From: Variovorax sp. PAMC 28711
GTDB lineage: Bacteria > Pseudomonadota > Gammaproteobacteria > Burkholderiales > Burkholderiaceae_C
NCBI RefSeq assembly: GCF_001577265.1
Contig: NZ_CP014517.1
Span: 358,501 to 422,500 of the forward strand
DNA length: 64,000 nt
Direction of reading: 5' to 3'
Each line of letters begins with the position of its first letter. The first letter of the stretch is position 1. Below, one piece after another: positions 1-64,000 of the stretch. The notes below the pieces were generated by a model. The model made no database searches. It was given only the letters and a program-made list of their open reading frames with translations, and was not told the origin of the DNA. The translations under genes and the position numbers were made by a program.

Positions 1-3000
1 ATGACCCGCCGCCACCTTCAATGTTTCCAAGCTTTTCGAAATCAAGGGTAATGTTGTCGTTCCGAACAGTGCCCGAAACAAGCGATTGGGTGGCCGCGGA
101 ATCGTAGTCGTAGGCTGTAGTTGTATAGGTACGCTGCTCGTAGCCAACGATGCGGGTTGCGGGCTGACTCTGCGAGCCCGCGCCATCGGATCGGATCATG
201 TAGCCCAGTAGCTTGGCACCATTGTTCGCATAGACCGCCGTCGAGTTGGCGGGAACCTGATAGCCAACACTGCCAGGCGGCGCGTTCGCCATAACTTCTT
301 CAATGGATTTGAAGACCTCCTGCGCCTGACTGCTACGGCCAACATTGACAGTCTCGTAAACGGGCGCAATCGTCGAGTGCGTCGAAGTCACCACGGTCGT
401 GCTCGTGTCCAGGTAAGAGCCCAGCGCAAGGGTTTGGCCGGCATCAACCTGAACGGCCTGCCTGTCGACGGCGTCGGTCAGCTTTCCCTGCACATAGGGA
501 CGACCTCCCACTGACCGAACTTCGCCCTCTCCATAGGCCTCGTGCACCTTTGTCGTCGTGCGCAATTGCCACGCCTGGTCGTCCAGGAAGCGTTGCTTTC
601 GCTGCGCAAGCGTCTGCGTGGAGTCCGGCATGCCAGCGTGCACGAAAGTCCCCAGGCTTTGCACGACGCCATCGCCCACATCGATCTGCCAGCTTTGGGC
701 AATGGATGGGTCACCCGTGTAGCCAAGCAATCGCACCAACGAAGAGCCACCCATGCTCAAAAGCAAATCCTGTCCATCGACATAGGTCGACACCGGCCCT
801 GTAAACACCAGCACGCCACGCTCGCCCGCGGTGGGTTCGATCGTGTCGGATTTGCTGTCAGCCGTGAACCGGTAAGTGTTGCGCCCCGTGCCGCCCTTCA
901 GCCAGTCGTTGCCCAATCCACCGACAAGCTCGTCGTTGCCCTGCAAGCCATGCAATCGGTCGTCGCCCGGCGTTCCTGTTAACAGGTCGTCGCCGCTGGT
1001 GCCGCGCAACACCCCGTCCGGTGAGGGGCCACCCTCCGCAGGCAGGGTTTCGAGCAATGTGGCGAACGATACCGAGGTGCCGTCGGCGAACTGCAGATCC
1101 TTGATGCGCTTTTCCTGGCCCGGACCGAACGAAATACGGTCGCCCTGGCCGTAGTCGATTTCAATCGCAACGTCCGGGTTGTCGGTACCGGCAAACAAGT
1201 TGCGGACCTTGATGTTCGCCAGCGCTATCCCCACTCCGAAACGGATCGTGTCCGGCGGATCACCCGCATTCACCGAGGGGCCCGCAATGTAGTCCTGGCC
1301 ATCGCCCTGATCGAACAGGAAGACGTCGCCCGCATCGTCCACCTTGTCGTCGCCGCCATATAACGTGTCGGTGCCGGTGCCGCCACGCAGGACGTCCTGC
1401 CCTGCGCCCCCCATCAACACGTCGCTGCCCCCGCCGCTCCACAACACGTCGTTACCCTGCATCCCCTCCAGCAAGTCGCTACCAACCCCGCCTTCAAGGT
1501 GTTCATCAACGCTGGTGCCCACGATGGTTTGCGCTTCGGCAATATCGCGCGTCCAGACCAGTCCGTTCGTGGCGGTCCAGGAGCCCGATCGGAGTTTTCC
1601 GTCGCTCGACGCCGATGCGTCTGCGATGCTCTGCAAGGAGCGCATCTGGCCATCCGCATCTTGAAGCTGGAACCCGGAAATGTTCGGAGTGCTCCCAAGC
1701 GACACCACGCCCTGGAGACCCGCAGCCAGATAAACGTTGCCATCTTGGCTGAACAGTTTCAGATCTTCGGCTGTCGCGTTGATGCCCACGATGGCATTCA
1801 TCCCCTCGGCGTCCCGAATCTGAATCACCCGCGCCGGCGATGCATCGTCTGCGCCGGTGCGCAAACTGAGGTTGTACGTATCGTCGCCAGCGCCGCCGTC
1901 CATGTAGTCCGCGCCGTCGGAGACAAGCACATCGTTGCCGCCACCACCCCACATCAAGTCGTAGCCTTCGCCGCCGTCCACCGTGTCATCAGCACCCTCG
2001 ATGCCCTCCCCGTCGCCCCAAAGCAAGTCGGCGGCGGCGCCGCCCAGCAAGGTATCGCGGCCACCACCGCCCATCAACTGGTCGTCGCCCGCACCACCGT
2101 CAAGAAAATCGTCACCGTGATATGCAATGCCCAGGCTGGACAACTCGTCGTCGCCCCCAAGCTGGTCGTTGCCTTCGCCGCCGTACAGGCGGTCATGAGC
2201 GCCCTGGCCCAACAATAGATCGTCGCCTTCGCCGCCATCAAGGTAGTCATCGCCATGGAACTGGCCAGCCACGCCGTCTTCGGGTGCATCGCCCCACAGT
2301 GTGTCGCTGCCCTTGCCGCCCCACACGAGATCCGCCCCGCCATCGCCGGCCACCCAGTCGTTGCCATCACCGGCATCAATGATGTCGTCGCCATGCTGGG
2401 CACCATCCACCTGATGCAAAACATGTTCGCCAAAAGTCAACGTCATATCGCCAGCGCGTCCCGCCGTCGCGTTGATCATGAAAGCGGCGAGGCGCTTGTC
2501 CTTGTCTCCAGATATCTTGTCGCTCCCCTCTCCGCCGTCAATGACATCGGCGCCACCCAACCCCACCAGAACGTCATCGCCGCTTTGTCCAAAAATATGG
2601 TCGATGCCAGCGCCGCCCCATGCGTAGTCATCGCCGACACCCACATCGATCACGCTCATGCCGCTGGGGTCGTCGTCTGTGGGTGCCAGCGCAGGCAGGA
2701 ACAGGCTGTACCTAACTGGGGATGTCGACGAGTAAAAACTGTCCAGGTTAATTCCTCGACCGTCCAAAAATCGGTCTACCTGCCATCCGCCCTCGAAGTA
2801 GGGATCAGCCGGCAGGCCTGAAATCCAGGCTTGACCCGGCTGATAACCGTCGTCAAGCTGCAATTCATCAAGGCCGAAGTAGCCCGCCAACGTGAGATTT
2901 CCGAAAACGACATCGTTGCCGCTACCACCATGGATTCGATCCTGCCCGGCACCGGCGAAGATCACATCGTCTCCCTCTCCGCCATCAAGATAGTCGTCTT

Positions 3001-5630
3001 CTGTGAAACCGCCCATAACGTCATTGCCGCCCATGCCATACAGTTCGAGGGAACGGACTGGCCCCTCTTCGATGGCATCGTTTGGCAGGGAGAACAAGCC
3101 GTTCATGTTCCACTTCAGTGTCTCGTCTCCGGGAACGCCATCAACGCTCGAAGTTATGATGTCGTCCTGCCCCGGCAATGCGATGGCGCCCACAACGGTG
3201 CCGTCTTCCAGCACCTGCGGGACGTTCGTCATACTGGGCCCGCGCACTTGGTCTCCGCGCAAAATAAAGGCCGTCGACGTGCCGGCAGACGCGCCGCCTG
3301 GCTCCGATTGCGGACTGCGAACGGGCGACAAGTCGATGCCGAGATGGCGGATGACCTCAGGCCCCCCCGGAATCTGCCAGTTGCTGATGATGATGCGTCC
3401 GGTTTCTCCCACCTTGCCAATGACCAATCCGCCCTCACTGTTGAGCAGGTAGCTCCACTGCCCGTCATCGCTGATCCATTCGCCCTCGGATAGCTGCTTA
3501 CCGCCGGTCAGTGCAACTCCGTTGACCTCGATGCGCCCTAGCCCATCGGCGTCGATGATGGTGTCTGTGCCCCAGTCTGTGCCGGCAAACCTATAGACAT
3601 CAACGCCGGCACCGCCCACGAGTTTGTCGTCGCCGACACCCCCTTCGATGCTGTCGGCGCCAGCATCGCCTTGAAGGTAGTCATCGCCTGCGCCACCGCT
3701 AAGAACATCGGCGCCGTTACCACCGTACAAGTGGTCATTTTCAGCTCCGCCGTTGAGCGGATCCTCGCCTATCGACCCGAAAACGATCCTGCGCGACTGC
3801 GCATCCGTCTGTATCCCCAGCTTCATCAATTGCGCGCTGTCGAAGTCCTGATAGATGACGCCCGAGACACCACCTGACACCGCGGTCGGCACCGGATTGA
3901 GCGGCACGTTCGCGCGGTTCACGTTCATCAATTGCGCCAGCATGGCGGAACGATCGGCGATCCATTCGTCGGTGAACGTTGCAGGTGTCGAGGCGCTCTT
4001 GTCGTCCCGCCACGCCAGGAATTCGTCGCCATACACGGACTCCCATACGACCTCCAAAGCCGCTTTTCCGGTGCTGTCCTTGCCCGCAAGCCAGAAGGGA
4101 GAGAGAGCGGTCAGCGCAGCAATGGCACCGAAGTCGTTGCGCGCAGCGGCCTTGAGGTCTGCGCTGCTGACACGCATCAGTGCATTGCCTTCGACCGCTT
4201 GGTAAGCATCGCTGTCGAGAACGGCCTGGAGGTTGCTATAGAACACATCCCGATCGCTCGCATTTGCCCAGGTTCCGCCGTCCAGCTTGGCGTCCATGGG
4301 CTCGATGTCCACGTCGAACATCGCGGCCAGACTCTTCAGCACGTTCTCCAGCACGTCGCCTTCGGCACGGCCCTGCGTTCCAAAGGCAGAAGTGGCGCTC
4401 TTGTTGGAGGCGGCCGCAAGGATGGCATTGAGCACGCCCTGCGTGATGCGGGGGTCGAGCTGCGCCAGCGCGTTCTGCACATTGAGCGAATCGACGATCA
4501 GCACCAGGCTGTGCGTATCGCCGAAATCGTTAAGGCCGAAGTTGTCCACCAGCAACTTGACTTCTCCAGCCTTCCAGCTCGTGGTGCCCACGTCCGCGAT
4601 CACCGAGCCGCGAAACAGCGGCTGGTCCTCGATGAAGATCGGTGTGGCCGTGCCGTAGTGCAACTGCGAGTTGGCAACGGCCGATGGCGGACTTGCGCCA
4701 TAGAGGTCGTGGAAGTTGGCGATGGCACCGCCGGGCGCCATGTTGCGACCCGCATAGGCGTCGATGCCGCCAGACACCGGACCGGTTCCGTAGCCCGCGG
4801 TGTTTTCGCCGGCGCGCAGCACGGCCAGTTGATAGTCCAACGCAGTTGCCGCGATACTGGCCGTGCTCATGGCCAGTGCGGCTGCGCCTTCGGTGCCGCT
4901 GGTGACGCCCGCGTTGATGCGCTCGGCTTCGTAGACCACACTGCGGATGCGCTCAAGGGCCGCGTACAACGTCTGCTCTTCGAGCTTCGTCAAGCCTTGC
5001 TGTGCGAGAGACTGCCTCTGGGCATCGACCTGCCCAAGGCTTACGCTGGAGCCATCCTTGAAGATGTCCTTGAGGCTGCTGTAGCGCGCCAGCACCTCGG
5101 GGTCATCGAACATGTCGGCATTGCCGCCCAGCACCCGATGCGCAGCAAAGTCGCTCACTACCTGCGACAGGCTGCGTCCTGCGTTGACCGTGCCCACGCC
5201 CGCACCGTTGAAGGTGTAGGTGGCCGCCACAGCACTTGGGTACAGCAGGTTGAAGGCCGTCGCGAGGTGCCCGCCCAAGCTGTAGCCGGTGACGGTCAGT
5301 TGGTCGGATGTCGTGATCTTGTCGCTCGCATACAGCGACGCCACCCACGCCTGCATGTCTGCGATCTGTCCGAAGGCCCAGCCCTCGGCCTTGATCTCCA
5401 TGACGTTGGTGGCCTGGTTGTCGCGTACTGCGTCGTCGGCAAATTCCGTACTTCGGAAGCTGATGACCATCTCGCCGGTCTGGCTGTTTCTGAACAGCGT
5501 GCCAGAGAACCCAGTGCTGGTGTTGCTCTTGTGCTCGACCACCGTCCAGCCTTCGTCAATGAAGGCCTGCGCCTGGGTCTCCGTGAAGCGGCTGGAGCGC
5601 TCGTTTCCGTTGGTGAGTACGTCAACTGTC
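1..5630 (-). CDS. RTX-repeat secreted lipase, 5' end replaced by an IS3 element, 3' end beyond window
   Basis: One uninterrupted minus-strand frame runs from the IS end at 5630 to base 1 (about 1877 codons, no stop), so the C-terminus lies outside the window. It opens inside an alpha/beta-hydrolase lipase domain with the nucleophile motif GYSLGGH (about 5268-5290). A long linker follows, then repeated blocks of GGxGxDxxx nonapeptides, the calcium-binding beta-roll of type I-secreted proteins. The first ~35 residues of the family N-terminus are missing: the frame enters directly from IS sequence and has no credible start codon with a ribosome binding site. It may therefore be silent or expressed only by reinitiation. 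The exporter genes hlyB and hlyD lie upstream on the same strand. Function as an extracellular lipase is inferred from the motif and the repeats; the substrate is unknown. Confidence 0.85.
901..3770 (-). repeat. RTX nonapeptide repeat blocks within the lipase
   Basis: Several separated clusters encode GGxGxDxxx-type repeats, for example GGNGADVLSGGAGDDYLQGD (about 3660-3750), GGSGNDVVFGN (about 2890-2930), and the densest stretch at about 1890-2350 (GGEGDDLLLGQ, GGGGRDTLLGG and similar). Further blocks lie near 1330-1480 and 920-1010. Non-repeat domains separate them, so this is a multi-block RTX protein rather than a single beta-roll. Confidence 0.85.
5207..5630. repeat. Direct repeat, copy A (424 bp of lipase coding sequence)
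   Basis: This segment is repeated in the same orientation at 7107-7530 (constant offset of 1900). Reading the two by eye I find one mismatch in 424 bp (T at 5470, C at 7370; Met versus Val). The repeat ends exactly at the IS left end. On its other side similarity falls abruptly to that of diverged paralogues. Confidence 0.9.
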
Positions 5631-5656
5631 TGAACCGCACCGGGTTTCGTAGAGGC
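5631..5656. repeat. IS3 terminal inverted repeat, left
   Basis: It aligns with the reverse complement of 6923-6948 over 26 bp with about 22 matches; the first 14 bases are identical. Confidence 0.85.
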
Positions 5657-5669
5657 CAGTTGGTTTAAG

Positions 5670-6614
5670 TCAGGCCGGTATGACGGCCTGCTCGGCGAGA
5701 TGCCGGTAGTAGTTTGCCTCAGCCTCGGCGGGCGGGATGTAGCCAATGGGCTCCAGCAGTCGATGGTGATTGAACCAAGACACCCATTCGAGCGTCGCGA
5801 GTTCCAAGGACTCCTTCGTCTTCCAAGGCGCCCGGCGATGGATCAATTCGGCCTTGTAGAGACCGTTGACCGTCTCGGCCAGAGCGTTGTCGTAGCTGTC
5901 GCCTTTGCTGCCAACCGACGGCTCCACGCCGGCCTCTGCTAACCGCTCGCTGTAGCGGACAGAGACGTATTGCGAGCCCCTGTCGGAGTGCGCCACAAGG
6001 CTTCGATCGCGTTCCGGCTGCCTTGCGTACAGTGCCTGCTCCAGGGCATCAAGGACGAAGTCTGTCGTCATCGAACTGCTGACTCGCCAGCCTACGATGC
6101 GTCTGGCGTAGACGTCGATGACGAAGGCCACGTATTGCCAGCCTTGCCAGGTAGAGACGTACGTGAAGTCCGAGACCCAAAGCTGATTCGGCCTGTCGGC
6201 CTTGAACTGCCTGTTGACTTTGTCCAGCGGGCACGGCGCCCTGCGGTCGCTGATCGTCGTTCGTACGACTTTGCCCCGCATGACGCCGCGAAGTCCGAGG
6301 CGTTTCATCAGCCGTTCAACCGTGCATCGGGCCGCCGCTGTGCCTTCGCGAGCCAACTGCCGCCAGACCTTCTCGGCGCCGTAGACCTGCATGTTGGCTT
6401 GCCAGACGCGCTTGATCTCTGTTGCAAGAATGTCATCGCTCTGCGCTCGTGCGCAGCGCCGTTCCGGCTCGCGACGAAGCGCCGCATGCCGTCGATACCC
6501 GGACGGGGAGATCTGCAAAACCTTGCAGATCGGCTCGACCCCGAACGTATCGCGATGCTCGTCGATGAGCTCTCTCAGGACTTGAATCGGCGGTCGAGCT
6601 CCGCCTGGGCGAAA
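5670..6614 (-). CDS. IS3-family transposase OrfB (DDE integrase domain)
   Basis: OrfB supplies the catalytic DDE domain and is normally made as an OrfAB fusion by -1 ribosomal frameshifting. The frame contains an HTH_21-like region followed by the rve integrase core: first Asp in SDFTYV, second in HSDRGSQY, and Glu in [11 protein letters not shown], consistent with an intact D-D-E triad. The open frame extends further 5' (to 6812) but there only overlaps orfA out of frame. Where the two frames join, orfA reads GCG TTT TTC; a slip of one base on the five-T run (6612-6616) enters orfB. No inactivating lesion is visible, so the element may still be mobile. Confidence 0.9.
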
Positions 6615-6898
6615 AACGCACTCGCCACCTTCAGGATCTCGTTGGCCCGGCGCAATTCCTTGACCTCGCGTTCGAGCTCTTTGACGCGCTGCGCCTCCGA
6701 CGTCGTTACGCCATCGCGCGCGCCGGAATCTATCTCGTGACGCTTGACCCATGTCAGCAGCGTCTGCGGCACGCAGCCGATCTTCGGGGCAATCGATTCG
6801 ACCGCCAGCCACAGCGAGGGGTACTCCCCGCGGTGTTCCAACACCAGGCGCACCGCGCGCTCGCGGACCTCAGGTGAGAACTTGTTCGACTTGTTCAT
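6575..6898 (-). CDS. IS3-family transposase OrfA (helix-turn-helix)
   Basis: This 107-residue protein opens [19 protein letters not shown], typical of the HTH_Tnp_1/IS3 OrfA family. It has a DNA-binding helix-turn-helix in the first ~60 residues and a leucine-rich coiled coil after it ([18 protein letters not shown]). It ends with the [11 protein letters not shown] motif characteristic of OrfA C-termini at the programmed frameshift site. It binds the inverted repeats and, fused to OrfB, forms the transposase. It is complete, with its ATG 50 bp inside the right end of the IS. Confidence 0.9.
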
Positions 6899-6922
6899 GG
6901 CTCCATCTTCTCAAAGGGTGGA

Positions 6923-6948
6923 GCCTCCACAAATCCCGGTGCGGTTCA
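6923..6948. repeat. IS3 terminal inverted repeat, right
   Basis: Partner of the repeat at 5631-5656. It lies just upstream of orfA, as expected for the promoter-proximal end of an IS3 element. Confidence 0.85.
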
Positions 6949-7640
6949 CTTCCGGTTAGACGGCATCGACGCACTGCGCGTGCACCATCGACGGCATAGC
7001 CCACTGCGAACAAGCCGGCATTGCTGCCGAGCACGCGGTGGTGCGTGAATTCGGTCATCACCTGCGCAAGGCTATGCCCTTCATTGACCGTCGCCACGCC
7101 GGCGCCATTGAAGGTGTAGGTGGCCGCCACAGCACTTGGGTACAGCAGGTTGAAGGCCGTCGCGAGGTGCCCGCCCAAGCTGTAGCCGGTGACGGTCAGT
7201 TGGTCGGATGTCGTGATCTTGTCGCTCGCATACAGCGACGCCACCCACGCCTGCATGTCTGCGATCTGTCCGAAGGCCCAGCCCTCGGCCTTGATCTCCA
7301 TGACGTTGGTGGCCTGGTTGTCGCGTACTGCGTCGTCGGCAAATTCCGTACTTCGGAAGCTGATGACCACCTCGCCGGTCTGGCTGTTTCTGAACAGCGT
7401 GCCAGAGAACCCAGTGCTGGTGTTGCTCTTGTGCTCGACCACCGTCCAGCCTTCGTCAATGAAGGCCTGCGCCTGGGTCTCCGTGAAGCGGCTGGAGCGC
7501 TCGTTTCCGTTGGTGAGTACGTCAACTGTCAAGTCACGAGTCACCGTTTGACCCGGCGCTGAAGTCTTTGGCAAAAGAAAAGCTTCCGCTGCAATTTGCA
7601 GATTGGCGTACTTCAGATAGGTTGCGATTTCATTCGACAT
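6949..7640 (-). pseudogene. RTX lipase 5' fragment (second copy), truncated by the IS3 element
   Basis: This is the natural 5' end of an RTX lipase gene. It begins MSNEIATYLKYANLQIAAEA and contains the lipase nucleophile motif GYSLGGH. It continues to HRVLGSNAGLFAVGY, after which the frame runs into IS sequence and stops at 6870. The ATG is one base downstream of the stop of the preceding small gene, which indicates an operon with hlyD. About 230 residues of lipase domain remain and all RTX repeats are lost from this copy. Over 424 bp it is almost identical to the downstream fragment at 5207-5630, but its 3' part (6949-7106) is clearly a diverged paralogue. It could yield only a short, unsecretable protein. 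Confidence 0.85.
7107..7530. repeat. Direct repeat, copy B (424 bp of lipase coding sequence)
   Basis: Partner of 5207-5630, with one mismatch seen. Unlike copy A it is followed by native N-terminal lipase sequence, so the repeat boundary at 7530 corresponds to the point where the IS abuts copy A. Confidence 0.9.
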
Positions 7641-7641
7641 C

Positions 7642-7995
7642 TCAGGCTCCCTTTTTTGGTTTCAACACTTGATCGGTAAACATGCGAGTGGCGCCGCCGC
7701 GCCAACCGGTCTGTTCCGGACATGTCTTTGCAAACCCCCACGGGCGCGCGCACCTTCAGTGCTTCCTTGTACTGGCTCGAATGAGTACCAGGTCTTCTCG
7801 GCTATCACGTCTTTGGTTCGCATGTCGATGATGGTCACCACAGTGCCCGCAACCCACATGCTTCTATCGGCAGGGTCAGTCATATTGCGGAAAGACACTG
7901 CGTACCGTGCCGGCTTGCCGCGAACAGGTTCTCGCAGCATCTTGTTGTCGGGCCCTTTTTTTGGTACGCCGCTGTCGTTGCCTTCAACGGGTTCT
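7642..7995 (-). pseudogene. Small conserved gene between hlyD and the lipase, frameshifted twice
   Basis: Three frame segments can be joined into one protein: LSQNPLKATTAAYQKKG, then PDNKMLREPVRGKPARYAVSF through KTWYSFEP, then PWGFAKTCPEQTGWRGGATR to a stop at 7642. Each join needs one extra base in a G/C run: the run read as CCC on the plus strand at 7953-7955, and GGG at 7742-7744. The shifts may be sequence errors. No start codon or signal peptide is visible before LSQNPL, and the segment abuts the hlyD stop (8004), so the N-terminus may also be lost. I do not recognise a defined family; the position suggests a partner of the RTX lipase. Confidence 0.6.
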
Positions 7996-8003
7996 GAGAT
8001 AGC

Positions 8004-9442
8004 TCACCTTTCCCTGAGACTTTCCCCTGTCGCCCGTTGCACTGGACTCAACAGGAACTCAATAATCCGCCGCTGTCCAGTCTTGATCTCCGCAGTCACA
8101 TTCATCCCCGGACTCAACCGAATCTGCTTCCCATCCACATCGATGGTGGTTTTGTCCAGGCTCAGCGTCACAGGGAACATCGCTCCCCGCTTCTCGTCAT
8201 TGACCGCATCCGCCGTGACGGTCTTCACCTTTGCCTTCACCGTCCCGTAGCGCGTGAAGGTAAACGTCTCCAGCTTGATTTCCGCCTCCTGGCCCGGATT
8301 GACGAAGCCGATGTCTTTGTTCTCCAACGTGACCTCGGCCGTGACGCGTGCGTCGTCGGGGACGATGACCATGAGGGGTTGTGCTTCGGTCACCACGCCG
8401 CCTTCGGTATGGGCGGCCAGCTGCTGGACCGTGCCTTTGACGGGCGCCGTGAGCGTGGTGAGCTTGGCGCGCTGGTTGGCCTTGGCTTGTTCCTGCGTGC
8501 CTTGCGAGCGCTTGAGGTCGGCGGTGGCCTCGCGTTCGCGCAGGGCGTGCCGGGTCTCGGCCAGGTAGGCGGCTCGGGTGTTCTCGCTTTCTCGCAGGGC
8601 GGCATGGGCCTCGGCCAGCCGGGCGCGCTGGGTGGCTAGGTCGCGCTCGAGTTCGATGCGCTCGCGTGTCCTGTCCTGATTGGCATGGCTGGACATGAAA
8701 CCCTGGTCGGCCAGTTGTTTGAAGTCGGCTTCCCGCTGACGGGCGATGGGCACGGTGGTTTCCAGCTTGGCGACCATTTCGCGCACGGTGGCGATTTCGG
8801 CTTGGCGGCGGGCCATCTCGGCGGAGAACTTGGCAAGCCTGGCCGTGATGTCGCTCCACTCGGCGGCTAACTGGGCCTTGGCGGCGCGGGCGTCTTCGGG
8901 GACCAGACGGCAGGAATCAGCTTGGCCGGGAGGTCGATACCTTGCGTAGGCGACGCTGCCAGCGCCTGCATCAACGTGCGCGTGCGCAGCACTTCGGACT
9001 GGGCGGACTTCAGCTGCTCGTCGACGCTGGTCTTGTCGGCGTTGGCACTGGTCGGGTCGAGTTCGACCAGCGCCTGGCCGGCCTCGACGCGATCACCGTC
9101 TTTCACCAGCACCCGCTGGACGACGCTGACCTGCAGCGGCTGGATGACCTTGGTGCGCTCGCTCACCACGATGCGCCCCGGGGCGACGGCGACGATGTCG
9201 ACGTGGCCGACGATGGACCACGTCAGCGCCATGAGGAAGAGCGCGATCAGTGCCAGGGCGAGCCGTCGCGGTGCGGGGTGAACGGGTGTTTCCTGCAGGC
9301 TCAGTGCGGCCGGCAGGAAGGCGGCTTCATCGGCCAGGCGGTCCGGGCCGCTCAGTTCGTGGCGGTGTTGCCAGGCGGCTTTGAAGATGGCGCGGTAGCG
9401 GGCCAGCAGTTCCCAGGCGGGATGGCGGACTGCGGCGCTCAC
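8004..9442 (-). CDS. hlyD: Type I secretion membrane fusion protein, HlyD family (frameshifted as sequenced)
   Basis: This is the periplasmic adaptor that would link the inner-membrane ABC exporter to a TolC-like channel. It has a cytoplasmic N-terminus, one membrane segment (ALALIALFLMALTWSIVGHV), a biotinyl-lipoyl-like half (GRIVVSERTKVIQPLQVSVV), a long coiled coil and a beta-barrel C-terminus ending near FLLSPVQRATGES. The N-terminal part (from 9442) and the main part (MARRQAEIATV...) are in different frames. One extra C in the run read as GGGG on the plus strand at 8898-8901 restores VWSPEDARAAKAQLAAEWS without loss, so the gene is probably intact. Its partner hlyB lies 763 bp upstream, an unusual gap filled by a toxin-antitoxin pair on the other strand. 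No outer-membrane component is in the window. Confidence 0.88.
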
Positions 9443-9517
9443 TGCAAGACCTCTGCGTTCAGATCTGCAACGCGCAGCCCGCTCGCCTTGCAGCTGCCTT
9501 TGGCAGGACGAATGGAC

Positions 9518-9537
9518 ATACGTCTTTGACGTATAAT
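9518..9537 (+). promoter_or_regulatory. Toxin-antitoxin promoter with palindromic operator
   Basis: A perfect inverted repeat ATACGTC-TTT-GACGTAT (9518-9534) overlaps a consensus -10 hexamer TATAAT (9532-9537). No good -35 is seen. The hexamer ends 6 bases before the toxin ATG at 9544, so the transcript would be essentially leaderless. The overlap of palindrome and -10 is the classic layout for autorepression by an HTH antitoxin. Confidence 0.65.
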
Positions 9538-9543
9538 TCGGCG

Positions 9544-9867
9544 ATGTACACGATCGTCGAAACGCCCGTCTTCGTGCGCTATGCAGCCGAGATATGGACG
9601 GAAGCCGAACTGGATTTGTTCAAGGTCTGGATCGCCAACAACCCGTTGTCTGGCGACGTGATCCAAGGGACCGGCGGCATGCGCAAGGTGCGCTGGTCGC
9701 GCGGCGGCAGCGGCAAGCGCGGCGGTGTACGGGTCATCTACTACAACCAGTTGACCGATGGGGTGATTGCGCTGTTCATCGTCTACGCCAAGGCCAAGTT
9801 CGACAATTTGCCCGCCGCATTCCTGGCGCGCCTGAAGAAGGAGTTTGAAGATGCCCAAGAAAGTTGA
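9544..9867 (+). CDS. Type II toxin, RelE/ParE (HigB-like) family
   Basis: This 107-residue basic protein starts MYTIVETPVFVRYAAEIW and contains the core RKVRWSRGGSGKRGGVRVIYY, followed by IALFIVYAKAKFDNL, the pattern of RelE-fold toxins that cleave ribosome-bound mRNA. The start at 9544 is chosen over TTG 9526, which lies inside the promoter palindrome. The toxin precedes and overlaps the antitoxin by 17 bp, the order seen in higBA-type modules. The pair is on the plus strand between hlyB and hlyD, both on the minus strand, so it interrupts the secretion operon. The family is clear; mRNA cleavage is inferred from the family. Confidence 0.88.
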   Translation: MYTIVETPVFVRYAAEIWTEAELDLFKVWIANNPLSGDVIQGTGGMRKVRWSRGGSGKRGGVRVIYYNQLTDGVIALFIVYAKAKFDNLPAAFLARLKKEFEDAQES

Positions 9868-10141
9868 TGCAGAGATGGAACGCTTCCAGAACGACCTGCT
9901 GCAATCGGTAGGCGAGTTCAAGACAGGTCGGCATGCGCGCGTGACACGCATCGAGCCGACTGCGGCGTCGAAGGCGCGCGCCAACATGGGTCTGTCGCAA
10001 TCGGAATTCGCACGGCTGATGGGGGTGTCCGTGCGCACCTTGCAGGAATGGGAGCAAGGGCGCCGCCAGCCAACCGGTGCGGCGCAGACCTTGTTGCGGG
10101 TGGCGGTCACTGCGCCGGAGGCCTTGTTGGCGCTGGGCTGA
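9851..10141 (+). CDS. Antitoxin, XRE-type helix-turn-helix (HigA-like)
   Basis: This 96-residue protein has a C-terminal XRE helix-turn-helix (MGLSQSEFARLMGVSVRTLQ, then EWEQGRRQPTGAA) and a short charged N-terminal half likely to contact the toxin. ATG 9851 is preferred to TTG 9845. It overlaps the toxin's 3' end, giving translational coupling. It probably binds the palindrome at 9518-9534 to repress its own operon. The stop lies 64 bp from the hlyB stop in convergent orientation. Confidence 0.88.
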   Translation: MPKKVDAEMERFQNDLLQSVGEFKTGRHARVTRIEPTAASKARANMGLSQSEFARLMGVSVRTLQEWEQGRRQPTGAAQTLLRVAVTAPEALLALG

Positions 10142-10205
10142 AGGCGCGCAAACACCTCGTTGCCGGTCTCACCTTGGCCTGCTTGCAAAAGGCACAGCGA
10201 CTCAA

Positions 10206-12446
10206 TCACGGCATCGCCTCCCCGCTTTGCTCCGTCCGTCCTCCGGCCTGCATGGCCCACAGATGCGCGTAGATGCCCTTGGGCTTCTGCAGCAGGCTGT
10301 CGTGCGTGCCGCCTTCGACGATGCGGCCCTTGTCCATCACGATGATGCGGTTTGCATTCCTCACGGCCGAGAGCCGGTGGGCGATGATGAAGACGGTGCG
10401 GCCCTTGCAGATGTGTTTCATGTTCTGCTGCACGATTGCTTCGGATTCGTAGTCGAGCGCACTGGTGGCCTCGTCGAAGATCAGGATGCGCGGCTGGGTG
10501 AACAGCGCCCGCGCGATGGCGACTCGCTGCCGCTGCCCGCCGGAGAGGCTGGCGCCCTGCTCGCCCACCATGGTGTCGTAGCCCTCGGGCAGCTCGCTGA
10601 TGAAGTCGTGGGCGCCGGCCATCTGGGCGGCGCGCATGACCGCCTCCAGGGGCGCGGCCGGGTCGACGATGGCGATGTTCTCGCGCACGCTGCGGTTGAA
10701 GAGCAGGTTCTCCTGCAGCACGACGCCGACCTGCCGCCGCAGCTGCGCCGCGTCGATCAGGCTGATGTCGATGCCGTCGACCAGCAGGCGGCCCTGCTCC
10801 GGGCTGTAGAGCCGCTGGATCAGCTTGGTGAGCGTGCTCTTGCCCGAGCCCGAGCGCCCGACGATGCCGATGACTTCGCCCGGCCGCACGTCCAGGCTCA
10901 CGCCGTGGAGCACCGGCGAGGCTTCGGGGCGATAGCGGAAGGTCAGGTTGTCCAGGGTCACGCGCCCCTTGAGGGCGGGCAGTTGGGCGGCTGTGCTGGG
11001 CGGAACCTCGGTGCGGGTGTTGAGGATGTCGCCCAGGCGCGCCATCGAGATACCGGTTTGCTGGAAGTCGGTCCACAGCTGCGCCATGCGCATGATGGGC
11101 TGGCTCACGCGCTGGGCAAACATGTTGAAGGCGACGAACTGGCCGACGGTCAGTTGGTTATCCATCACGAGGTGGGCGCCGTACCAGAGCGTGGCGGCGT
11201 TCACGAGCTTGCCGATGAGGTTGACGCCTTCGTGCGCCCAGCTTGCGAGGTTCTGGGTCTTGAAGCTGGCCGAGACATAGGCGGCCAGTTGGTTGTCCCA
11301 GCGACGGGCAAAGGCGGGTTCCAGCGCCGTGGCCTTGACGGTCTGGATGCCGGTGACGGCTTCGACCAGCATGGCCTGGTTCTCCGCGCCGCGGGCGAAC
11401 TTCACGTCCAGGCGCTGGCGCAGGAGAGGCACGATGGCCAAGCTCAAGCCGAAGTACAGCGGCAGGCTGATCATCACGATCAGCGTGAGCGGCACGCTGT
11501 AGAACAGCATGACGGCGATGAAGACGATGGAGAAGACCACGTCGAGCAGCACGGTCAAAGCGTTGCCGGTGAGGAAGCTGCGGATGTTCTCGAGTTCGCG
11601 CACGCGAGCCACAGAGTCGCCGACGCGCCGGGCCTGGAAGTAGGCCAAGGGCAGCTGGACCAGGTGGCGGAACAGGCGCGCACCGAGTTCGACGTCAATG
11701 CGGCTGGTGGTGTGGCTGAAGACATAACTGCGCAGGCCGTTGAGCACGCTCTCAAAGACGACCACCACGACCAGACCGATGACCAGCACGTCGAGCGTGG
11801 TGACGCCGCGGTGCACGAGCACTTTGTCCATGACGACCTGGAAGAACAGCGGGCTGACCAGCGCGAAGAGCTGGAGCATGAAGCTGATGGCGAGCACTTC
11901 GCCTAGCAAGCGGCGGTATTTGATGAGGCTGGGGATGAACCAGCTGAAGTCGAATTTGGCGAGGTCGCCGGCCAGGCTGGCCCGGCTGGCGATCAGGATG
12001 AGGTCGCCGGTCCAGTGGGACGCGAAGACGTCCAGGGGTTCGATGACGGGCCGGCCGATGCCATCTGACGGGTCTTGCAGCAGAACGCGTTGTGCGTCGC
12101 ACTGGGCCAATACGACAAAGTGTTCGCCACCGTCTTCGGCACGGAGGACTGCCAAGGCCGGCAGCGGCGCCAGTGCGAGACGCTTCAGGTCGGTGGAACT
12201 GCGCTTGGCATTCAGGCCGAGCTGCTTGGCTGCGCGCAGCAGCGTGGGGGTGTCGATGGGGTCGCTGGGCACGAGGCCCAACTGATGCGCCAGCGTCGCC
12301 GGGTCGGCCGCAATCTGATGGAAGCGGGCGATTGTGCAAAGGGCTGCCAACGGCGCCGCCGCCGAGACCTGCTGAGCAATACCTGACTTCTCATTGACGC
12401 CCGGTGACACAACGGTCACTGGCGTGTCAGCGACCACGCTTGTCAT
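10206..12446 (-). CDS. hlyB: Type I secretion ABC exporter (HlyB family permease/ATPase)
   Basis: This 746-residue exporter is full length for the family. It has three parts. The N-terminal C39-like domain (about residues 20-150) lacks the ECG-type catalytic cysteine motif, as in HlyB-type exporters that do not cleave a leader. A six-helix ABC transmembrane domain follows (about 170-450). The C-terminal nucleotide-binding domain has Walker [10 protein letters not shown], signature LSGGQRQR and Walker [13 protein letters not shown]. It would energise export of RTX proteins carrying an uncleaved C-terminal signal, most plausibly the adjacent lipase. The start has a GGGAGAGG ribosome binding site just upstream. 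The adaptor gene hlyD follows after an inserted toxin-antitoxin module. Confidence 0.93.
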
Positions 12447-12618
12447 CGACCCTCTCCCTTACTGAACTCTGCGGTTCAGATAAAGGAAAGATAACCGACT
12501 CAACTGGTTACATCGTCGGGTCTGCGCAAAAATAACTGGGCAGTGGCTGGCGCACAACGGAAAGTCATGGCGGCGACGCAACGGTCAGCGAGATCGTGCG
12601 TGACCAAAAGCCGAGCCT
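12447..12618. other. Intergenic region upstream of hlyB
   Basis: This 172-bp AT-richer gap between hlyB and the alpha-E gene, both on the minus strand, presumably holds the hlyB promoter. Two weak inverted repeats are visible: CTGAAC..GTTCAG (12462-12479) and TAACC..GGTTA (about 12492-12510). No convincing promoter hexamers or terminator stem were found. Confidence 0.35.
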
Positions 12619-13575
12619 TCAGTGCGCGGGCACCAGAAAGTCCTGGCTGATGCGCGCACCGATCTCGTTCACCCGGTCAAGGAATTGCGTCAAGTACGCG
12701 TGCAGCCCGGTCGCCAGGATTTCGTCGACGCGCGCGTACTGCAGGTCGGCCAGCAGCTTGCCGGCGCGGCGCTGCGTTTCGGCGCTCTGGTCGTTTTGCA
12801 CCTTCGCGAGGTTGGCCACCACCTCGGCCAGGCTGGCGTGCAGCGAACGCGGCATGTCAGCGCGCAGGATGAGCAACTCGGCCACGCGCTCGGGCTTGAT
12901 CACGTCGCGGTACACCTTGCGGTAGACCTCGAAGGCGGAGACGCTGCGCAGGATCGCGCTCCAGTGATAGAAATCGTATTCCTGATCTTCCTCGGTCGCG
13001 GTGCCGAAGAATTCGCTGTTGAGCGCATGGAACTTGACGTCGACCAGCCGGGCCGTGTTGTCCGCGCGTTCGAGGAACGTACCGAGCCGCGCGAAATAGA
13101 AGGCCTCGTCCTGCAGCATGGTGCCGAGCGTCACACCACGCGACAGGTGCGAGCGGAACTTGACCCATTCGAAAAATTGCGCCGGATCGCGCTCGAATGC
13201 CCCGGCGCGCAGCATGCGGTTCACCTCGAGCCAGGTCGTGTTCTGCGTTTCCCAGGCTTCGGTGGTGAGCGCGCCGCGCACGGCACGCGCGTTTTCGCGC
13301 GCGCCCTTCAGGCACGACAGGATCGACGACGGGTTGTCCTCGTCCTTGACCATGAACTCCATGACTTCCTGCGGAACGATCTGGTCGTGCTTCTTGTTGT
13401 ACGACGGCAGCAGTTCGCTGATCGACAGCAATCCTTGCCAGCCGTACTTCGCGACTTCGGCGGACTGCGGCAGCAGCGACGTCTGGTAGTTGACGTCGAG
13501 CATGCGGGCGGTGTTCTCGGCGCGCTCGGTGTAGCGCGACATCCAGTAGAGGTGGTCGGCAGTGCGTGACAGCAT
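12619..13575 (-). CDS. Alpha-E domain protein (DUF403)
   Basis: This 318-residue, all-helical, Glu-rich protein begins MLSRTADHLYWMSRYTERAEN, the hallmark of the alpha-E family. It has AGGAGAAA upstream of its ATG and follows the circularly permuted ATP-grasp gene by 20 bp, so the two form an operon. Alpha-E proteins are consistently associated with circularly permuted ATP-grasp enzymes and transglutaminases. A role in forming or modifying peptide or amide bonds has been proposed from comparative genomics; no reaction is established. A second alpha-E domain is fused to an ATP-grasp at 21343-24056. Confidence 0.92.
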   Translation of the reverse strand: MLSRTADHLYWMSRYTERAENTARMLDVNYQTSLLPQSAEVAKYGWQGLLSISELLPSYNKKHDQIVPQEVMEFMVKDEDNPSSILSCLKGARENARAVRGALTTEAWETQNTTWLEVNRMLRAGAFERDPAQFFEWVKFRSHLSRGVTLGTMLQDEAFYFARLGTFLERADNTARLVDVKFHALNSEFFGTATEEDQEYDFYHWSAILRSVSAFEVYRKVYRDVIKPERVAELLILRADMPRSLHASLAEVVANLAKVQNDQSAETQRRAGKLLADLQYARVDEILATGLHAYLTQFLDRVNEIGARISQDFLVPAH

Positions 13576-13595
13576 GTGATGTTTCTCCTGCGTGC

Positions 13596-15095
13596 TCAGG
13601 CCGACTGGCTCTGCGATTGCGTCTGCGCAGGCTTGGGCCGCGGTGCGCGGTCGGCTTCGAGCACCCAGGTGTCCTTGGTGCCGCCGCCCTGCGACGAGTT
13701 GACGATGAGCGAGCCTTCCTTGAGCGCCACGCGCGTCAGGCCGCCCGGCACCATTTGCACTTCCTTGCCCGACAGCACGAAAGGCCGCAGGTCGATGTGG
13801 CGCGGTGCGATGCCCGATTCAACGAAGGTCGGCGAGCTCGACAGGCTCAGCGTGGGCTGGGCGATGTAACCATCGGGCTTGGCCAGCACGGCTTTCTTGA
13901 AGTCTTCGATCTCGGCCTGCGTCGACGCGGGGCCGATCAGCATGCCGTAGCCGCCAGCGCCGTGCACTTCCTTCACGACCAGGTCTTTCATGTTGGCGAT
14001 GACGTACTCGAGCTCGTCCTTGTTGCGGCACATGTAAGTCGGCACGTTCTTCAGGATCGGCTTTTCGTTCAGGTAGAACTCGATCATCTTGGGCACGTAC
14101 GGGTAGATCGACTTGTCGTCGGCCACACCGGTGCCCACGGCGTTGCTGATCGCGACATTGCCCGCACGGTAGGCGCGCATGAGGCCGGCGCAACCGAGCG
14201 TCGATGTCGGGCGGAACACCTCGGGGTCGAGGAAGTCGTCGTCGACGCGGCGGTAGATCACGTCGACGCGCTTCGGGCCGCGCGTGGTGCGCATGTAGAC
14301 GAAGTCGTCCTTGACGAAAAGGTCCTGCCCTTCGACCAGTTCCACGCCCATTTGCTGCGCGAGGAACGCGTGCTCGAAGTAGGCGCTGTTGTACATGCCG
14401 GGCGTGAGCACGACCACCGTGGGTTCGGCCGTGGCGGGTGGCGCGATGGCGCGCAGCGTTTCGAGCAGCAGATCGGGGTAATGGGCGACCGGCGCGACGC
14501 GGTTCTGGTTGAACAGGTCGGGGAACAGCCGCATCATCATCTTGCGGTTTTCGAGCATGTAGCTCACGCCGCTCGGCACGCGCAGGTTGTCTTCGAGCAC
14601 GTAGTACTCGCCGACGCCTTCGGTGTTCGGTGCGCGAATGATGTCGATGCCCGCGATGCTCGAATACACGTTGTTCGGCACGCTCACGCCGATCATCTCG
14701 GGGCGGAACTGGGCGTTGTTGTTGATCTGCTCGGCCGGCACGATGCCGGCCTTGACGATTTCCTGGTCGTGGTAGACGTCGTGGATGAAGCGGTTGAGTG
14801 CGTTCACGCGCTGGACCAGGCCTTTTTCCATCTCGGCCCATTCGTTCGCCGGGATGATGCGGGGCAACAGGTCGAAGGGAATCAGGCGCTCGGTGCCCGA
14901 GCCGTCTTCGTCTTTCGCGCCGTACACCGCGAAGGTGATGCCGACGCGGCGAAAGATCATTTCCGCTTCTTCGCGGCGCGCACGCATCACCTCACCGGGT
15001 TGCCTGGCGAGCCATTGGTCGTAGCGCTGGTAGTGGGCTCGAATCGCGGCGCCTGCGTAGGGCAGCTTTTCATACATCTCATCGAATTTATGCAT
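13596..15095 (-). CDS. Circularly permuted ATP-grasp protein (DUF404/DUF407)
   Basis: This ~499-residue protein starts at MHKFDEMYEKLPYAGAA (ATG 15095, with AGGAG upstream); an in-frame start at 15143 has no such site. Recognisable family blocks are EDNLRVPSGVSYMLENRKMM, then PGMYNSAYFEHAFLA, RVDDDFLDPE, LVVKEVHGAGGYGMLIGP and LRPFVLSGKEVQMVPGGLTR, with SSQGGGTKDTWVLE near the end. The family is predicted to activate a carboxylate with ATP and ligate it to an amine. The C-terminus is an unusual low-complexity tail ending AQTQSQSQSA. It is followed by the alpha-E gene; the substrate is unknown. Confidence 0.92.
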   Translation of the reverse strand: MHKFDEMYEKLPYAGAAIRAHYQRYDQWLARQPGEVMRARREEAEMIFRRVGITFAVYGAKDEDGSGTERLIPFDLLPRIIPANEWAEMEKGLVQRVNALNRFIHDVYHDQEIVKAGIVPAEQINNNAQFRPEMIGVSVPNNVYSSIAGIDIIRAPNTEGVGEYYVLEDNLRVPSGVSYMLENRKMMMRLFPDLFNQNRVAPVAHYPDLLLETLRAIAPPATAEPTVVVLTPGMYNSAYFEHAFLAQQMGVELVEGQDLFVKDDFVYMRTTRGPKRVDVIYRRVDDDFLDPEVFRPTSTLGCAGLMRAYRAGNVAISNAVGTGVADDKSIYPYVPKMIEFYLNEKPILKNVPTYMCRNKDELEYVIANMKDLVVKEVHGAGGYGMLIGPASTQAEIEDFKKAVLAKPDGYIAQPTLSLSSSPTFVESGIAPRHIDLRPFVLSGKEVQMVPGGLTRVALKEGSLIVNSSQGGGTKDTWVLEADRAPRPKPAQTQSQSQSA

Positions 15096-15177
15096 AAAAC
15101 GACCAATCTCCTGTGGCGGATAGCTTAGCAAGTTCGAGGCCAATCACCACGGAGGCAACCGCCGGCAGCGCCGACTT

Positions 15178-17658
15178 TCAGGGCACCGCGTGATGCCAGT
15201 ATCGCCGGCCCTCTTCCCGCTGGCAGATCACCTGTTCCGGCACTGCGCTGCTCCACCGAAAAGCGCCGCAATGTGGCGAATCAAAAACGCGTATGTCGCG
15301 CTCGCGATAGCGCTGCAACACCTCGTCCGCCGGATGGCCGAAACGATTGCGGTAGCCCACCTGCGCGATGGCGATGCGTGGCTTCACGGCGTTGAGGAAA
15401 GCGGCGCTCGACGACGTCTTGCTGCCGTGATGCGGTGCCAGCAGCACGTCGGCCTGCAACCCCGGGCCACGCGCCACCAGCGCGGCTTCCTGCTCACGCT
15501 CGATGTCGCCGACCAGCAGCGCCGTCGCCCGGCCGTTTGCGATGCGCAGAACGCACGACACCGCGTTCGGCTTCGTCGCGGTGGCGTAGTCGGCGGCAAG
15601 AGGATGCAGGATTTCGAAGTCGACGCCGTCCCAGTGCCAGTGCTGGCCGGCCTCGCAGCGCGTCGAGAGGTCGCCGGGCCGCAAAGCCTGCAAAGGATGC
15701 GTCGCCTCGATCGAACTGAGGAGCACCGCCTGCGGCTGCATCGTCAGCACGGTCTGCGCGCCGCCCGTGTGGTCGCTGTCGCGATGGCTCAGCACGACGG
15801 TGTCGAGCCGCTCGCCCATCGCGCGCAGCAACGGCCCGAGCACGCGATGGCCCGCATCGCTCTCCAGGTTGTAGCGCGGCCCGGTGTCGTAGAGCAGGCT
15901 GTGGCGGGCGGTTCGCACCAGCACCGCGTTGCCCTGTCCGATGTCGGCGGCGAGCAGTTCGAACTCGCCCACGGGCGGGCGCGGCGTTTGCCACAGCAGC
16001 ACCGGGAGCAACAGGGGGAGCCCGAGCGTGCGCAGCGACCCGGGCAGGCGCATCGCCAGCAACACGCCGCCCGCGACCCCGCAAACGGCCATCCACAACG
16101 GCGGCGCCGGCATGGACAGCGTGGCGAACGGCAGTCCGGCCAGCCATTGGAGACACAGCGCGAGGCCCTGAACGGCATAGGCGGCAAGTTGCCACAGCGC
16201 CGGAACGGCCACGCCGAGCATCGCCAGCGGCGTGACGACCAACGTCACCCATGGGATCGCCACTGCATTGGCCACCAGACCGACTGCCGAAACCTGCTGG
16301 AACAACAGCACGCCGAGCGGGGTGAGCGCCAGCGTGACCACCCATTGCTCCCTGAACATCTGCAGGAGCCGGGCAACGGCGCCTGTCCTGCCCGCCCGGG
16401 GCGCCCCGGAATCCGTCGCGAACAGCACGCCGACGGCGACAAAACTCAGCCAGAAGCCGGCCTGCATCAGCGCCCACGGGTCGATCATCACGACCATCGC
16501 GCACACGAGCAGCCAGACGTGCGGCCATGGCCAACGCCGCCCGCTCAGGCGCAGCAGCGCGACAACGGCCAGCATCCAGACGGTGCGCTGCGACGGCACG
16601 CCCCAGCCGCTGAACAGCGCATAGAGCGCCGCCAGCAGCACGCCCCCCGCCAGCGCCGCATGCGGCGCTGGCCAACGCAGCATGAGGCGCACGCTGCGCC
16701 GCCACAGCGTGCCGACAGCGAGCGCGGCGAGCCAGGCGAACATCGTGATGTGCAGGCCCGAGATGCTCATCAGGTGCGCGACGCCGGTCGCTCGGAAGAC
16801 ATCCCAGTCGGCCCGGTCGATCGCGTTCTGGTCGCCGGTGACCAGGGCTGCGATCACGCCCGCGAGCTTGCGATCGGCCACCCGCTCGAACACGGCGTCC
16901 CGCACCGACTCGCGCGCGCGTTCGACCGGATGCAGCCAGGTGTCGGCGACACGCTCCGGCGCGGCATCGCCGGCGCCGTTGCGAACATACCCGGTCGCCT
17001 GCACGCCCTGCTCCCAGGCCCACAGTTCGTAATCGTGGCCGTGCGGGTTCAGGTTGCCGTGCGGCGCCTTCAACCGCACTGTCATGCGCCAACGCTCGCC
17101 CGCGTGCAGCGGACCCGGCGCAGCGACCGGCTCGGCACGCCCGCTCTCGTCGGCGCTGCGTCCCCAAAGTCCCGTGTTGGCCGCGTACCAGCCGAGCGCG
17201 ATGCGCGGCGGCATCGCAGGCAGCGGCTCGGTGCTGCGATCGGCCCAGCGCGCCGAGGTCACGTCGAGTCGAAAGCGGGTGCCGCCCTCGCCGCGCTGCG
17301 GCATCTGGGCCACGACGCCGACGACCTGCACGTCGCGCCCTTCAAGCGCAGGCGTCAGCGTGTCTTGCGCATACACGGCAGCGCGCCATCCGGCGGAACC
17401 TGCGCCGATGCACAGACCCATGAACAAGACCGCGAGCCCGCGCAGGCGAGGCGCGCCGCCGTCGGCCCGCGCAACCGCAAACAACCCGGCAAAACCGACC
17501 GCCAGCAAGACTGCGTAGCCCGCCTCGTCCCAGAGTCGCGGCTGATGCAATTGCAACACCGCCCCGAGGACCGAGCCCGCGAGCGCAGCGAACGCATTTC
17601 GCCCACGCGCGGCGGTGCCCGGCTCCCCGCCCCCACTCACGCTGACACTCCCTTGCAC
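15178..17658 (-). CDS. comEC: ComEC/Rec2 family DNA uptake channel
   Basis: This 826-residue polytopic inner-membrane protein would carry transforming single-stranded DNA across the cytoplasmic membrane. It has an N-terminal membrane and OB-like region, then the competence domain (LMSISGLHITMFAWLAALA near residue 300 followed by many hydrophobic helices). The C-terminal metallo-beta-lactamase-like domain contains LAADIGQGNAVLV and SHRDSDHTGGAQ, then HHGSKTSSS. GTG 17658 is the likely start. Length and all domains agree with a complete ComEC. It sits between the two halves of the ATP-grasp/transglutaminase locus and diverges from the gene at 17796; no other competence gene is nearby. Confidence 0.92.
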   Translation of the reverse strand: MQGSVSVSGGGEPGTAARGRNAFAALAGSVLGAVLQLHQPRLWDEAGYAVLLAVGFAGLFAVARADGGAPRLRGLAVLFMGLCIGAGSAGWRAAVYAQDTLTPALEGRDVQVVGVVAQMPQRGEGGTRFRLDVTSARWADRSTEPLPAMPPRIALGWYAANTGLWGRSADESGRAEPVAAPGPLHAGERWRMTVRLKAPHGNLNPHGHDYELWAWEQGVQATGYVRNGAGDAAPERVADTWLHPVERARESVRDAVFERVADRKLAGVIAALVTGDQNAIDRADWDVFRATGVAHLMSISGLHITMFAWLAALAVGTLWRRSVRLMLRWPAPHAALAGGVLLAALYALFSGWGVPSQRTVWMLAVVALLRLSGRRWPWPHVWLLVCAMVVMIDPWALMQAGFWLSFVAVGVLFATDSGAPRAGRTGAVARLLQMFREQWVVTLALTPLGVLLFQQVSAVGLVANAVAIPWVTLVVTPLAMLGVAVPALWQLAAYAVQGLALCLQWLAGLPFATLSMPAPPLWMAVCGVAGGVLLAMRLPGSLRTLGLPLLLPVLLWQTPRPPVGEFELLAADIGQGNAVLVRTARHSLLYDTGPRYNLESDAGHRVLGPLLRAMGERLDTVVLSHRDSDHTGGAQTVLTMQPQAVLLSSIEATHPLQALRPGDLSTRCEAGQHWHWDGVDFEILHPLAADYATATKPNAVSCVLRIANGRATALLVGDIEREQEAALVARGPGLQADVLLAPHHGSKTSSSAAFLNAVKPRIAIAQVGYRNRFGHPADEVLQRYRERDIRVFDSPHCGAFRWSSAVPEQVICQREEGRRYWHHAVP

Positions 17659-17795
17659 ACGGCCACGAACCCTCCCGGATCGATCGATTGGACGCGCTCT
17701 TTGGCGCGTTAATTGCTTTGCAGTCGGCTAGTATGCGTCTCACACGAGGCCTGTCTTCCCGAACGCTTTTTCGACGCTCCTGGCCGCAAAAATAC

Positions 17796-20700
17796 ATGTC
17801 CATTCACGCCGCACTCCATCACGTCACGCACTACAAGTACGACCGCCCCGTGCAACTGGGCCCGCAGGTCGTCCGTCTCCGGCCGGCGCCGCATTGCCGC
17901 AGCAACGTGATTTCGTATTCGCTCCAGGTCGAGCCCGCAGAGCATTTCGTCAACTGGATGCAGGATCCGTTCGCCAACTACCAGGCGCGGCTGGTGTTCC
18001 CCGAGAAGACGACCGAGTTCAAGGTCACGGTCGATCTCGTGGTCGAGATGGCCGTCTACAACCCGTTCGATTTCTTCCTCGAGCCGCAGGCCGAAAACTT
18101 CCCCTTCAAGTACACCGAATCGCAAGCCGACGAACTCGCGCCCTATCTGGTGGCCGATCCGGTCACGCCGCTGGTGGCGGCGTATCTCGAAAAGGTCGAC
18201 CGCAAGGAACAGCGCACCATCGATTTTCTGGTCGGCATCAACCAGCAGGTGCAAAAAGACGTCAACTACCTGATCCGCATGGAGCCGGGGGTGCAGACGC
18301 CGGAAGAAACGCTGACCAGCGGCAGCGGCTCGTGCCGCGATTCGGGCTGGTTGCTGGTCCAGTTGCTGCGTCACATCGGCCTGGCCGCGCGCTTCGTGTC
18401 GGGCTACCTGATCCAGCTCACGCCCGACGTGAAAGCGCTCGACGGCCCGAGCGGCACGACCGTCGACTTCACCGACCTGCACGCCTGGTGCGAAGTGTTC
18501 CTGCCGGGGGCAGGATGGGTCGGCCTCGACGCCACCTCGGGCCTGCTGGCCGGCGAAGGCCACATTCCGCTCGCCTGCACGCCGACGCCATCGAGCGCTG
18601 CGCCGATCGAAGGCGTGGTCGACGATGCCGAGGTCGAGTTCGGCCACGAGATGGTCGTAACGCGCATCTACGAATCGCCGCGCGTCACCAAGCCCTACAC
18701 CGACGAGGAGTGGGCCGAGGTGCTCAAGCTCGGCGAAGCGGTCGACAAGCGGCTGATGGCCGGCGATGTGCGCCTCACGATGGGTGGCGAGCCGACCTAC
18801 GTCGCCACCAGCGACCGCGATGCCGCCGAATGGAACACCGACGCGCTCGGCCCGACGAAGCGCGGCTACGCGACCGAGCTCGTGCAGAAGTTGCGCGCCG
18901 AATACGGCAACGGCGGCTTTCTGCATTTCGGCCAGGGCAAGTGGTATCCGGGCGAACAGCTTCCGCGCTGGGCCCTCAACATCTTCTGGCGCGGCGACGG
19001 CCAGACGCTGTGGCACGACCCGGCGCTCTTCGCCGACGAACGTGTGCCCACGCACTACACCAGCGAAGATGCGCGCCGCTTCACCACCGTGCTGGCGCAC
19101 AAGCTCGGCCTGACCGAGCGCTACATGCAGGCGGGCTATGAAGACACCTTCTATTACCTCTGGCGCGAGCGCCGTCTGCCGGTCAACGTCGACCCGTTCG
19201 ATTCGAAGCTGGACGACGAACTCGAACGCGTGCGCCTGCGACGCGTGTTCACGCAGAAGCTCGATGCGGTCATCGGCTACATGCTGCCGATCGAACCGGC
19301 CAACGCCGACAAGGACGCGCCGCCGCTCGAAGGTCCCGGCTGGAAAACCGGCCCCTGGTTCCTGCGCGACGACCGGCTCTATCTCATCCCCGGCGATTCC
19401 CCGATGGGCTATCGCTTGCCGCTCGACTCGCAGCCGTGGGCCAGCAAGGGCGACTATCCCTACCTGATCGACCGCGATCCGACCGCGCCACGCGCCGCCC
19501 TGCCGTCGTCGGCCGACTACCGCGCTCGCTACACCGCAGCGACCACCGGCGCGCCCAAAGACGACCTGGGCGACGTGCCCTACACCTTCGGCGCCCCGCC
19601 AGCCACCACCGCGGCCTTGCGCATGCAGGGCCCGGGCAGCGCTTCCGTCGGCACCGTTGCAGCAGGCACCGGCAGCGACGGCGCGGACACCAGCGCCACG
19701 CGCCAGCCGCGTCGCGGCGAATCGGCCCATTGGGTCACGCGCACCGCGCTCTGCGTCGAAGTGCGCGACCCACGCCGCGCCAATGGCCCGGCAGCTGAAA
19801 AGGTCGGCGTCGCGTCCGGCGTGATCTACATCTTCATGCCACCGCTCGCGCGCCTCGAGGACTACCTCGACCTGGTCGCCGCGATCGAAGCCACGGCAAC
19901 GCAACTCGGCGTGCAGATCGTGATGGAGGGCTACCCGCCACCGCGCGACCCGCGCCTGAAGATGCTGGCCGTCACGCCCGACCCGGGCGTGATCGAAGTC
20001 AACATCCATCCGGCCGCCAACTGGAAGGAACTGGTCGAACACACCGAGTTTCTCTACAACGCCGCGTTCGAAACCCGCCTGTCGGCCGAGAAGTTCATGA
20101 CCGACGGTCGCCACACCGGCACCGGCGGCGGCAACCACTTCGTGATGGGCGGCGCCACGCCGGCCGACAGTCCGTTCCTGCGCCGGCCCGAGCTGCTGGC
20201 CAGCCTGCTCCTCTACTGGCACAACCATCCGTCGCTGAGCTACCTGTTCTCGGGCATGTTCATCGGCCCGACGAGCCAGGCCCCGCGCGTGGACGAGGCG
20301 CGCAACGACCAGGTCTACGAACTCGAGATCGCGCTGAAGGAAATCGCCCGCAATCGCGAGGTCTACGGCGAGAACATGCCGGCCTGGCTGGTCGACCGCA
20401 CGCTGCGCAACATCCTGATCGACGTGTCGGGCAACACGCACCGCAGCGAGTTCTGCATCGACAAGCTCTACTCGCCCGACTCCAGCACCGGCCGCCTCGG
20501 CCTGCTGGAATTGCGCGCTTTCGAAATGCCGCCCCATGCGCGCATGAGCATCGCCCAGCAACTGCTGATCCGTGCGCTGGTGGCCCGCTTCTGGGATGAG
20601 CCGTACAAGGCGCCGGTCACCCGCTGGGGCACCGAACTGCACGACCGCTTCCTGTTGCCGACCTTCGTCAAGATGGACTTTGACGACGTCATCTCCGAGA

Positions 20701-21308
20701 TGCGGCAAGCCGGCTTCCCGTTCGATCCGAACTGGTTTGCACCTCACCTCGAGTTCCGCTTCCCGCTGGTGGGCCAGGTGCAGGCGATGGGCGTCGAGCT
20801 CTCGCTGCGCAATGCGCTCGAACCCTGGCATGTGATGGGCGAAGAAGGATCGTCCGGCGGCACGGTGCGCTATGTCGACTCGTCTCTCGAACGCATCGAA
20901 GTGCGCGTGACGGGCCTCAACGAGAGCCGCCACGTCATCACGGTCAACGGCAAGGTCCTGCCGCTGCAACCGACCGGCACCACAGGCGAATTCGTGGCGG
21001 GCGTTCGCTACAAGGCCTGGAATCCGCCTTCGGCGCTGCACCCGAGCATCGACGCGCATGCGCCGCTCACGTTCGACATCGTCGACACCTGGATGAAGCG
21101 CTCGCTCGGCGGTTGCCAGTATTTCGTGGCGCACCCGGGCGGTCGCAACTACGAGACCTTCCCGGTCAATGCCTACGAGGCCGAGAGCCGTCGCATGTCG
21201 CGCTTCACCCGCATGGGCCACACGCCCGGTGTTCTCAAGACGCCGCCCGCGACCATTGAGCTGGCCGGCAGCCGCGAGTTTCCGTTCACGCTGGACCTGC
21301 GTCGTTGA
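17796..21308 (+). CDS. Transglutaminase-like / DUF2126 two-domain protein
   Basis: This ~1170-residue protein starts MSIHAALHHVTHYKYDRPVQ. Residues 1-90 match the bacterial transglutaminase N-terminal region. Residues ~150-260 are a transglutaminase core with a complete catalytic set: Cys180 (GSGSCRDSGW), His229 (DLHAWCEVF) and Asp245 (GLDATSG). From about residue 310 the large DUF2126 domain follows (MGGEPTYVATSDRDAAEWN ... PHARMSIAQQLLIRALVARFW). An upstream in-frame start (17688) would overlap comEC's promoter region and lacks family sequence. The protein pairs with the ATP-grasp/alpha-E fusion immediately downstream. The bond made or cleaved and the substrate are unknown. Confidence 0.92.
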   Translation: MSIHAALHHVTHYKYDRPVQLGPQVVRLRPAPHCRSNVISYSLQVEPAEHFVNWMQDPFANYQARLVFPEKTTEFKVTVDLVVEMAVYNPFDFFLEPQAENFPFKYTESQADELAPYLVADPVTPLVAAYLEKVDRKEQRTIDFLVGINQQVQKDVNYLIRMEPGVQTPEETLTSGSGSCRDSGWLLVQLLRHIGLAARFVSGYLIQLTPDVKALDGPSGTTVDFTDLHAWCEVFLPGAGWVGLDATSGLLAGEGHIPLACTPTPSSAAPIEGVVDDAEVEFGHEMVVTRIYESPRVTKPYTDEEWAEVLKLGEAVDKRLMAGDVRLTMGGEPTYVATSDRDAAEWNTDALGPTKRGYATELVQKLRAEYGNGGFLHFGQGKWYPGEQLPRWALNIFWRGDGQTLWHDPALFADERVPTHYTSEDARRFTTVLAHKLGLTERYMQAGYEDTFYYLWRERRLPVNVDPFDSKLDDELERVRLRRVFTQKLDAVIGYMLPIEPANADKDAPPLEGPGWKTGPWFLRDDRLYLIPGDSPMGYRLPLDSQPWASKGDYPYLIDRDPTAPRAALPSSADYRARYTAATTGAPKDDLGDVPYTFGAPPATTAALRMQGPGSASVGTVAAGTGSDGADTSATRQPRRGESAHWVTRTALCVEVRDPRRANGPAAEKVGVASGVIYIFMPPLARLEDYLDLVAAIEATATQLGVQIVMEGYPPPRDPRLKMLAVTPDPGVIEVNIHPAANWKELVEHTEFLYNAAFETRLSAEKFMTDGRHTGTGGGNHFVMGGATPADSPFLRRPELLASLLLYWHNHPSLSYLFSGMFIGPTSQAPRVDEARNDQVYELEIALKEIARNREVYGENMPAWLVDRTLRNILIDVSGNTHRSEFCIDKLYSPDSSTGRLGLLELRAFEMPPHARMSIAQQLLIRALVARFWDEPYKAPVTRWGTELHDRFLLPTFVKMDFDDVISEMRQAGFPFDPNWFAPHLEFRFPLVGQVQAMGVELSLRNALEPWHVMGEEGSSGGTVRYVDSSLERIEVRVTGLNESRHVITVNGKVLPLQPTGTTGEFVAGVRYKAWNPPSALHPSIDAHAPLTFDIVDTWMKRSLGGCQYFVAHPGGRNYETFPVNAYEAESRRMSRFTRMGHTPGVLKTPPATIELAGSREFPFTLDLRR

Positions 21309-21342
21309 TGCGCCGTGACGGCAGCGTGACCTTGCGCGGGCT

Positions 21343-24056
21343 GTGAAATCCTTGAACGAATCCCTGTTCGACAACGCGTCGCACGAAGCCCCGGCGGCTT
21401 TGGCGTCGTCGCTCGCCCCGCCGGCCCAGCCGGGCCATTTCGACGAGCTGCGTGGCCAAGCGACCCGCCCGGCCCCGCAGCGCCCCGGCACCCAATTCCC
21501 CGCAGCGCCGAGCGGCCCGTTGCTGTACGACGCGGCCGGCGAGCCCCCATCGGCCGCCACGCCGGAGCCGCCCACCGAGGACGACGCCAAGGCGCCGCTC
21601 GCGCCGGCGTGGAATCACTTCTTCGAAGAACTCGGCTCCGGCGGGTTTAGCGACCTGCCGCGCCGTGCGGTCAGCCTGGAGCGCCAGATCCGCGACAACG
21701 GCGTCACCTACAACGTGTACGCCGATGCGAACGGGCCGCAGCGACCCTGGTCGCTCGACCTGTTTCCGCTGATCGTTTCGCCCGAAAGCTGGGCCCAGAT
21801 CGAGGCCGGCGTGCTGCAGCGCGTGCGCGTGCTCGACCGCGTGATGGCCGACGTCTACGGCCCGCAGCAGCTGCTGGCCGAAGGCTTGCTGCCAGCCGCG
21901 CTGGTACGCGGCCATCCGGGTTATTTGCGCCCGATGCACGGCGTGAAGCCGCCCGGCGACACCTGGTTGCACATCACCGCGTTCGACCTCGCGCGCGGCC
22001 CGGATGGCAACTGGTGGGTGGTGTCGCAGCGTACGCAGGCGCCTTCGGGCCTCGGCTATCTGCTCGAGAACCGGCTCGCGATTTCTCGGCAGTTTCCGCA
22101 GGCCTTCGAGGCGCTCGACGTGCAGCGGCTGGCCGCCACCTACGGCGCCATGATGGAAGGCCTGCAGGCCATGTGCCCGGCGGGCGTGCCGCCGCACATC
22201 GCACTGCTCACGTCCGGCCCGTACAACGAAACCTACTTCGAGCACGCCTACCTCGCGCGCTACCTCGGCATCACGCTCGTCGAAGGCAGCGACCTCACGG
22301 TGCGCGACCAGCGCCTGTACCTCAAGACGCTGCAGGGCCTGCGCCCGGTGCACGGCCTCATCAAGCGCCTGGACGACCAGTACCTCGACCCGCTCGAACT
22401 GCGGCCCGATTCGACGCTCGGCGTGCCCGGCCTGCTGCAGGCGATTCGCGCCGGCAACGTGCTGGTCGCGAACATGCCGGGATCGGCCTTTCTCGAATCG
22501 CCCGCGTTGCTCGGCTTTTTGCCCGCCCTCGCCCGTCGCCTGATCGGCGAGAAGCTGCAGCTTCCGGCGCTGCCGACCTGGTGGTGCGGCGAGCGCGCCG
22601 CCATGGAATCCGTGCTCCCGCAGCTCGGCGACTGCGCCATCAAGCCGACTTACCCGGGATCGGACGCGCACCACACCTTCGAAGCCGTGCTCGGCAGCCA
22701 ACTCGGTCGTCGCGAGCTCGACGAATGGGCCGGCCGCATCGTGCGCCAGGGCGAGGCTCACACGGTGCAGAGCTACCTGCCGCTTTCGCAGATGCCGACC
22801 TGGACGCAAGACCTCGGCCCCGGCCACATCGCACCACGCGCCGTGCTGCTGCGCGTTTTCGCCGTGAGCGATGGTGCGCAATCGTGGCGCGTGCTGCCGG
22901 GCGGCCTCGCGCGCCTGGCCGGCGCCGATGCACAGATCGCCTCGATGCAGCGCGGCGGCAGCAGTGCCGACGTCTGGGTGCAGACCGCGGGCGTCGTCGA
23001 CCGCACCACGCTGCTCCAACCGCACGCCACGCCGGCCTCGTTGGCGCGACACCGCGCCCCCGTCACCAGCCGCGCCGCCGAGAACATGTTCTGGCTCGGC
23101 CGCTACACCGAGCGCGCCGAGAACGCCGTGCGGCTCGCCCGCCTCACGATCGACCTGCTGAGCGGCGAAGACCAGTCGTCCCGCCCCCTGCTCGCCTGGC
23201 TGCACAAGCTGGCGCTGCGCAATGCGCTGGTTCCACGCGACGTGCCGGCTGCGCCGAAGTCGCGCCGGGTGTTCGAACGCGCGCTGATCGCCGAACTCGG
23301 CGATGTCGACAAGGGCGGCAGCGTCGGCTACAGCCTGCGCTGCGTGCGCGAAGCGGCGGCGGCCGTGCGCGAGCGGCTGTCGCAAGACCACTGGAACCAG
23401 ATCGTGCGCGCCGAGGCCGAATTCCTGCGCCGCACGGCCGAGCAATCGGGCGAAATCGGCGAAGGCAGCTACGCGACCGGCGCCGCGCTGCGGTCGCTCG
23501 AATCGGCGAGCGCCGCGCTCGCCGCCATGACCGGCGCACAGACCGACCGCATGACGCGCGACGACGCCTGGCGGCTGCTCTCGATCGGCCGCCATATCGA
23601 ACGCCTCGGCTTCCTGTCGAGCGCGCTGGCGGCCGGGTTCGAGAACGGCGCGGTGCACGAGATCGCCGGCTTCGAGGCGATGGTCGCGCTGTTCGACAGC
23701 ACCATCACCTTCCACGCCCGCTACCAGCAGCGCCGCGACGTCGCCACGCTGGTCGACCTGCTGGTGCTGGATGGCGACAACCCCGCTCGCTGGCCTGGGT
23801 CACGCAAACCCTGCGCGGCCGCATCGCACGGCTGGCCGGCAGCGCGCCGGGCAAGCTCACCGCCCTGTCGTACGAGTTGCCGGACCCGGCCACCTGGACG
23901 CTCGAACGGCTGTGCGAATCCGGCGCCGAAGCGCAGTATCCCGCCCTGGTCCAGCTGTTTGAGAGCCTCGAAACCGCGGCGTACCATGTGTCCGACGCCA
24001 TTGGCATCCGTTACTTCACCCTGACCTCAGAATCCCTTCGCTCCGTCGGCGTCTGA
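21343..24056 (+). CDS. Circularly permuted ATP-grasp fused to alpha-E (frameshifted as sequenced)
   Basis: This ~904-residue fusion begins at GTG 21343. After a ~95-residue Pro/Ala-rich lead comes a circularly permuted ATP-grasp domain (SGLGYLLENRLAISRQFPQA; TSGPYNETYFEHAYLARYLG; LRVFAVSDGAQSWRVLPGGLARL). An alpha-E domain follows from about residue 565 (ENMFWLGRYTERAENAVRLA). The frame breaks at the CCCC run 23781-23784. One extra C restores GDNPRSLAWVTQTLRGRIARL and reading continues to the true stop at 24056, so the gene is probably intact. It is the fused counterpart of the two separate genes at 12619-15095 and is operonic with the genes on either side. Confidence 0.88.
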
Positions 24057-24098
24057 TTGCGACACGCAGTGCGCGAAGACTGGGGGCGAGCCAAGTTC

Positions 24099-25040
24099 AT
24101 GCGCCTTCACGTCACCCACGAAACCCGCTACGACTACACGCCGCCCGTCGAGACGGCGCAGCACCTCGCGCACCTGAGGCCGCTGGTCACGCCGTCGCAA
24201 CGCCTGGTCAGCCACCGGTTGCGCATCACGCCCGAGCCGGCGCAGCGCAGCGAATCGCCCGATCTCTACGGCAACACCCGCGCCTTCTTCGCCCTCGAAT
24301 CGACGCACGACGAACTGGTCGTCACGGCCGAGAGCGTGGTCGAAACGTCGGTGCCGCGCCTCGCGCCATCGGTCGCACGCGAACTGCCCTGGGAAGCGGT
24401 GCGCGAGCGCTTTCGCTATCGCAAAGGGTTCAGTTTTGATGCGGCCTCGGACTTCGGCTTCCCCTCGCCCTACGTGCCGCTGCACGACAACTTCGCGGCC
24501 TACGCGCGGGCCAGTTTCGCGCCCGGCCGTCCCACGTTCGACGTCGCGATGGACCTGACGCTGCGGATGCACCGCGACTTTCTCTACGACGCCGAGAGCA
24601 CCGAGATCAACACGCCGGCGGTCGAGGCGCTCGCGCAGCGCAAGGGCGTGTGCCAGGATTTCGCGCACATCATGATCGCGTGCTTTCGCACGATGGGTTT
24701 GCCCGCGCGCTACGTGAGCGGCTACCTGCTGACCCAACCGCCGCTGGGCCAGCCGCGCCTCATCGGCGCCGATGCCTCGCATGCCTGGGTGCAGGTTTAC
24801 CTGCCCGGCGTGGTGGGTCCGGGCGATTGGGCCGACTTCGACCCGACGAACGGGCGCCAGCCCGGCGAAGACTACGTGACCCTGGCGCTCGGCCGCGACT
24901 ACTCCGACGTCTCGCCGATGCGCGGCGTGCTGCACGGCGGCGCGCGGCACACGCTGCATGTCGGCGTCACGGTACAGCCGGCGGAGGAACTGCTGACGGC
25001 GTCGTCGCAGTCGCAGTCGCAATCCCAATCTTCTTCCTGA
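24099..25040 (+). CDS. Transglutaminase-like cysteine peptidase family protein
   Basis: This ~313-residue protein starts MRLHVTHETRYDYTPPVETA (ATG 24099), the transglutaminase N-terminal region. The core has Cys185 (RKGVCQDFAHIMI), His228 (ASHAWVQVYLPG) and Asp248 (DFDPTNGRQPGEDY), a complete catalytic triad. It ends with TASSQSQSQSQSSS, a Ser-Gln tail resembling that of the ATP-grasp protein at 13596. It is the last gene of the DUF2126 / ATP-grasp-alpha-E / transglutaminase operon. Members may act as amide-cleaving or cross-linking enzymes; activity is not established. Confidence 0.92.
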   Translation: MRLHVTHETRYDYTPPVETAQHLAHLRPLVTPSQRLVSHRLRITPEPAQRSESPDLYGNTRAFFALESTHDELVVTAESVVETSVPRLAPSVARELPWEAVRERFRYRKGFSFDAASDFGFPSPYVPLHDNFAAYARASFAPGRPTFDVAMDLTLRMHRDFLYDAESTEINTPAVEALAQRKGVCQDFAHIMIACFRTMGLPARYVSGYLLTQPPLGQPRLIGADASHAWVQVYLPGVVGPGDWADFDPTNGRQPGEDYVTLALGRDYSDVSPMRGVLHGGARHTLHVGVTVQPAEELLTASSQSQSQSQSSS

Positions 25041-25062
25041 TCAATTTCCCTTTGGAGTCTTC

Positions 25063-25521
25063 ATGAGCGTTTACGACAAGCTGTCCCAACTCGGCATCTC
25101 GCTGCCGCCCGTCTCCGTGCCCGCCGCCGCATATGTGCCCTTCGTGCAGACCGGCAACCTGGTCTTTCTCTCTGGCCACATCGCCAAGAAAGACGGCAAG
25201 CCCTGGGTCGGCCAGCTCGGCGCCGGCATCGCCACCGAGGAAGGCAAAGCCGCGGCCCGCGCGATCGCCGTCGACTTGCTCGGCACGCTGCATGCAGCCG
25301 TCGGCGACCTGAACAAGGTCACGCGCATCGTCAAGCTCATGAGCCTGGTCAACTCGACCGGCAGCTTCACCGAGCAGCATCTGGTGACCAACGGTGCGAG
25401 CGAGCTGTTCGCCGAAGTGTTCGGTCCCGAAAAAGGCGCGCATGCGCGCAGCGCGTTCGGCGTGGCGCAGATTCCGATGGGCGCCTGCGTCGAGATCGAA
25501 CTGATCGCCGAAATCGGCTAA
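25063..25521 (+). CDS. RidA family enamine/imine deaminase-like protein
   Basis: This 152-residue protein of the YjgF/YER057c/UK114 (RidA) fold contains LVFLSGHIAKKDGKPWVGQL and ends with RSAFGVAQIPMGACVEIELI. The family hydrolyses reactive enamine/imine intermediates from PLP enzymes, or uses related substrates. The sequence belongs to a longer subgroup rather than archetypal RidA, so the substrate is unclear. It follows the transglutaminase gene by 22 bp with a GGAG site. Its stop codon overlaps the stop of the convergent regulator gene. Confidence 0.88.
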   Translation: MSVYDKLSQLGISLPPVSVPAAAYVPFVQTGNLVFLSGHIAKKDGKPWVGQLGAGIATEEGKAAARAIAVDLLGTLHAAVGDLNKVTRIVKLMSLVNSTGSFTEQHLVTNGASELFAEVFGPEKGAHARSAFGVAQIPMGACVEIELIAEIG

Positions 25522-26579
25522 GCCGCAACGACACCCGACGACGAGCCACGCACCACCAGCTCGCCCGGCAGCAGCAGTTGCCGTGGTGCCGCCTCGAGGC
25601 CTTGCAGTCGCTCGATGAGGCAGCTGGCCGCCGCGCGACCGATGGCATCGGTCGGCTGCGAAATCGTCGACAGGCCCGGCCCGATCAACGACGCCCATTC
25701 GGGATCGTCGAAGCCGACGAATCCGAGATCGGTACCGAAACCCCAACCCAGTCGTGCCATCGCCTGCGCGACACGCAGGGTGACGACCGCGTTGCCCGCG
25801 ATCACCGCCGCGCGTCGGCCGCCCTCCGCGGGCCCGGCGCGCTTGCGCAGCGCTCGCAACGCCGCGTCGAGGGCGTCTTCTTGTTGCACCACACACTCGA
25901 ACACTTCGCCGGCCACCTTCGGCTGATGGGCTGCCAGACAGGACGAGAATGCCGCGGCGCGCTCACGCCGCGAGCTCACCCCTTTCTGCGGTTCCGTGAT
26001 GTAGAGCAGTTCTTGGTGCCCGCCCGCGACCAGGTGGCCGCACGCCTGCTGCATCGCGTCGCGGTTGTCGAGCGAAACGAAATCGGTGTGCATGCCGGCA
26101 TGTCGCCGGTCGACCAGCACGGCGGGCTTGCCATGCAGCGCATCGGCATCGACCAGGCCGGCACCACGGCCCAGCGTATTCAGGATGAACCCGTCGACCT
26201 GGTACCCGGCCAGCGCATCGATCGCTTCACGCTCCCGATCGAAATCGTTGCCCAGGTTGAACAACATCACCAGATAGCCGGCGTCCTGGCACGCCTTTTC
26301 GGCACCGCGCAGCACGGCCACCGAATAGGGATTGGTGATGTCCGCGACGATCAGTCCGATCAATCGCGAGCGGCCCCGGCTCAACGCCTGCGCCATCGGG
26401 CTCGGCGAATAGGCCAGCGCCGCGATGGCGGTTTCGACGCGCGTCGCGATGTCGGGGCTGAGCAATCGTTCGCGGTGGTTCAGGAAGCGCGAAACGGTCG
26501 CCTTCGACACGCCCGCGGCCTCGGCCACGTCGGCGATGGTGGCGCGGCGCTGGCGTGCCCCGTGAACGCGAGCGTTCAC
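25518..26579 (-). CDS. ptxS: LacI-family repressor, PtxS-like (2-ketogluconate regulon)
   Basis: This 353-residue LacI/GalR regulator has an N-terminal HTH (ATIADVAEAAGVSKATVSRFLN) and a periplasmic-binding-like effector domain (GLIVADITNPYSVAVLRGAE). It starts at GTG 26579, overlapping the dehydrogenase stop (GTGA), and is the last gene of the operon. A perfect palindrome TGAAACCGGTTTCA upstream of the operon (32278-32291) equals the operator reported for Pseudomonas PtxS. Together with the kguE/K/D neighbours this makes it the likely autoregulating repressor responding to 2-ketogluconate. The assignment rests on motif and context. Confidence 0.82.
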   Translation of the reverse strand: MNARVHGARQRRATIADVAEAAGVSKATVSRFLNHRERLLSPDIATRVETAIAALAYSPSPMAQALSRGRSRLIGLIVADITNPYSVAVLRGAEKACQDAGYLVMLFNLGNDFDREREAIDALAGYQVDGFILNTLGRGAGLVDADALHGKPAVLVDRRHAGMHTDFVSLDNRDAMQQACGHLVAGGHQELLYITEPQKGVSSRRERAAAFSSCLAAHQPKVAGEVFECVVQQEDALDAALRALRKRAGPAEGGRRAAVIAGNAVVTLRVAQAMARLGWGFGTDLGFVGFDDPEWASLIGPGLSTISQPTDAIGRAAASCLIERLQGLEAAPRQLLLPGELVVRGSSSGVVAA

Positions 26580-27559
26580 GCAGCCGCCGTGTCGTACACC
26601 GCAGCAGGCCGTTCGCCGGCAAGTGCCTGCAGCAGGTTGGTGGTGGCGAGCTCGGCCATGGCGTGCCGCGTCTCGTGCGTGGCCGAACCGATGTGCGGCA
26701 ACGGCGTCACGCGCGGATGCGTGCGCAACGGCGAGTCGGCCGGCAGCGGTTCGGTGGCGAACACGTCGAGCCCCGCGGCGCGCAACGTGCCGTGGTCAAG
26801 CGCCGCGAGCAGCGCCGCCTCGTCGACAGTCGCACCGCGTCCTCCGTTGATGAACACAGCGCCGGGCTTCATCTTGCCGAAGCAGCGCGCGTCGACCATG
26901 CCGCGCGTCGCCTCCGACAGCGGTAGCATGGCGACCACGAAGTCGCTGCGCGCCAGCAAGTCGTCGAGCGGCGTGTGGTGTGCCTTGCCCTGCAACGCGG
27001 GCGCCTGCGCAGCGAGGTCGACCGCACGCCGCGCGTGGTACAGCACCGGCATGCCGAAGCCGAGCGCCGCACGCCGCGCGATGGCCTGACCGATGCGGCC
27101 GAAGCCGAGCAGGCCGAGCGTCTTGCCGTGCACGTCGAAACCGAACAACTCCTCGTCGATGTTCTTGGTCCAGCGACCCTCGCGCACCAGCGTCGAGAGC
27201 TCGACCACGCGACGGCTGGTCGCCATGAGGAGCGCGAAGACCGTGTCGGCCACCGTCTCGTCGAGCACGCCCGGCGTGTGGCACAGCAGGATGCCGCGCC
27301 GATGCAATTCGGCCAGCGCGTAGTTGTCGACGCCGACCGATACGCTGGAGATCACTTTGAGCTTCGGCGCGCGCGCCAGCAAGGCCGCGTCGACCGGAAA
27401 GCTCGAACCGATCAGCCCTTCTGCCTCGGGCAGCGCGGCGTGGAACGCGGCCACGTCCTTCTTGGCGTCGACCACCACCACGTCGTGCACCGCGGTGAGC
27501 CGGGCCAGCTGGTCGTCGGGCAGCACACGAAAAACGACGACCCGTTTGCGCGCGCTCAC
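26576..27559 (-). CDS. kguD: D-2-hydroxyacid dehydrogenase, probable 2-ketogluconate-6-phosphate reductase
   Basis: This 327-residue NAD(P)-dependent D-isomer 2-hydroxyacid dehydrogenase has the Rossmann motif GLLGFGRIGQAIARRAA. Family catalytic positions are visible around NGGRGATVDEAAL (Arg), LDVFATEPLP (Glu) and LPHIGSATHETR (His). In the kgu pathway this enzyme reduces 2-keto-6-phosphogluconate to 6-phosphogluconate. Close relatives reduce glyoxylate, hydroxypyruvate or free 2-ketogluconate (GhrB), which cannot be excluded from sequence alone. GTG 27559 overlaps the kinase stop, and its own stop overlaps the regulator start. Confidence 0.82.
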   Translation of the reverse strand: MSARKRVVVFRVLPDDQLARLTAVHDVVVVDAKKDVAAFHAALPEAEGLIGSSFPVDAALLARAPKLKVISSVSVGVDNYALAELHRRGILLCHTPGVLDETVADTVFALLMATSRRVVELSTLVREGRWTKNIDEELFGFDVHGKTLGLLGFGRIGQAIARRAALGFGMPVLYHARRAVDLAAQAPALQGKAHHTPLDDLLARSDFVVAMLPLSEATRGMVDARCFGKMKPGAVFINGGRGATVDEAALLAALDHGTLRAAGLDVFATEPLPADSPLRTHPRVTPLPHIGSATHETRHAMAELATTNLLQALAGERPAAVYDTAAA

Positions 27560-28506
27560 AGTGCGGCCTCTTCGAGTTCGGCGCGTGTCGGCAAGCCTTC
27601 GGTGTCGCCGAGCACCTGCACCGCGCGGGCGCCGATCCAGGCGCCGCGGCGCACTGCGTCGGGCACGCTGCGGCTTTCGAGCAGCGCGCTCACCACGCCG
27701 GCCGCGAAGCCGTCGCCCGCGCCCACCGTGTCGATGATCTCGGCCACCGGAAAGCCCTCGACGTGGCCCGTGCCGGCCACGTCACTGTCGTAGTACGCAC
27801 CCTCGGCGCCGAGCTTGACCACGACGAGCGTCGCGCCGCGCTTTCGGTAGAAGCGCGCCACACCTTCGGGCGTGGTCTCGCCGGTGAGCAGCACGCCTTC
27901 TTCCATGCCTGGAAACACCCAATCGGCACGCGATGCGAGCGTGTTGATCCAGTGGCGCATCGTATCGGTGGACGACCACAGCGTCGGGCGCAGGTTGGGG
28001 TCGAACGAGACCGTGCGGCCGGCCGCACGCATCACGTCCACGCACTTCAGCGCGGCCTGCAGGCTGGTGTCGGAAATCGCCGCGAAGACACCCGTGGCGT
28101 GCAGATGACGCGCCGAGGCGAGCCACGCTTCATCGACATCGGCCGGGCCCATCTGGCTGGCGGCAGAACCCTTGCGGTGGTATTCGACCGGCGGGTCGCT
28201 GCCGTCGGTCACGCGTCCCTTGAACTGGAAGCCGGTGCGCTGCGACGCATCGCAGATCACATGCGAGCAATCGATGCCCTCGGCTTTCATCGACGCGATG
28301 AGCGAGCGGCCCATCGAATCGGTGCCGAGGCGACTGGCCCAGCCGACCTTCAGCCCGAGCCGCGACAGCCCGATGGCAACGTTGGTTTCGGCACCTGCAG
28401 TTCGCTTGAAGAACGACTGCGCGTTCTCGATCGGGCCGGGCCGGTCGGCCACCAGCAACAGCATCGCTTCGCCGAAGAGCGCAACGTCGAAAGCGTGTTC
28501 GCTCAT
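27556..28506 (-). CDS. kguK: PfkB-family sugar kinase, probable 2-ketogluconokinase
   Basis: This 316-residue ribokinase/PfkB kinase starts MSEHAFDVALFGEAMLLLVA. It shows the N-terminal substrate loop GAETNVAIGLSRLGLKVGW and the C-terminal signature DTVGAGDGFAAG with the catalytic Asp. It resembles 2-keto-3-deoxygluconokinases and 2-ketogluconokinases. Neighbouring kguE, kguD and ptxS favour phosphorylation of 2-ketogluconate at C6. It lies 8 bp after the isomerase stop and overlaps the dehydrogenase start. The longer frame to 28602 overlaps kguE and lacks family sequence. Confidence 0.82.
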   Translation of the reverse strand: MSEHAFDVALFGEAMLLLVADRPGPIENAQSFFKRTAGAETNVAIGLSRLGLKVGWASRLGTDSMGRSLIASMKAEGIDCSHVICDASQRTGFQFKGRVTDGSDPPVEYHRKGSAASQMGPADVDEAWLASARHLHATGVFAAISDTSLQAALKCVDVMRAAGRTVSFDPNLRPTLWSSTDTMRHWINTLASRADWVFPGMEEGVLLTGETTPEGVARFYRKRGATLVVVKLGAEGAYYDSDVAGTGHVEGFPVAEIIDTVGAGDGFAAGVVSALLESRSVPDAVRRGAWIGARAVQVLGDTEGLPTRAELEEAAL

Positions 28507-28513
28507 GCCGACC

Positions 28514-29247
28514 TCACAGGGAACGCAGGTGCGCGATCTGCTCGCGCGTGGTGGCCAGCAGGTCGTCGCCGACGAGCGGGTATTCGATGGCGCGCGGCAC
28601 ATCGGCCGGGAGCGCGCGCAGCACGGCGCGCCACGGCGCGACGGAGTCGGTCAACGGCACCGCCACCCATTTCGCCGGCAAGCGCTGCACGCCCTTGCAA
28701 TGCACGTAACGCACACGATCCGCGAACACTTGTGCGGCCTCCAGCGGGCATTCGCCGACGCAGTGCCAGTTGCCCATGTCGAAGGTCATCCCGAGTGAGA
28801 CGCCCGCGCGGTCGGCGACATCGAAAAAGGTTTGCAACGCCGGCAGGCTGCCGGCCGCGACCGTCTGGTCGTTCTCGATGACCAGTTCGATGCGCGTCTC
28901 GGCCAGCGAAACCTTCAAGCCCCACAGCGAGCCATGCGAGGTCGCACGAAAATCGCCGATCGACATCTTCAGGCGCTTGGCGCCGAGCGTCGTCGCCGCG
29001 GCGAGGCCGCGACCGAGCGCGGCGCTGTCGAGCCATCCGCCTTCGGCCCAGAGGCCTTCCGGGCTGGAGTACACCGACGCGAGGCCGGCCAGCGCAGGCA
29101 ATTCGGCCACCGGGTCGCGCAGCATTTCGCCGCGCACCTCGACCGAATCCGCGCCCGCGGCCCTGGCCATCTGCGCGCACCAGAGCTGCCCGTGGCGGCC
29201 CACTTCCGCCGCACCGAAAGACGACAACGAAACGAGAACGGTGGACA

Positions 29248-29248
<1 letters not shown>
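28514..29248 (-). CDS. kguE: TIM-barrel sugar phosphate isomerase/epimerase, KguE-like
   Basis: This ~244-residue AP-endonuclease-2-type TIM barrel starts MSTVLVSLSSFGAAEVGRHG. Typical xylose-isomerase-like features include GADSVEVRGEML and IVIENDQT-like metal-site strands (ELVIENDQT, then TFDMGNWHCVGECP and YVHCKGV). It overlaps the ABC ATPase stop by one base (TGATG). KguE in Pseudomonas is part of the 2-ketogluconate operon, though its exact step is not settled. The large ORF to 29419 only extends it into the ATPase gene and is not used. Confidence 0.8.
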
Positions 29249-30006
<758 letters not shown>

Positions 30007-30032
30007 GACGTGTTCCTTCGATTCGATGTCGA

Positions 30033-30833
30033 TCAGTTCAGCTTCGGCAGGTCGGTTTTCAGCCACTTCTGGTAGAGCTTGTTCAGCTCGCCGTTGGCGC
30101 TGTTCTTGGCGACGAACTCGTTCACGCTCTTCAGCAGGTCGTCCTGGCCCGGACGCATGGCGATGCCCATGGCTTGCTGCACGAGGTTGAACTTGTTTTC
30201 GAAGGTGTTGGCCGGCACGCGCTGGGCGATTTGCGCGGCGACGGTGACGGAGCAGCCGATCGCATCGACCTGGCCGGAGATCAGCGCCTGCATGGCCGAG
30301 GCGTCGTCGTCGAAACGGCGGATCTCGGTGCCTTCGGGCGCGGCTTTGGTCACCGCGACGTCTTGCGTTGAGGCACGGGCGACACCCACGCGCAGGCCCT
30401 TCAGGTCGGCGGCGGACTTGATGGGCGAAGCGGTCTTGCCGTACAGCACGATCGTCGCGGCCGCATACGGCGTCGAGAACGCGACCTGCTTGGCGCGCTC
30501 GGGCGTGACGGCCAGCGACGCGACCAGCACGTCGACCTTGTTGGTCAGGAGAAACGGAATGCGGTTCGGGCCGGTGACAGGCACGATGTTGGCCTTGACG
30601 CCCCAGTCCTTGGCGAGCAGTTTGGCCACATCGGCGTCGTAGCCGTCGGGCTGGTTTTGTGCATTGGTCGTACCGTACGGCGGAAAGTCGACCAGCATGC
30701 CGATGGTGATCTCGCCCTTTTTCTGGATGTCGGCCACGCTCTGGGCGGACGCAAAGGGAGCGAACACGGTGAGGGCGGCGCCGAGGCCCAATGCAGCCAG
30801 GGTGGCACGACGGGTGGTGGTGGAACGGATCAT
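30033..30833 (-). CDS. Periplasmic solute-binding protein of PAAT-type ABC importer
   Basis: This ~266-residue SBP_bac_3 family protein starts MIRSTTTRRATLAALGLGAA. It has a Sec signal peptide cleaved after about residue 30 (FAPFASAQS) and the family opening KKGEITIGMLVDFPPYGTTN. Conserved strands VDVLVASLAVTPERAKQVAF, then SPIKSAADLKGLRVGVARAS, also fit the family. It captures ligand in the periplasm for the adjacent permeases and ATPase. Family members usually bind amino acids; here operon context argues for a sugar acid. Confidence 0.9.
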   Translation of the reverse strand: MIRSTTTRRATLAALGLGAALTVFAPFASAQSVADIQKKGEITIGMLVDFPPYGTTNAQNQPDGYDADVAKLLAKDWGVKANIVPVTGPNRIPFLLTNKVDVLVASLAVTPERAKQVAFSTPYAAATIVLYGKTASPIKSAADLKGLRVGVARASTQDVAVTKAAPEGTEIRRFDDDASAMQALISGQVDAIGCSVTVAAQIAQRVPANTFENKFNLVQQAMGIAMRPGQDDLLKSVNEFVAKNSANGELNKLYQKWLKTDLPKLN

Positions 30834-30885
30834 TTTGAAGTCTCCTGAGTTGACGGAAATCGAAGAAAAGTCGATCGAAAAAAGG

Positions 30886-31539
30886 TCAGCGCGCGAGCGA
30901 TCGCGCCTGCCGACGCTCCATGCGGGCTGCAAGGATGCTCAGCGGCCAGCAGATGACGAAGTAAATGGCGGCCACCACCGAGAACACGATGAGCGGCTGG
31001 AAGGTGGCGTTGTTGATGATCTGCCCGGCGCGCGTGATCTCGGTGAACCCGATGATCGCCGCGAGCGACGTGCCTTTGATGATCTGCACGAGGTAGCCGA
31101 CCGTCGGCGCCAGCGCGATCTTGAAAGCTTGCGGTAGCACCACGTCGCGCATGCGGGCGCCGTACTTGAGACTTAACGCCTCGGCCGCTTCCCACTGGCC
31201 GCGCGGGATGGCCTCGATGCAGCCCCGCCAGATCTCGCCGAGGAAGGCTGCGCTGTTGAGGATGAGCGCCGCACCGGCCGCGACCCACGGATTGATGTCC
31301 AGGCCGAACACCGGCGCGCCGAAGAAGATCAGGAACAGTTGCAGGAGCAGCGGGGTGCCCTGGAAGATCTGGATGAAGACCATCGAGACGCCGCGCGCCC
31401 AGCGCGATTCCGACGTGCGCATCAGCGCGATGGCGAGGCCGAGGATCGCACCGCCGACAAACGCGATCGCCGACAGCGCGAGCGTCCATTGGGCCGCTTC
31501 GAGGATGAACAGGAATTCGGGATAACCGAAGGTACGCAT
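30886..31539 (-). CDS. PAAT-type ABC permease
   Basis: This 217-residue HisM/GlnP family permease with about five membrane helices starts MRTFGYPEFLFILEAAQWTL. It has the family motif region GAALILNSAAFLGEIWRGCI and the EAA loop LGEIWRGCIEAIPRGQWEAA. It forms a heterodimer with the permease immediately upstream (31558-32228) and lies 52 bp ahead of the binding protein gene. It is in the operon controlled from the PtxS-type operator. Confidence 0.9.
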   Translation of the reverse strand: MRTFGYPEFLFILEAAQWTLALSAIAFVGGAILGLAIALMRTSESRWARGVSMVFIQIFQGTPLLLQLFLIFFGAPVFGLDINPWVAAGAALILNSAAFLGEIWRGCIEAIPRGQWEAAEALSLKYGARMRDVVLPQAFKIALAPTVGYLVQIIKGTSLAAIIGFTEITRAGQIINNATFQPLIVFSVVAAIYFVICWPLSILAARMERRQARSLAR

Positions 31540-31557
31540 GGTGATGTTTCCTTGGGC

Positions 31558-32228
31558 TTACCGGCGGTCCGGATAGTTGAGCAAGCGCTGATAGATCAGC
31601 TTGAACATCCCGAGAACGCCAGCGCGAGCGCCAGATAGATCGCGGCGACGACGATGTAGATCTCGAAGCTGCGGAAGGTCTGCGATTGCAGGTTGGCCGC
31701 CACCGAGGTGAGGTCGTCCGCCGAGATCACCGATACGACTGCCGAGCTCAGCATCAGCAGGATGAACTGGCTCGTGAGCGCCGGGTAGATCGCCTTGAGC
31801 GCCGGCTTGATGATGACGAACCGGAAGATTTCCCAGCCCTTGAGATTGAGCGCCCTGCCCGCTTCGATCTGCCCCTTGGGAATCGACTCGATCCCTGCAC
31901 GGATGATCTCAGTCGCATAGGCGCCGAGGTTCACCACCATGGCCACCAGCGCGGCCGTTTGCGGCGACCAGCGCAGGCCGATGGCCGGCAGCGCGAAGAA
32001 GAAAAAGAACAGCTGCACGAGGAACGGCGTGTTGCGGATCACCTCGATGTAGGCATTCACGATGAAGCGCAGCCAGCCCGGCCCGGCGGTCTTGCCCCAG
32101 GCGCAGAAGATCGCGACGACCAGACCGAGCACGGTGGCGATCAGCGACAGCTGGATGGTGATCCAGGTGCCCTTGAGCAGCAACGGCCAGGCCGCGAACA
32201 CGGCTTCGAACTGAAATTGGTAGTTCAC
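31558..32228 (-). CDS. PAAT-type ABC permease (frameshifted near 3' end as sequenced)
   Basis: This HisQ/GlnP-family permease starts MNYQFQFEAVFAAWPLLLKG and has the EAA loop GAYATEIIRAGIESIPKGQI. It is the first gene of the operon. As sequenced it ends early (LALAFSGCSS). Adding one G to the run read as CCC on the plus strand at 31609-31611 gives LAFSGMFKLIYQRLLNYPDR and a natural stop at 31558, so the full protein is ~223 residues. The operator palindrome lies 50 bp upstream of its start. Confidence 0.86.
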
Positions 32229-32277
32229 TGAGAAAGGGCCGGGCGTGCCCGGTGTGTGTGCAATGGCCCGCAGTGTA

Positions 32278-32291
32278 TGAAACCGGTTTCA
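32278..32291 (-). promoter_or_regulatory. PtxS-type operator (perfect 14-bp palindrome)
   Basis: TGAAACCGGTTTCA is perfectly self-complementary with the central CG typical of LacI-family operators. It lies 50 bp upstream of the first permease gene of the kgu-like operon, whose last gene encodes a LacI-family repressor. The same palindrome is described for PtxS of Pseudomonas. A weak -10 (TACACT) follows it on the minus strand, so bound repressor would block the promoter. Confidence 0.75.
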
Positions 32292-32398
32292 GAGACGCAT
32301 CAGGGATTGCCCTGATCCGCGACTTGTCGCAGCCTCCTACGTCACCTGACGGACGACACCCACGGCACTGGCAGGAAATGTTGGGATGCTCCTTGCCG

Positions 32399-33415
32399 AT
32401 GTCCGACATGCACGCCACCACACCAGAACGGGAAGAAATTTCCCGACTGCAAAAGCGCCATGGGCGTGCCCTGCGCCTTGCCACCCTGGTGGATGCCGGC
32501 GTCGACTGCGTGCCGCTGCCCGGCGCAGGCCACACCCTCGTGCGCTGGCAGCAGCTGGCTGCTGTCGCCGCGCATGACCTCTCGCTCGTCAAACTGTTCG
32601 AAGGCCACACCGACGCATTGGCGATCCTGGCCGAGTTGCACGGTCCTGCGCCCGTCACCGGCGAGCGCTGGGCGACCTGGTGCGCCGAACCGCCCGATGC
32701 GCGCGTCACCTTCGAATCCAACGGGGCCCGCGCGGGGGTTCAACTGCACGGCACCAAGTCGTGGTGCTCGGGCGCTGCCAGCGTGACCCACGCCGTGGTC
32801 AGCGGCTGGAATGCCGCAGGTGAGGCCTGCCTTGCCGCCGTCGCCCTCGACCAGCCCGGCGTGACCGTCACCGACCAGGGCTGGCACGCCGTCGGCATGG
32901 CCGGCAGCGGCAGCGTCGACGTGCGATTCGACGGCGCCGAGGCGGTGCAGCTCGGCGTGCCGGGCGACTACACGCGGCGCGCCGGCTTCTGGCATGGCGG
33001 CGCCGGCGTCGCGGCCTGCTGGTACGGCGGCGCCTGCGGCATCGCCCTGATGACGCGCGAGCGATCGCGCGGTGCCAGCGAGCCGCACCGGCTCGCGCAC
33101 CTCGGCGCGATCGACGTGGCGCTGAGCGGTGCGGCCGCGCTGTTGCGCGAAGCTGCCCACTGGATCGACGCGCAGCCCGATGCCGATGCGCACGGCGTCG
33201 CCCTGCGCGTTCGTCTCGGCGTCGAGCGGGCCGCGGAAGTCGTCATGCACCACGCCGGCCGCGCGGTCGGCGCCGGGCCGCTGTGTCGCGATGCGCGTTT
33301 TGCGCAGGCGATGGCCGACCTCCCGGTTTTCCTGAGGCAGAGCCACGCCGAACGCGACCTGGCGGCACTCGGCATCCATTTACTTGATACGAAGGCACCG
33401 CTATGGACACTGTGA
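32399..33415 (+). CDS. Acyl-CoA dehydrogenase-like flavoprotein
   Basis: This ~338-residue protein has acyl-CoA dehydrogenase architecture: an N-terminal helical region, a central beta domain (GVQLHGTKSWCSGAASVTHA; WHAVGMAGSGSVDVRFDGA) and a C-terminal helical bundle. ATG 32399 (MSDMHATTPERE) is chosen; upstream frame sequence runs back into the kgu promoter region. It is shorter than typical 380-residue fatty-acid enzymes, and I cannot identify the catalytic base. It overlaps the PIG-L deacetylase gene by 13 bp. In this recurring cluster the members probably oxidise a specialised acyl or amine substrate; the reaction is unknown. Confidence 0.8.
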   Translation: MSDMHATTPEREEISRLQKRHGRALRLATLVDAGVDCVPLPGAGHTLVRWQQLAAVAAHDLSLVKLFEGHTDALAILAELHGPAPVTGERWATWCAEPPDARVTFESNGARAGVQLHGTKSWCSGAASVTHAVVSGWNAAGEACLAAVALDQPGVTVTDQGWHAVGMAGSGSVDVRFDGAEAVQLGVPGDYTRRAGFWHGGAGVAACWYGGACGIALMTRERSRGASEPHRLAHLGAIDVALSGAAALLREAAHWIDAQPDADAHGVALRVRLGVERAAEVVMHHAGRAVGAGPLCRDARFAQAMADLPVFLRQSHAERDLAALGIHLLDTKAPLWTL

Positions 33416-34173
33416 TCGCAAGGCGCGTCAACGATCGCGCGATCGAAGGGCTTGGAACCTCCGAGCCCGCATGGTTGCGCTGGCCCGGCCTCGCGCGCCT
33501 GCCCGTCGCGTCGGCGGCCGACCTGGTGCCCGCAGGCGCACGCGTGGTGGTCGTGGCGCCGCATCCGGACGACGAGGTGTTGGCATCCGGCGGATTGCTG
33601 AGCCTGCTCGGCCGTGGCCGCACGCAGGTGCAATGGATCGCGGTGACCGACGGCACCCGCAGCCACCACGGATCGACCGAGTGGACCGCCGAACGCCTGC
33701 AGCGCGAGCGCCCCCAAGAGAGCCGCCAAGCCCTTCAACAGCTCGGCCTGCGCGACCTGGAGCCGATCCGCCTGCGCCTGCCCGATGGCGAAGTGCGGCG
33801 CGACATCCTGGCCGCGGCGCTGCAACCGCTGCTGCTGCCCGGCGACGTGATCGTCACCACCTGGCGACACGACGGCCATACCGATCACGACCAGACCGGC
33901 GCGGGCTGCGCCCTCGCGGCCCGACGCGCAGGAGCGCGACTGCTCGAAGTGCCCGTGTGGGCATGGCATTGGGCCGTTCCCGGCGATACGCGCATACCCT
34001 GGCAGCGCGCGCGCCGGCTCCTGCTCGACGCGGACGCCTCTCGCCGCAAGCAGAGCGCGGTGCAGTGTTTCCAGAGCCAGTTGCAACCCGACGCGTCGAC
34101 CGGCGCCGGCCCTATTCTTCGCAGCACCACCGTGGCGCGTGCTGCACGCCCCTTCGAGGTATTTTTCGCATGA
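33403..34173 (+). CDS. PIG-L family (LmbE-like) deacetylase
   Basis: This 256-residue zinc-dependent N-deacetylase carries the family metal-site motif VVAPHPDDEVLASGG (His, Asp, Asp) and a later HTDHDQTG metal ligand region. Family members remove acetyl groups from N-acetyl sugars or sugar conjugates. It starts inside the acyl-CoA dehydrogenase gene and ends in an ATGA overlap with the methyltransferase, so the three are translationally coupled. Its natural substrate is unknown. Confidence 0.9.
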   Translation: MDTVIARRVNDRAIEGLGTSEPAWLRWPGLARLPVASAADLVPAGARVVVVAPHPDDEVLASGGLLSLLGRGRTQVQWIAVTDGTRSHHGSTEWTAERLQRERPQESRQALQQLGLRDLEPIRLRLPDGEVRRDILAAALQPLLLPGDVIVTTWRHDGHTDHDQTGAGCALAARRAGARLLEVPVWAWHWAVPGDTRIPWQRARRLLLDADASRRKQSAVQCFQSQLQPDASTGAGPILRSTTVARAARPFEVFFA

Positions 34174-34775
34174 CAGAAGGCAAAAAGGGTTACTTCGACG
34201 CCCTGTACAGCGAGAGCACCGATCCGTATGCCGTGCGCACCCGCTGGTATGAAGAACGCAAGCGCAGCGTGCTGATGGCCTCCCTGCCGCAACGTCGCTA
34301 CACGAATGCTTTCGAGCCCGGCTGCGGCGCCGCCGAACTCACGCTGCAACTGGCCGAACGATGCGACAGCCTCCTGGCCAGCGATTTCTCCGAGGCGGCC
34401 GTGGCGTCGGCGCGTGAACGCACGCAGGCGCTGCCCAATGTGTCGATCGAGCAGCAGGTGTTGCCGGTCGATTGGCCGCATGCGCAAGGGCCGTTCGACC
34501 TGATCGTGGTGAGCGAGATCGCCTACTTTCTCGACGAGCGCGCGATCCGGATGCTGGCGCGCTTCTGCGCCGAGTCGCTCGCGGTCGACGGCACGCTGGT
34601 CGCCTGTGACTGGCGCCCCGATTTCGCCGAGCGCGCCGCCACGACCGATGCCGTCCACGCGGCGCTGGCTGAGCTCGGCCTGCCGCGCCTCGTTCGCCAT
34701 GACGAGTCCGATTTCCTGCTCCAGGTATGGTCGCGCGATGCGCGCTCCGTCGCGCAGCAGGAAGGCATTCGCTGA
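34170..34775 (+). CDS. Class I SAM-dependent methyltransferase (NodS-like)
   Basis: This 201-residue protein starts MTEGKKGYFDALYSESTDPY. Motif I is AFEPGCGAAELTLQLAERCD, followed by an acidic strand LLASDFSEAAVASAR and PFDLIVVSEIAYFL, the Rossmann methyltransferase core. The N-terminal pattern and SEIAYFL are typical of NodS-type N-methyltransferases. It follows the deacetylase with a 4-base overlap, which suggests that a freed amine is the methyl acceptor (inference). Confidence 0.87.
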   Translation: MTEGKKGYFDALYSESTDPYAVRTRWYEERKRSVLMASLPQRRYTNAFEPGCGAAELTLQLAERCDSLLASDFSEAAVASARERTQALPNVSIEQQVLPVDWPHAQGPFDLIVVSEIAYFLDERAIRMLARFCAESLAVDGTLVACDWRPDFAERAATTDAVHAALAELGLPRLVRHDESDFLLQVWSRDARSVAQQEGIR

Positions 34776-35884
34776 AACACCTCCTCTTCCTCTCGCCGTC
34801 GTCCCGCATTCGCCCTCTCCGGTGGGTCGCGCTGGCATTGCTCGGTCTGGTCGCGGCCTGCACGAGCACAGGCAATTGCGAGTCGCCCTTTTCAGCGTCG
34901 CCACAGTTCAAGGGGTGCGGCTTCTCGAACCCGCCGAATCCCCAGGCCCTGCCTTCGGCCAGCGGCTGGACCATCTGGAGCCGTTTTGTGTTCGGCGACA
35001 AGGTCGATACCGTGCCTGTCGACCCGATCCCGGTGCGCGCGCTCACCCCGGCCCAACTCGAAGCCCTCGATGCGGGCGCCAACCATGTGGTGCGCCTCGG
35101 GCACTCGTCGCACCTGCTCAAGCTGCGCGGCAAGTTCTGGTTGATCGACCCGGTGTTCAGCGAGCGCGTCTCGCCCTTCAGTTTCGTGGGGCCGAAGCGC
35201 TTTCATGCGTCGCCGATGAAGCTCGAGCAGTTGCCTGCGATCGAGGGGCTGATCCTCTCGCACGACCACTACGACCACCTCGACGTGGCGACCATCGAAT
35301 ACCTGCGCGACCGGGTGCAACATTACTTCGTGCCGCTCGGCGTGGGCGCACGGCTGGTCGACATGGGCGTGTCGCCCTCGCGCATTACCGAGCTGGACTG
35401 GTGGCAATCCGCCACGCACGACGGCGTGCAACTCACTGCTGCGCCGGCGCAGCATTTTTCGGGACGCACGCTCAACGATCGCGACCGCACGCTGTGGGCA
35501 TCGTGGATCGTGCAGAGCGGCACGCAGCGCATTTTCTACAGCGGCGATTCGGGGTACTTCAAAGGCTTCAAGGAGATCGGCGACCGCTTCGGTGGCTTCG
35601 ACCTCGCCCTGATGGAAAACGGCGCGTACGACGCCTACTGGCCCGCCGTGCACATGACGCCCGAGCAGAGCGTGCAGGCCTTTCAGGATCTTCGCGGCAA
35701 GGTGCTGTACTCGGTGCACAACAGCACCTTCGACCTCGCCTTCCACACGTGGCACGAACCCCTGGACCGCATCGCGGACCTGTCGGAAGCGCGCCAGATC
35801 GACCTCGCCACGCCGGAAATCGGCGAGGTGCTCACGGTCGGCGCGCCGCGCAAGAACGTGCGCTGGTGGGCCGGGTTGAAGTAG
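34727..35884 (+). CDS. MBL-fold metal hydrolase lipoprotein (RomA/UlaG-like)
   Basis: The protein has a hydrophobic segment and a lipobox (WVALALLGLVAACTS) followed by a metallo-beta-lactamase-like domain. Metal ligands appear in GHSSHLLKL, LSHDHYDHLD and YSGDSGYFKGFKEI, with a C-terminal YSVHNSTFDLAFHTW. It resembles the outer-membrane-protein-regulating RomA / N-acyl-phosphatidylethanolamine phospholipase-like group. The start is uncertain: ATG 34727 overlaps the methyltransferase by 49 bp and gives a long lead before the signal, and no better ATG/GTG/TTG exists closer to it. The substrate is unknown. Confidence 0.83.
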   Translation: MVARCALRRAAGRHSLKHLLFLSPSSRIRPLRWVALALLGLVAACTSTGNCESPFSASPQFKGCGFSNPPNPQALPSASGWTIWSRFVFGDKVDTVPVDPIPVRALTPAQLEALDAGANHVVRLGHSSHLLKLRGKFWLIDPVFSERVSPFSFVGPKRFHASPMKLEQLPAIEGLILSHDHYDHLDVATIEYLRDRVQHYFVPLGVGARLVDMGVSPSRITELDWWQSATHDGVQLTAAPAQHFSGRTLNDRDRTLWASWIVQSGTQRIFYSGDSGYFKGFKEIGDRFGGFDLALMENGAYDAYWPAVHMTPEQSVQAFQDLRGKVLYSVHNSTFDLAFHTWHEPLDRIADLSEARQIDLATPEIGEVLTVGAPRKNVRWWAGLK

Positions 35885-35888
35885 CCGC

Positions 35889-36530
35889 TCAGGTGAGCAG
35901 CAGCGCCATGCCGGGGTCACCCTTCTGCATGGCGCGCTGGTAGGCCTCGCGGGCGCCGATGCGGCCGAGGTAGGCCAGGATGTGCGGATACGGCGCGAGG
36001 TCCAGCGGATAGAAGTAGCGCATGGTCGTGAGCGAGAACACCAGCATGATGTCCGCCGCAGTGAGGTCGGCGCCCGCAAGGTAGGCCACCTCGCCCAGCC
36101 TGGCCTCCAGCAGATCCAGCACCAGCGTCAACCGCCCGCGCGTGCCGACGAGCACGGCGTTGTCGGCCGGCAGGTCGAGCCGGCTGAGGATCATGTTGCG
36201 GCCCATGTTCGGCTGGAAGTTGCCGTTCGCGAAGTGCAGCCAGTAGAGATACTGCGAGAAGTCCGGGTGGTCCGGTGCCACCACGAGGCGCCCATCGCCG
36301 TACTTGGCGAGGATGTAATCGATGATCGCGCCCGACTCGGCCAGCAGGAGGTTGTCGTCGGTGATCACCGGGGCGGCGCCGAGCGGATGCAGCGCTTTCA
36401 GTTCGGGCGGCGACAGGTTCGTCACGGCATCGCGCGTGTAGTGTTTGAGCGCATACGGGACGCCGAGCTCTTCGCAGAGCCAGAGGATGCGTTCGGATTG
36501 CGACTTGCCGAGGTGATGGATGGTGAGCAT
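35889..36530 (-). CDS. Glutathione S-transferase family protein
   Basis: This 213-residue protein has an N-terminal thioredoxin-like domain (MLTIHHLGKSQSERILWLCE; cis-Pro region LGAAPVITDDNLLLAESGAI) and an all-helical C-terminal domain (ADLTAADIMLVFSL, the conserved N-capping box). The catalytic Ser is likely the one in KSQSERI. It is predicted to conjugate or reduce electrophiles with glutathione in the cytoplasm. It is convergent with the MBL gene, whose stop is 4 bp away. Confidence 0.9.
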   Translation of the reverse strand: MLTIHHLGKSQSERILWLCEELGVPYALKHYTRDAVTNLSPPELKALHPLGAAPVITDDNLLLAESGAIIDYILAKYGDGRLVVAPDHPDFSQYLYWLHFANGNFQPNMGRNMILSRLDLPADNAVLVGTRGRLTLVLDLLEARLGEVAYLAGADLTAADIMLVFSLTTMRYFYPLDLAPYPHILAYLGRIGAREAYQRAMQKGDPGMALLLT

Positions 36531-36556
36531 GGAGGGTCTCGTGTGATTGGAGGGTT

Positions 36557-36736
36557 TCAGCGTTGCTTGCGGCGCTCGCGCGCGCGCCGCACCTGGCGGC
36601 TCTGCGCCGCCTCGGTCACGGCGCGCTCACGCGCTGCCTTTTTCTCGCGCCGGCTGCGCGACAGCCAGCGACCGATCAGGAAGCTGGCGAGACCGCTGAC
36701 GAGCGCGATCACGATGGCGATGGGTCCGACGTCCAT
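36557..36736 (-). CDS. Small single-pass membrane protein (59 aa), unknown
   Basis: ATG 36736 ([20 protein letters not shown]) begins one membrane helix of ~20 residues, followed by a strongly basic cytoplasmic tail (SRSRREKKAARERA ... VRRARERRKQR). It overlaps the parC stop as TGATG and so is probably translated with the parE-parC operon. I know no function for it; the basic tail could bind nucleic acid or acidic lipid. Confidence 0.6.
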   Translation of the reverse strand: MDVGPIAIVIALVSGLASFLIGRWLSRSRREKKAARERAVTEAAQSRQVRRARERRKQR

Positions 36737-39155
36737 CACAGCACCCGCACGATCGTGGTCGGCTTGAAGCCGAGGTCCGCCGCCTTGCCTTTGCGACCGC
36801 GCGCAGCGCGGGCGTTGTTCAGGCTGCGGATCTCCAATGTCTCGTCGCGCTCCTTGCCGCCGCGTCCGAGCCCTCGATCTTCACGCTGCGCGTGTAGGCC
36901 GCCGCACCGGCCAGCGTGTCCTTGGGGTCGAGATCGATCAGCGTCAAGCCGCGTCCGCCTTTGGGCAGGCTCTTGAGTTCGCTGATCTCGAAAGTGAGGA
37001 TGCGGCCGCCGGCCGACGCGCACGCGACATGCGTCGCTGCCGGCATCGGCTCGGCACCACTCGCGCCGCCGACCAGCGAGGGCCGACACAGTTGCTCGCC
37101 TTCGCCCACGTCGATGAAGGCCTTGCCGCCGCGCTGGCGCGACATCATGTTTTCGACCGCGGCGATGAAACCGTAGCCGCCGGTGTTCGACAGCAGCACG
37201 CTGGCGCCGACCGGCCCGGCGAAGTAGTGCGCCACCTGCGTTCCGCTGTCCAGCTCGATCAACGTCGTGATCGGCTGGCCGTCGCCCCGCGCGCCGGGCA
37301 GCGACGCCACCGGCACCGTGTACACCCGCACGCCCTTGTCCTTCGCGGTGCCGAACACCAGCAGGGTATCGACCGTGCGGCACTCGAAGGCGCCATACAG
37401 CGAATCGCCGGACTTGAAAGCGTACTCGACGGCGGTGGCCGTGCCCGCCGCGGACTTGTCGGCCCGCTCGCTGGCCCAGCCCTTCTGTGCACGGACCCAG
37501 CCCTTCTGCGACACGATGACCGTGACCGGCTCGTCGATGACCTTGACTTCGGCGATTGCGCGCTTCTCGGCCTGGATCAGCGTGCGGCGCGCATCCTCGA
37601 AGGTCTTGGCGTCCTGCTCGATTTCCTTCACCAGCAGGCGGCGCAGGGTGGCCGGGCTGCCGAGGATGTCTTCGAGCTTCTTCTGCTCTTCCTTCAGGCC
37701 CTTGAGCTCCTGCTCGATCTTGATGGCTTCGAGGCGCGCGAGCTGCCGCAGCCGGATCTCGAGGATGTCTTCGGCCTGGCGATCGCTGAGGTTGAAGCGC
37801 GCGATGAGCGCCGCCTTGGGGTCGTCGGCCGCGCGAATGATCGCGATCACCTCGTCGATGTTGAGCAGCACCAGCTGCCGGCCTTCGAGGATGTGAATGC
37901 GGTCGAGCACCTTGTCCAGGCGATGGCGCGAGCGCTTCTCGACCGTGATCTCGCGGAAGGCGATCCACTCGTTGAGCATCTGGCGCAACGATTTTTGCGT
38001 CGGCTTGCCGTCGATGCCGACCATCGTCAGGTTGATCGACGACGAGGTTTCGAGCGAGGTCTGCGCGAGCAGCGTGGTGATGAATTCTTCCTGGCTGATG
38101 CGCGAGGTCTTGGGCTCGAACACCAGGCGCACCGCCGCGTCCTTGCTCGATTCGTCGCGCACCACGTCGAGCACCGACAGCATGCCGGCCTTCAGCTGCG
38201 TCTGGTCGGCGGAGAGCGCCTTCTTGCCGGCCTTGAGCTTCGGATTGGTGATCTCCTCGATCTCTTCGAGCACCTTTTGCGTGCTGACGCCCGGCGGCAG
38301 CTCGTTCACCACGAGCTGCCACTGGCCACGCGCCAGGTCTTCGATCTTCCAGCGGGCACGCACCTTGAGCGAGCCCCGGCCCGTGCGATACGCCTCGGCG
38401 ATGTCGCCGGCGCCGCTGATGATCTGCGCGCCGCCCGGATAGTCCGGCCCGGGAATGATCGTGAAGAGCTCCTCTTCGCTCAGCTTGCCGTTGCTCTTGA
38501 TGAGCGCCACGCAGGCATCCGCAATTTCGCGCAGGTTGTGGCTCGGGATCTCGGTGGCCAGGCCGACCGCGATGCCGCTCGCGCCGTTGAGCAGCGTGAA
38601 CGGCAGGCGCGCGGGCAAGAGGCGCGGCTCGATCGTCGAGCCGTCGTAGTTGGGGATGAAGTCGACCGTGCCTTCGTCGATCTCGTCGAGCAGCAGGCTG
38701 GTGATGCGCGCGAGCCGCGCTTCGGTGTAGCGCATGGCGGCGGCGCCGTCGCCATCGCGGCTTCCGAAGTTGCCTTGCCCGTCGACCAGCGGATAGCGCT
38801 GCGAAAAGTCCTGCGCCATGCGCACCAGCGCGTCGTAGGCGGCCTGGTCGCTGTGCGGGTGGAAGCGGCCGAGCACGTCACCGACGACGCGGGCACTTTT
38901 CACCGGCTTGGCGCCGACGGTGGCGTTGGCACCGCCAAAGCCGAGCCCCATGCGCGACATCGAATAAAGGATGCGGCGCTGCACCGGCTTCTGGCCGTCG
39001 GACACGTCGGGCAGTGCGCGGCCCTTGACCACGCTCAGCGCGTACTCGAGGTAGGCGGTTTGCGCGTAGTCGGCCAGCGTGACCGTGCCGTCGGCATCGG
39101 GCTCGGGCGGCACGGACGGCGGGGTGAGATCGAGCGGGGGTTGGGAATCGTCCAT
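36736..39155 (-). CDS. parC: DNA topoisomerase IV subunit A (frameshifted near 3' end as sequenced)
   Basis: ParC breaks and reseals DNA with ParE to decatenate daughter chromosomes. The start [14 protein letters not shown] (39155) is followed by the family opening [20 protein letters not shown], the catalytic Tyr in [10 protein letters not shown], and the tower and coiled-coil regions. A beta-pinwheel C-terminal domain (about residues 510-780) completes it. The quinolone-interaction loop reads [10 protein letters not shown], against HPHGDSACYE in E. coli ParC. The frame breaks near 36866; one extra G gives [20 protein letters not shown] and the true stop at 36736. The chain is ~806 residues. 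It shares an operon with parE and a lytic transglycosylase. Confidence 0.92.
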
Positions 39156-39189
39156 CGTCTGTCTGTCGTTCGGAAAAATCGGGTGGGTG

Positions 39190-40065
39190 TCAGTTGTCGG
39201 TCGCGGGCGCTGCAGGCATGTAAGGCGAAGTGGGTGGCGGCGTCGTGAGAAGCGGCGAAGACAGTTCGGGCATCTGCACCGGCTGCGATGGCGGCATGTT
39301 GCCGCGTCCGAGCGCACCGCCGATCTCCATCTTCACCCGGCCGGGCGCCTTGCCGCCGCCTTTCGCAACGCCGCCCCCACCGGGCTTCAGGTAGGCGTAG
39401 AGCTGCAGCACCGTCTTCACGTAATTCTGCGTCTCTTTGTAGTTGGGGATCTTGTTGCCCGCGCGCTGGACCGCCCCTTCGCCCGCGTTGTAGGCGGCCA
39501 CGGCGAGTTCGAGGTCGCCCTGGAACAGCGCGATGAGGTCGCGCAAGTAGCGCGTCCCCGCGGCGATATTGACGCGCGGGTCGAACAGCTTCTTCTCGAT
39601 CGTCGCCTTCTTGTCGGCCTGCACGCCATAGCGCTGCGCGGTGGCGGGCATCAGTTGCATGAGGCCGATCGCGCCCTTGGGCGAGACCGCCTGCGCGTCG
39701 AATCCCGATTCGGCCGCGACGAGTGCCTGGAGCAATTCGTAGTCGATGGCGTGGCGCTGCGCGGCTTCGCGCAACGCGGCCTTGACGGTCTTGTAGCTGG
39801 GCGAGGCTTCGAACAACGCGACCAGCGTCTGCGACGCGGGCGGCACCTTGCCGGCCACGGGCGCGCCGGGCCGGCCGAGACCTTCGGCCGTGTCGAAACT
39901 TTGCCCGCCACGAAAGAAAAGTTGATAGCGCGCATCCAGCTTTTCGGCCGCGAAATGCGCGGTACCGCGCTCGTCGACGTAGCCGTAGATGTCGGCGGCG
40001 TGGACGACCGGCTGGAGCAGGAGCAACAGCAGGCCGAGCATCAACGCGCGACAGCTAGACATCAA
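39190..40065 (-). CDS. Lytic transglycosylase, SLT domain
   Basis: This 291-residue periplasmic peptidoglycan hydrolase has a signal peptide ([20 protein letters not shown] ... VHAAD), a short DUF4124-like region and an SLT domain. The catalytic Glu is in [20 protein letters not shown], followed by [14 protein letters not shown] and [16 protein letters not shown] Pro/Gly-rich tail follows. It cleaves glycan strands to 1,6-anhydro-muropeptides. Its start overlaps the parE 3' end by 11 bp and parC follows 34 bp after its stop, so a cell-wall enzyme is embedded between the two topoisomerase IV genes. Confidence 0.9.
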
Positions 40066-42043
40066 TCTCGATGTCGTCGGCGCGGATCTCCATCAGTTCA
40101 CGCCGCGCCGCCGCCTCGCCCTTGCCCATGAGCTTGGTGATCTCGCCCTGGGTCGCCGTGAAATCCATGCGGCCAAGCCGTATCTGAAGCAGGCGGCGCG
40201 TGTCCGGATTGAGCGTGGTTTCCCACAGCTGCTCGGCGCTCATTTCGCCCAGGCCCTTGAAGCGGCTGATGCTCCATGCACCTTCTTTCACGCCGTCCTT
40301 GCGCAGCTTGTCGAGCGTGGCGACGAGTTCGCCTTCGTCCAGCGCGTACACCTTGGAGGCCGGCTTCTTGCCACGGGCCGGCGCGTCCACGCGGAACAAA
40401 GGCGGCTTGGCGACGTACACGTGCCCCGCGTCGATCAGCTTCGGAAAGTGACGAAAGAACAGCGTGAGCAGCAGCACCTGGATGTGGGAGCCGTCGACGT
40501 CGGCGTCGCTCAGGATGCACACCTTGCCGTAGCGCAGACCGCTCATGTCGGGCAGGTCGTTCGGGCCGTGCGGATCGACGCCGATGGCCACCGAGATGTC
40601 GTGGATTTCGGTGTTGGCGAAGAGCCGGTCGCGGTCGACCTCCCAGGTGTTGAGCACCTTGCCGCGCAACGGCAGCACGGCCTGGCATTCCTTGTCGCGG
40701 CCCATCTTGGCACTGCCGCCAGCCGAATCGCCCTCGACCAGAAACACCTCGTTGTGACTGATGTCCTTGCTCTCGCAATCGGTCAGTTTGCCCGGCAGCA
40801 CGGCCACGCCGGAGCCCTTGCGTTTCTCGACCTTCTGGCCGGCCTTCTGGCGCGTCTGCGCGGCCTTGATGGCGAGCTCAGCGAGCTTCTTGCCGTAGTC
40901 GACGTGCTGGTTGAGCCACAGCTCGAGCGCCGGGCGCACGAAGCTGGACACCAGACGCACCGCATCGCGCGAGTTCAGGCGTTCCTTGATCTGGCCCTGG
41001 AACTGCGGATCGAGCACCTTGGCGCTCAGCACGTAGCTGGCGCGCGCGAACACGTCTTCGGGCAGCAGCTTCACGCCCTTGGGCAGCAGCGAATGGAATT
41101 CGATGAAGCTCTTGACGGCATTGAACAGGCCGTCGCGCAGGCCGCTTTCGTGTGTGCCGCCGGCGCTGGTCGGGATCAGGTTCACGTAGCTCTCGCGCAC
41201 CGGCTGGCCGTCTTCGGTGAAGGCCACGCACCAGTCGGCGCCCTCGCCTTCGGCGAAGTTGTCGGCGTTCTTGTCGGCATGGCCCGCGCCTTCGAACAGC
41301 GGGATCACCGGCTCGCCGTTGAGCGTCTGCATCAGGTAGTCACGGAGGCCGCCCTTGTACAGCCAGTTCTGGATGTCCTTGGTCTTCTCGTTGACCAGCG
41401 TCACGGTGACGCCCGGCATCAGCACGGCCTTGCTGCGCAGCAGGTGCATCAGCTCGGCCATCGGCAGCACGGCAGTTTCGAAATACTTGGCATCGGGCCA
41501 GGCGCGCACCGTGGTGCCTTGCTTGCGGTCGCCGGCGGTCTGCGGGCGGATCTCGAGTGCCTCGATCACGTCGCCGGCCGAGAACGCGAGCTGGGCGACC
41601 TTGCCTTCGCGGTACGACACCACCTCGAGCCGCTTGGACAGCGCATTGGTCACCGACACGCCGACGCCGTGCAAGCCACCGGAAAAACTGTAGGCACCGC
41701 CCGAGCCCTTGTCGAACTTGCCGCCGGCGTGCAGCCGGGTAAAGACCAGTTCGACCACCGGCGCCTTCTCTTCAGGGTGCATGCCGAACGGAATGCCCCG
41801 GCCGTCGTCTTCGATGCTGACCGACTGGTCGGCGTGCAGCGTGACCTTGATCTTCTTGCCGTACCCGGCGAGCGCCTCGTCGGCGGCGTTGTCGAGCACT
41901 TCCTGAATGATGTGCAGGGGGTTGTCGGTGCGGGTGTACATGCCCGGCCGCTGCTTGACGGGCTCGAGGCCCTTGAGGACGCGGATCGAACCTTCGGAAT
42001 AGCCGGACGGGGTCACTGAGGAAGTCTTGGGAGGAGTCGCCAT
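40055..42043 (-). CDS. parE: DNA topoisomerase IV subunit B
   Basis: This 662-residue ATPase subunit has the GHKL ATP-binding Bergerat fold (EVLDNAADEALAGYG; IEDDGRGIPFGMH; GGLHGVGVSVTNAL), a transducer domain and a TOPRIM domain (VEGDSAGGSAKMGRDKECQA; ILSDADVDGSHI). It starts at MATPPKTSSVTPSGYSEGSI (42043); the upstream extension to 42112 has no family sequence. A -10-like TACAAT (42052-42057) ends 8 bases before the ATG, so the transcript is probably leaderless. It is the first gene of parE-SLT-parC. Confidence 0.94.
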   Translation of the reverse strand: MATPPKTSSVTPSGYSEGSIRVLKGLEPVKQRPGMYTRTDNPLHIIQEVLDNAADEALAGYGKKIKVTLHADQSVSIEDDGRGIPFGMHPEEKAPVVELVFTRLHAGGKFDKGSGGAYSFSGGLHGVGVSVTNALSKRLEVVSYREGKVAQLAFSAGDVIEALEIRPQTAGDRKQGTTVRAWPDAKYFETAVLPMAELMHLLRSKAVLMPGVTVTLVNEKTKDIQNWLYKGGLRDYLMQTLNGEPVIPLFEGAGHADKNADNFAEGEGADWCVAFTEDGQPVRESYVNLIPTSAGGTHESGLRDGLFNAVKSFIEFHSLLPKGVKLLPEDVFARASYVLSAKVLDPQFQGQIKERLNSRDAVRLVSSFVRPALELWLNQHVDYGKKLAELAIKAAQTRQKAGQKVEKRKGSGVAVLPGKLTDCESKDISHNEVFLVEGDSAGGSAKMGRDKECQAVLPLRGKVLNTWEVDRDRLFANTEIHDISVAIGVDPHGPNDLPDMSGLRYGKVCILSDADVDGSHIQVLLLTLFFRHFPKLIDAGHVYVAKPPLFRVDAPARGKKPASKVYALDEGELVATLDKLRKDGVKEGAWSISRFKGLGEMSAEQLWETTLNPDTRRLLQIRLGRMDFTATQGEITKLMGKGEAAARRELMEIRADDIEIDV

Positions 42044-42131
42044 GGGGGCGGATTGTATTCGTCGAGCGACGCTGCACTGTATGGATGTACAGACCGCAGC
42101 AGAAGGACGCATCAGCGGCTACATTGCCCGG

Positions 42132-43348
42132 ATGAACGCCCAGGCTCGCGCCCTTTCCACCAAACAAGTCCTGCTGTGCGGCGCCTTGATCGTCACGCTC
42201 TCGATGGGCATCCGTCATGGCTTTGGCCTCTGGCTGCAACCGATCACCCAGGAGCAGGGCTGGACGCGGCAGACCTTTTCGTTCGCGCTCGCGATCCAGA
42301 ACCTGTCGTGGGGCGTGATCGGCGTCTTCGCCGGCATGCTGGCGGACAAGCTCGGCGCATTTCGCGTGTTGCTGATCGGCACTGTGCTCTACGCGCTGGG
42401 CCTCGCCGGCATGGCGCTGTCGCCGACGCCCTTTTTGTTCGCGATGACGGCCGGCGTGCTCATCGGCGCCGCGCAGGCAGGCACCACCTACGCCGTGATC
42501 TACGGCGTGATCGGGCGGCAGATTCCGGCGGAACGGCGGTCTTGGGCAATGGGCGTGGCCGCAGCCGCCGGCTCGTTCGGCCAGTTCCTCATGGTCCCGA
42601 TCGAGGGGCAACTGATCGCGCAGTTCGGCTGGCACACGGCGTTGCTGGTGCTGGCGGCGGTGGTGCTGCTGGTCGTGCCGCTGGCCTTCGGCCTGCGCGA
42701 ACCGCCCCGCGTGCTATCGGCCAATGCCCGCGCCAGCAAACCATCGTTCAGGCGGTGACCGAAGCCTTCAAATACCCGAGCTTCGGCCTGCTGATGGCCG
42801 GCTATTTCGTCTGCGGCTTCCAGGTGGTCTTCATCGGGGTGCACATGCCGAGCTATCTGCGCGACAAGGGCCTATCGCCCGAGGTGGCGAGCTACGCGCT
42901 GGCGCTCATCGGGCTGTTCAACGTGTTCGGCACCTACACCGCGGGCACGCTGGGGCAAAAGCTGGCCAAGCGGAAGATCCTGGCGGCCATCTACTTCGGG
43001 CGTGCCATCGCGATCGCGGTCTTTTTGATGGTGCCGATCTCGCCGCTCTCGGTTTATGTGTTCGCTGCGGTGATCGGCTTCCTGTGGCTGTCGACGGTGC
43101 CGCCGACCAACGCGCTGGTCGCGCAGATTTTCGGGGTGGCGCACCTGTCGATGCTGAGCGGCTTCGTGTTCCTCGGCCACCAGTTCGGCTCCTTCCTCGG
43201 TGTCTGGCTGGGCGGCTATCTGTATGACCGGACGGGCAGCTACGACATCGTCTGGTACATCTCGATCGCGCTGGGCGTTTTCGCGGCGCTGATCAACCTG
43301 CCGGTCAAGGAAACTGCGATCGTGCGCGCCACGCCGCAGCCCGCCTGA
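42132..43348 (+). CDS. MFS transporter, monocarboxylate-type (frameshifted as sequenced)
   Basis: This ~405-residue, 12-helix major facilitator starts MNAQARALSTKQVLLCGALI. It shows family loops such as GLWLQPITQEQGWTRQTFSF and GMLADKLGAFRVLLIG, and a second half with GTYTAGTLGQKLAKRKIL. It resembles oxalate/formate and monocarboxylate transporters. The frame is broken at CCC 42727-42729; one extra C yields ANAPRQQTIVQAVTEAFKYP and continuous reading to 43348. A TACATT hexamer (42120-42125) ends 6 bases before the ATG, again a leaderless arrangement. It is divergent from parE; the substrate is unknown. Confidence 0.85.
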
Positions 43349-43349
43349 C

Positions 43350-43490
43350 ATGGTGTCGCCCGCGCGTCATCGCTGGGCACAGGCCGGCTGGTGCGCGCTG
43401 GCGATCGTGGTGCTGGCCGGCGTCTTCGTGCTCTACACGCGACCGGCGTTCATGGTCGCGATGATCGACCAGGTCTGGGCCTGCTTTTGA
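43350..43490 (+). CDS. Small membrane protein (46 aa), unknown
   Basis: ATG 43350 encodes MVSPARHRWAQAGWCALAIV and continues through one hydrophobic helix (ALAIVVLAGVFVLY) to DQVWACF and a stop at 43490. It begins one base after the MFS stop, and its own stop overlaps the TTG start of the methyltransferase, so it is placed like a genuine coupled gene. Single-pass topology is likely; no function is known. Confidence 0.55.
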   Translation: MVSPARHRWAQAGWCALAIVVLAGVFVLYTRPAFMVAMIDQVWACF

Positions 43491-44068
43491 GCACCGACCA
43501 CGGCGTTGCTGCGCCTTCGCGCTGGATCGTGCGCTGGTCGCATCTGGTGCCGAGCGCCGGCCGTGTGCTGGACGTCGCCTGCGGCAGCGGCCGCCACGCA
43601 CGCTGGTTTGTCGAGCGAAACCATCCGGTCACCGGCGTGGACAGGTCGCAGGCGGCGATCAATGCGATCGCCGCGCTCGGGCCGGCGGTGCGCCCCGTCC
43701 ATGCCGACATCGAAGGCGGACCGTGGCCGTTGGCTGGCGAGACTTTTGATGCAGTGATTGTCACCAACTATCTCTGGCGACCACGGCTTGCCGCCATCGT
43801 CGGCGCCGTCGCGCCGGGCGGCGTCCTGTTGTACGAAACCTTTGCGGCGGGCAACGAAACTGTCGGCAAGCCGTCGCGCCCCGATTTCCTGTTGCAGCCG
43901 GGCGAACTGCTGACGGCCTGCGCCGGGTTGCGGGTGGTGGCGTACGAAAACGGCTTCATGGCCGCACCGGAGCGCTTCGTACAACGGATCGCCGCGGTCC
44001 GCCCCGCCGTCGATCCTCAGGAAAACCCGGCTCGCCACTCGCTGGGGTCGGGCCCGGCCAATCAGTAG
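43487..44068 (+). CDS. Class I SAM-dependent methyltransferase
   Basis: This ~193-residue protein has motif [16 protein letters not shown], an acidic residue after strand 2 ([14 protein letters not shown]), then [13 protein letters not shown] and an [12 protein letters not shown] post-motif. The start TTG 43487 overlaps the stop of the 46-residue gene (TTTTGA); the longer frame from 43391 would cover that gene. The family is broad and the substrate cannot be predicted. It ends just before dapA. Confidence 0.82.
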
Positions 44069-44103
44069 AATGCCGGTTTCGTCCAACCGACAAAGAGATC
44101 CCC

Positions 44104-44994
44104 TTGGAGCAACTGACAGGCAGCATCGTCGCGCTGGTCACGCCGATGCACGAAGACGGCAGTGTCGACTACCCCGCCCTCCGCAAGCTCATCGACTGGC
44201 ACATCGACGAAGGCACCGACTGCCTCGGTGTGGTCGGCACCACCGGCGAATCGCCGACGGTCGACGTCGAAGAGCACTGCGAAATCATCCGCGTCTCGGT
44301 CGAACAGGCCAAAGGCCGCGTTCCAGTGATGGCCGGCTGCGGCGCGAACTCGACCAAAGAAGCGATCGAACTCGCCAAGTTCGCCAAAGGCGTCGGCGCG
44401 AATTCGCAGCTGCAGGTGGTCCCGTACTACAACAAGCCGACGCAAGAAGGCCAGTACCAGCATTTCAAGGCCATCGCCGAAGCGGTGGGCGACCTCCCGA
44501 CCGTGCTCTACAACGTGCCGGGGCGCACGGTCGCCGATATGGCGCACGACACCGTGCTGCGCCTCGCGCAGGTGCCGGGCATCATCGGCATCAAGGAGGC
44601 GACCGGCAACATCGAACGGGCCCAGTGGCTCATTCGCGATCTGCCGAAAAGCTTCGCGGTGTATTCGGGGGACGACCCCAGCGCCGTCGCGCTCATGCTG
44701 TGCGGCGGCCAGGGCAACATCAGCGTCACGGCCAACATTGCGCCGCGCAAGATGCACGAACTGTGCGTGGCGGCGATCGCCGGCGACGTGAAGAAGGCCA
44801 TGCGCATCCAGTTCGAACTGATGCCGCTGCACCGCCATCTGTTCGTCGAACCGAATCCGATCCCGCTGAAGTGGGCCATGGCGCGTCTCGGTCGCTGCGG
44901 CGGCGCGATGCGGCTGCCGCTGACCGAGCTGTCGGAGATCCATTGGCCCGTGGTGGAACGCGCGTTGCGCGACACCGGCCTGCTCAAGGACTGA
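44104..44994 (+). CDS. dapA: 4-hydroxy-tetrahydrodipicolinate synthase
   Basis: DapA condenses pyruvate with aspartate semialdehyde in lysine and meso-diaminopimelate synthesis. The 296-residue TIM barrel starts at TTG 44104 ([20 protein letters not shown]). It shows GTTGESPTV, then YYNKPTQEG and YNVPGRT, and the Schiff-base lysine in [11 protein letters not shown]. Length is normal. A TAGAAT hexamer (44066-44071) could be its -10. It is followed by bamC, a frequent neighbour in proteobacteria. Confidence 0.94.
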
Positions 44995-45115
44995 GCGCAC
45001 TTTTCTGTCGCACGCGCAGAGCGGTCCAGGCAACCTTTTGCCGGGAATCCGCTCTGACGCTGTCATTGCGGTAACCCGACAACCTGATCGAACCATTCCA
45101 ACAAGGAAGACGACT

Positions 45116-46204
45116 TTGAACAACCTTTCGCGATTCGCACTGCTGGCACTGGTTGCCAACCTCGCCGCCTGCTCCGTCCTCGAGTCCGACAAGATCGACT
45201 ACAAGAGCGCCGGCAAGGCTCCGACGCTCGAAGTGCCGCCCGACCTTTCGCAGCTTTCGCGCGAAAACCGCTACGCCGTCCCCGGCGGCCCAGTGTCGGC
45301 CAATTCGTATCAGGCCGGCCTGGCCAATGCGCCGGGCCTTCCCACCGCCGTTTCGGCCGTCGGCGACGTGCGCATGGAACGCGCCGGCACGCAGCGTTGG
45401 ATCGTCGTCAACCGCACGCCCGAGCAACTCTGGGATCCGGTCAAGGATTTCTGGCAGGAGAACGGCTTCCTGCTGACCACCGAGCAGCGCAACCTCGGCA
45501 TCATGGAGACCGATTGGGCGGAGAACCGGGCCAAGCTGCCGCAGGACATCATTCGCAGCACCATCGGCAAGCTGGTCGATTCGATCTATTCCACGGGCGA
45601 ACTCGATCGCTTCCGCACCCGCATGGAACGTGGCCCGAACGGCGCCACCGAAATCTTCATCGCGCATCGCGGCATGGAAGAGGTCTACAGCAACCAGCGC
45701 AAAGACCAGACCGTCTGGCAGCCGCGCCCCGTCGATCCTGAACTCGAGACCGAATTCCTGCGCCGCCTGATGGTCAAGCTCGGCGTGTCACAAGAGCAGG
45801 CCAAGCTGCTCGCCGCCACGGCCGCACCGGTGCAAACCGCCAAGGTCACGAACATCGGCGGCCAGCCGGTCGCCCAGATCAGCGAAGGCTTCGAGCGGGC
45901 CTGGCGTCGTGTCGGCCTGGCACTCGACCGGACCGGCTTCACCGTAGAAGACCGCGATCGCAGCGCCGGAACCTATTTCGTGCGCTATGTGCCGCCGAAC
46001 CCCGACAAGAGCGAACCCGGCGTGCTGTCGAAGCTGTTCAGCTTCGGCCAGAGCGGCAAGGGCGAAGCGCCACTCAAGTTCCGCGTGCTGGTCAAGAGCC
46101 AGGGCGAGCAGAGCACCGTGTCGGTGCTGAACGAAGCCGGCGCGCCCGAGACGTCCGCCAACGCACAGCGCATCGTTCAGGTCATTGCCGACGACATGAA
46201 GTAA
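45116..46204 (+). CDS. bamC: Outer membrane protein assembly factor BamC (lipoprotein)
   Basis: This ~362-residue lipoprotein starts at TTG 45116 with AAGGAAGA upstream. The signal and lipobox are LLALVANLAACSVLESDK, then the conserved unstructured lead KAPTLEVPPDLSQLSRENRY, and two helix-grip domains follow. BamC is an accessory component of the BAM complex that inserts beta-barrels into the outer membrane. The frame back to 45038 lacks family sequence. It follows dapA by 121 bp and is followed by an MBL hydrolase gene 5 bp downstream. Confidence 0.9.
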   Translation: MNNLSRFALLALVANLAACSVLESDKIDYKSAGKAPTLEVPPDLSQLSRENRYAVPGGPVSANSYQAGLANAPGLPTAVSAVGDVRMERAGTQRWIVVNRTPEQLWDPVKDFWQENGFLLTTEQRNLGIMETDWAENRAKLPQDIIRSTIGKLVDSIYSTGELDRFRTRMERGPNGATEIFIAHRGMEEVYSNQRKDQTVWQPRPVDPELETEFLRRLMVKLGVSQEQAKLLAATAAPVQTAKVTNIGGQPVAQISEGFERAWRRVGLALDRTGFTVEDRDRSAGTYFVRYVPPNPDKSEPGVLSKLFSFGQSGKGEAPLKFRVLVKSQGEQSTVSVLNEAGAPETSANAQRIVQVIADDMK

Positions 46205-46209
46205 GCCGC

Positions 46210-46986
46210 GTGCTGCGCTTCCGAAGCCTCGGCAGCGGCAGCACCGGGAACGCCACGCTGGTGGAAGCCACCAGCGGCGGGCGCACCTCGCGGCTGCTCG
46301 TGGACTGCGGCTTCGCCCTGCGTCACCTCGACGCGCGGCTGGCCCGCGCAGGATTGAGCGCCGGCGATATCGATGCAGTGTTCGTCACGCACGAACACGG
46401 CGATCACATCGGTTGCGCGCATGCCCTCTCCCGCCGAAATCGAGTGCCCGTGTGGATGAGCGAGGGCACATGGCTGGCCACCGGCGGCCGCGACTACGAG
46501 GGGCGCGTGCATTTCGCGGTAGACGCAAGCGACATCGCAGTCGGCGAGCTGCTCGTGCAGCCCTTTACCGTGCCGCACGACGCCAAAGAACCGCTCCAGC
46601 TTCGCTGCACCGATGGCGCCCGGCACCTGGGCATCCTGACCGATCTCGGGCACGCGACCCCCCATGTGATGGCGCGGCTCGCCGGACTCGACGCGATGCT
46701 GCTGGAGTTCAATCACGACAGCGACCTGCTCGCGACTTCGGCCTACCCGGCCTTCCTAAAGCACCGCGTGGGCGGCAACTACGGCCACCTGTCGAACGCG
46801 GCTGCAGCGTCGATTGCCAGCGCCATCGCGCACGGCGGGCTTCGCCATGTCGTGGCGGCGCACCTCAGCGAGCAGAACAACCGGCCGGACATCGTGCGAC
46901 GCGTTCTGGCCGAAGCGCTCGGCGCGGCCGAGCACGACATGATCACGGCGACCGCTGCAGACGGATCGCCCTGGCTGGACGTCTGA
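46210..46986 (+). CDS. MBL-fold metallohydrolase (YycJ/WalJ-like)
   Basis: This 258-residue protein starts at GTG 46210 (MLRFRSLGSGSTGNATLVEA). It has metal-site motifs VTHEHGDHIGCA and LEFNHDSDLL, and a C-terminal HLSEQNNRPDIV typical of the YycJ group of metallo-beta-lactamase-fold phosphodiesterases. It follows bamC by 5 bp and is probably co-transcribed. Exonuclease-like activity has been suggested for relatives; a function here is not established. Confidence 0.87.
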   Translation: MLRFRSLGSGSTGNATLVEATSGGRTSRLLVDCGFALRHLDARLARAGLSAGDIDAVFVTHEHGDHIGCAHALSRRNRVPVWMSEGTWLATGGRDYEGRVHFAVDASDIAVGELLVQPFTVPHDAKEPLQLRCTDGARHLGILTDLGHATPHVMARLAGLDAMLLEFNHDSDLLATSAYPAFLKHRVGGNYGHLSNAAAASIASAIAHGGLRHVVAAHLSEQNNRPDIVRRVLAEALGAAEHDMITATAADGSPWLDV

Positions 46987-46993
46987 TCCATTG

Positions 46994-47019
46994 AAAAAGC
47001 CGCCCGAGGGCGGCTTTTT
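46994..47019. terminator. Bidirectional Rho-independent terminator
   Basis: A-run, 7-bp GC stem (GCCGCCC/GGGCGGC) and T-run between two convergent genes. It can terminate the dapA-bamC-MBL transcript on the plus strand and the small lipoprotein gene on the minus strand. Confidence 0.88.
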
Positions 47020-47036
47020 CTTGTGGGTGATGCAGG

Positions 47037-47276
47037 TTACTTCGGCGCGGAAGCAGCGTCCTTGGGCGCATCGGCGGAGGGGGTCGCCATCGTCGCATCG
47101 GGCGCCGGCGTCGGCGACATCGCACCGGGGGCGGCGGACTCTACAGCGGGCGCAGCGGGCGGCGTGACCACGGCCGGAGGCGGCGTGACCACCGCCGGCG
47201 CGGCATCTTCCTTCTTGCCGCAAGCTGTGAGTGCAGCCGCAGTGACCAGCGAAGCGATGAGAACAAATTTCTTCAT
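47037..47276 (-). CDS. Small Ala/Pro-rich lipoprotein (79 aa)
   Basis: It starts MKKFVLIASLVTAAALTACG, a lipoprotein signal with the lipobox LTAC, followed by a low-complexity tail rich in Pro, Ala and Val (AAPAVVTPPPAVVTPPAAPA). No folded domain is visible. It is probably an envelope lipoprotein of unknown role. An in-frame repeat of PPAVVTPP suggests a slippage-prone region. Confidence 0.7.
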   Translation of the reverse strand: MKKFVLIASLVTAAALTACGKKEDAAPAVVTPPPAVVTPPAAPAVESAAPGAMSPTPAPDATMATPSADAPKDAASAPK

Positions 47277-47363
47277 GAAATCTCCTGAGTGGATATCGAT
47301 GCAAAAATTCTAGACCTCGATGGCCGCGCAGCGACCGAATTCGCCGGGATTCGGGCCCTCGGC

Positions 47364-47873
47364 TTACAAGCCGAGCGTCGACGCCGGAAAACCCGGCCTG
47401 CCCTGGCGAATGCACTCGTCGATGCGCTCGCGCAGCGCGGCGCGGCGCTCCGGATCGCGGCCGCAAACGCCGCGCCCGCGCTCCGGGTCGACGCGGTGCA
47501 TGAACCACGAAGGCGTCCAGATGGCGCTGGGCACCGGCGGCGCGCCCGCCGCGTTGCAAACCCTGCATTCGACGATGTGGCTCCAGGTCTGGCGCCATTG
47601 CACGAAGCGCGCGTGTCCGCGCTCGAACACATCGAAGCGCTGGGCCAACAGGATGAAGCTGCGGCCACTGCGCGACCAGGCCTGGAGCGCCTCCAGCGTG
47701 GCACGCTCGCCCAACGGCCAGTCGGTGAAGGCGGGATCGCTCAGCACGATCTCGCGCCAGTTGTGGTGCGCGGCAGCCGCCAGCGCGATACGCAGGTTCG
47801 TGTCGAAGGCTTTGGGGCCATCGAAGGCGCCGTCCGGCAACGCGGCCAAATCGGGCAACGCGTCAGGTGCCAT
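47364..47873 (-). CDS. Conserved hypothetical protein (169 aa)
   Basis: ATG 47873 (MAPDALPDLAALPDGAFDGP) overlaps the 3' end of the cupin gene by 11 bp. The sequence has segments such as NWREIVLSDPAFTDWPLGER, then SRSGRSFILLAQRFDVFERG and RFVQWRQTWSHIVECR, and no signal peptide. I recognise a conserved proteobacterial hypothetical but no assigned function. Coupling to the oxygenase gene suggests a shared role. Confidence 0.72.
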   Translation of the reverse strand: MAPDALPDLAALPDGAFDGPKAFDTNLRIALAAAAHHNWREIVLSDPAFTDWPLGERATLEALQAWSRSGRSFILLAQRFDVFERGHARFVQWRQTWSHIVECRVCNAAGAPPVPSAIWTPSWFMHRVDPERGRGVCGRDPERRAALRERIDECIRQGRPGFPASTLGL

Positions 47874-48999
47874 GGACCCACCCTGCTTCGCACCAGTCTT
47901 GAAGCAGCGCAATCGCGTCCTCGCTGGCGCGCCCCAAGGCCCGCGGCCCGAGCGAACGTGCATCGGCCAGCTGGCGCATGAGCGTCGCATCGCGTCCGGC
48001 GGCCCGAAAGCTCTCGCCGTTGATGAACACGCGGCGATCGTCGTACAGCATGCGCGTGCGGCGATCGAGCGACAGCGAAACGAAACGGTCCGGCGTCTCG
48101 CCGCTCTCGAACCACACATTGGCTTTCGGTTCGGTCATGGATTCACCCAGAGCACGGTCGATCACATCGGACTGCCGCAAGGCGTCTTCGACCGCCTTGC
48201 GCGCGAAGGCCTGGAGGGCCGCCGGCATCGCCGCAGGCTGGCCGACGGCGGGCTGCGCGGGATCCCGATAAGGCACCGCCACGGCGGTGGCGTCGGCGAG
48301 TTCGTCGGCTTGCGCTTCGGCGATGCGCGCGAGCAAATCGGCCCCGAGCCCCGCGGCCGAGGGCGCGCGCAACCCGATCGAGTACGTCATGCAGTCGCCG
48401 CCGACCGCGACCCCGTCGTGCGCATAACGCGGCGGCAGATAAAGCATGTCGCCGGCGTCGAGCACGAAGGTCATTTCGGGCTCGAACCGTTCGAGGATCT
48501 TGAGCGGGACATCGGGCTGCAACGACAGGTCGCGCTGCCGCCCGATCGACCAGCGTCGCTGTCCGCAGGCCTGCAGCAGGAAGACGTCGTAGCTGTCGAA
48601 GTGCGCGCCGACGCCGCCGGTATCGCTCGCGTAGCTGACCATCAGGTCGTCGAGCCGCGCATCGGGCAAAAACCGAAACGATTGCAGCAGCGCATGCGCA
48701 GCGTCGTCGTGCAGGTCGACGCCTTGCACGAGCAACGTCCATCCAGGCTGGCTGCGTGAAGGCAATGCACGGCGCGGGAACGGTCCGTGGCGCAGCTTCC
48801 AGCCGCTGTCGACGCGACGGATCAGCCGAGACTCGACATCTTCCTTCGCGGCCAGCGCGAACAGCGCATCGCGATCGACAGGCGCGCGCAGGCCGGGAAT
48901 GGCCTGGCGCACGACCAGCGGTTTCTTTTGCCAGTGGCGGCGCATGAACTGCGCGGCCGTGAGTCCGCCGAGCAGCGGCAAGGGGTGGTGGGTCTCCAT
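47863..48999 (-). CDS. Cupin/JmjC ribosomal oxygenase-like protein (RoxA/YcfD family)
   Basis: This 378-residue Fe(II)/2-oxoglutarate-dependent oxygenase candidate starts METHHPLPLLGGLTAAQFMR. It has the YcfD-type opening FMRRHWQKKPLVVRQAIPG, an HxD iron motif in VGAHFDSYDVFLLQACGQRR and the later DMLYLPPRYAHDGVAVG His. E. coli YcfD hydroxylates Arg of ribosomal protein L16; length and motif order agree, so the same role is likely but unproven. It is divergent from the FKBP gene, with starts 14 bp apart. Confidence 0.85.
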   Translation of the reverse strand: METHHPLPLLGGLTAAQFMRRHWQKKPLVVRQAIPGLRAPVDRDALFALAAKEDVESRLIRRVDSGWKLRHGPFPRRALPSRSQPGWTLLVQGVDLHDDAAHALLQSFRFLPDARLDDLMVSYASDTGGVGAHFDSYDVFLLQACGQRRWSIGRQRDLSLQPDVPLKILERFEPEMTFVLDAGDMLYLPPRYAHDGVAVGGDCMTYSIGLRAPSAAGLGADLLARIAEAQADELADATAVAVPYRDPAQPAVGQPAAMPAALQAFARKAVEDALRQSDVIDRALGESMTEPKANVWFESGETPDRFVSLSLDRRTRMLYDDRRVFINGESFRAAGRDATLMRQLADARSLGPRALGRASEDAIALLQDWCEAGWVHGT

Positions 49000-49013
49000 G
49001 GGAGAATTCTGCA

Positions 49014-49538
49014 ATGGAAATCTCTCAACAATGCGTGGTGGGGCTCACCTGGACCCTGAAAGACACTCTCGGCGAAGTGCTCGACGTGCTCGACGACCCG
49101 GTGGAATTTTTGATCGGTGGCGACGATCTGTTCGATGCGATCGAGGCGGCCCTTCAAGGTCATGAGCCCGGCGCCCGGGTGCAACTGCAAATCGAACCGG
49201 AGCAGGCCTTCGGCGATTTCAACGACCAGTTGCTCTTCCTGGAGCCGCGCGCCCTCTTCCCGAAGGAACTCGAGGAAGGCATGACCTTCGACGGTGCCGC
49301 CCTGCCGGCGGGCACCAATCCGACGATGCCGCGCGATGCGATCTACGCGGTGACCGAGGTGTACCCGGAACACGTGGTGCTCGATGGCAACCATCCGTTA
49401 GCCGGCATCGCGCTGCGGCTCGACATGACGGTGCGCTCGGTGCGCGAAGCGACCGAAGAAGAAATCGGTCGCGGATCGGCCGGAACCGGATTTTTCAAGC
49501 TGCCGTCCGTTGCACCGGGCAACGACCTGCTGCACTGA
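49014..49538 (+). CDS. FKBP-type peptidyl-prolyl isomerase (SlyD-like)
   Basis: This 174-residue protein has an FKBP fold with an inserted flap (VEFLIGGDDLFDAIEAALQG; EPEQAFGDFNDQLLFLEPRA) like SlyD. It lacks the His/Cys-rich metal-binding tail of E. coli SlyD. It probably acts as a cytoplasmic prolyl isomerase and chaperone. It starts at ATG 49014 and ends just before a strong terminator. Confidence 0.87.
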   Translation: MEISQQCVVGLTWTLKDTLGEVLDVLDDPVEFLIGGDDLFDAIEAALQGHEPGARVQLQIEPEQAFGDFNDQLLFLEPRALFPKELEEGMTFDGAALPAGTNPTMPRDAIYAVTEVYPEHVVLDGNHPLAGIALRLDMTVRSVREATEEEIGRGSAGTGFFKLPSVAPGNDLLH

Positions 49539-49563
49539 ACCGGCGCACGGCTCTGTCGAAGGC

Positions 49564-49594
49564 GAAAAAAAGCCGGGCAACGCCCGGCTTTTTT
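49564..49594. terminator. Bidirectional Rho-independent terminator
   Basis: Seven A residues, a perfect 7-bp stem GCCGGGC/GCCCGGC with a 3-nt loop, and seven T residues, between the convergent FKBP and glycine-zipper genes. Confidence 0.93.
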
Positions 49595-49608
49595 TCGACG
49601 CGTGAAAA

Positions 49609-50109
49609 CTACCAGCGCGAAATCTGCCCGTTGTCGATCCGCACGCGATCGCCGATGCGCAGATCGCCGGGGCTCGCAACGTCGAACACACGATACGCAC
49701 CGTTCTCGGTCTGGACCGACACCCGGTAGCTCTCGTACGCACGCGGGCCGTTGTTCTGCGCTTCGATGCTGTTGCCGAGCAACGCGCCGCCAACGAGACC
49801 CAGCGCCGTGGCAGCGGCGCGGCCGCCGCCGCGACCGAACTGGTTGCCCACCACGCCACCGATCAAGCCGCCCGCCACGGCGCCGCCACCGGATGTGCCG
49901 CTGCCGGCGGTCTCGCTGCGCAAGACCTCGATGTTCGCCACGCGGCCATGTTCGACATAGGGCGCCTGCACGGCTGCATAGGGCTGCGGCGGCGCCTGGT
50001 AAGGGTAGCGGGTGGTCTGGTAAACCGGTGCAGGGGCCACGCAAGCGGTCAGCGTCGCCAGGGCGAGGACCGATGCGGTGACCGACAAAAAGCGAAAAGG
50101 AATTTTCAT
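49609..50109 (-). CDS. Glycine-zipper 2TM outer-membrane lipoprotein (17 kDa antigen family)
   Basis: This 166-residue protein starts MKIPFRFLSVTASVLALATL, with lipobox LTACVAP. A Tyr/Pro-rich lead is followed by the glycine-zipper hairpin (GGGAVAGGLIGGVVGNQFGR; ALGLVGGALLGNSIE) and a C-terminal SH3-like segment (YRVSVQTENGAYRVFDVASP). The family is attached to the outer membrane and linked to envelope stability; a specific role is not known. Confidence 0.87.
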   Translation of the reverse strand: MKIPFRFLSVTASVLALATLTACVAPAPVYQTTRYPYQAPPQPYAAVQAPYVEHGRVANIEVLRSETAGSGTSGGGAVAGGLIGGVVGNQFGRGGGRAAATALGLVGGALLGNSIEAQNNGPRAYESYRVSVQTENGAYRVFDVASPGDLRIGDRVRIDNGQISRW

Positions 50110-50283
50110 GGTGTTGTGCTCCTGGAATGGCGCACTGTGCGCCCTGTCTACATGCAACGCGTCGGACCTTCACGGCGCCGACGACGAAAACATGTTGAAA
50201 CGTCAGAACGCAAGCAGCGTGCGCGGTTCCATGCTTTACCTGGGGGATGCGTCCCGCAGGAACGTCCCAGGGTCAGTCGGCGG
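50110..50283. other. Intergenic region between dut and the glycine-zipper gene
   Basis: This 174-bp region follows the dut stop and contains the upstream sequence of the lipoprotein gene (ribosome binding site GGAGCAC near 50118). No clear promoter, terminator hairpin or coding frame was found. Confidence 0.3.
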
Positions 50284-50729
50284 TCAGTGTTTGCCGGTCG
50301 ATCCGTAGCCGCCTTCACCGCGTTGCGAGAGCGGAAATTCGCTCACCACGTTGAACTGCGCCTGCATCACGGGACGATCACCAGCTGCGCGAGCCGCTCC
50401 ATCGGCTGCAGCACGAAAGGCGTGTCGCTGCGGTTCCATGCGCTGATCTTCAGCTCGCCCTGGTAGTCGCTGTCGATCAAGCCGACCAGGTTGCCGAGCA
50501 CGATGCCGTGCTTGTGGCCGAGCCCCGAACGCGGAAGGATCAGCGCGGCATAGCCCGCGTCGGCCAAGTGGATCGCGATACCGGTGCCGACGAGTTGCCA
50601 CGCATTCGGCGCGAGCGTGATCGGCGCATCGAGGCAGGCGCGCAGGTCAAGGCCCGCGCTGCCTGGCGTCGCATAGGCCGGCAATTGATCCGTCATGCGC
50701 GGATCGAGGACACGGACGTCGACTTTCAC
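50284..50729 (-). CDS. dut: dUTP diphosphatase (frameshifted near 3' end as sequenced)
   Basis: Dut hydrolyses dUTP to dUMP, limiting uracil in DNA and supplying thymidylate synthesis. The start GTG 50729 ([20 protein letters not shown]) is followed by motifs [13 protein letters not shown], then [20 protein letters not shown] and [13 protein letters not shown], with [10 protein letters not shown] next. The frame breaks at the GGG 50371-50373 (plus strand); one extra C gives [16 protein letters not shown], leading to the mobile C-terminal motif [12 protein letters not shown]. The complete enzyme is ~148 residues. It lies in a coaBC-hypothetical-dut operon. Confidence 0.92.
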
Positions 50730-51181
50730 TTTGCTTTCCTTTGCTGTTCCCGTTGTTTGCGCGCCGCGTCTTCCAGGACTTTTTGCCATTTCGCGACGCC
50801 GCCGCCCGGAAGCTTGAACTGGCGAAGCTGGTAGGCGAGCCATGCTCCCCCCGCCGCCAGCAAGACGAGGATGCCGACCGGCACCTGGGCTGCCCAGAGC
50901 AGCACCAGGACGACCACGCCGACACCGAGGAGCAGCTTGCCCGCGACGCCGCCGATCGAGGGAACGGTCACTGCGGCCTCGCCGTTGGAAGAGAGGCGTC
51001 GTTGCGCGGCCGACGCCGCCGCCGATGCCGCGCCGTGCGGCTCCGACGATGGCGTCATGCCGACGTCGAGCCCGTGGTCGCCTTCCTGGCCGGCGCGTTT
51101 CGGCAAGGCGGATTGAGCCGAGAGCCGCTCGACGTAACTTGCAAAGTCGCCATTCGGCGGGGTGTTCCATTGCGGGTTCAT
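50726..51181 (-). CDS. Conserved hypothetical membrane protein (151 aa)
   Basis: It starts [21 protein letters not shown] ~70-residue polar, Ala-rich N-terminal half precedes two adjacent hydrophobic helices ([20 protein letters not shown] and [18 protein letters not shown]) and a basic, Gln-rich C-terminus ([12 protein letters not shown]). It overlaps both coaBC and dut by 4 bp, so it is a coupled operon member. I recognise no function. Confidence 0.72.
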
Positions 51182-52404
51182 GCGTTTCTCCAATCGGGCA
51201 GCCGCGCTGCGATGTCGGTGACCAGTTCACGCGCCAGCGTGAGCTTGGCGGCGCGCGGCAACTCGCGCACGCCCTTGGCGTCGACCAGCAGCAACGCGTT
51301 GTCGTCCTGCCCGAAGGTCAACGGCCCGATGTTGCCGACCAGCAGCGGAATGCCCTTGCGTTCCCGCTTGGCCTTTGCATGTTCGACGAGGTTCTCGCTC
51401 TCTGCGGCAAAGCCGACGCAGAAAAGCTCGCGGCGTTGCGCGCGCTCGCCCTGCGCCACCGTGAGCAGGATATCGGTGTTCTCCACGAAGTGCAGCACCG
51501 GCGGCTTGCCACTGCCGTCCTTCTTGATCTTGTGTTCGCTGTGCGCGGCCGGTCGCCAGTCTGCAACGGCTGCGGTCGCAATGAAAATCGTCGCGCGCTG
51601 CGCAGCAGCGACGGTTGCATCGAGCATTTCCTGCGCCGAAGTCACATCGACACGGCGCACCCCGCGCGGCGTCTCGAGGTGCACCGGGCCGGCCACCAGA
51701 GTGACATCGGCGCCGGCATCGCGTGCGGCGCGTGCGATCGCAAAACCCATCTTTCCGGACGAGTGATTCGTGATGCCGCGAATCGGGTCGAGCGCCTCGA
51801 ACGTCGGCCCCGCGGTGACCAGCACGTGCTGTCCGGCCAGCAGCTTCGGCTGGAAAAAAGCGGTGATGTCGTCGAGCAATTGCGCGGGCTCGAGCATGCG
51901 GCCATCGCCGGTTTCGCCGCACGCCTGCCAGCCGCTGCCGACGCCCAGCACATGGGCGCCGTCCGCCGCCACCTGCGCCAGGTTGCGCTGCGTCGCGGGA
52001 TGCGACCACATCTCCCGGTTCATCGCCGGCGCGATCAAGAGCGGGACGCGGTCTGCCGGGCGCGCGAGGCACAGCAGGCTCAGGAGCTCGTCGGAACGCC
52101 CTTGCACCAGCCGCGCGATGAAGTCGGCGCTGCAGGGCGCCAGCACGATCGCATCGGCTTCGCGACTCAGGTTGATGTGCGGCATGTTGTTGGGCTCGCG
52201 CGCATCCCACTGCGAGCCGTACACCGGGCGTCCCGACAAGGCCTGCATGGTGACCGGCGTGATGAACTGTTCGGCCGCTTCGGTCATGACCACCTGCACC
52301 GTCGCGCCGGCTTTCAGGAGCAGGCGGCACAGCTCGGCCGACTTGTAGCAGGCGATGCCGCCGGTGAGGCCGAGGACAATGTGTCTATCCGAGAGGTCTT
52401 GCAT
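51178..52404 (-). CDS. coaBC: Bifunctional phosphopantothenoylcysteine decarboxylase/synthetase
   Basis: This 408-residue CoA-biosynthesis enzyme has an N-terminal CoaC flavoprotein domain ([33 protein letters not shown]; the PASANxxAK-type site read as [10 protein letters not shown]). The C-terminal CoaB synthetase domain has [20 protein letters not shown], then [13 protein letters not shown]. It makes 4'-phosphopantetheine from phosphopantothenate and cysteine. A TAAACT hexamer ends 6 bases before the ATG (possible leaderless start). It overlaps the downstream hypothetical gene. Confidence 0.94.
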
Positions 52405-52427
52405 GCCGGCAGTTTAAGTGGCCCGCC

Positions 52428-52433
52428 TATAAT
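52428..52433 (+). promoter_or_regulatory. pyrG promoter -10 element
   Basis: A consensus TATAAT lies 41 bp upstream of the pyrG ATG in the 70-bp gap from the divergent coaBC start. No strong -35 is recognisable at the usual spacing. The leader would be about 35 nt. Confidence 0.5.
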
Positions 52434-52459
52434 CCTCATTTCCCACTGACCGGACGTAA

Positions 52460-54149
<1,690 letters not shown>

Positions 54150-54153
<4 letters not shown>

Positions 54154-55007
54154 AGTTGTGTGGCTTCGAGATCGGGCTCGACAAGCCGTTCTTCCTGATC
54201 GCCGGCCCGTGCGTGATCGAATCCGAGCAGCTGCAGATGGACACGGCCGGCACGCTGAAGGAGATCACCTCGGCGCTGGGCATTCCGTTCATCTTCAAAA
54301 GCAGTTTCGACAAGGCCAATCGCTCTTCCGGCAGCACTTTTCGCGGGCCAGGGATCGATGTGGGCCTGGAAATCCTGGCCAAGGTCAAACGCGAACTCGG
54401 CTTGCCGGTGCTGACCGACATCCACGACGAATCGCAGATCGCGCAGGTTTCGAGCGTGGTCGACGTGCTGCAGACGCCGGCGTTCCTGTGTCGTCAGACC
54501 GACTTCATCCGCGCGGTGGCGCAGTCGGGCAAGCCGGTCAATATCAAGAAGGGCCAGTTTCTCGCGCCGCACGACATGAAGAACGTGATCGACAAGGCGC
54601 GTGCTGCCGCGAAAGAAAAAGGCCTGGAAGAAGACAACTTCATGGCCTGCGAGCGCGGCGCCAGCTTCGGCTACAACAACCTGGTGTCGGACATGCGGTC
54701 GCTCGCGATCATGCGCGAGACACGTGCGCCGGTTGTCTTCGATGCCACGCACTCCGTGCAACTCCCGGGTGGCCAGGGAACCAGTTCGGGCGGCCAGCGC
54801 GAAATGGTGCCGGTGCTGGCGCGCGCAGCACTGGCCGTCGGCGTGGCGGGCGTGTTCATGGAAACGCACCCTGACCCATCCAAGGCGATGAGCGACGGCC
54901 CCAATGCCGTCCCGCTCAAGCACATGAAGGCATTGCTGGAGACGCTGGTCGCGCTTGATGCCATCACCAAGAAAAACGGCTATCTGGAAGACAGGTTTCA
55001 AGCATGA
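54150..55007 (+). CDS. kdsA: 3-deoxy-8-phosphooctulonate (Kdo-8-P) synthase
   Basis: KdsA condenses phosphoenolpyruvate with arabinose-5-phosphate to make Kdo-8-P for lipopolysaccharide. The 285-residue TIM barrel shows [17 protein letters not shown], then [12 protein letters not shown] and [17 protein letters not shown], with the C-terminal [14 protein letters not shown] region. It is complete. It overlaps pyrG upstream and the DUF1330 gene downstream by 4 bp each. Confidence 0.95.
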
Positions 55008-55290
55008 GTGGTTATGTCATTGCGTACGTCGAAGTCACCAACCCGACGCAGTACGAAGAATACAAAAAGTGGTCCTCCGCCGCGATGAAGGCCAGCGGCG
55101 CCGAGGTGTGCGTGCGCGGTGGCCAGGTCGCCGTGCTGGAAGGCGACTGTCGCCGTCGCGCGTGATCGTCCTCAAGTTCCCGACCTTCGAGCAAGCCACG
55201 GCGTTCTACGAACTGCCCGAATACCTCAAGGCACGCGAAGCGCGCGCCGGTGCGGCCGTGATGCGCATGATCGCCGTCGAAGGCCTCTGA
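55004..55290 (+). CDS. DUF1330 family protein (frameshifted as sequenced)
   Basis: This ~95-residue dimeric alpha/beta-barrel protein starts [20 protein letters not shown]. Its first part ends [10 protein letters not shown] and its second part is [20 protein letters not shown] in another frame. Inserting one G at 55149 (TGTCG to TGGTCG) joins them as [13 protein letters not shown], the expected family pattern. It is coupled to kdsA (ATGA) and sits 37 bp before eno. Its function is unknown. Confidence 0.83.
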
Positions 55291-55312
55291 TTTTTGTTTT
55301 GACCGAGACTGA

Positions 55313-56611
<1,299 letters not shown>

Positions 56612-56626
56612 GACTCGACCGCTCCC

Positions 56627-56902
56627 ATGCGCACGCGCATCGTTCCGATCGTTCTGGTCTTGTTGCTGGCCGTTCTTCAATGGCAGCTTTGGACCGGGCG
56701 CGGCAGCATGCGCGACGTGGCGCAACTGCGCGAAAAGCTCGTTGTCCAAAAGGAGGCCAATGCCAAGGCGGCGCTGGCCAACGAGCGGCTGACCTCGGAA
56801 GTGAGCGATCTGAAGGAAGGCCTTGAGATGGTCGAGGAACGTGCCCGCGCCGAACTCGGCATGGTCAAGCCGAACGAAGTGTTCGTGCAAATGACGCACT
56901 GA
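56627..56902 (+). CDS. ftsB: Cell division protein FtsB
   Basis: This 91-residue bitopic protein has a short cytoplasmic N-terminus, one membrane helix (IVPIVLVLLLAVLQWQLW) and a periplasmic coiled coil (LREKLVVQKEANAKAALANE). It ends with RARAELGMVKPNEVFVQ, the FtsB/DivIC signature. It bridges FtsL and FtsQ at the division septum. The position directly after eno is the standard one. Confidence 0.92.
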   Translation: MRTRIVPIVLVLLLAVLQWQLWTGRGSMRDVAQLREKLVVQKEANAKAALANERLTSEVSDLKEGLEMVEERARAELGMVKPNEVFVQMTH

Positions 56903-56914
56903 AACGCACCTCGA

Positions 56915-57532
56915 ATGCCGGCGTTTTTTTCCGCGCAGGCTTTTGCGCTGTGGGGTACCCCGACCACCTGGCTGGAAGTCGTGGCAGCCCTTCTTGCGTT
57001 GGCGATGGTGGGTTGCAACATGCGCGAAATCCATTGGGGATGGCCGCTCGCCATCGTGAGTTCGCTGCTCTACGTGGGCGTTTTCGCACAGGCCCGCATT
57101 TACGGTGACGCCTCACTCCAGATTTTCTTTGCCGTCGTGGCGTTGTGGGGTTGGTTCCAGTGGCTGCGCGGGCGCCGGGCCGACGGCAGTTCGTTGCATG
57201 TCAGCCGGCTGTCGTCGCGCGGACGGTGGCGCACGTTGGCGGCGTGCGCCATTGCGTGGCCGGCCGTCTCGTTTTTCCTGATTCGCTTTACCGACTCCGA
57301 TGTGCCCTGGTTCGACGGTTTTGCCACCGGGCTCAGCCTGGTCGGACAGTTCTTGCTCGCACGGAAGTTCATCGAGAACTGGGTGGTGTGGCTGGCCGTC
57401 AATGCCGTGAGTGTGGGACTCTTCATTCACAAAGGCTTGTGGCTCACCGTCGGGCTCTATGCAGTCTTTGCAGTGCTCAGCGTGGCGGGCTACCAGACGT
57501 GGCGACAGCGCCTGCGTCCTGTCGCCCCATGA
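56915..57532 (+). CDS. pnuC: Nicotinamide riboside transporter PnuC
   Basis: This 205-residue, seven-helix inner-membrane transporter has family signatures WGTPTTWLEVVAALLALAMV, then LQIFFAVVALWGWFQWLRGR and FIENWVVWLAVNAVSVGLFI. It mediates facilitated uptake of nicotinamide riboside. It is coupled by an ATGA overlap to an NadR-like kinase gene that would trap the substrate by phosphorylation. Confidence 0.9.
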   Translation: MPAFFSAQAFALWGTPTTWLEVVAALLALAMVGCNMREIHWGWPLAIVSSLLYVGVFAQARIYGDASLQIFFAVVALWGWFQWLRGRRADGSSLHVSRLSSRGRWRTLAACAIAWPAVSFFLIRFTDSDVPWFDGFATGLSLVGQFLLARKFIENWVVWLAVNAVSVGLFIHKGLWLTVGLYAVFAVLSVAGYQTWRQRLRPVAP

Positions 57533-58200
57533 CCCCGGCGCTGCCGACCGGCTGTGTGATCGCGATGCTGGGCGCCGAAAGCACGGGGAAGACAGAGCTC
57601 GCGCGAGCGATCGCTGGCCGCCTTCAGGCGCGTGGGCTTGCTGCCACGCTGGTCGGTGAGTACTTGCGCGAGTGGTGCGATCGTGAAGGCCGCACGCCCC
57701 GCCCCGACGAGCAAGCAGCCATCGCTGCCGAGCAGACGCGGCGCATTGCAGAGGCTGCGACACGGGGTGTGGTCGTGGCCGACACGACGGCGCTCATGAC
57801 CGCCGTCTACAGCGACATGCTATTCAACGATGCTGGCCTCTACGCAACCGCCTTAAAGGCCCAGAGCGGCTATGCAATCACCTTGCTGACGGCGCTTGAC
57901 GTCCCTTGGGTCGGCGACGGCTTGCAACGCGATGGACCGCACGTGCGCGTGCCGGTTGACGCCAGGGTTCGCGCTGCGTTGACCGACGCGCGCCTGCCAT
58001 TCAGCGTGATCCATGGTCTTGGCCGAGAGCGCTTGTCCAACGCCTGGAATGCCATCCACGCCATCGCCGATCGTTCGGACCCGGTGCGTGACACTCGCCG
58101 GTCCGGCGCGGGGAATGCGGCATGGTCGTGGCCTTGCGAAAAGTGCTCCGATCCCGCTTGCGAGCACCAGCTCTTCACGGCTCTTCTGGCGAAACGCTGA
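57529..58200 (+). CDS. NadR-like AAA ATPase, probable nicotinamide riboside kinase
   Basis: This 223-residue P-loop protein starts MTPALPTGCVIAMLGAESTG, with Walker A GAESTGKTELARAI. It continues with VGEYLREWCDREGRTPRPDE and VVADTTALMTAVYSDMLF, the features of the C-terminal ribosylnicotinamide kinase domain of NadR. The NMN adenylyltransferase and HTH domains of full NadR are absent. It ends with a Cys-containing stretch (CEKCSDPACEHQ) of unknown purpose. Coupling to pnuC supports the salvage role. Confidence 0.85.
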   Translation: MTPALPTGCVIAMLGAESTGKTELARAIAGRLQARGLAATLVGEYLREWCDREGRTPRPDEQAAIAAEQTRRIAEAATRGVVVADTTALMTAVYSDMLFNDAGLYATALKAQSGYAITLLTALDVPWVGDGLQRDGPHVRVPVDARVRAALTDARLPFSVIHGLGRERLSNAWNAIHAIADRSDPVRDTRRSGAGNAAWSWPCEKCSDPACEHQLFTALLAKR

Positions 58201-58222
58201 TCCGCGACGCCTGCTGTCACGC

Positions 58223-59221
58223 CTACTGGACCACGGAACTGGCAGGCAACTGGTCGCCCGGTCCGCGAAAAATCTGCGCCGCATCCACGGCGTCGAAACG
58301 GTATTGCTTGCCGCAGAAATCGCAACCGACTTCGATGTCTCCGCGCTCCGCGAGGATGCTCTCAGCCTCTTCGACGCCGAGGCTGCGAATCATGCTTGCG
58401 ACGCGCTCGCGGCCGCAGGTGCAGCCAAAGTGCGGGCCGAGCAAGCCAGCCTGCGGTTCGAAACGCAAAAGCTTCTCTTCCCAGAACAGGCGACGCAGGA
58501 TGGTCTCGATGTCCAGCGTCAATAGCTCTTCGCGCGTCAGGCTCGACGCCAAGATCGAAACGCGGTTGTAGTCTTCGTTGAGCCCGATCTGGTCCGCGTT
58601 GGCCTGATCGAAATCGCGTTGCGACGTGCCCTCGAGATTGCCCTCACCCTTCACGGGAAGACGCTGAATCAGCAGTCCCGCAGCGACCTTGTCGTCCGCT
58701 GCGAGCACAAGCGTCGTGTCGAGTTGCTCGCTCTGCAACATGTAGTGCTGGAGCACGTCGCTCAGTTTGCCGAGCTTCTCGCCGCGGTCGCCGAAAAGCG
58801 GCACCACGCCCTGGTACGGCTGCTGCCCGGGCAGGCGGTCCTTCGGGTCCAGGGTGATGGCACAACGCCCCTTGTTGGTCACGTTGACCATGTCCGGGAG
58901 CCGCGCATCCGGCGGCAGGTCGCCGATGACTTTGGCCGTGGCACGGAGGCTGAGGTCGGGTTTGACTTCGGCGACCGCGACCTTCACCGGGCCGTCCCCG
59001 AAGATCTGCAGGATCAACGACCCATTGAACTTGATGTTCGACTGCATCAGCGTGGCTGCCGCGGTCATCTCGCCGAGCAGTTCAGCAACGGGGAGCGGGT
59101 AGGCGCCAGTCGCCGAATTGGACGCGCGACGCGCAAGAATCTCCCGCCACGCGTCGGTCAGGCGAACGATCATGCCGCGCACCGGCAGGCCATCGAACAG
59201 GAATTTGTGCAACTCGCTCAA
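58223..59221 (-). CDS. hslO: Hsp33 redox-regulated chaperone
   Basis: This 332-residue holdase is activated by oxidation. It starts at TTG 59221 (MSELHKFLFDGLPVRGMIVR) and contains the folded N-terminal domain. The C-terminal zinc site has four cysteines in FGCTCGRERV and VGCDFCGKQYRFD, which form disulfides under oxidative stress. The tail beyond the zinc site is normal. It is coupled to the upstream gamma-carbonic-anhydrase-like gene, 10 bp away. Confidence 0.94.
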   Translation of the reverse strand: MSELHKFLFDGLPVRGMIVRLTDAWREILARRASNSATGAYPLPVAELLGEMTAAATLMQSNIKFNGSLILQIFGDGPVKVAVAEVKPDLSLRATAKVIGDLPPDARLPDMVNVTNKGRCAITLDPKDRLPGQQPYQGVVPLFGDRGEKLGKLSDVLQHYMLQSEQLDTTLVLAADDKVAAGLLIQRLPVKGEGNLEGTSQRDFDQANADQIGLNEDYNRVSILASSLTREELLTLDIETILRRLFWEEKLLRFEPQAGLLGPHFGCTCGRERVASMIRSLGVEEAESILAERGDIEVGCDFCGKQYRFDAVDAAQIFRGPGDQLPASSVVQ

Positions 59222-59230
59222 AACAATCCT

Positions 59231-59755
59231 TCAGGAGATTTTCTTCAAGCCCTTCGCAAAGCGACGGGCGTTCTCGACGTAATGCTCGGCGCTTTGTCGC
59301 AGCTTCGTCGCAGCCGCATCGTCCAAAGTGCGAACCACCTTGGCGGGTGAACCGATGATCAGCGAGTTGTCGGGAAATTCCTTGCCCTCGGTCACAACGC
59401 TGCCGGCGCCGACAATTGAATTGCGGCCAATCTTCGCGTTATTCAAGATCACCGCCTGGATGCCAATGAGCGAGTTGTCGCCGATGGTGCACCCGTGCAG
59501 CATGACCTGGTGCCCGATCGTGACGTTCTCGCCGACCGTGAGCGGGCACCCTACATCGGCATGCAGCACGGAAAGATCCTGAACATTGCTGTTGCGGCCG
59601 ATGGTCAAGGTTTCCGTGTCGCCGCGCAGCACGGCACCGAACCAGATGCTTGCGTTGTCGGCCAGATGAACGTTGCCCATCACCTGCGCGCTGTCCGCGA
59701 CCCAGGCATCCGTGCCAAGGCGTGGTGCCACGCCATCCAGTTCATACAAGGCCAT
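59231..59755 (-). CDS. Gamma-carbonic anhydrase-like left-handed beta-helix protein
   Basis: This 174-residue hexapeptide-repeat protein of the YrdA/PaaY type starts [20 protein letters not shown]. It shows [20 protein letters not shown] and the zinc-ligand His residues in [20 protein letters not shown] and [13 protein letters not shown]. It is predicted to form trimers; carbonic anhydrase activity is variable in the family. AGGAGA precedes the ATG. It shares a 38-bp divergent control region with the DUF455 gene. Confidence 0.88.
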
Positions 59756-59793
59756 CGCAGAGTCTCCTGACAGTCAAAACTAGAATTGTAGGG
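59756..59793. promoter_or_regulatory. Compact divergent promoter region
   Basis: The 38 bp between two divergent ATGs contain TAGAAT (59781-59786, plus strand, ending 7 bases before ATG 59794) and an overlapping TACAAT read on the minus strand (59785-59790). Overlapping -10 elements would make the two transcription starts mutually exclusive. Confidence 0.4.
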
Positions 59794-60597
59794 ATGGACC
59801 CAAGATTGAGCGCGTTGAACGCACTGCGGCTGCAAGATCCCGATCAGAAAGTGACCGCGGCGCGCGCCGCGGCTGCGGATGCGACAAGACTGCCGATCAA
59901 GACGCACGGGGTGCGCACGGTGCATGACGATGCAGGCGTGCCCGGCCGACCCGCTCGTCCTCTGCGGGTCGCCGCCACCGACGTCGGGAGGCGTTCGCCA
60001 TTCACCACCGAAGGGCGGGCCGCCTTGATTCATTCCATCTGTCATATCGAGTTCAATGCCATCAACCTTGCGTTGGACGCAGCTTGGCGCTTCGACGGGA
60101 TGCCGGATGCGTATTACCGGGACTGGCTGCAGGTGGCTGATGAGGAGGCGGGCCATTTCCGCATGCTGCATTCGCTGTTGAACGGCATGGGATTTCGCTA
60201 CGGCGATTTCACCGGTCACGACGGCTTGTGGATGATGTGTGAAAAAACGAAAGGCGATATCGTTGCGCGCATGGCGTTGGTGCCACGCACGCTGGAAGCA
60301 AGGGGACTCGACGCGACACCGTTGATCCAGGCCAAACTGCGCCGCGTGGCCACGCCCGATTCGCTCCGAGCGGTACAGATTCTGGACGTGATCTTGCGCG
60401 ACGAAATCGGGCATGTCGCCATCGGCAATCGATGGTATCGGTGGCTTTGCGACCGCGATGGGCTTGACCCGATTAGTCACTATCGGGTGCTGTACCGCCT
60501 GTACGAAGCCCCGCGCCTGCGCGCACCTTTCAATATCGAAGCCAGAGAATTGGCAGGGTTCACCAGCGAAGAGATTGCGGCGCTATCGCACATCTAA
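59794..60597 (+). CDS. DUF455 ferritin-like domain protein
   Basis: This 267-residue protein starts MDPRLSALNALRLQDPDQKV. It has a helical ferritin-like core with carboxylate/His motifs ICHIEFNAINLALDAAWRF, then YYRDWLQVADEEAGHFRMLH and LDVILRDEIGHVAIGNRWY, positioned like di-iron ligands. The family is related to MiaE-type di-iron hydroxylases, but its reaction is not known. The upstream frame to 59650 overlaps the divergent gene and is not used. Confidence 0.85.
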   Translation: MDPRLSALNALRLQDPDQKVTAARAAAADATRLPIKTHGVRTVHDDAGVPGRPARPLRVAATDVGRRSPFTTEGRAALIHSICHIEFNAINLALDAAWRFDGMPDAYYRDWLQVADEEAGHFRMLHSLLNGMGFRYGDFTGHDGLWMMCEKTKGDIVARMALVPRTLEARGLDATPLIQAKLRRVATPDSLRAVQILDVILRDEIGHVAIGNRWYRWLCDRDGLDPISHYRVLYRLYEAPRLRAPFNIEARELAGFTSEEIAALSHI

Positions 60598-60630
60598 TCC
60601 ATTCACCTTTCCTTTAAGTCCTCCCAAAGC

Positions 60631-60658
60631 AAAAACCCCCGACCTTTCGATCGGGGGT
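60631..60658 (-). terminator. rRNA operon Rho-independent terminator
   Basis: On the minus strand the stem ACCCCCGA/TCGGGGGT with an 8-nt loop is followed by a T-run (A residues at 60631-60635 on the plus strand). It lies 15 bp past the 5S 3' end. Confidence 0.9.
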
Positions 60659-60672
60659 ATTTGGGCTGTAAG

Positions 60673-60788
60673 AGCCTGACGATGACCTACTTTCACACGG
60701 GAACCCGCACTATCATCGGCGCTGAGTCGTTTCACTGTCCTGTTCGGGATGGGAAGGAGTGGTACCAACTCGCTATGGTCATCAGGCA
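60673..60788 (-). rRNA. rrf: 5S ribosomal RNA
   Basis: On the minus strand it begins TGCCTGATGACCATAGCGAG and contains the conserved CCCATCCCGAACAGGACAGT and GATGATAGTGCGGG segments. Its ends pair (GCCTGA with TCAGGC). The length is about 116 nt. Confidence 0.95.
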
Positions 60789-60929
60789 TAAAGGGTTGTC
60801 GAGTTGATCGGCAGATCAACCCAACGAATTCATAGAGTTTGGAATCAGCACGCAATGCCTGCGCTGCTTAGAATATATTTTGAATGCGTCAACTTGGCAT
60901 AACACCTTGATCTGAACGATCAAAGTTAT
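60789..60929 (-). other. 23S-5S intergenic spacer
   Basis: This ~141-nt AT-rich spacer contains no tRNA gene. It includes one half of the 23S processing stem (60921-60938). Confidence 0.7.
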
Positions 60930-63798
<2,869 letters not shown>

Positions 63799-63805
<7 letters not shown>

Positions 63806-63816
63806 CTATAACTTTG
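63799..63816. repeat. 23S rRNA processing stem, 5' half
   Basis: Exact 18-bp inverse of 60921-60938 at the 5' boundary of 23S. Confidence 0.8.
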
Positions 63817-64000
63817 ACGTCTCTTGCGAGACTACAAAATCATTTCAAGGAATATTGTCAGGTCTTGCACCTGACGCGTTATGCCGTAATTGAACTTTCG
63901 TTCAGATTACCTAAATTTCAAACGTGAAGTTTGATATTCGTTTTGACGCAATCAAAAATTCTATGTTGCTGATGGCACGGTCTGCACTAAACCTTTACGA
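63806..64000 (-). other. 16S-23S internal transcribed spacer (partial)
   Basis: This 195-nt AT-rich stretch lies upstream of 23S in the direction of transcription. No tRNA cloverleaf is visible in the part present. The 16S gene, and any spacer tRNAs, would lie beyond base 64000. Confidence 0.75.

Follow-up and report, generated by a model that had tools for sequence, protein, structure and literature searches.

The genes analysed here lie in a window, meaning the whole stretch of 64,000 nucleotides that was studied, on the single contig (NZ_CP014517.1) of the 4.3 Mb genome of Variovorax sp. PAMC 28711. The computed gene content comprises two operons on opposite strands, with the following features.

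12619..13575, minus strand: split alpha-E gene (318 aa; Pfam PF04168, E 7.6e-100)
13596..15143, minus strand (likely ATG start 15095): split circularly permuted (CP) ATP-grasp, predicted active ligase (PF14403, E 1.7e-166)
15127..15142, minus strand: sigma-54-like element TGGCCTCGAACTTGCT, lying 47 bases before the likely ATG of the ATP-grasp gene (15095)
15178-17658, minus strand: comEC-like gene (Pfam), which separates the two operons
17688..21308, plus strand (likely ATG start 17796): transglutaminase-DUF2126 gene (Bact_transglu_N, Transglut_core and DUF2126, E 0)
17702..17717, plus strand: sigma-54-like element TGGCGCGTTAATTGCT, 94 bases before the DUF2126-gene start at 17796
21343..24024, plus strand: ATP-grasp/alpha-E fusion, predicted pseudo-ligase (CP_ATPgrasp_2, 9.5e-140; partial PF04168, 3.1e-48)
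23772..24056, plus strand: C-terminal part of the alpha-E region of the fusion, in a reading frame different from that of 21343..24024
24057..25040, plus strand (likely ATG start 24099): stand-alone transglutaminase-like protein (Pfam PF08379 and PF01841)

The first-pass annotation had placed separate CP ATP-grasp and alpha-E genes on one strand, and Pfam agrees, with both on the minus strand. It had assigned a transglutaminase-DUF2126 protein, an ATP-grasp/alpha-E fusion and a second transglutaminase to the other strand; these families were recovered by Pfam, all on the plus strand, but the fusion frame is not intact. The GS-like ligase, the frameshift, the sigma-54-like elements and the link to Anbu are points beyond that annotation. 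The named best relatives of the window DUF2126 protein are Variovorax entries with an identity of up to 93%. The named loci compared were those around the 80 best DUF2126 relatives, out of at least 593 matches; 18 of these 80 repeat the window order, in which alpha-E is followed by ATP-grasp, comEC and the DUF2126 gene, including loci of Variovorax, Xenophilus, Pseudorhodoferax, Caenimonas, Polaromonas, Hydrogenophaga and Limnohabitans.

The split ATP-grasp gave a nearly full-length match to the 3n6x chain (E 1.1e-207), which we take to be the CP ATP-grasp of Methylobacillus flagellatus, and it keeps E184-D185-N186 in the alignment of split and fused ATP-grasps. Its gene adjoins that of alpha-E, as the ATP-grasp/alpha-E/transglutaminase/Anbu system demands, and its sequence predicts an active ligase. 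The split alpha-E protein has two ER motifs, E17-R18 and E169-R170. Its AlphaFold2 model (pLDDT 89.7) consists of helices only, and Foldseek with this model found nothing at E ≤0.001 (best E 0.08).

Both transglutaminases had been described as keeping a Cys-His-Asp triad; its residues, C180/H229/D245 and C185/H228/D248, are correctly numbered if translation is taken to begin at the ATG codons 17796 and 24099. The second triad belongs to the stand-alone protein, which matches 3isr (E 1.4e-12); a transglutaminase-like protein with an intact triad is thereby present in the cluster, as the Anbu-type system demands. Elsewhere in the genome, the N-terminal transglutaminase domain is matched twice more. 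DUF2126 is described in Pfam as a predicted amidoligase, and the AlphaFold2 model, weak overall (pLDDT 66.3), gave a GS-like fold match; Foldseek alone on the model of the DUF2126 protein returned only transglutaminases at E ≤0.001. The residues E734, N736, H781, E905 and R907, invariant in 36 sequences, are by analogy what we take to be candidate residues of a metal-ATP site. From the model, DUF2126 is predicted to be a GS-fold amidoligase.

The fused ATP-grasp of the window also matches 3n6x (E 6.1e-78), with S-Q-R at the position of E-D-N in 3n6x. Across the relatives, E184-D185-N186 was present in 91 of 91 split copies and 0 of 93 fused copies, N186 being replaced by R in 92 of the latter and by H in one. 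ORF length had first put 92 rows in a short and 92 in a long class, and the counts given here follow after three of these rows were regrouped by overall similarity. L155 and L171, both truncated where the retrieved stretch ends (L171 about 7 kb downstream of DUF2126), joined the fused group, since they score higher against the fusion (468 and 383) than against the split gene (257 and 248), and L101 3799-6267 joined the split group (1040 to the split gene vs 257). In 15 further genomes, E-x-N was found in 15/15 split and 0/10 fused copies, one of which keeps E but not N, and the motif is absent from all 103 fused sequences examined. D342-D343-K344 is also mostly missing from the fused family, as is the glycine loop near positions 395-400; among 92 rows, 85 have Q for R188 and 86 have E-S for D-D, and S-M-Q-R-G-G replaces N-S-S-Q-G-G in most rows. 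In the alpha-E domain, the first motif of the fused copies is kept and the second is largely lost, with D172 in 7/54 fused vs 85/86 split domains and R176 variable in the 54 fused vs present in 86/86 split domains, these counts covering the 54 of 91 fused domains matched by a pattern and 86 of 94 split domains. In a tree of 30 fused and 30 split sequences taken at random, plus 25 from L185-L209, one branch with a support of 100 divides the two families, and judged by these sequences their divergence is old.

In the available excerpts on trypanothione synthetase, Asp330, Glu344 and Asn346 hold both Mg ions, and E-Y-N is present in two of three GspS-like loci. Because the profile-profile alignment of ATP-grasp to GspS gave no significant match, we infer by this correspondence, and do not derive from the alignment, that E-x-N provides Mg-ATP ligands. 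The fused copy was accompanied by a split copy in 22/22 genomes of the order sample and in 10/10 of the phylum sample, where the copies were distinguishable. The first-pass annotation had named loss of ATP-binding residues as one result that would refute its reading; by motif comparison this loss applies to the fused copy only, while the split copy keeps E-x-N. It had also left the choice between two substrates and a heteromeric complex, and here a partner or complex is favoured since the fused copies lack the motif (103/103) and, in the genomes where the copies were distinguishable, come with a split one. The fused ATP-grasp/alpha-E protein may thus be a pseudo-ligase that serves as a partner instead of an enzyme.

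In 120 genomes of the order, which is probably Burkholderiales, the split ATP-grasp and alpha-E pair was found in 65, DUF2126 in 41, the fusion in 22 and Anbu in 61. The fusion genomes are nested within the DUF2126 genomes and these within the split-pair genomes. Anbu was present in 60/65 genomes with the split pair vs 1/55 others. The Anbu protease gene of the host genome, identified by sequence (5loy, E 1.2e-94; 5nyj, E 2.1e-76), lies at 510764-511588 of the contig, outside the window. Anbu was not found in the same operon here; the operon form of the system, which reportedly goes back to Iyer et al. 2009 and Valas and Bourne 2008, is predominant but not universal. The phylum sample comprises 249 genomes, 145 of which carry alpha-E; the 75 that carry DUF2126 all belong to these 145. 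Two or more alpha-E matches, taken as a sign of a fused copy, occurred in 80 genomes, 70 of them with DUF2126; in the 10 without it, where gene lengths were checked, each genome has one split-length and one fused-length frame. The fusion is therefore not tied to DUF2126 (10/249 phylum genomes). Its most constant neighbour is a transglutaminase gene, in 21/21 and 9/10 cases of two sets.

Scored against the -24/-12 consensus of sigma-54, the element at 17702-17717 reached 20.5 and is the sole match in the window with one mismatch, and the element at 15127-15142 is weaker (18.5, a score equalled by 0.05 of shuffles). The pattern with at most two mismatches was not enriched in the window (6 found vs 15 expected). 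The window pattern alone is not significant; the elements gain their weight from the relatives. In the Variovorax loci L103, L104 and L151, the ATP-grasp start is preceded at 45 bases by a nearly identical element, and nearly identical copies of the DUF2126-gene element recur in the loci L100, L101, L103, L104 and L105 of Variovorax and Xenophilus. In two sets of relatives, a score of at least 19 was found before the DUF2126 gene in 6/19 and 37/67 cases when it was the first gene vs 0/16 and 0/10 when it was internal to an operon (one of the 16, L077, is a 305-aa transglutaminase-like piece), and before the ATP-grasp gene in 31/53 and 14/36 cases (the 53 rows include two flagged as internal, and the 36-row set includes L171), all these counts being inflated by relatedness and blurred by guessed start codons. 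A clear element is missing at about half of the first-gene starts of the relatives. No NtrC box with at most two mismatches to the consensus was found near 15,100 or 17,700. On the basis of these elements and by analogy with related clusters, both operons are probably switched on by nitrogen shortage. According to the available parts of the reports, the cluster of B. cenocepacia H111 depends on NtrC and sigma-54 (PMC5491218). Likewise, P. putida PP_2685 and PP_2688 are up on nitrate vs ammonium and PP_2686 to PP_2688 are more than tenfold up under nitrogen limitation, although PP_2685 is hardly up in the first column of the nitrogen-limitation table (PMC7801951, PMC8050072).

Peptide synthesis or tagging has been proposed for the ATP-grasp/alpha-E/transglutaminase/Anbu operon in the published excerpts (PMC6376114, PMC5666114). 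The window shares its ATP-grasp, alpha-E and transglutaminase families, and Anbu is in the genome; it differs in that Anbu is encoded elsewhere, in the added DUF2126 fusion and the ATP-grasp/alpha-E fusion without E-x-N, and in its two sigma-54-like operon starts. The I35_5080-5083 genes of B. cenocepacia H111 likewise cluster DUF404/407, DUF403, a transglutaminase and a large transglutaminase, but a fusion protein is not named in the available part of that report, and the regulation in the window is inferred from sequence (PMC5491218). P. putida PP_2685-2688 has genes for a proteasome-like subunit, a transglutaminase and a CP ATP-grasp, in a compact Anbu operon for which these excerpts name neither DUF2126 nor the fusion (PMC7801951, PMC8050072). 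The rlo operon of P. aeruginosa also combines an ATP-grasp protein, a transglutaminase-like protein and a protease, but RloB is an inactive membrane transglutaminase, RloC is 24% identical to RimK, and alpha-E and DUF2126 are not named in the text available (PMC12239564). In the published excerpts on Y. bercovieri, Anbu cut none of the tested peptides, and the ATP-grasp released phosphate. Neither a specific interaction nor a stable complex was seen between Anbu and the other proteins of its operon, a result that counts against tight assembly of the compact set. In the parts of the literature available, no reaction of the gene set was found beyond this release of phosphate from ATP by one ATP-grasp. 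The earlier view of a peptide- or amide-forming system with trimming corresponds to the published reading and is still the best one; its remark that it knew of no defined product agrees with the same literature, which gives none.

We hypothesize, with a probability of about 0.5, that the locus is an extended form of the ATP-grasp/alpha-E/transglutaminase/Anbu system, controlled by nitrogen and containing two active ligases and a pseudo-ligase. Under nitrogen shortage, both operons would be turned on by sigma-54, probably with NtrC. Together with alpha-E as its partner, the active CP ATP-grasp would use ATP to form an acyl phosphate, which would be joined to an amine; a second amide bond, in the same peptide-like molecule or protein tag, would come from the GS-like DUF2126 ligase. 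Cutting or transfer of these bonds would fall to the papain-like domains of the transglutaminases and to the Anbu encoded elsewhere. The fused pseudo-ligase would act as a scaffold, a substrate-holding or a regulatory subunit, probably closest to the downstream transglutaminase. The gene set itself is known; to the literature available, Iyer et al. 2009 aside, the present analysis adds the view of the fused copy as a pseudo-ligase, and the sigma-54-like elements.

Three other explanations were weighed against this one. The two ligase sets could work in parallel on two substrates, with the fused copy a working ligase of altered metal or substrate use. The fused family is strongly constrained, with residue preferences that set it apart (R for N in 92/93, Q for R188 in 85/92), and in 90-92 of 92 rows it keeps the pocket residues R112, D167, R299, D301, R471 and D491 (R471 and D491 each in 92), together with R453 in 91 and K391 in 73, so that it may bind nucleotide or run other chemistry. 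We nevertheless consider this unlikely, as the loss of both putative Mg ligands and of the glycine loop fits ordinary ATP-grasp chemistry badly and the fused copy came with a split one in all distinguishable cases (22/22 and 10/10). It is more doubtful still, and the least probable of the three, that the doubled set is partly dead, the fusion being a pseudogene and the split set alone working. The frame of the fusion changes near 23785, the last part of ORF 21343..24024 is out of frame, and the Alpha-E match runs from profile position 2 to 218 and so falls short of the profile end at 294, which all 21 other fused copies of the order sample reach; the C-terminal piece 23772..24056 gave no Pfam match by itself. 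However, this piece is identical to the intact fusion of Variovorax guangxiensis in 77 of 91 residues (85%) and the part before the frame change in 686 of 814 (84%), and because conservation is equal on both sides, the shifted piece is not decayed. A recent mutation and a sequencing error are both possible from the sequence, and the nearby HlyD-like gene at 8004-9442, likewise split over two ORFs, fits the latter.

The remaining explanation concerns the product, which would be an amide-rich polymer or small peptide, made and remade for nitrogen scavenging or storage, and not a protein tag. The sigma-54-like elements, the response of related genes to nitrogen limitation and an association with urea-metabolism domains in marine metagenomes, the last two as given in the available excerpts, are consistent with it. 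On the other hand, induction by starvation suits breakdown equally well as storage, and to our knowledge no polymer comes from ATP-grasp/alpha-E/transglutaminase genes; we judge this alternative improbable, to the same degree as that of two substrates. Within the preferred reading of an extended system with a pseudo-ligase, a more specific and quite speculative form, slightly less probable than either of these two, would be peptide tagging induced by nitrogen starvation. In it, the ancient pseudo-ATP-grasp/alpha-E protein would sense or present the tag and control the two active ligases, Anbu, which is related to the proteasome, would remove the tag, and the pseudo-subunit would be kept beside a transglutaminase-type cutter.

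Alpha-E was found in 145/249 genomes of the phylum, yet the reaction of the set is barely described in the literature excerpts available. Division of its ligases into an ATP-grasp predicted to be active, a GS-like enzyme and a putative pseudo-ligase indicates which proteins of the locus call for assays of ATP use and which for assays of binding, and the sigma-54-like elements point to a growth condition worth examining. If the reading is true, a pseudo-ligase kept phylum-wide would offer a useful example of how a dead enzyme can become a partner or regulator.

Within the window, type I secretion genes lie near a transposase gene, which carries rve and HTH_21 domains and is of the IS3 type, and near its ALIL pseudoknot (Rfam RF01497). 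The features on this side of the ligase operons are as follows:

5670-6812, minus strand, transposase
6504-6620, minus strand, ALIL pseudoknot
6870-7640, minus strand, ORF with a GYSLGG motif, adjoining the transposase gene
8004-9442, minus strand, HlyD-like gene, apparently split over two ORFs

The GYSLGG motif is lipase-like, and a Pfam search with this ORF returned no match. The type I secretion genes near it include an HlyB-like gene (10206-12446). Together with the broken ATP-grasp/alpha-E fusion gene of this region, the apparent split in the HlyD-like gene brings the apparent frame changes here to two.

The low GC content of the window's final 4 kb is consistent with the 5S and 23S ribosomal RNA genes encoded there (60674-63805, minus strand). 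The gene for the proteasome relative Anbu (275 aa; positions 1216-2043 of locus L009, outside the window) is located apart from the ligase operons, directly after a MutS-like ORF.

The split alpha-E protein (12619-13575) contains two ER motifs, RYTERAENTAR (residues 14-24) and FLERADNTAR (residues 167-176), which look like an internal repeat. This repeat-like pair suggests that alpha-E may have originated by duplication of a helical half.
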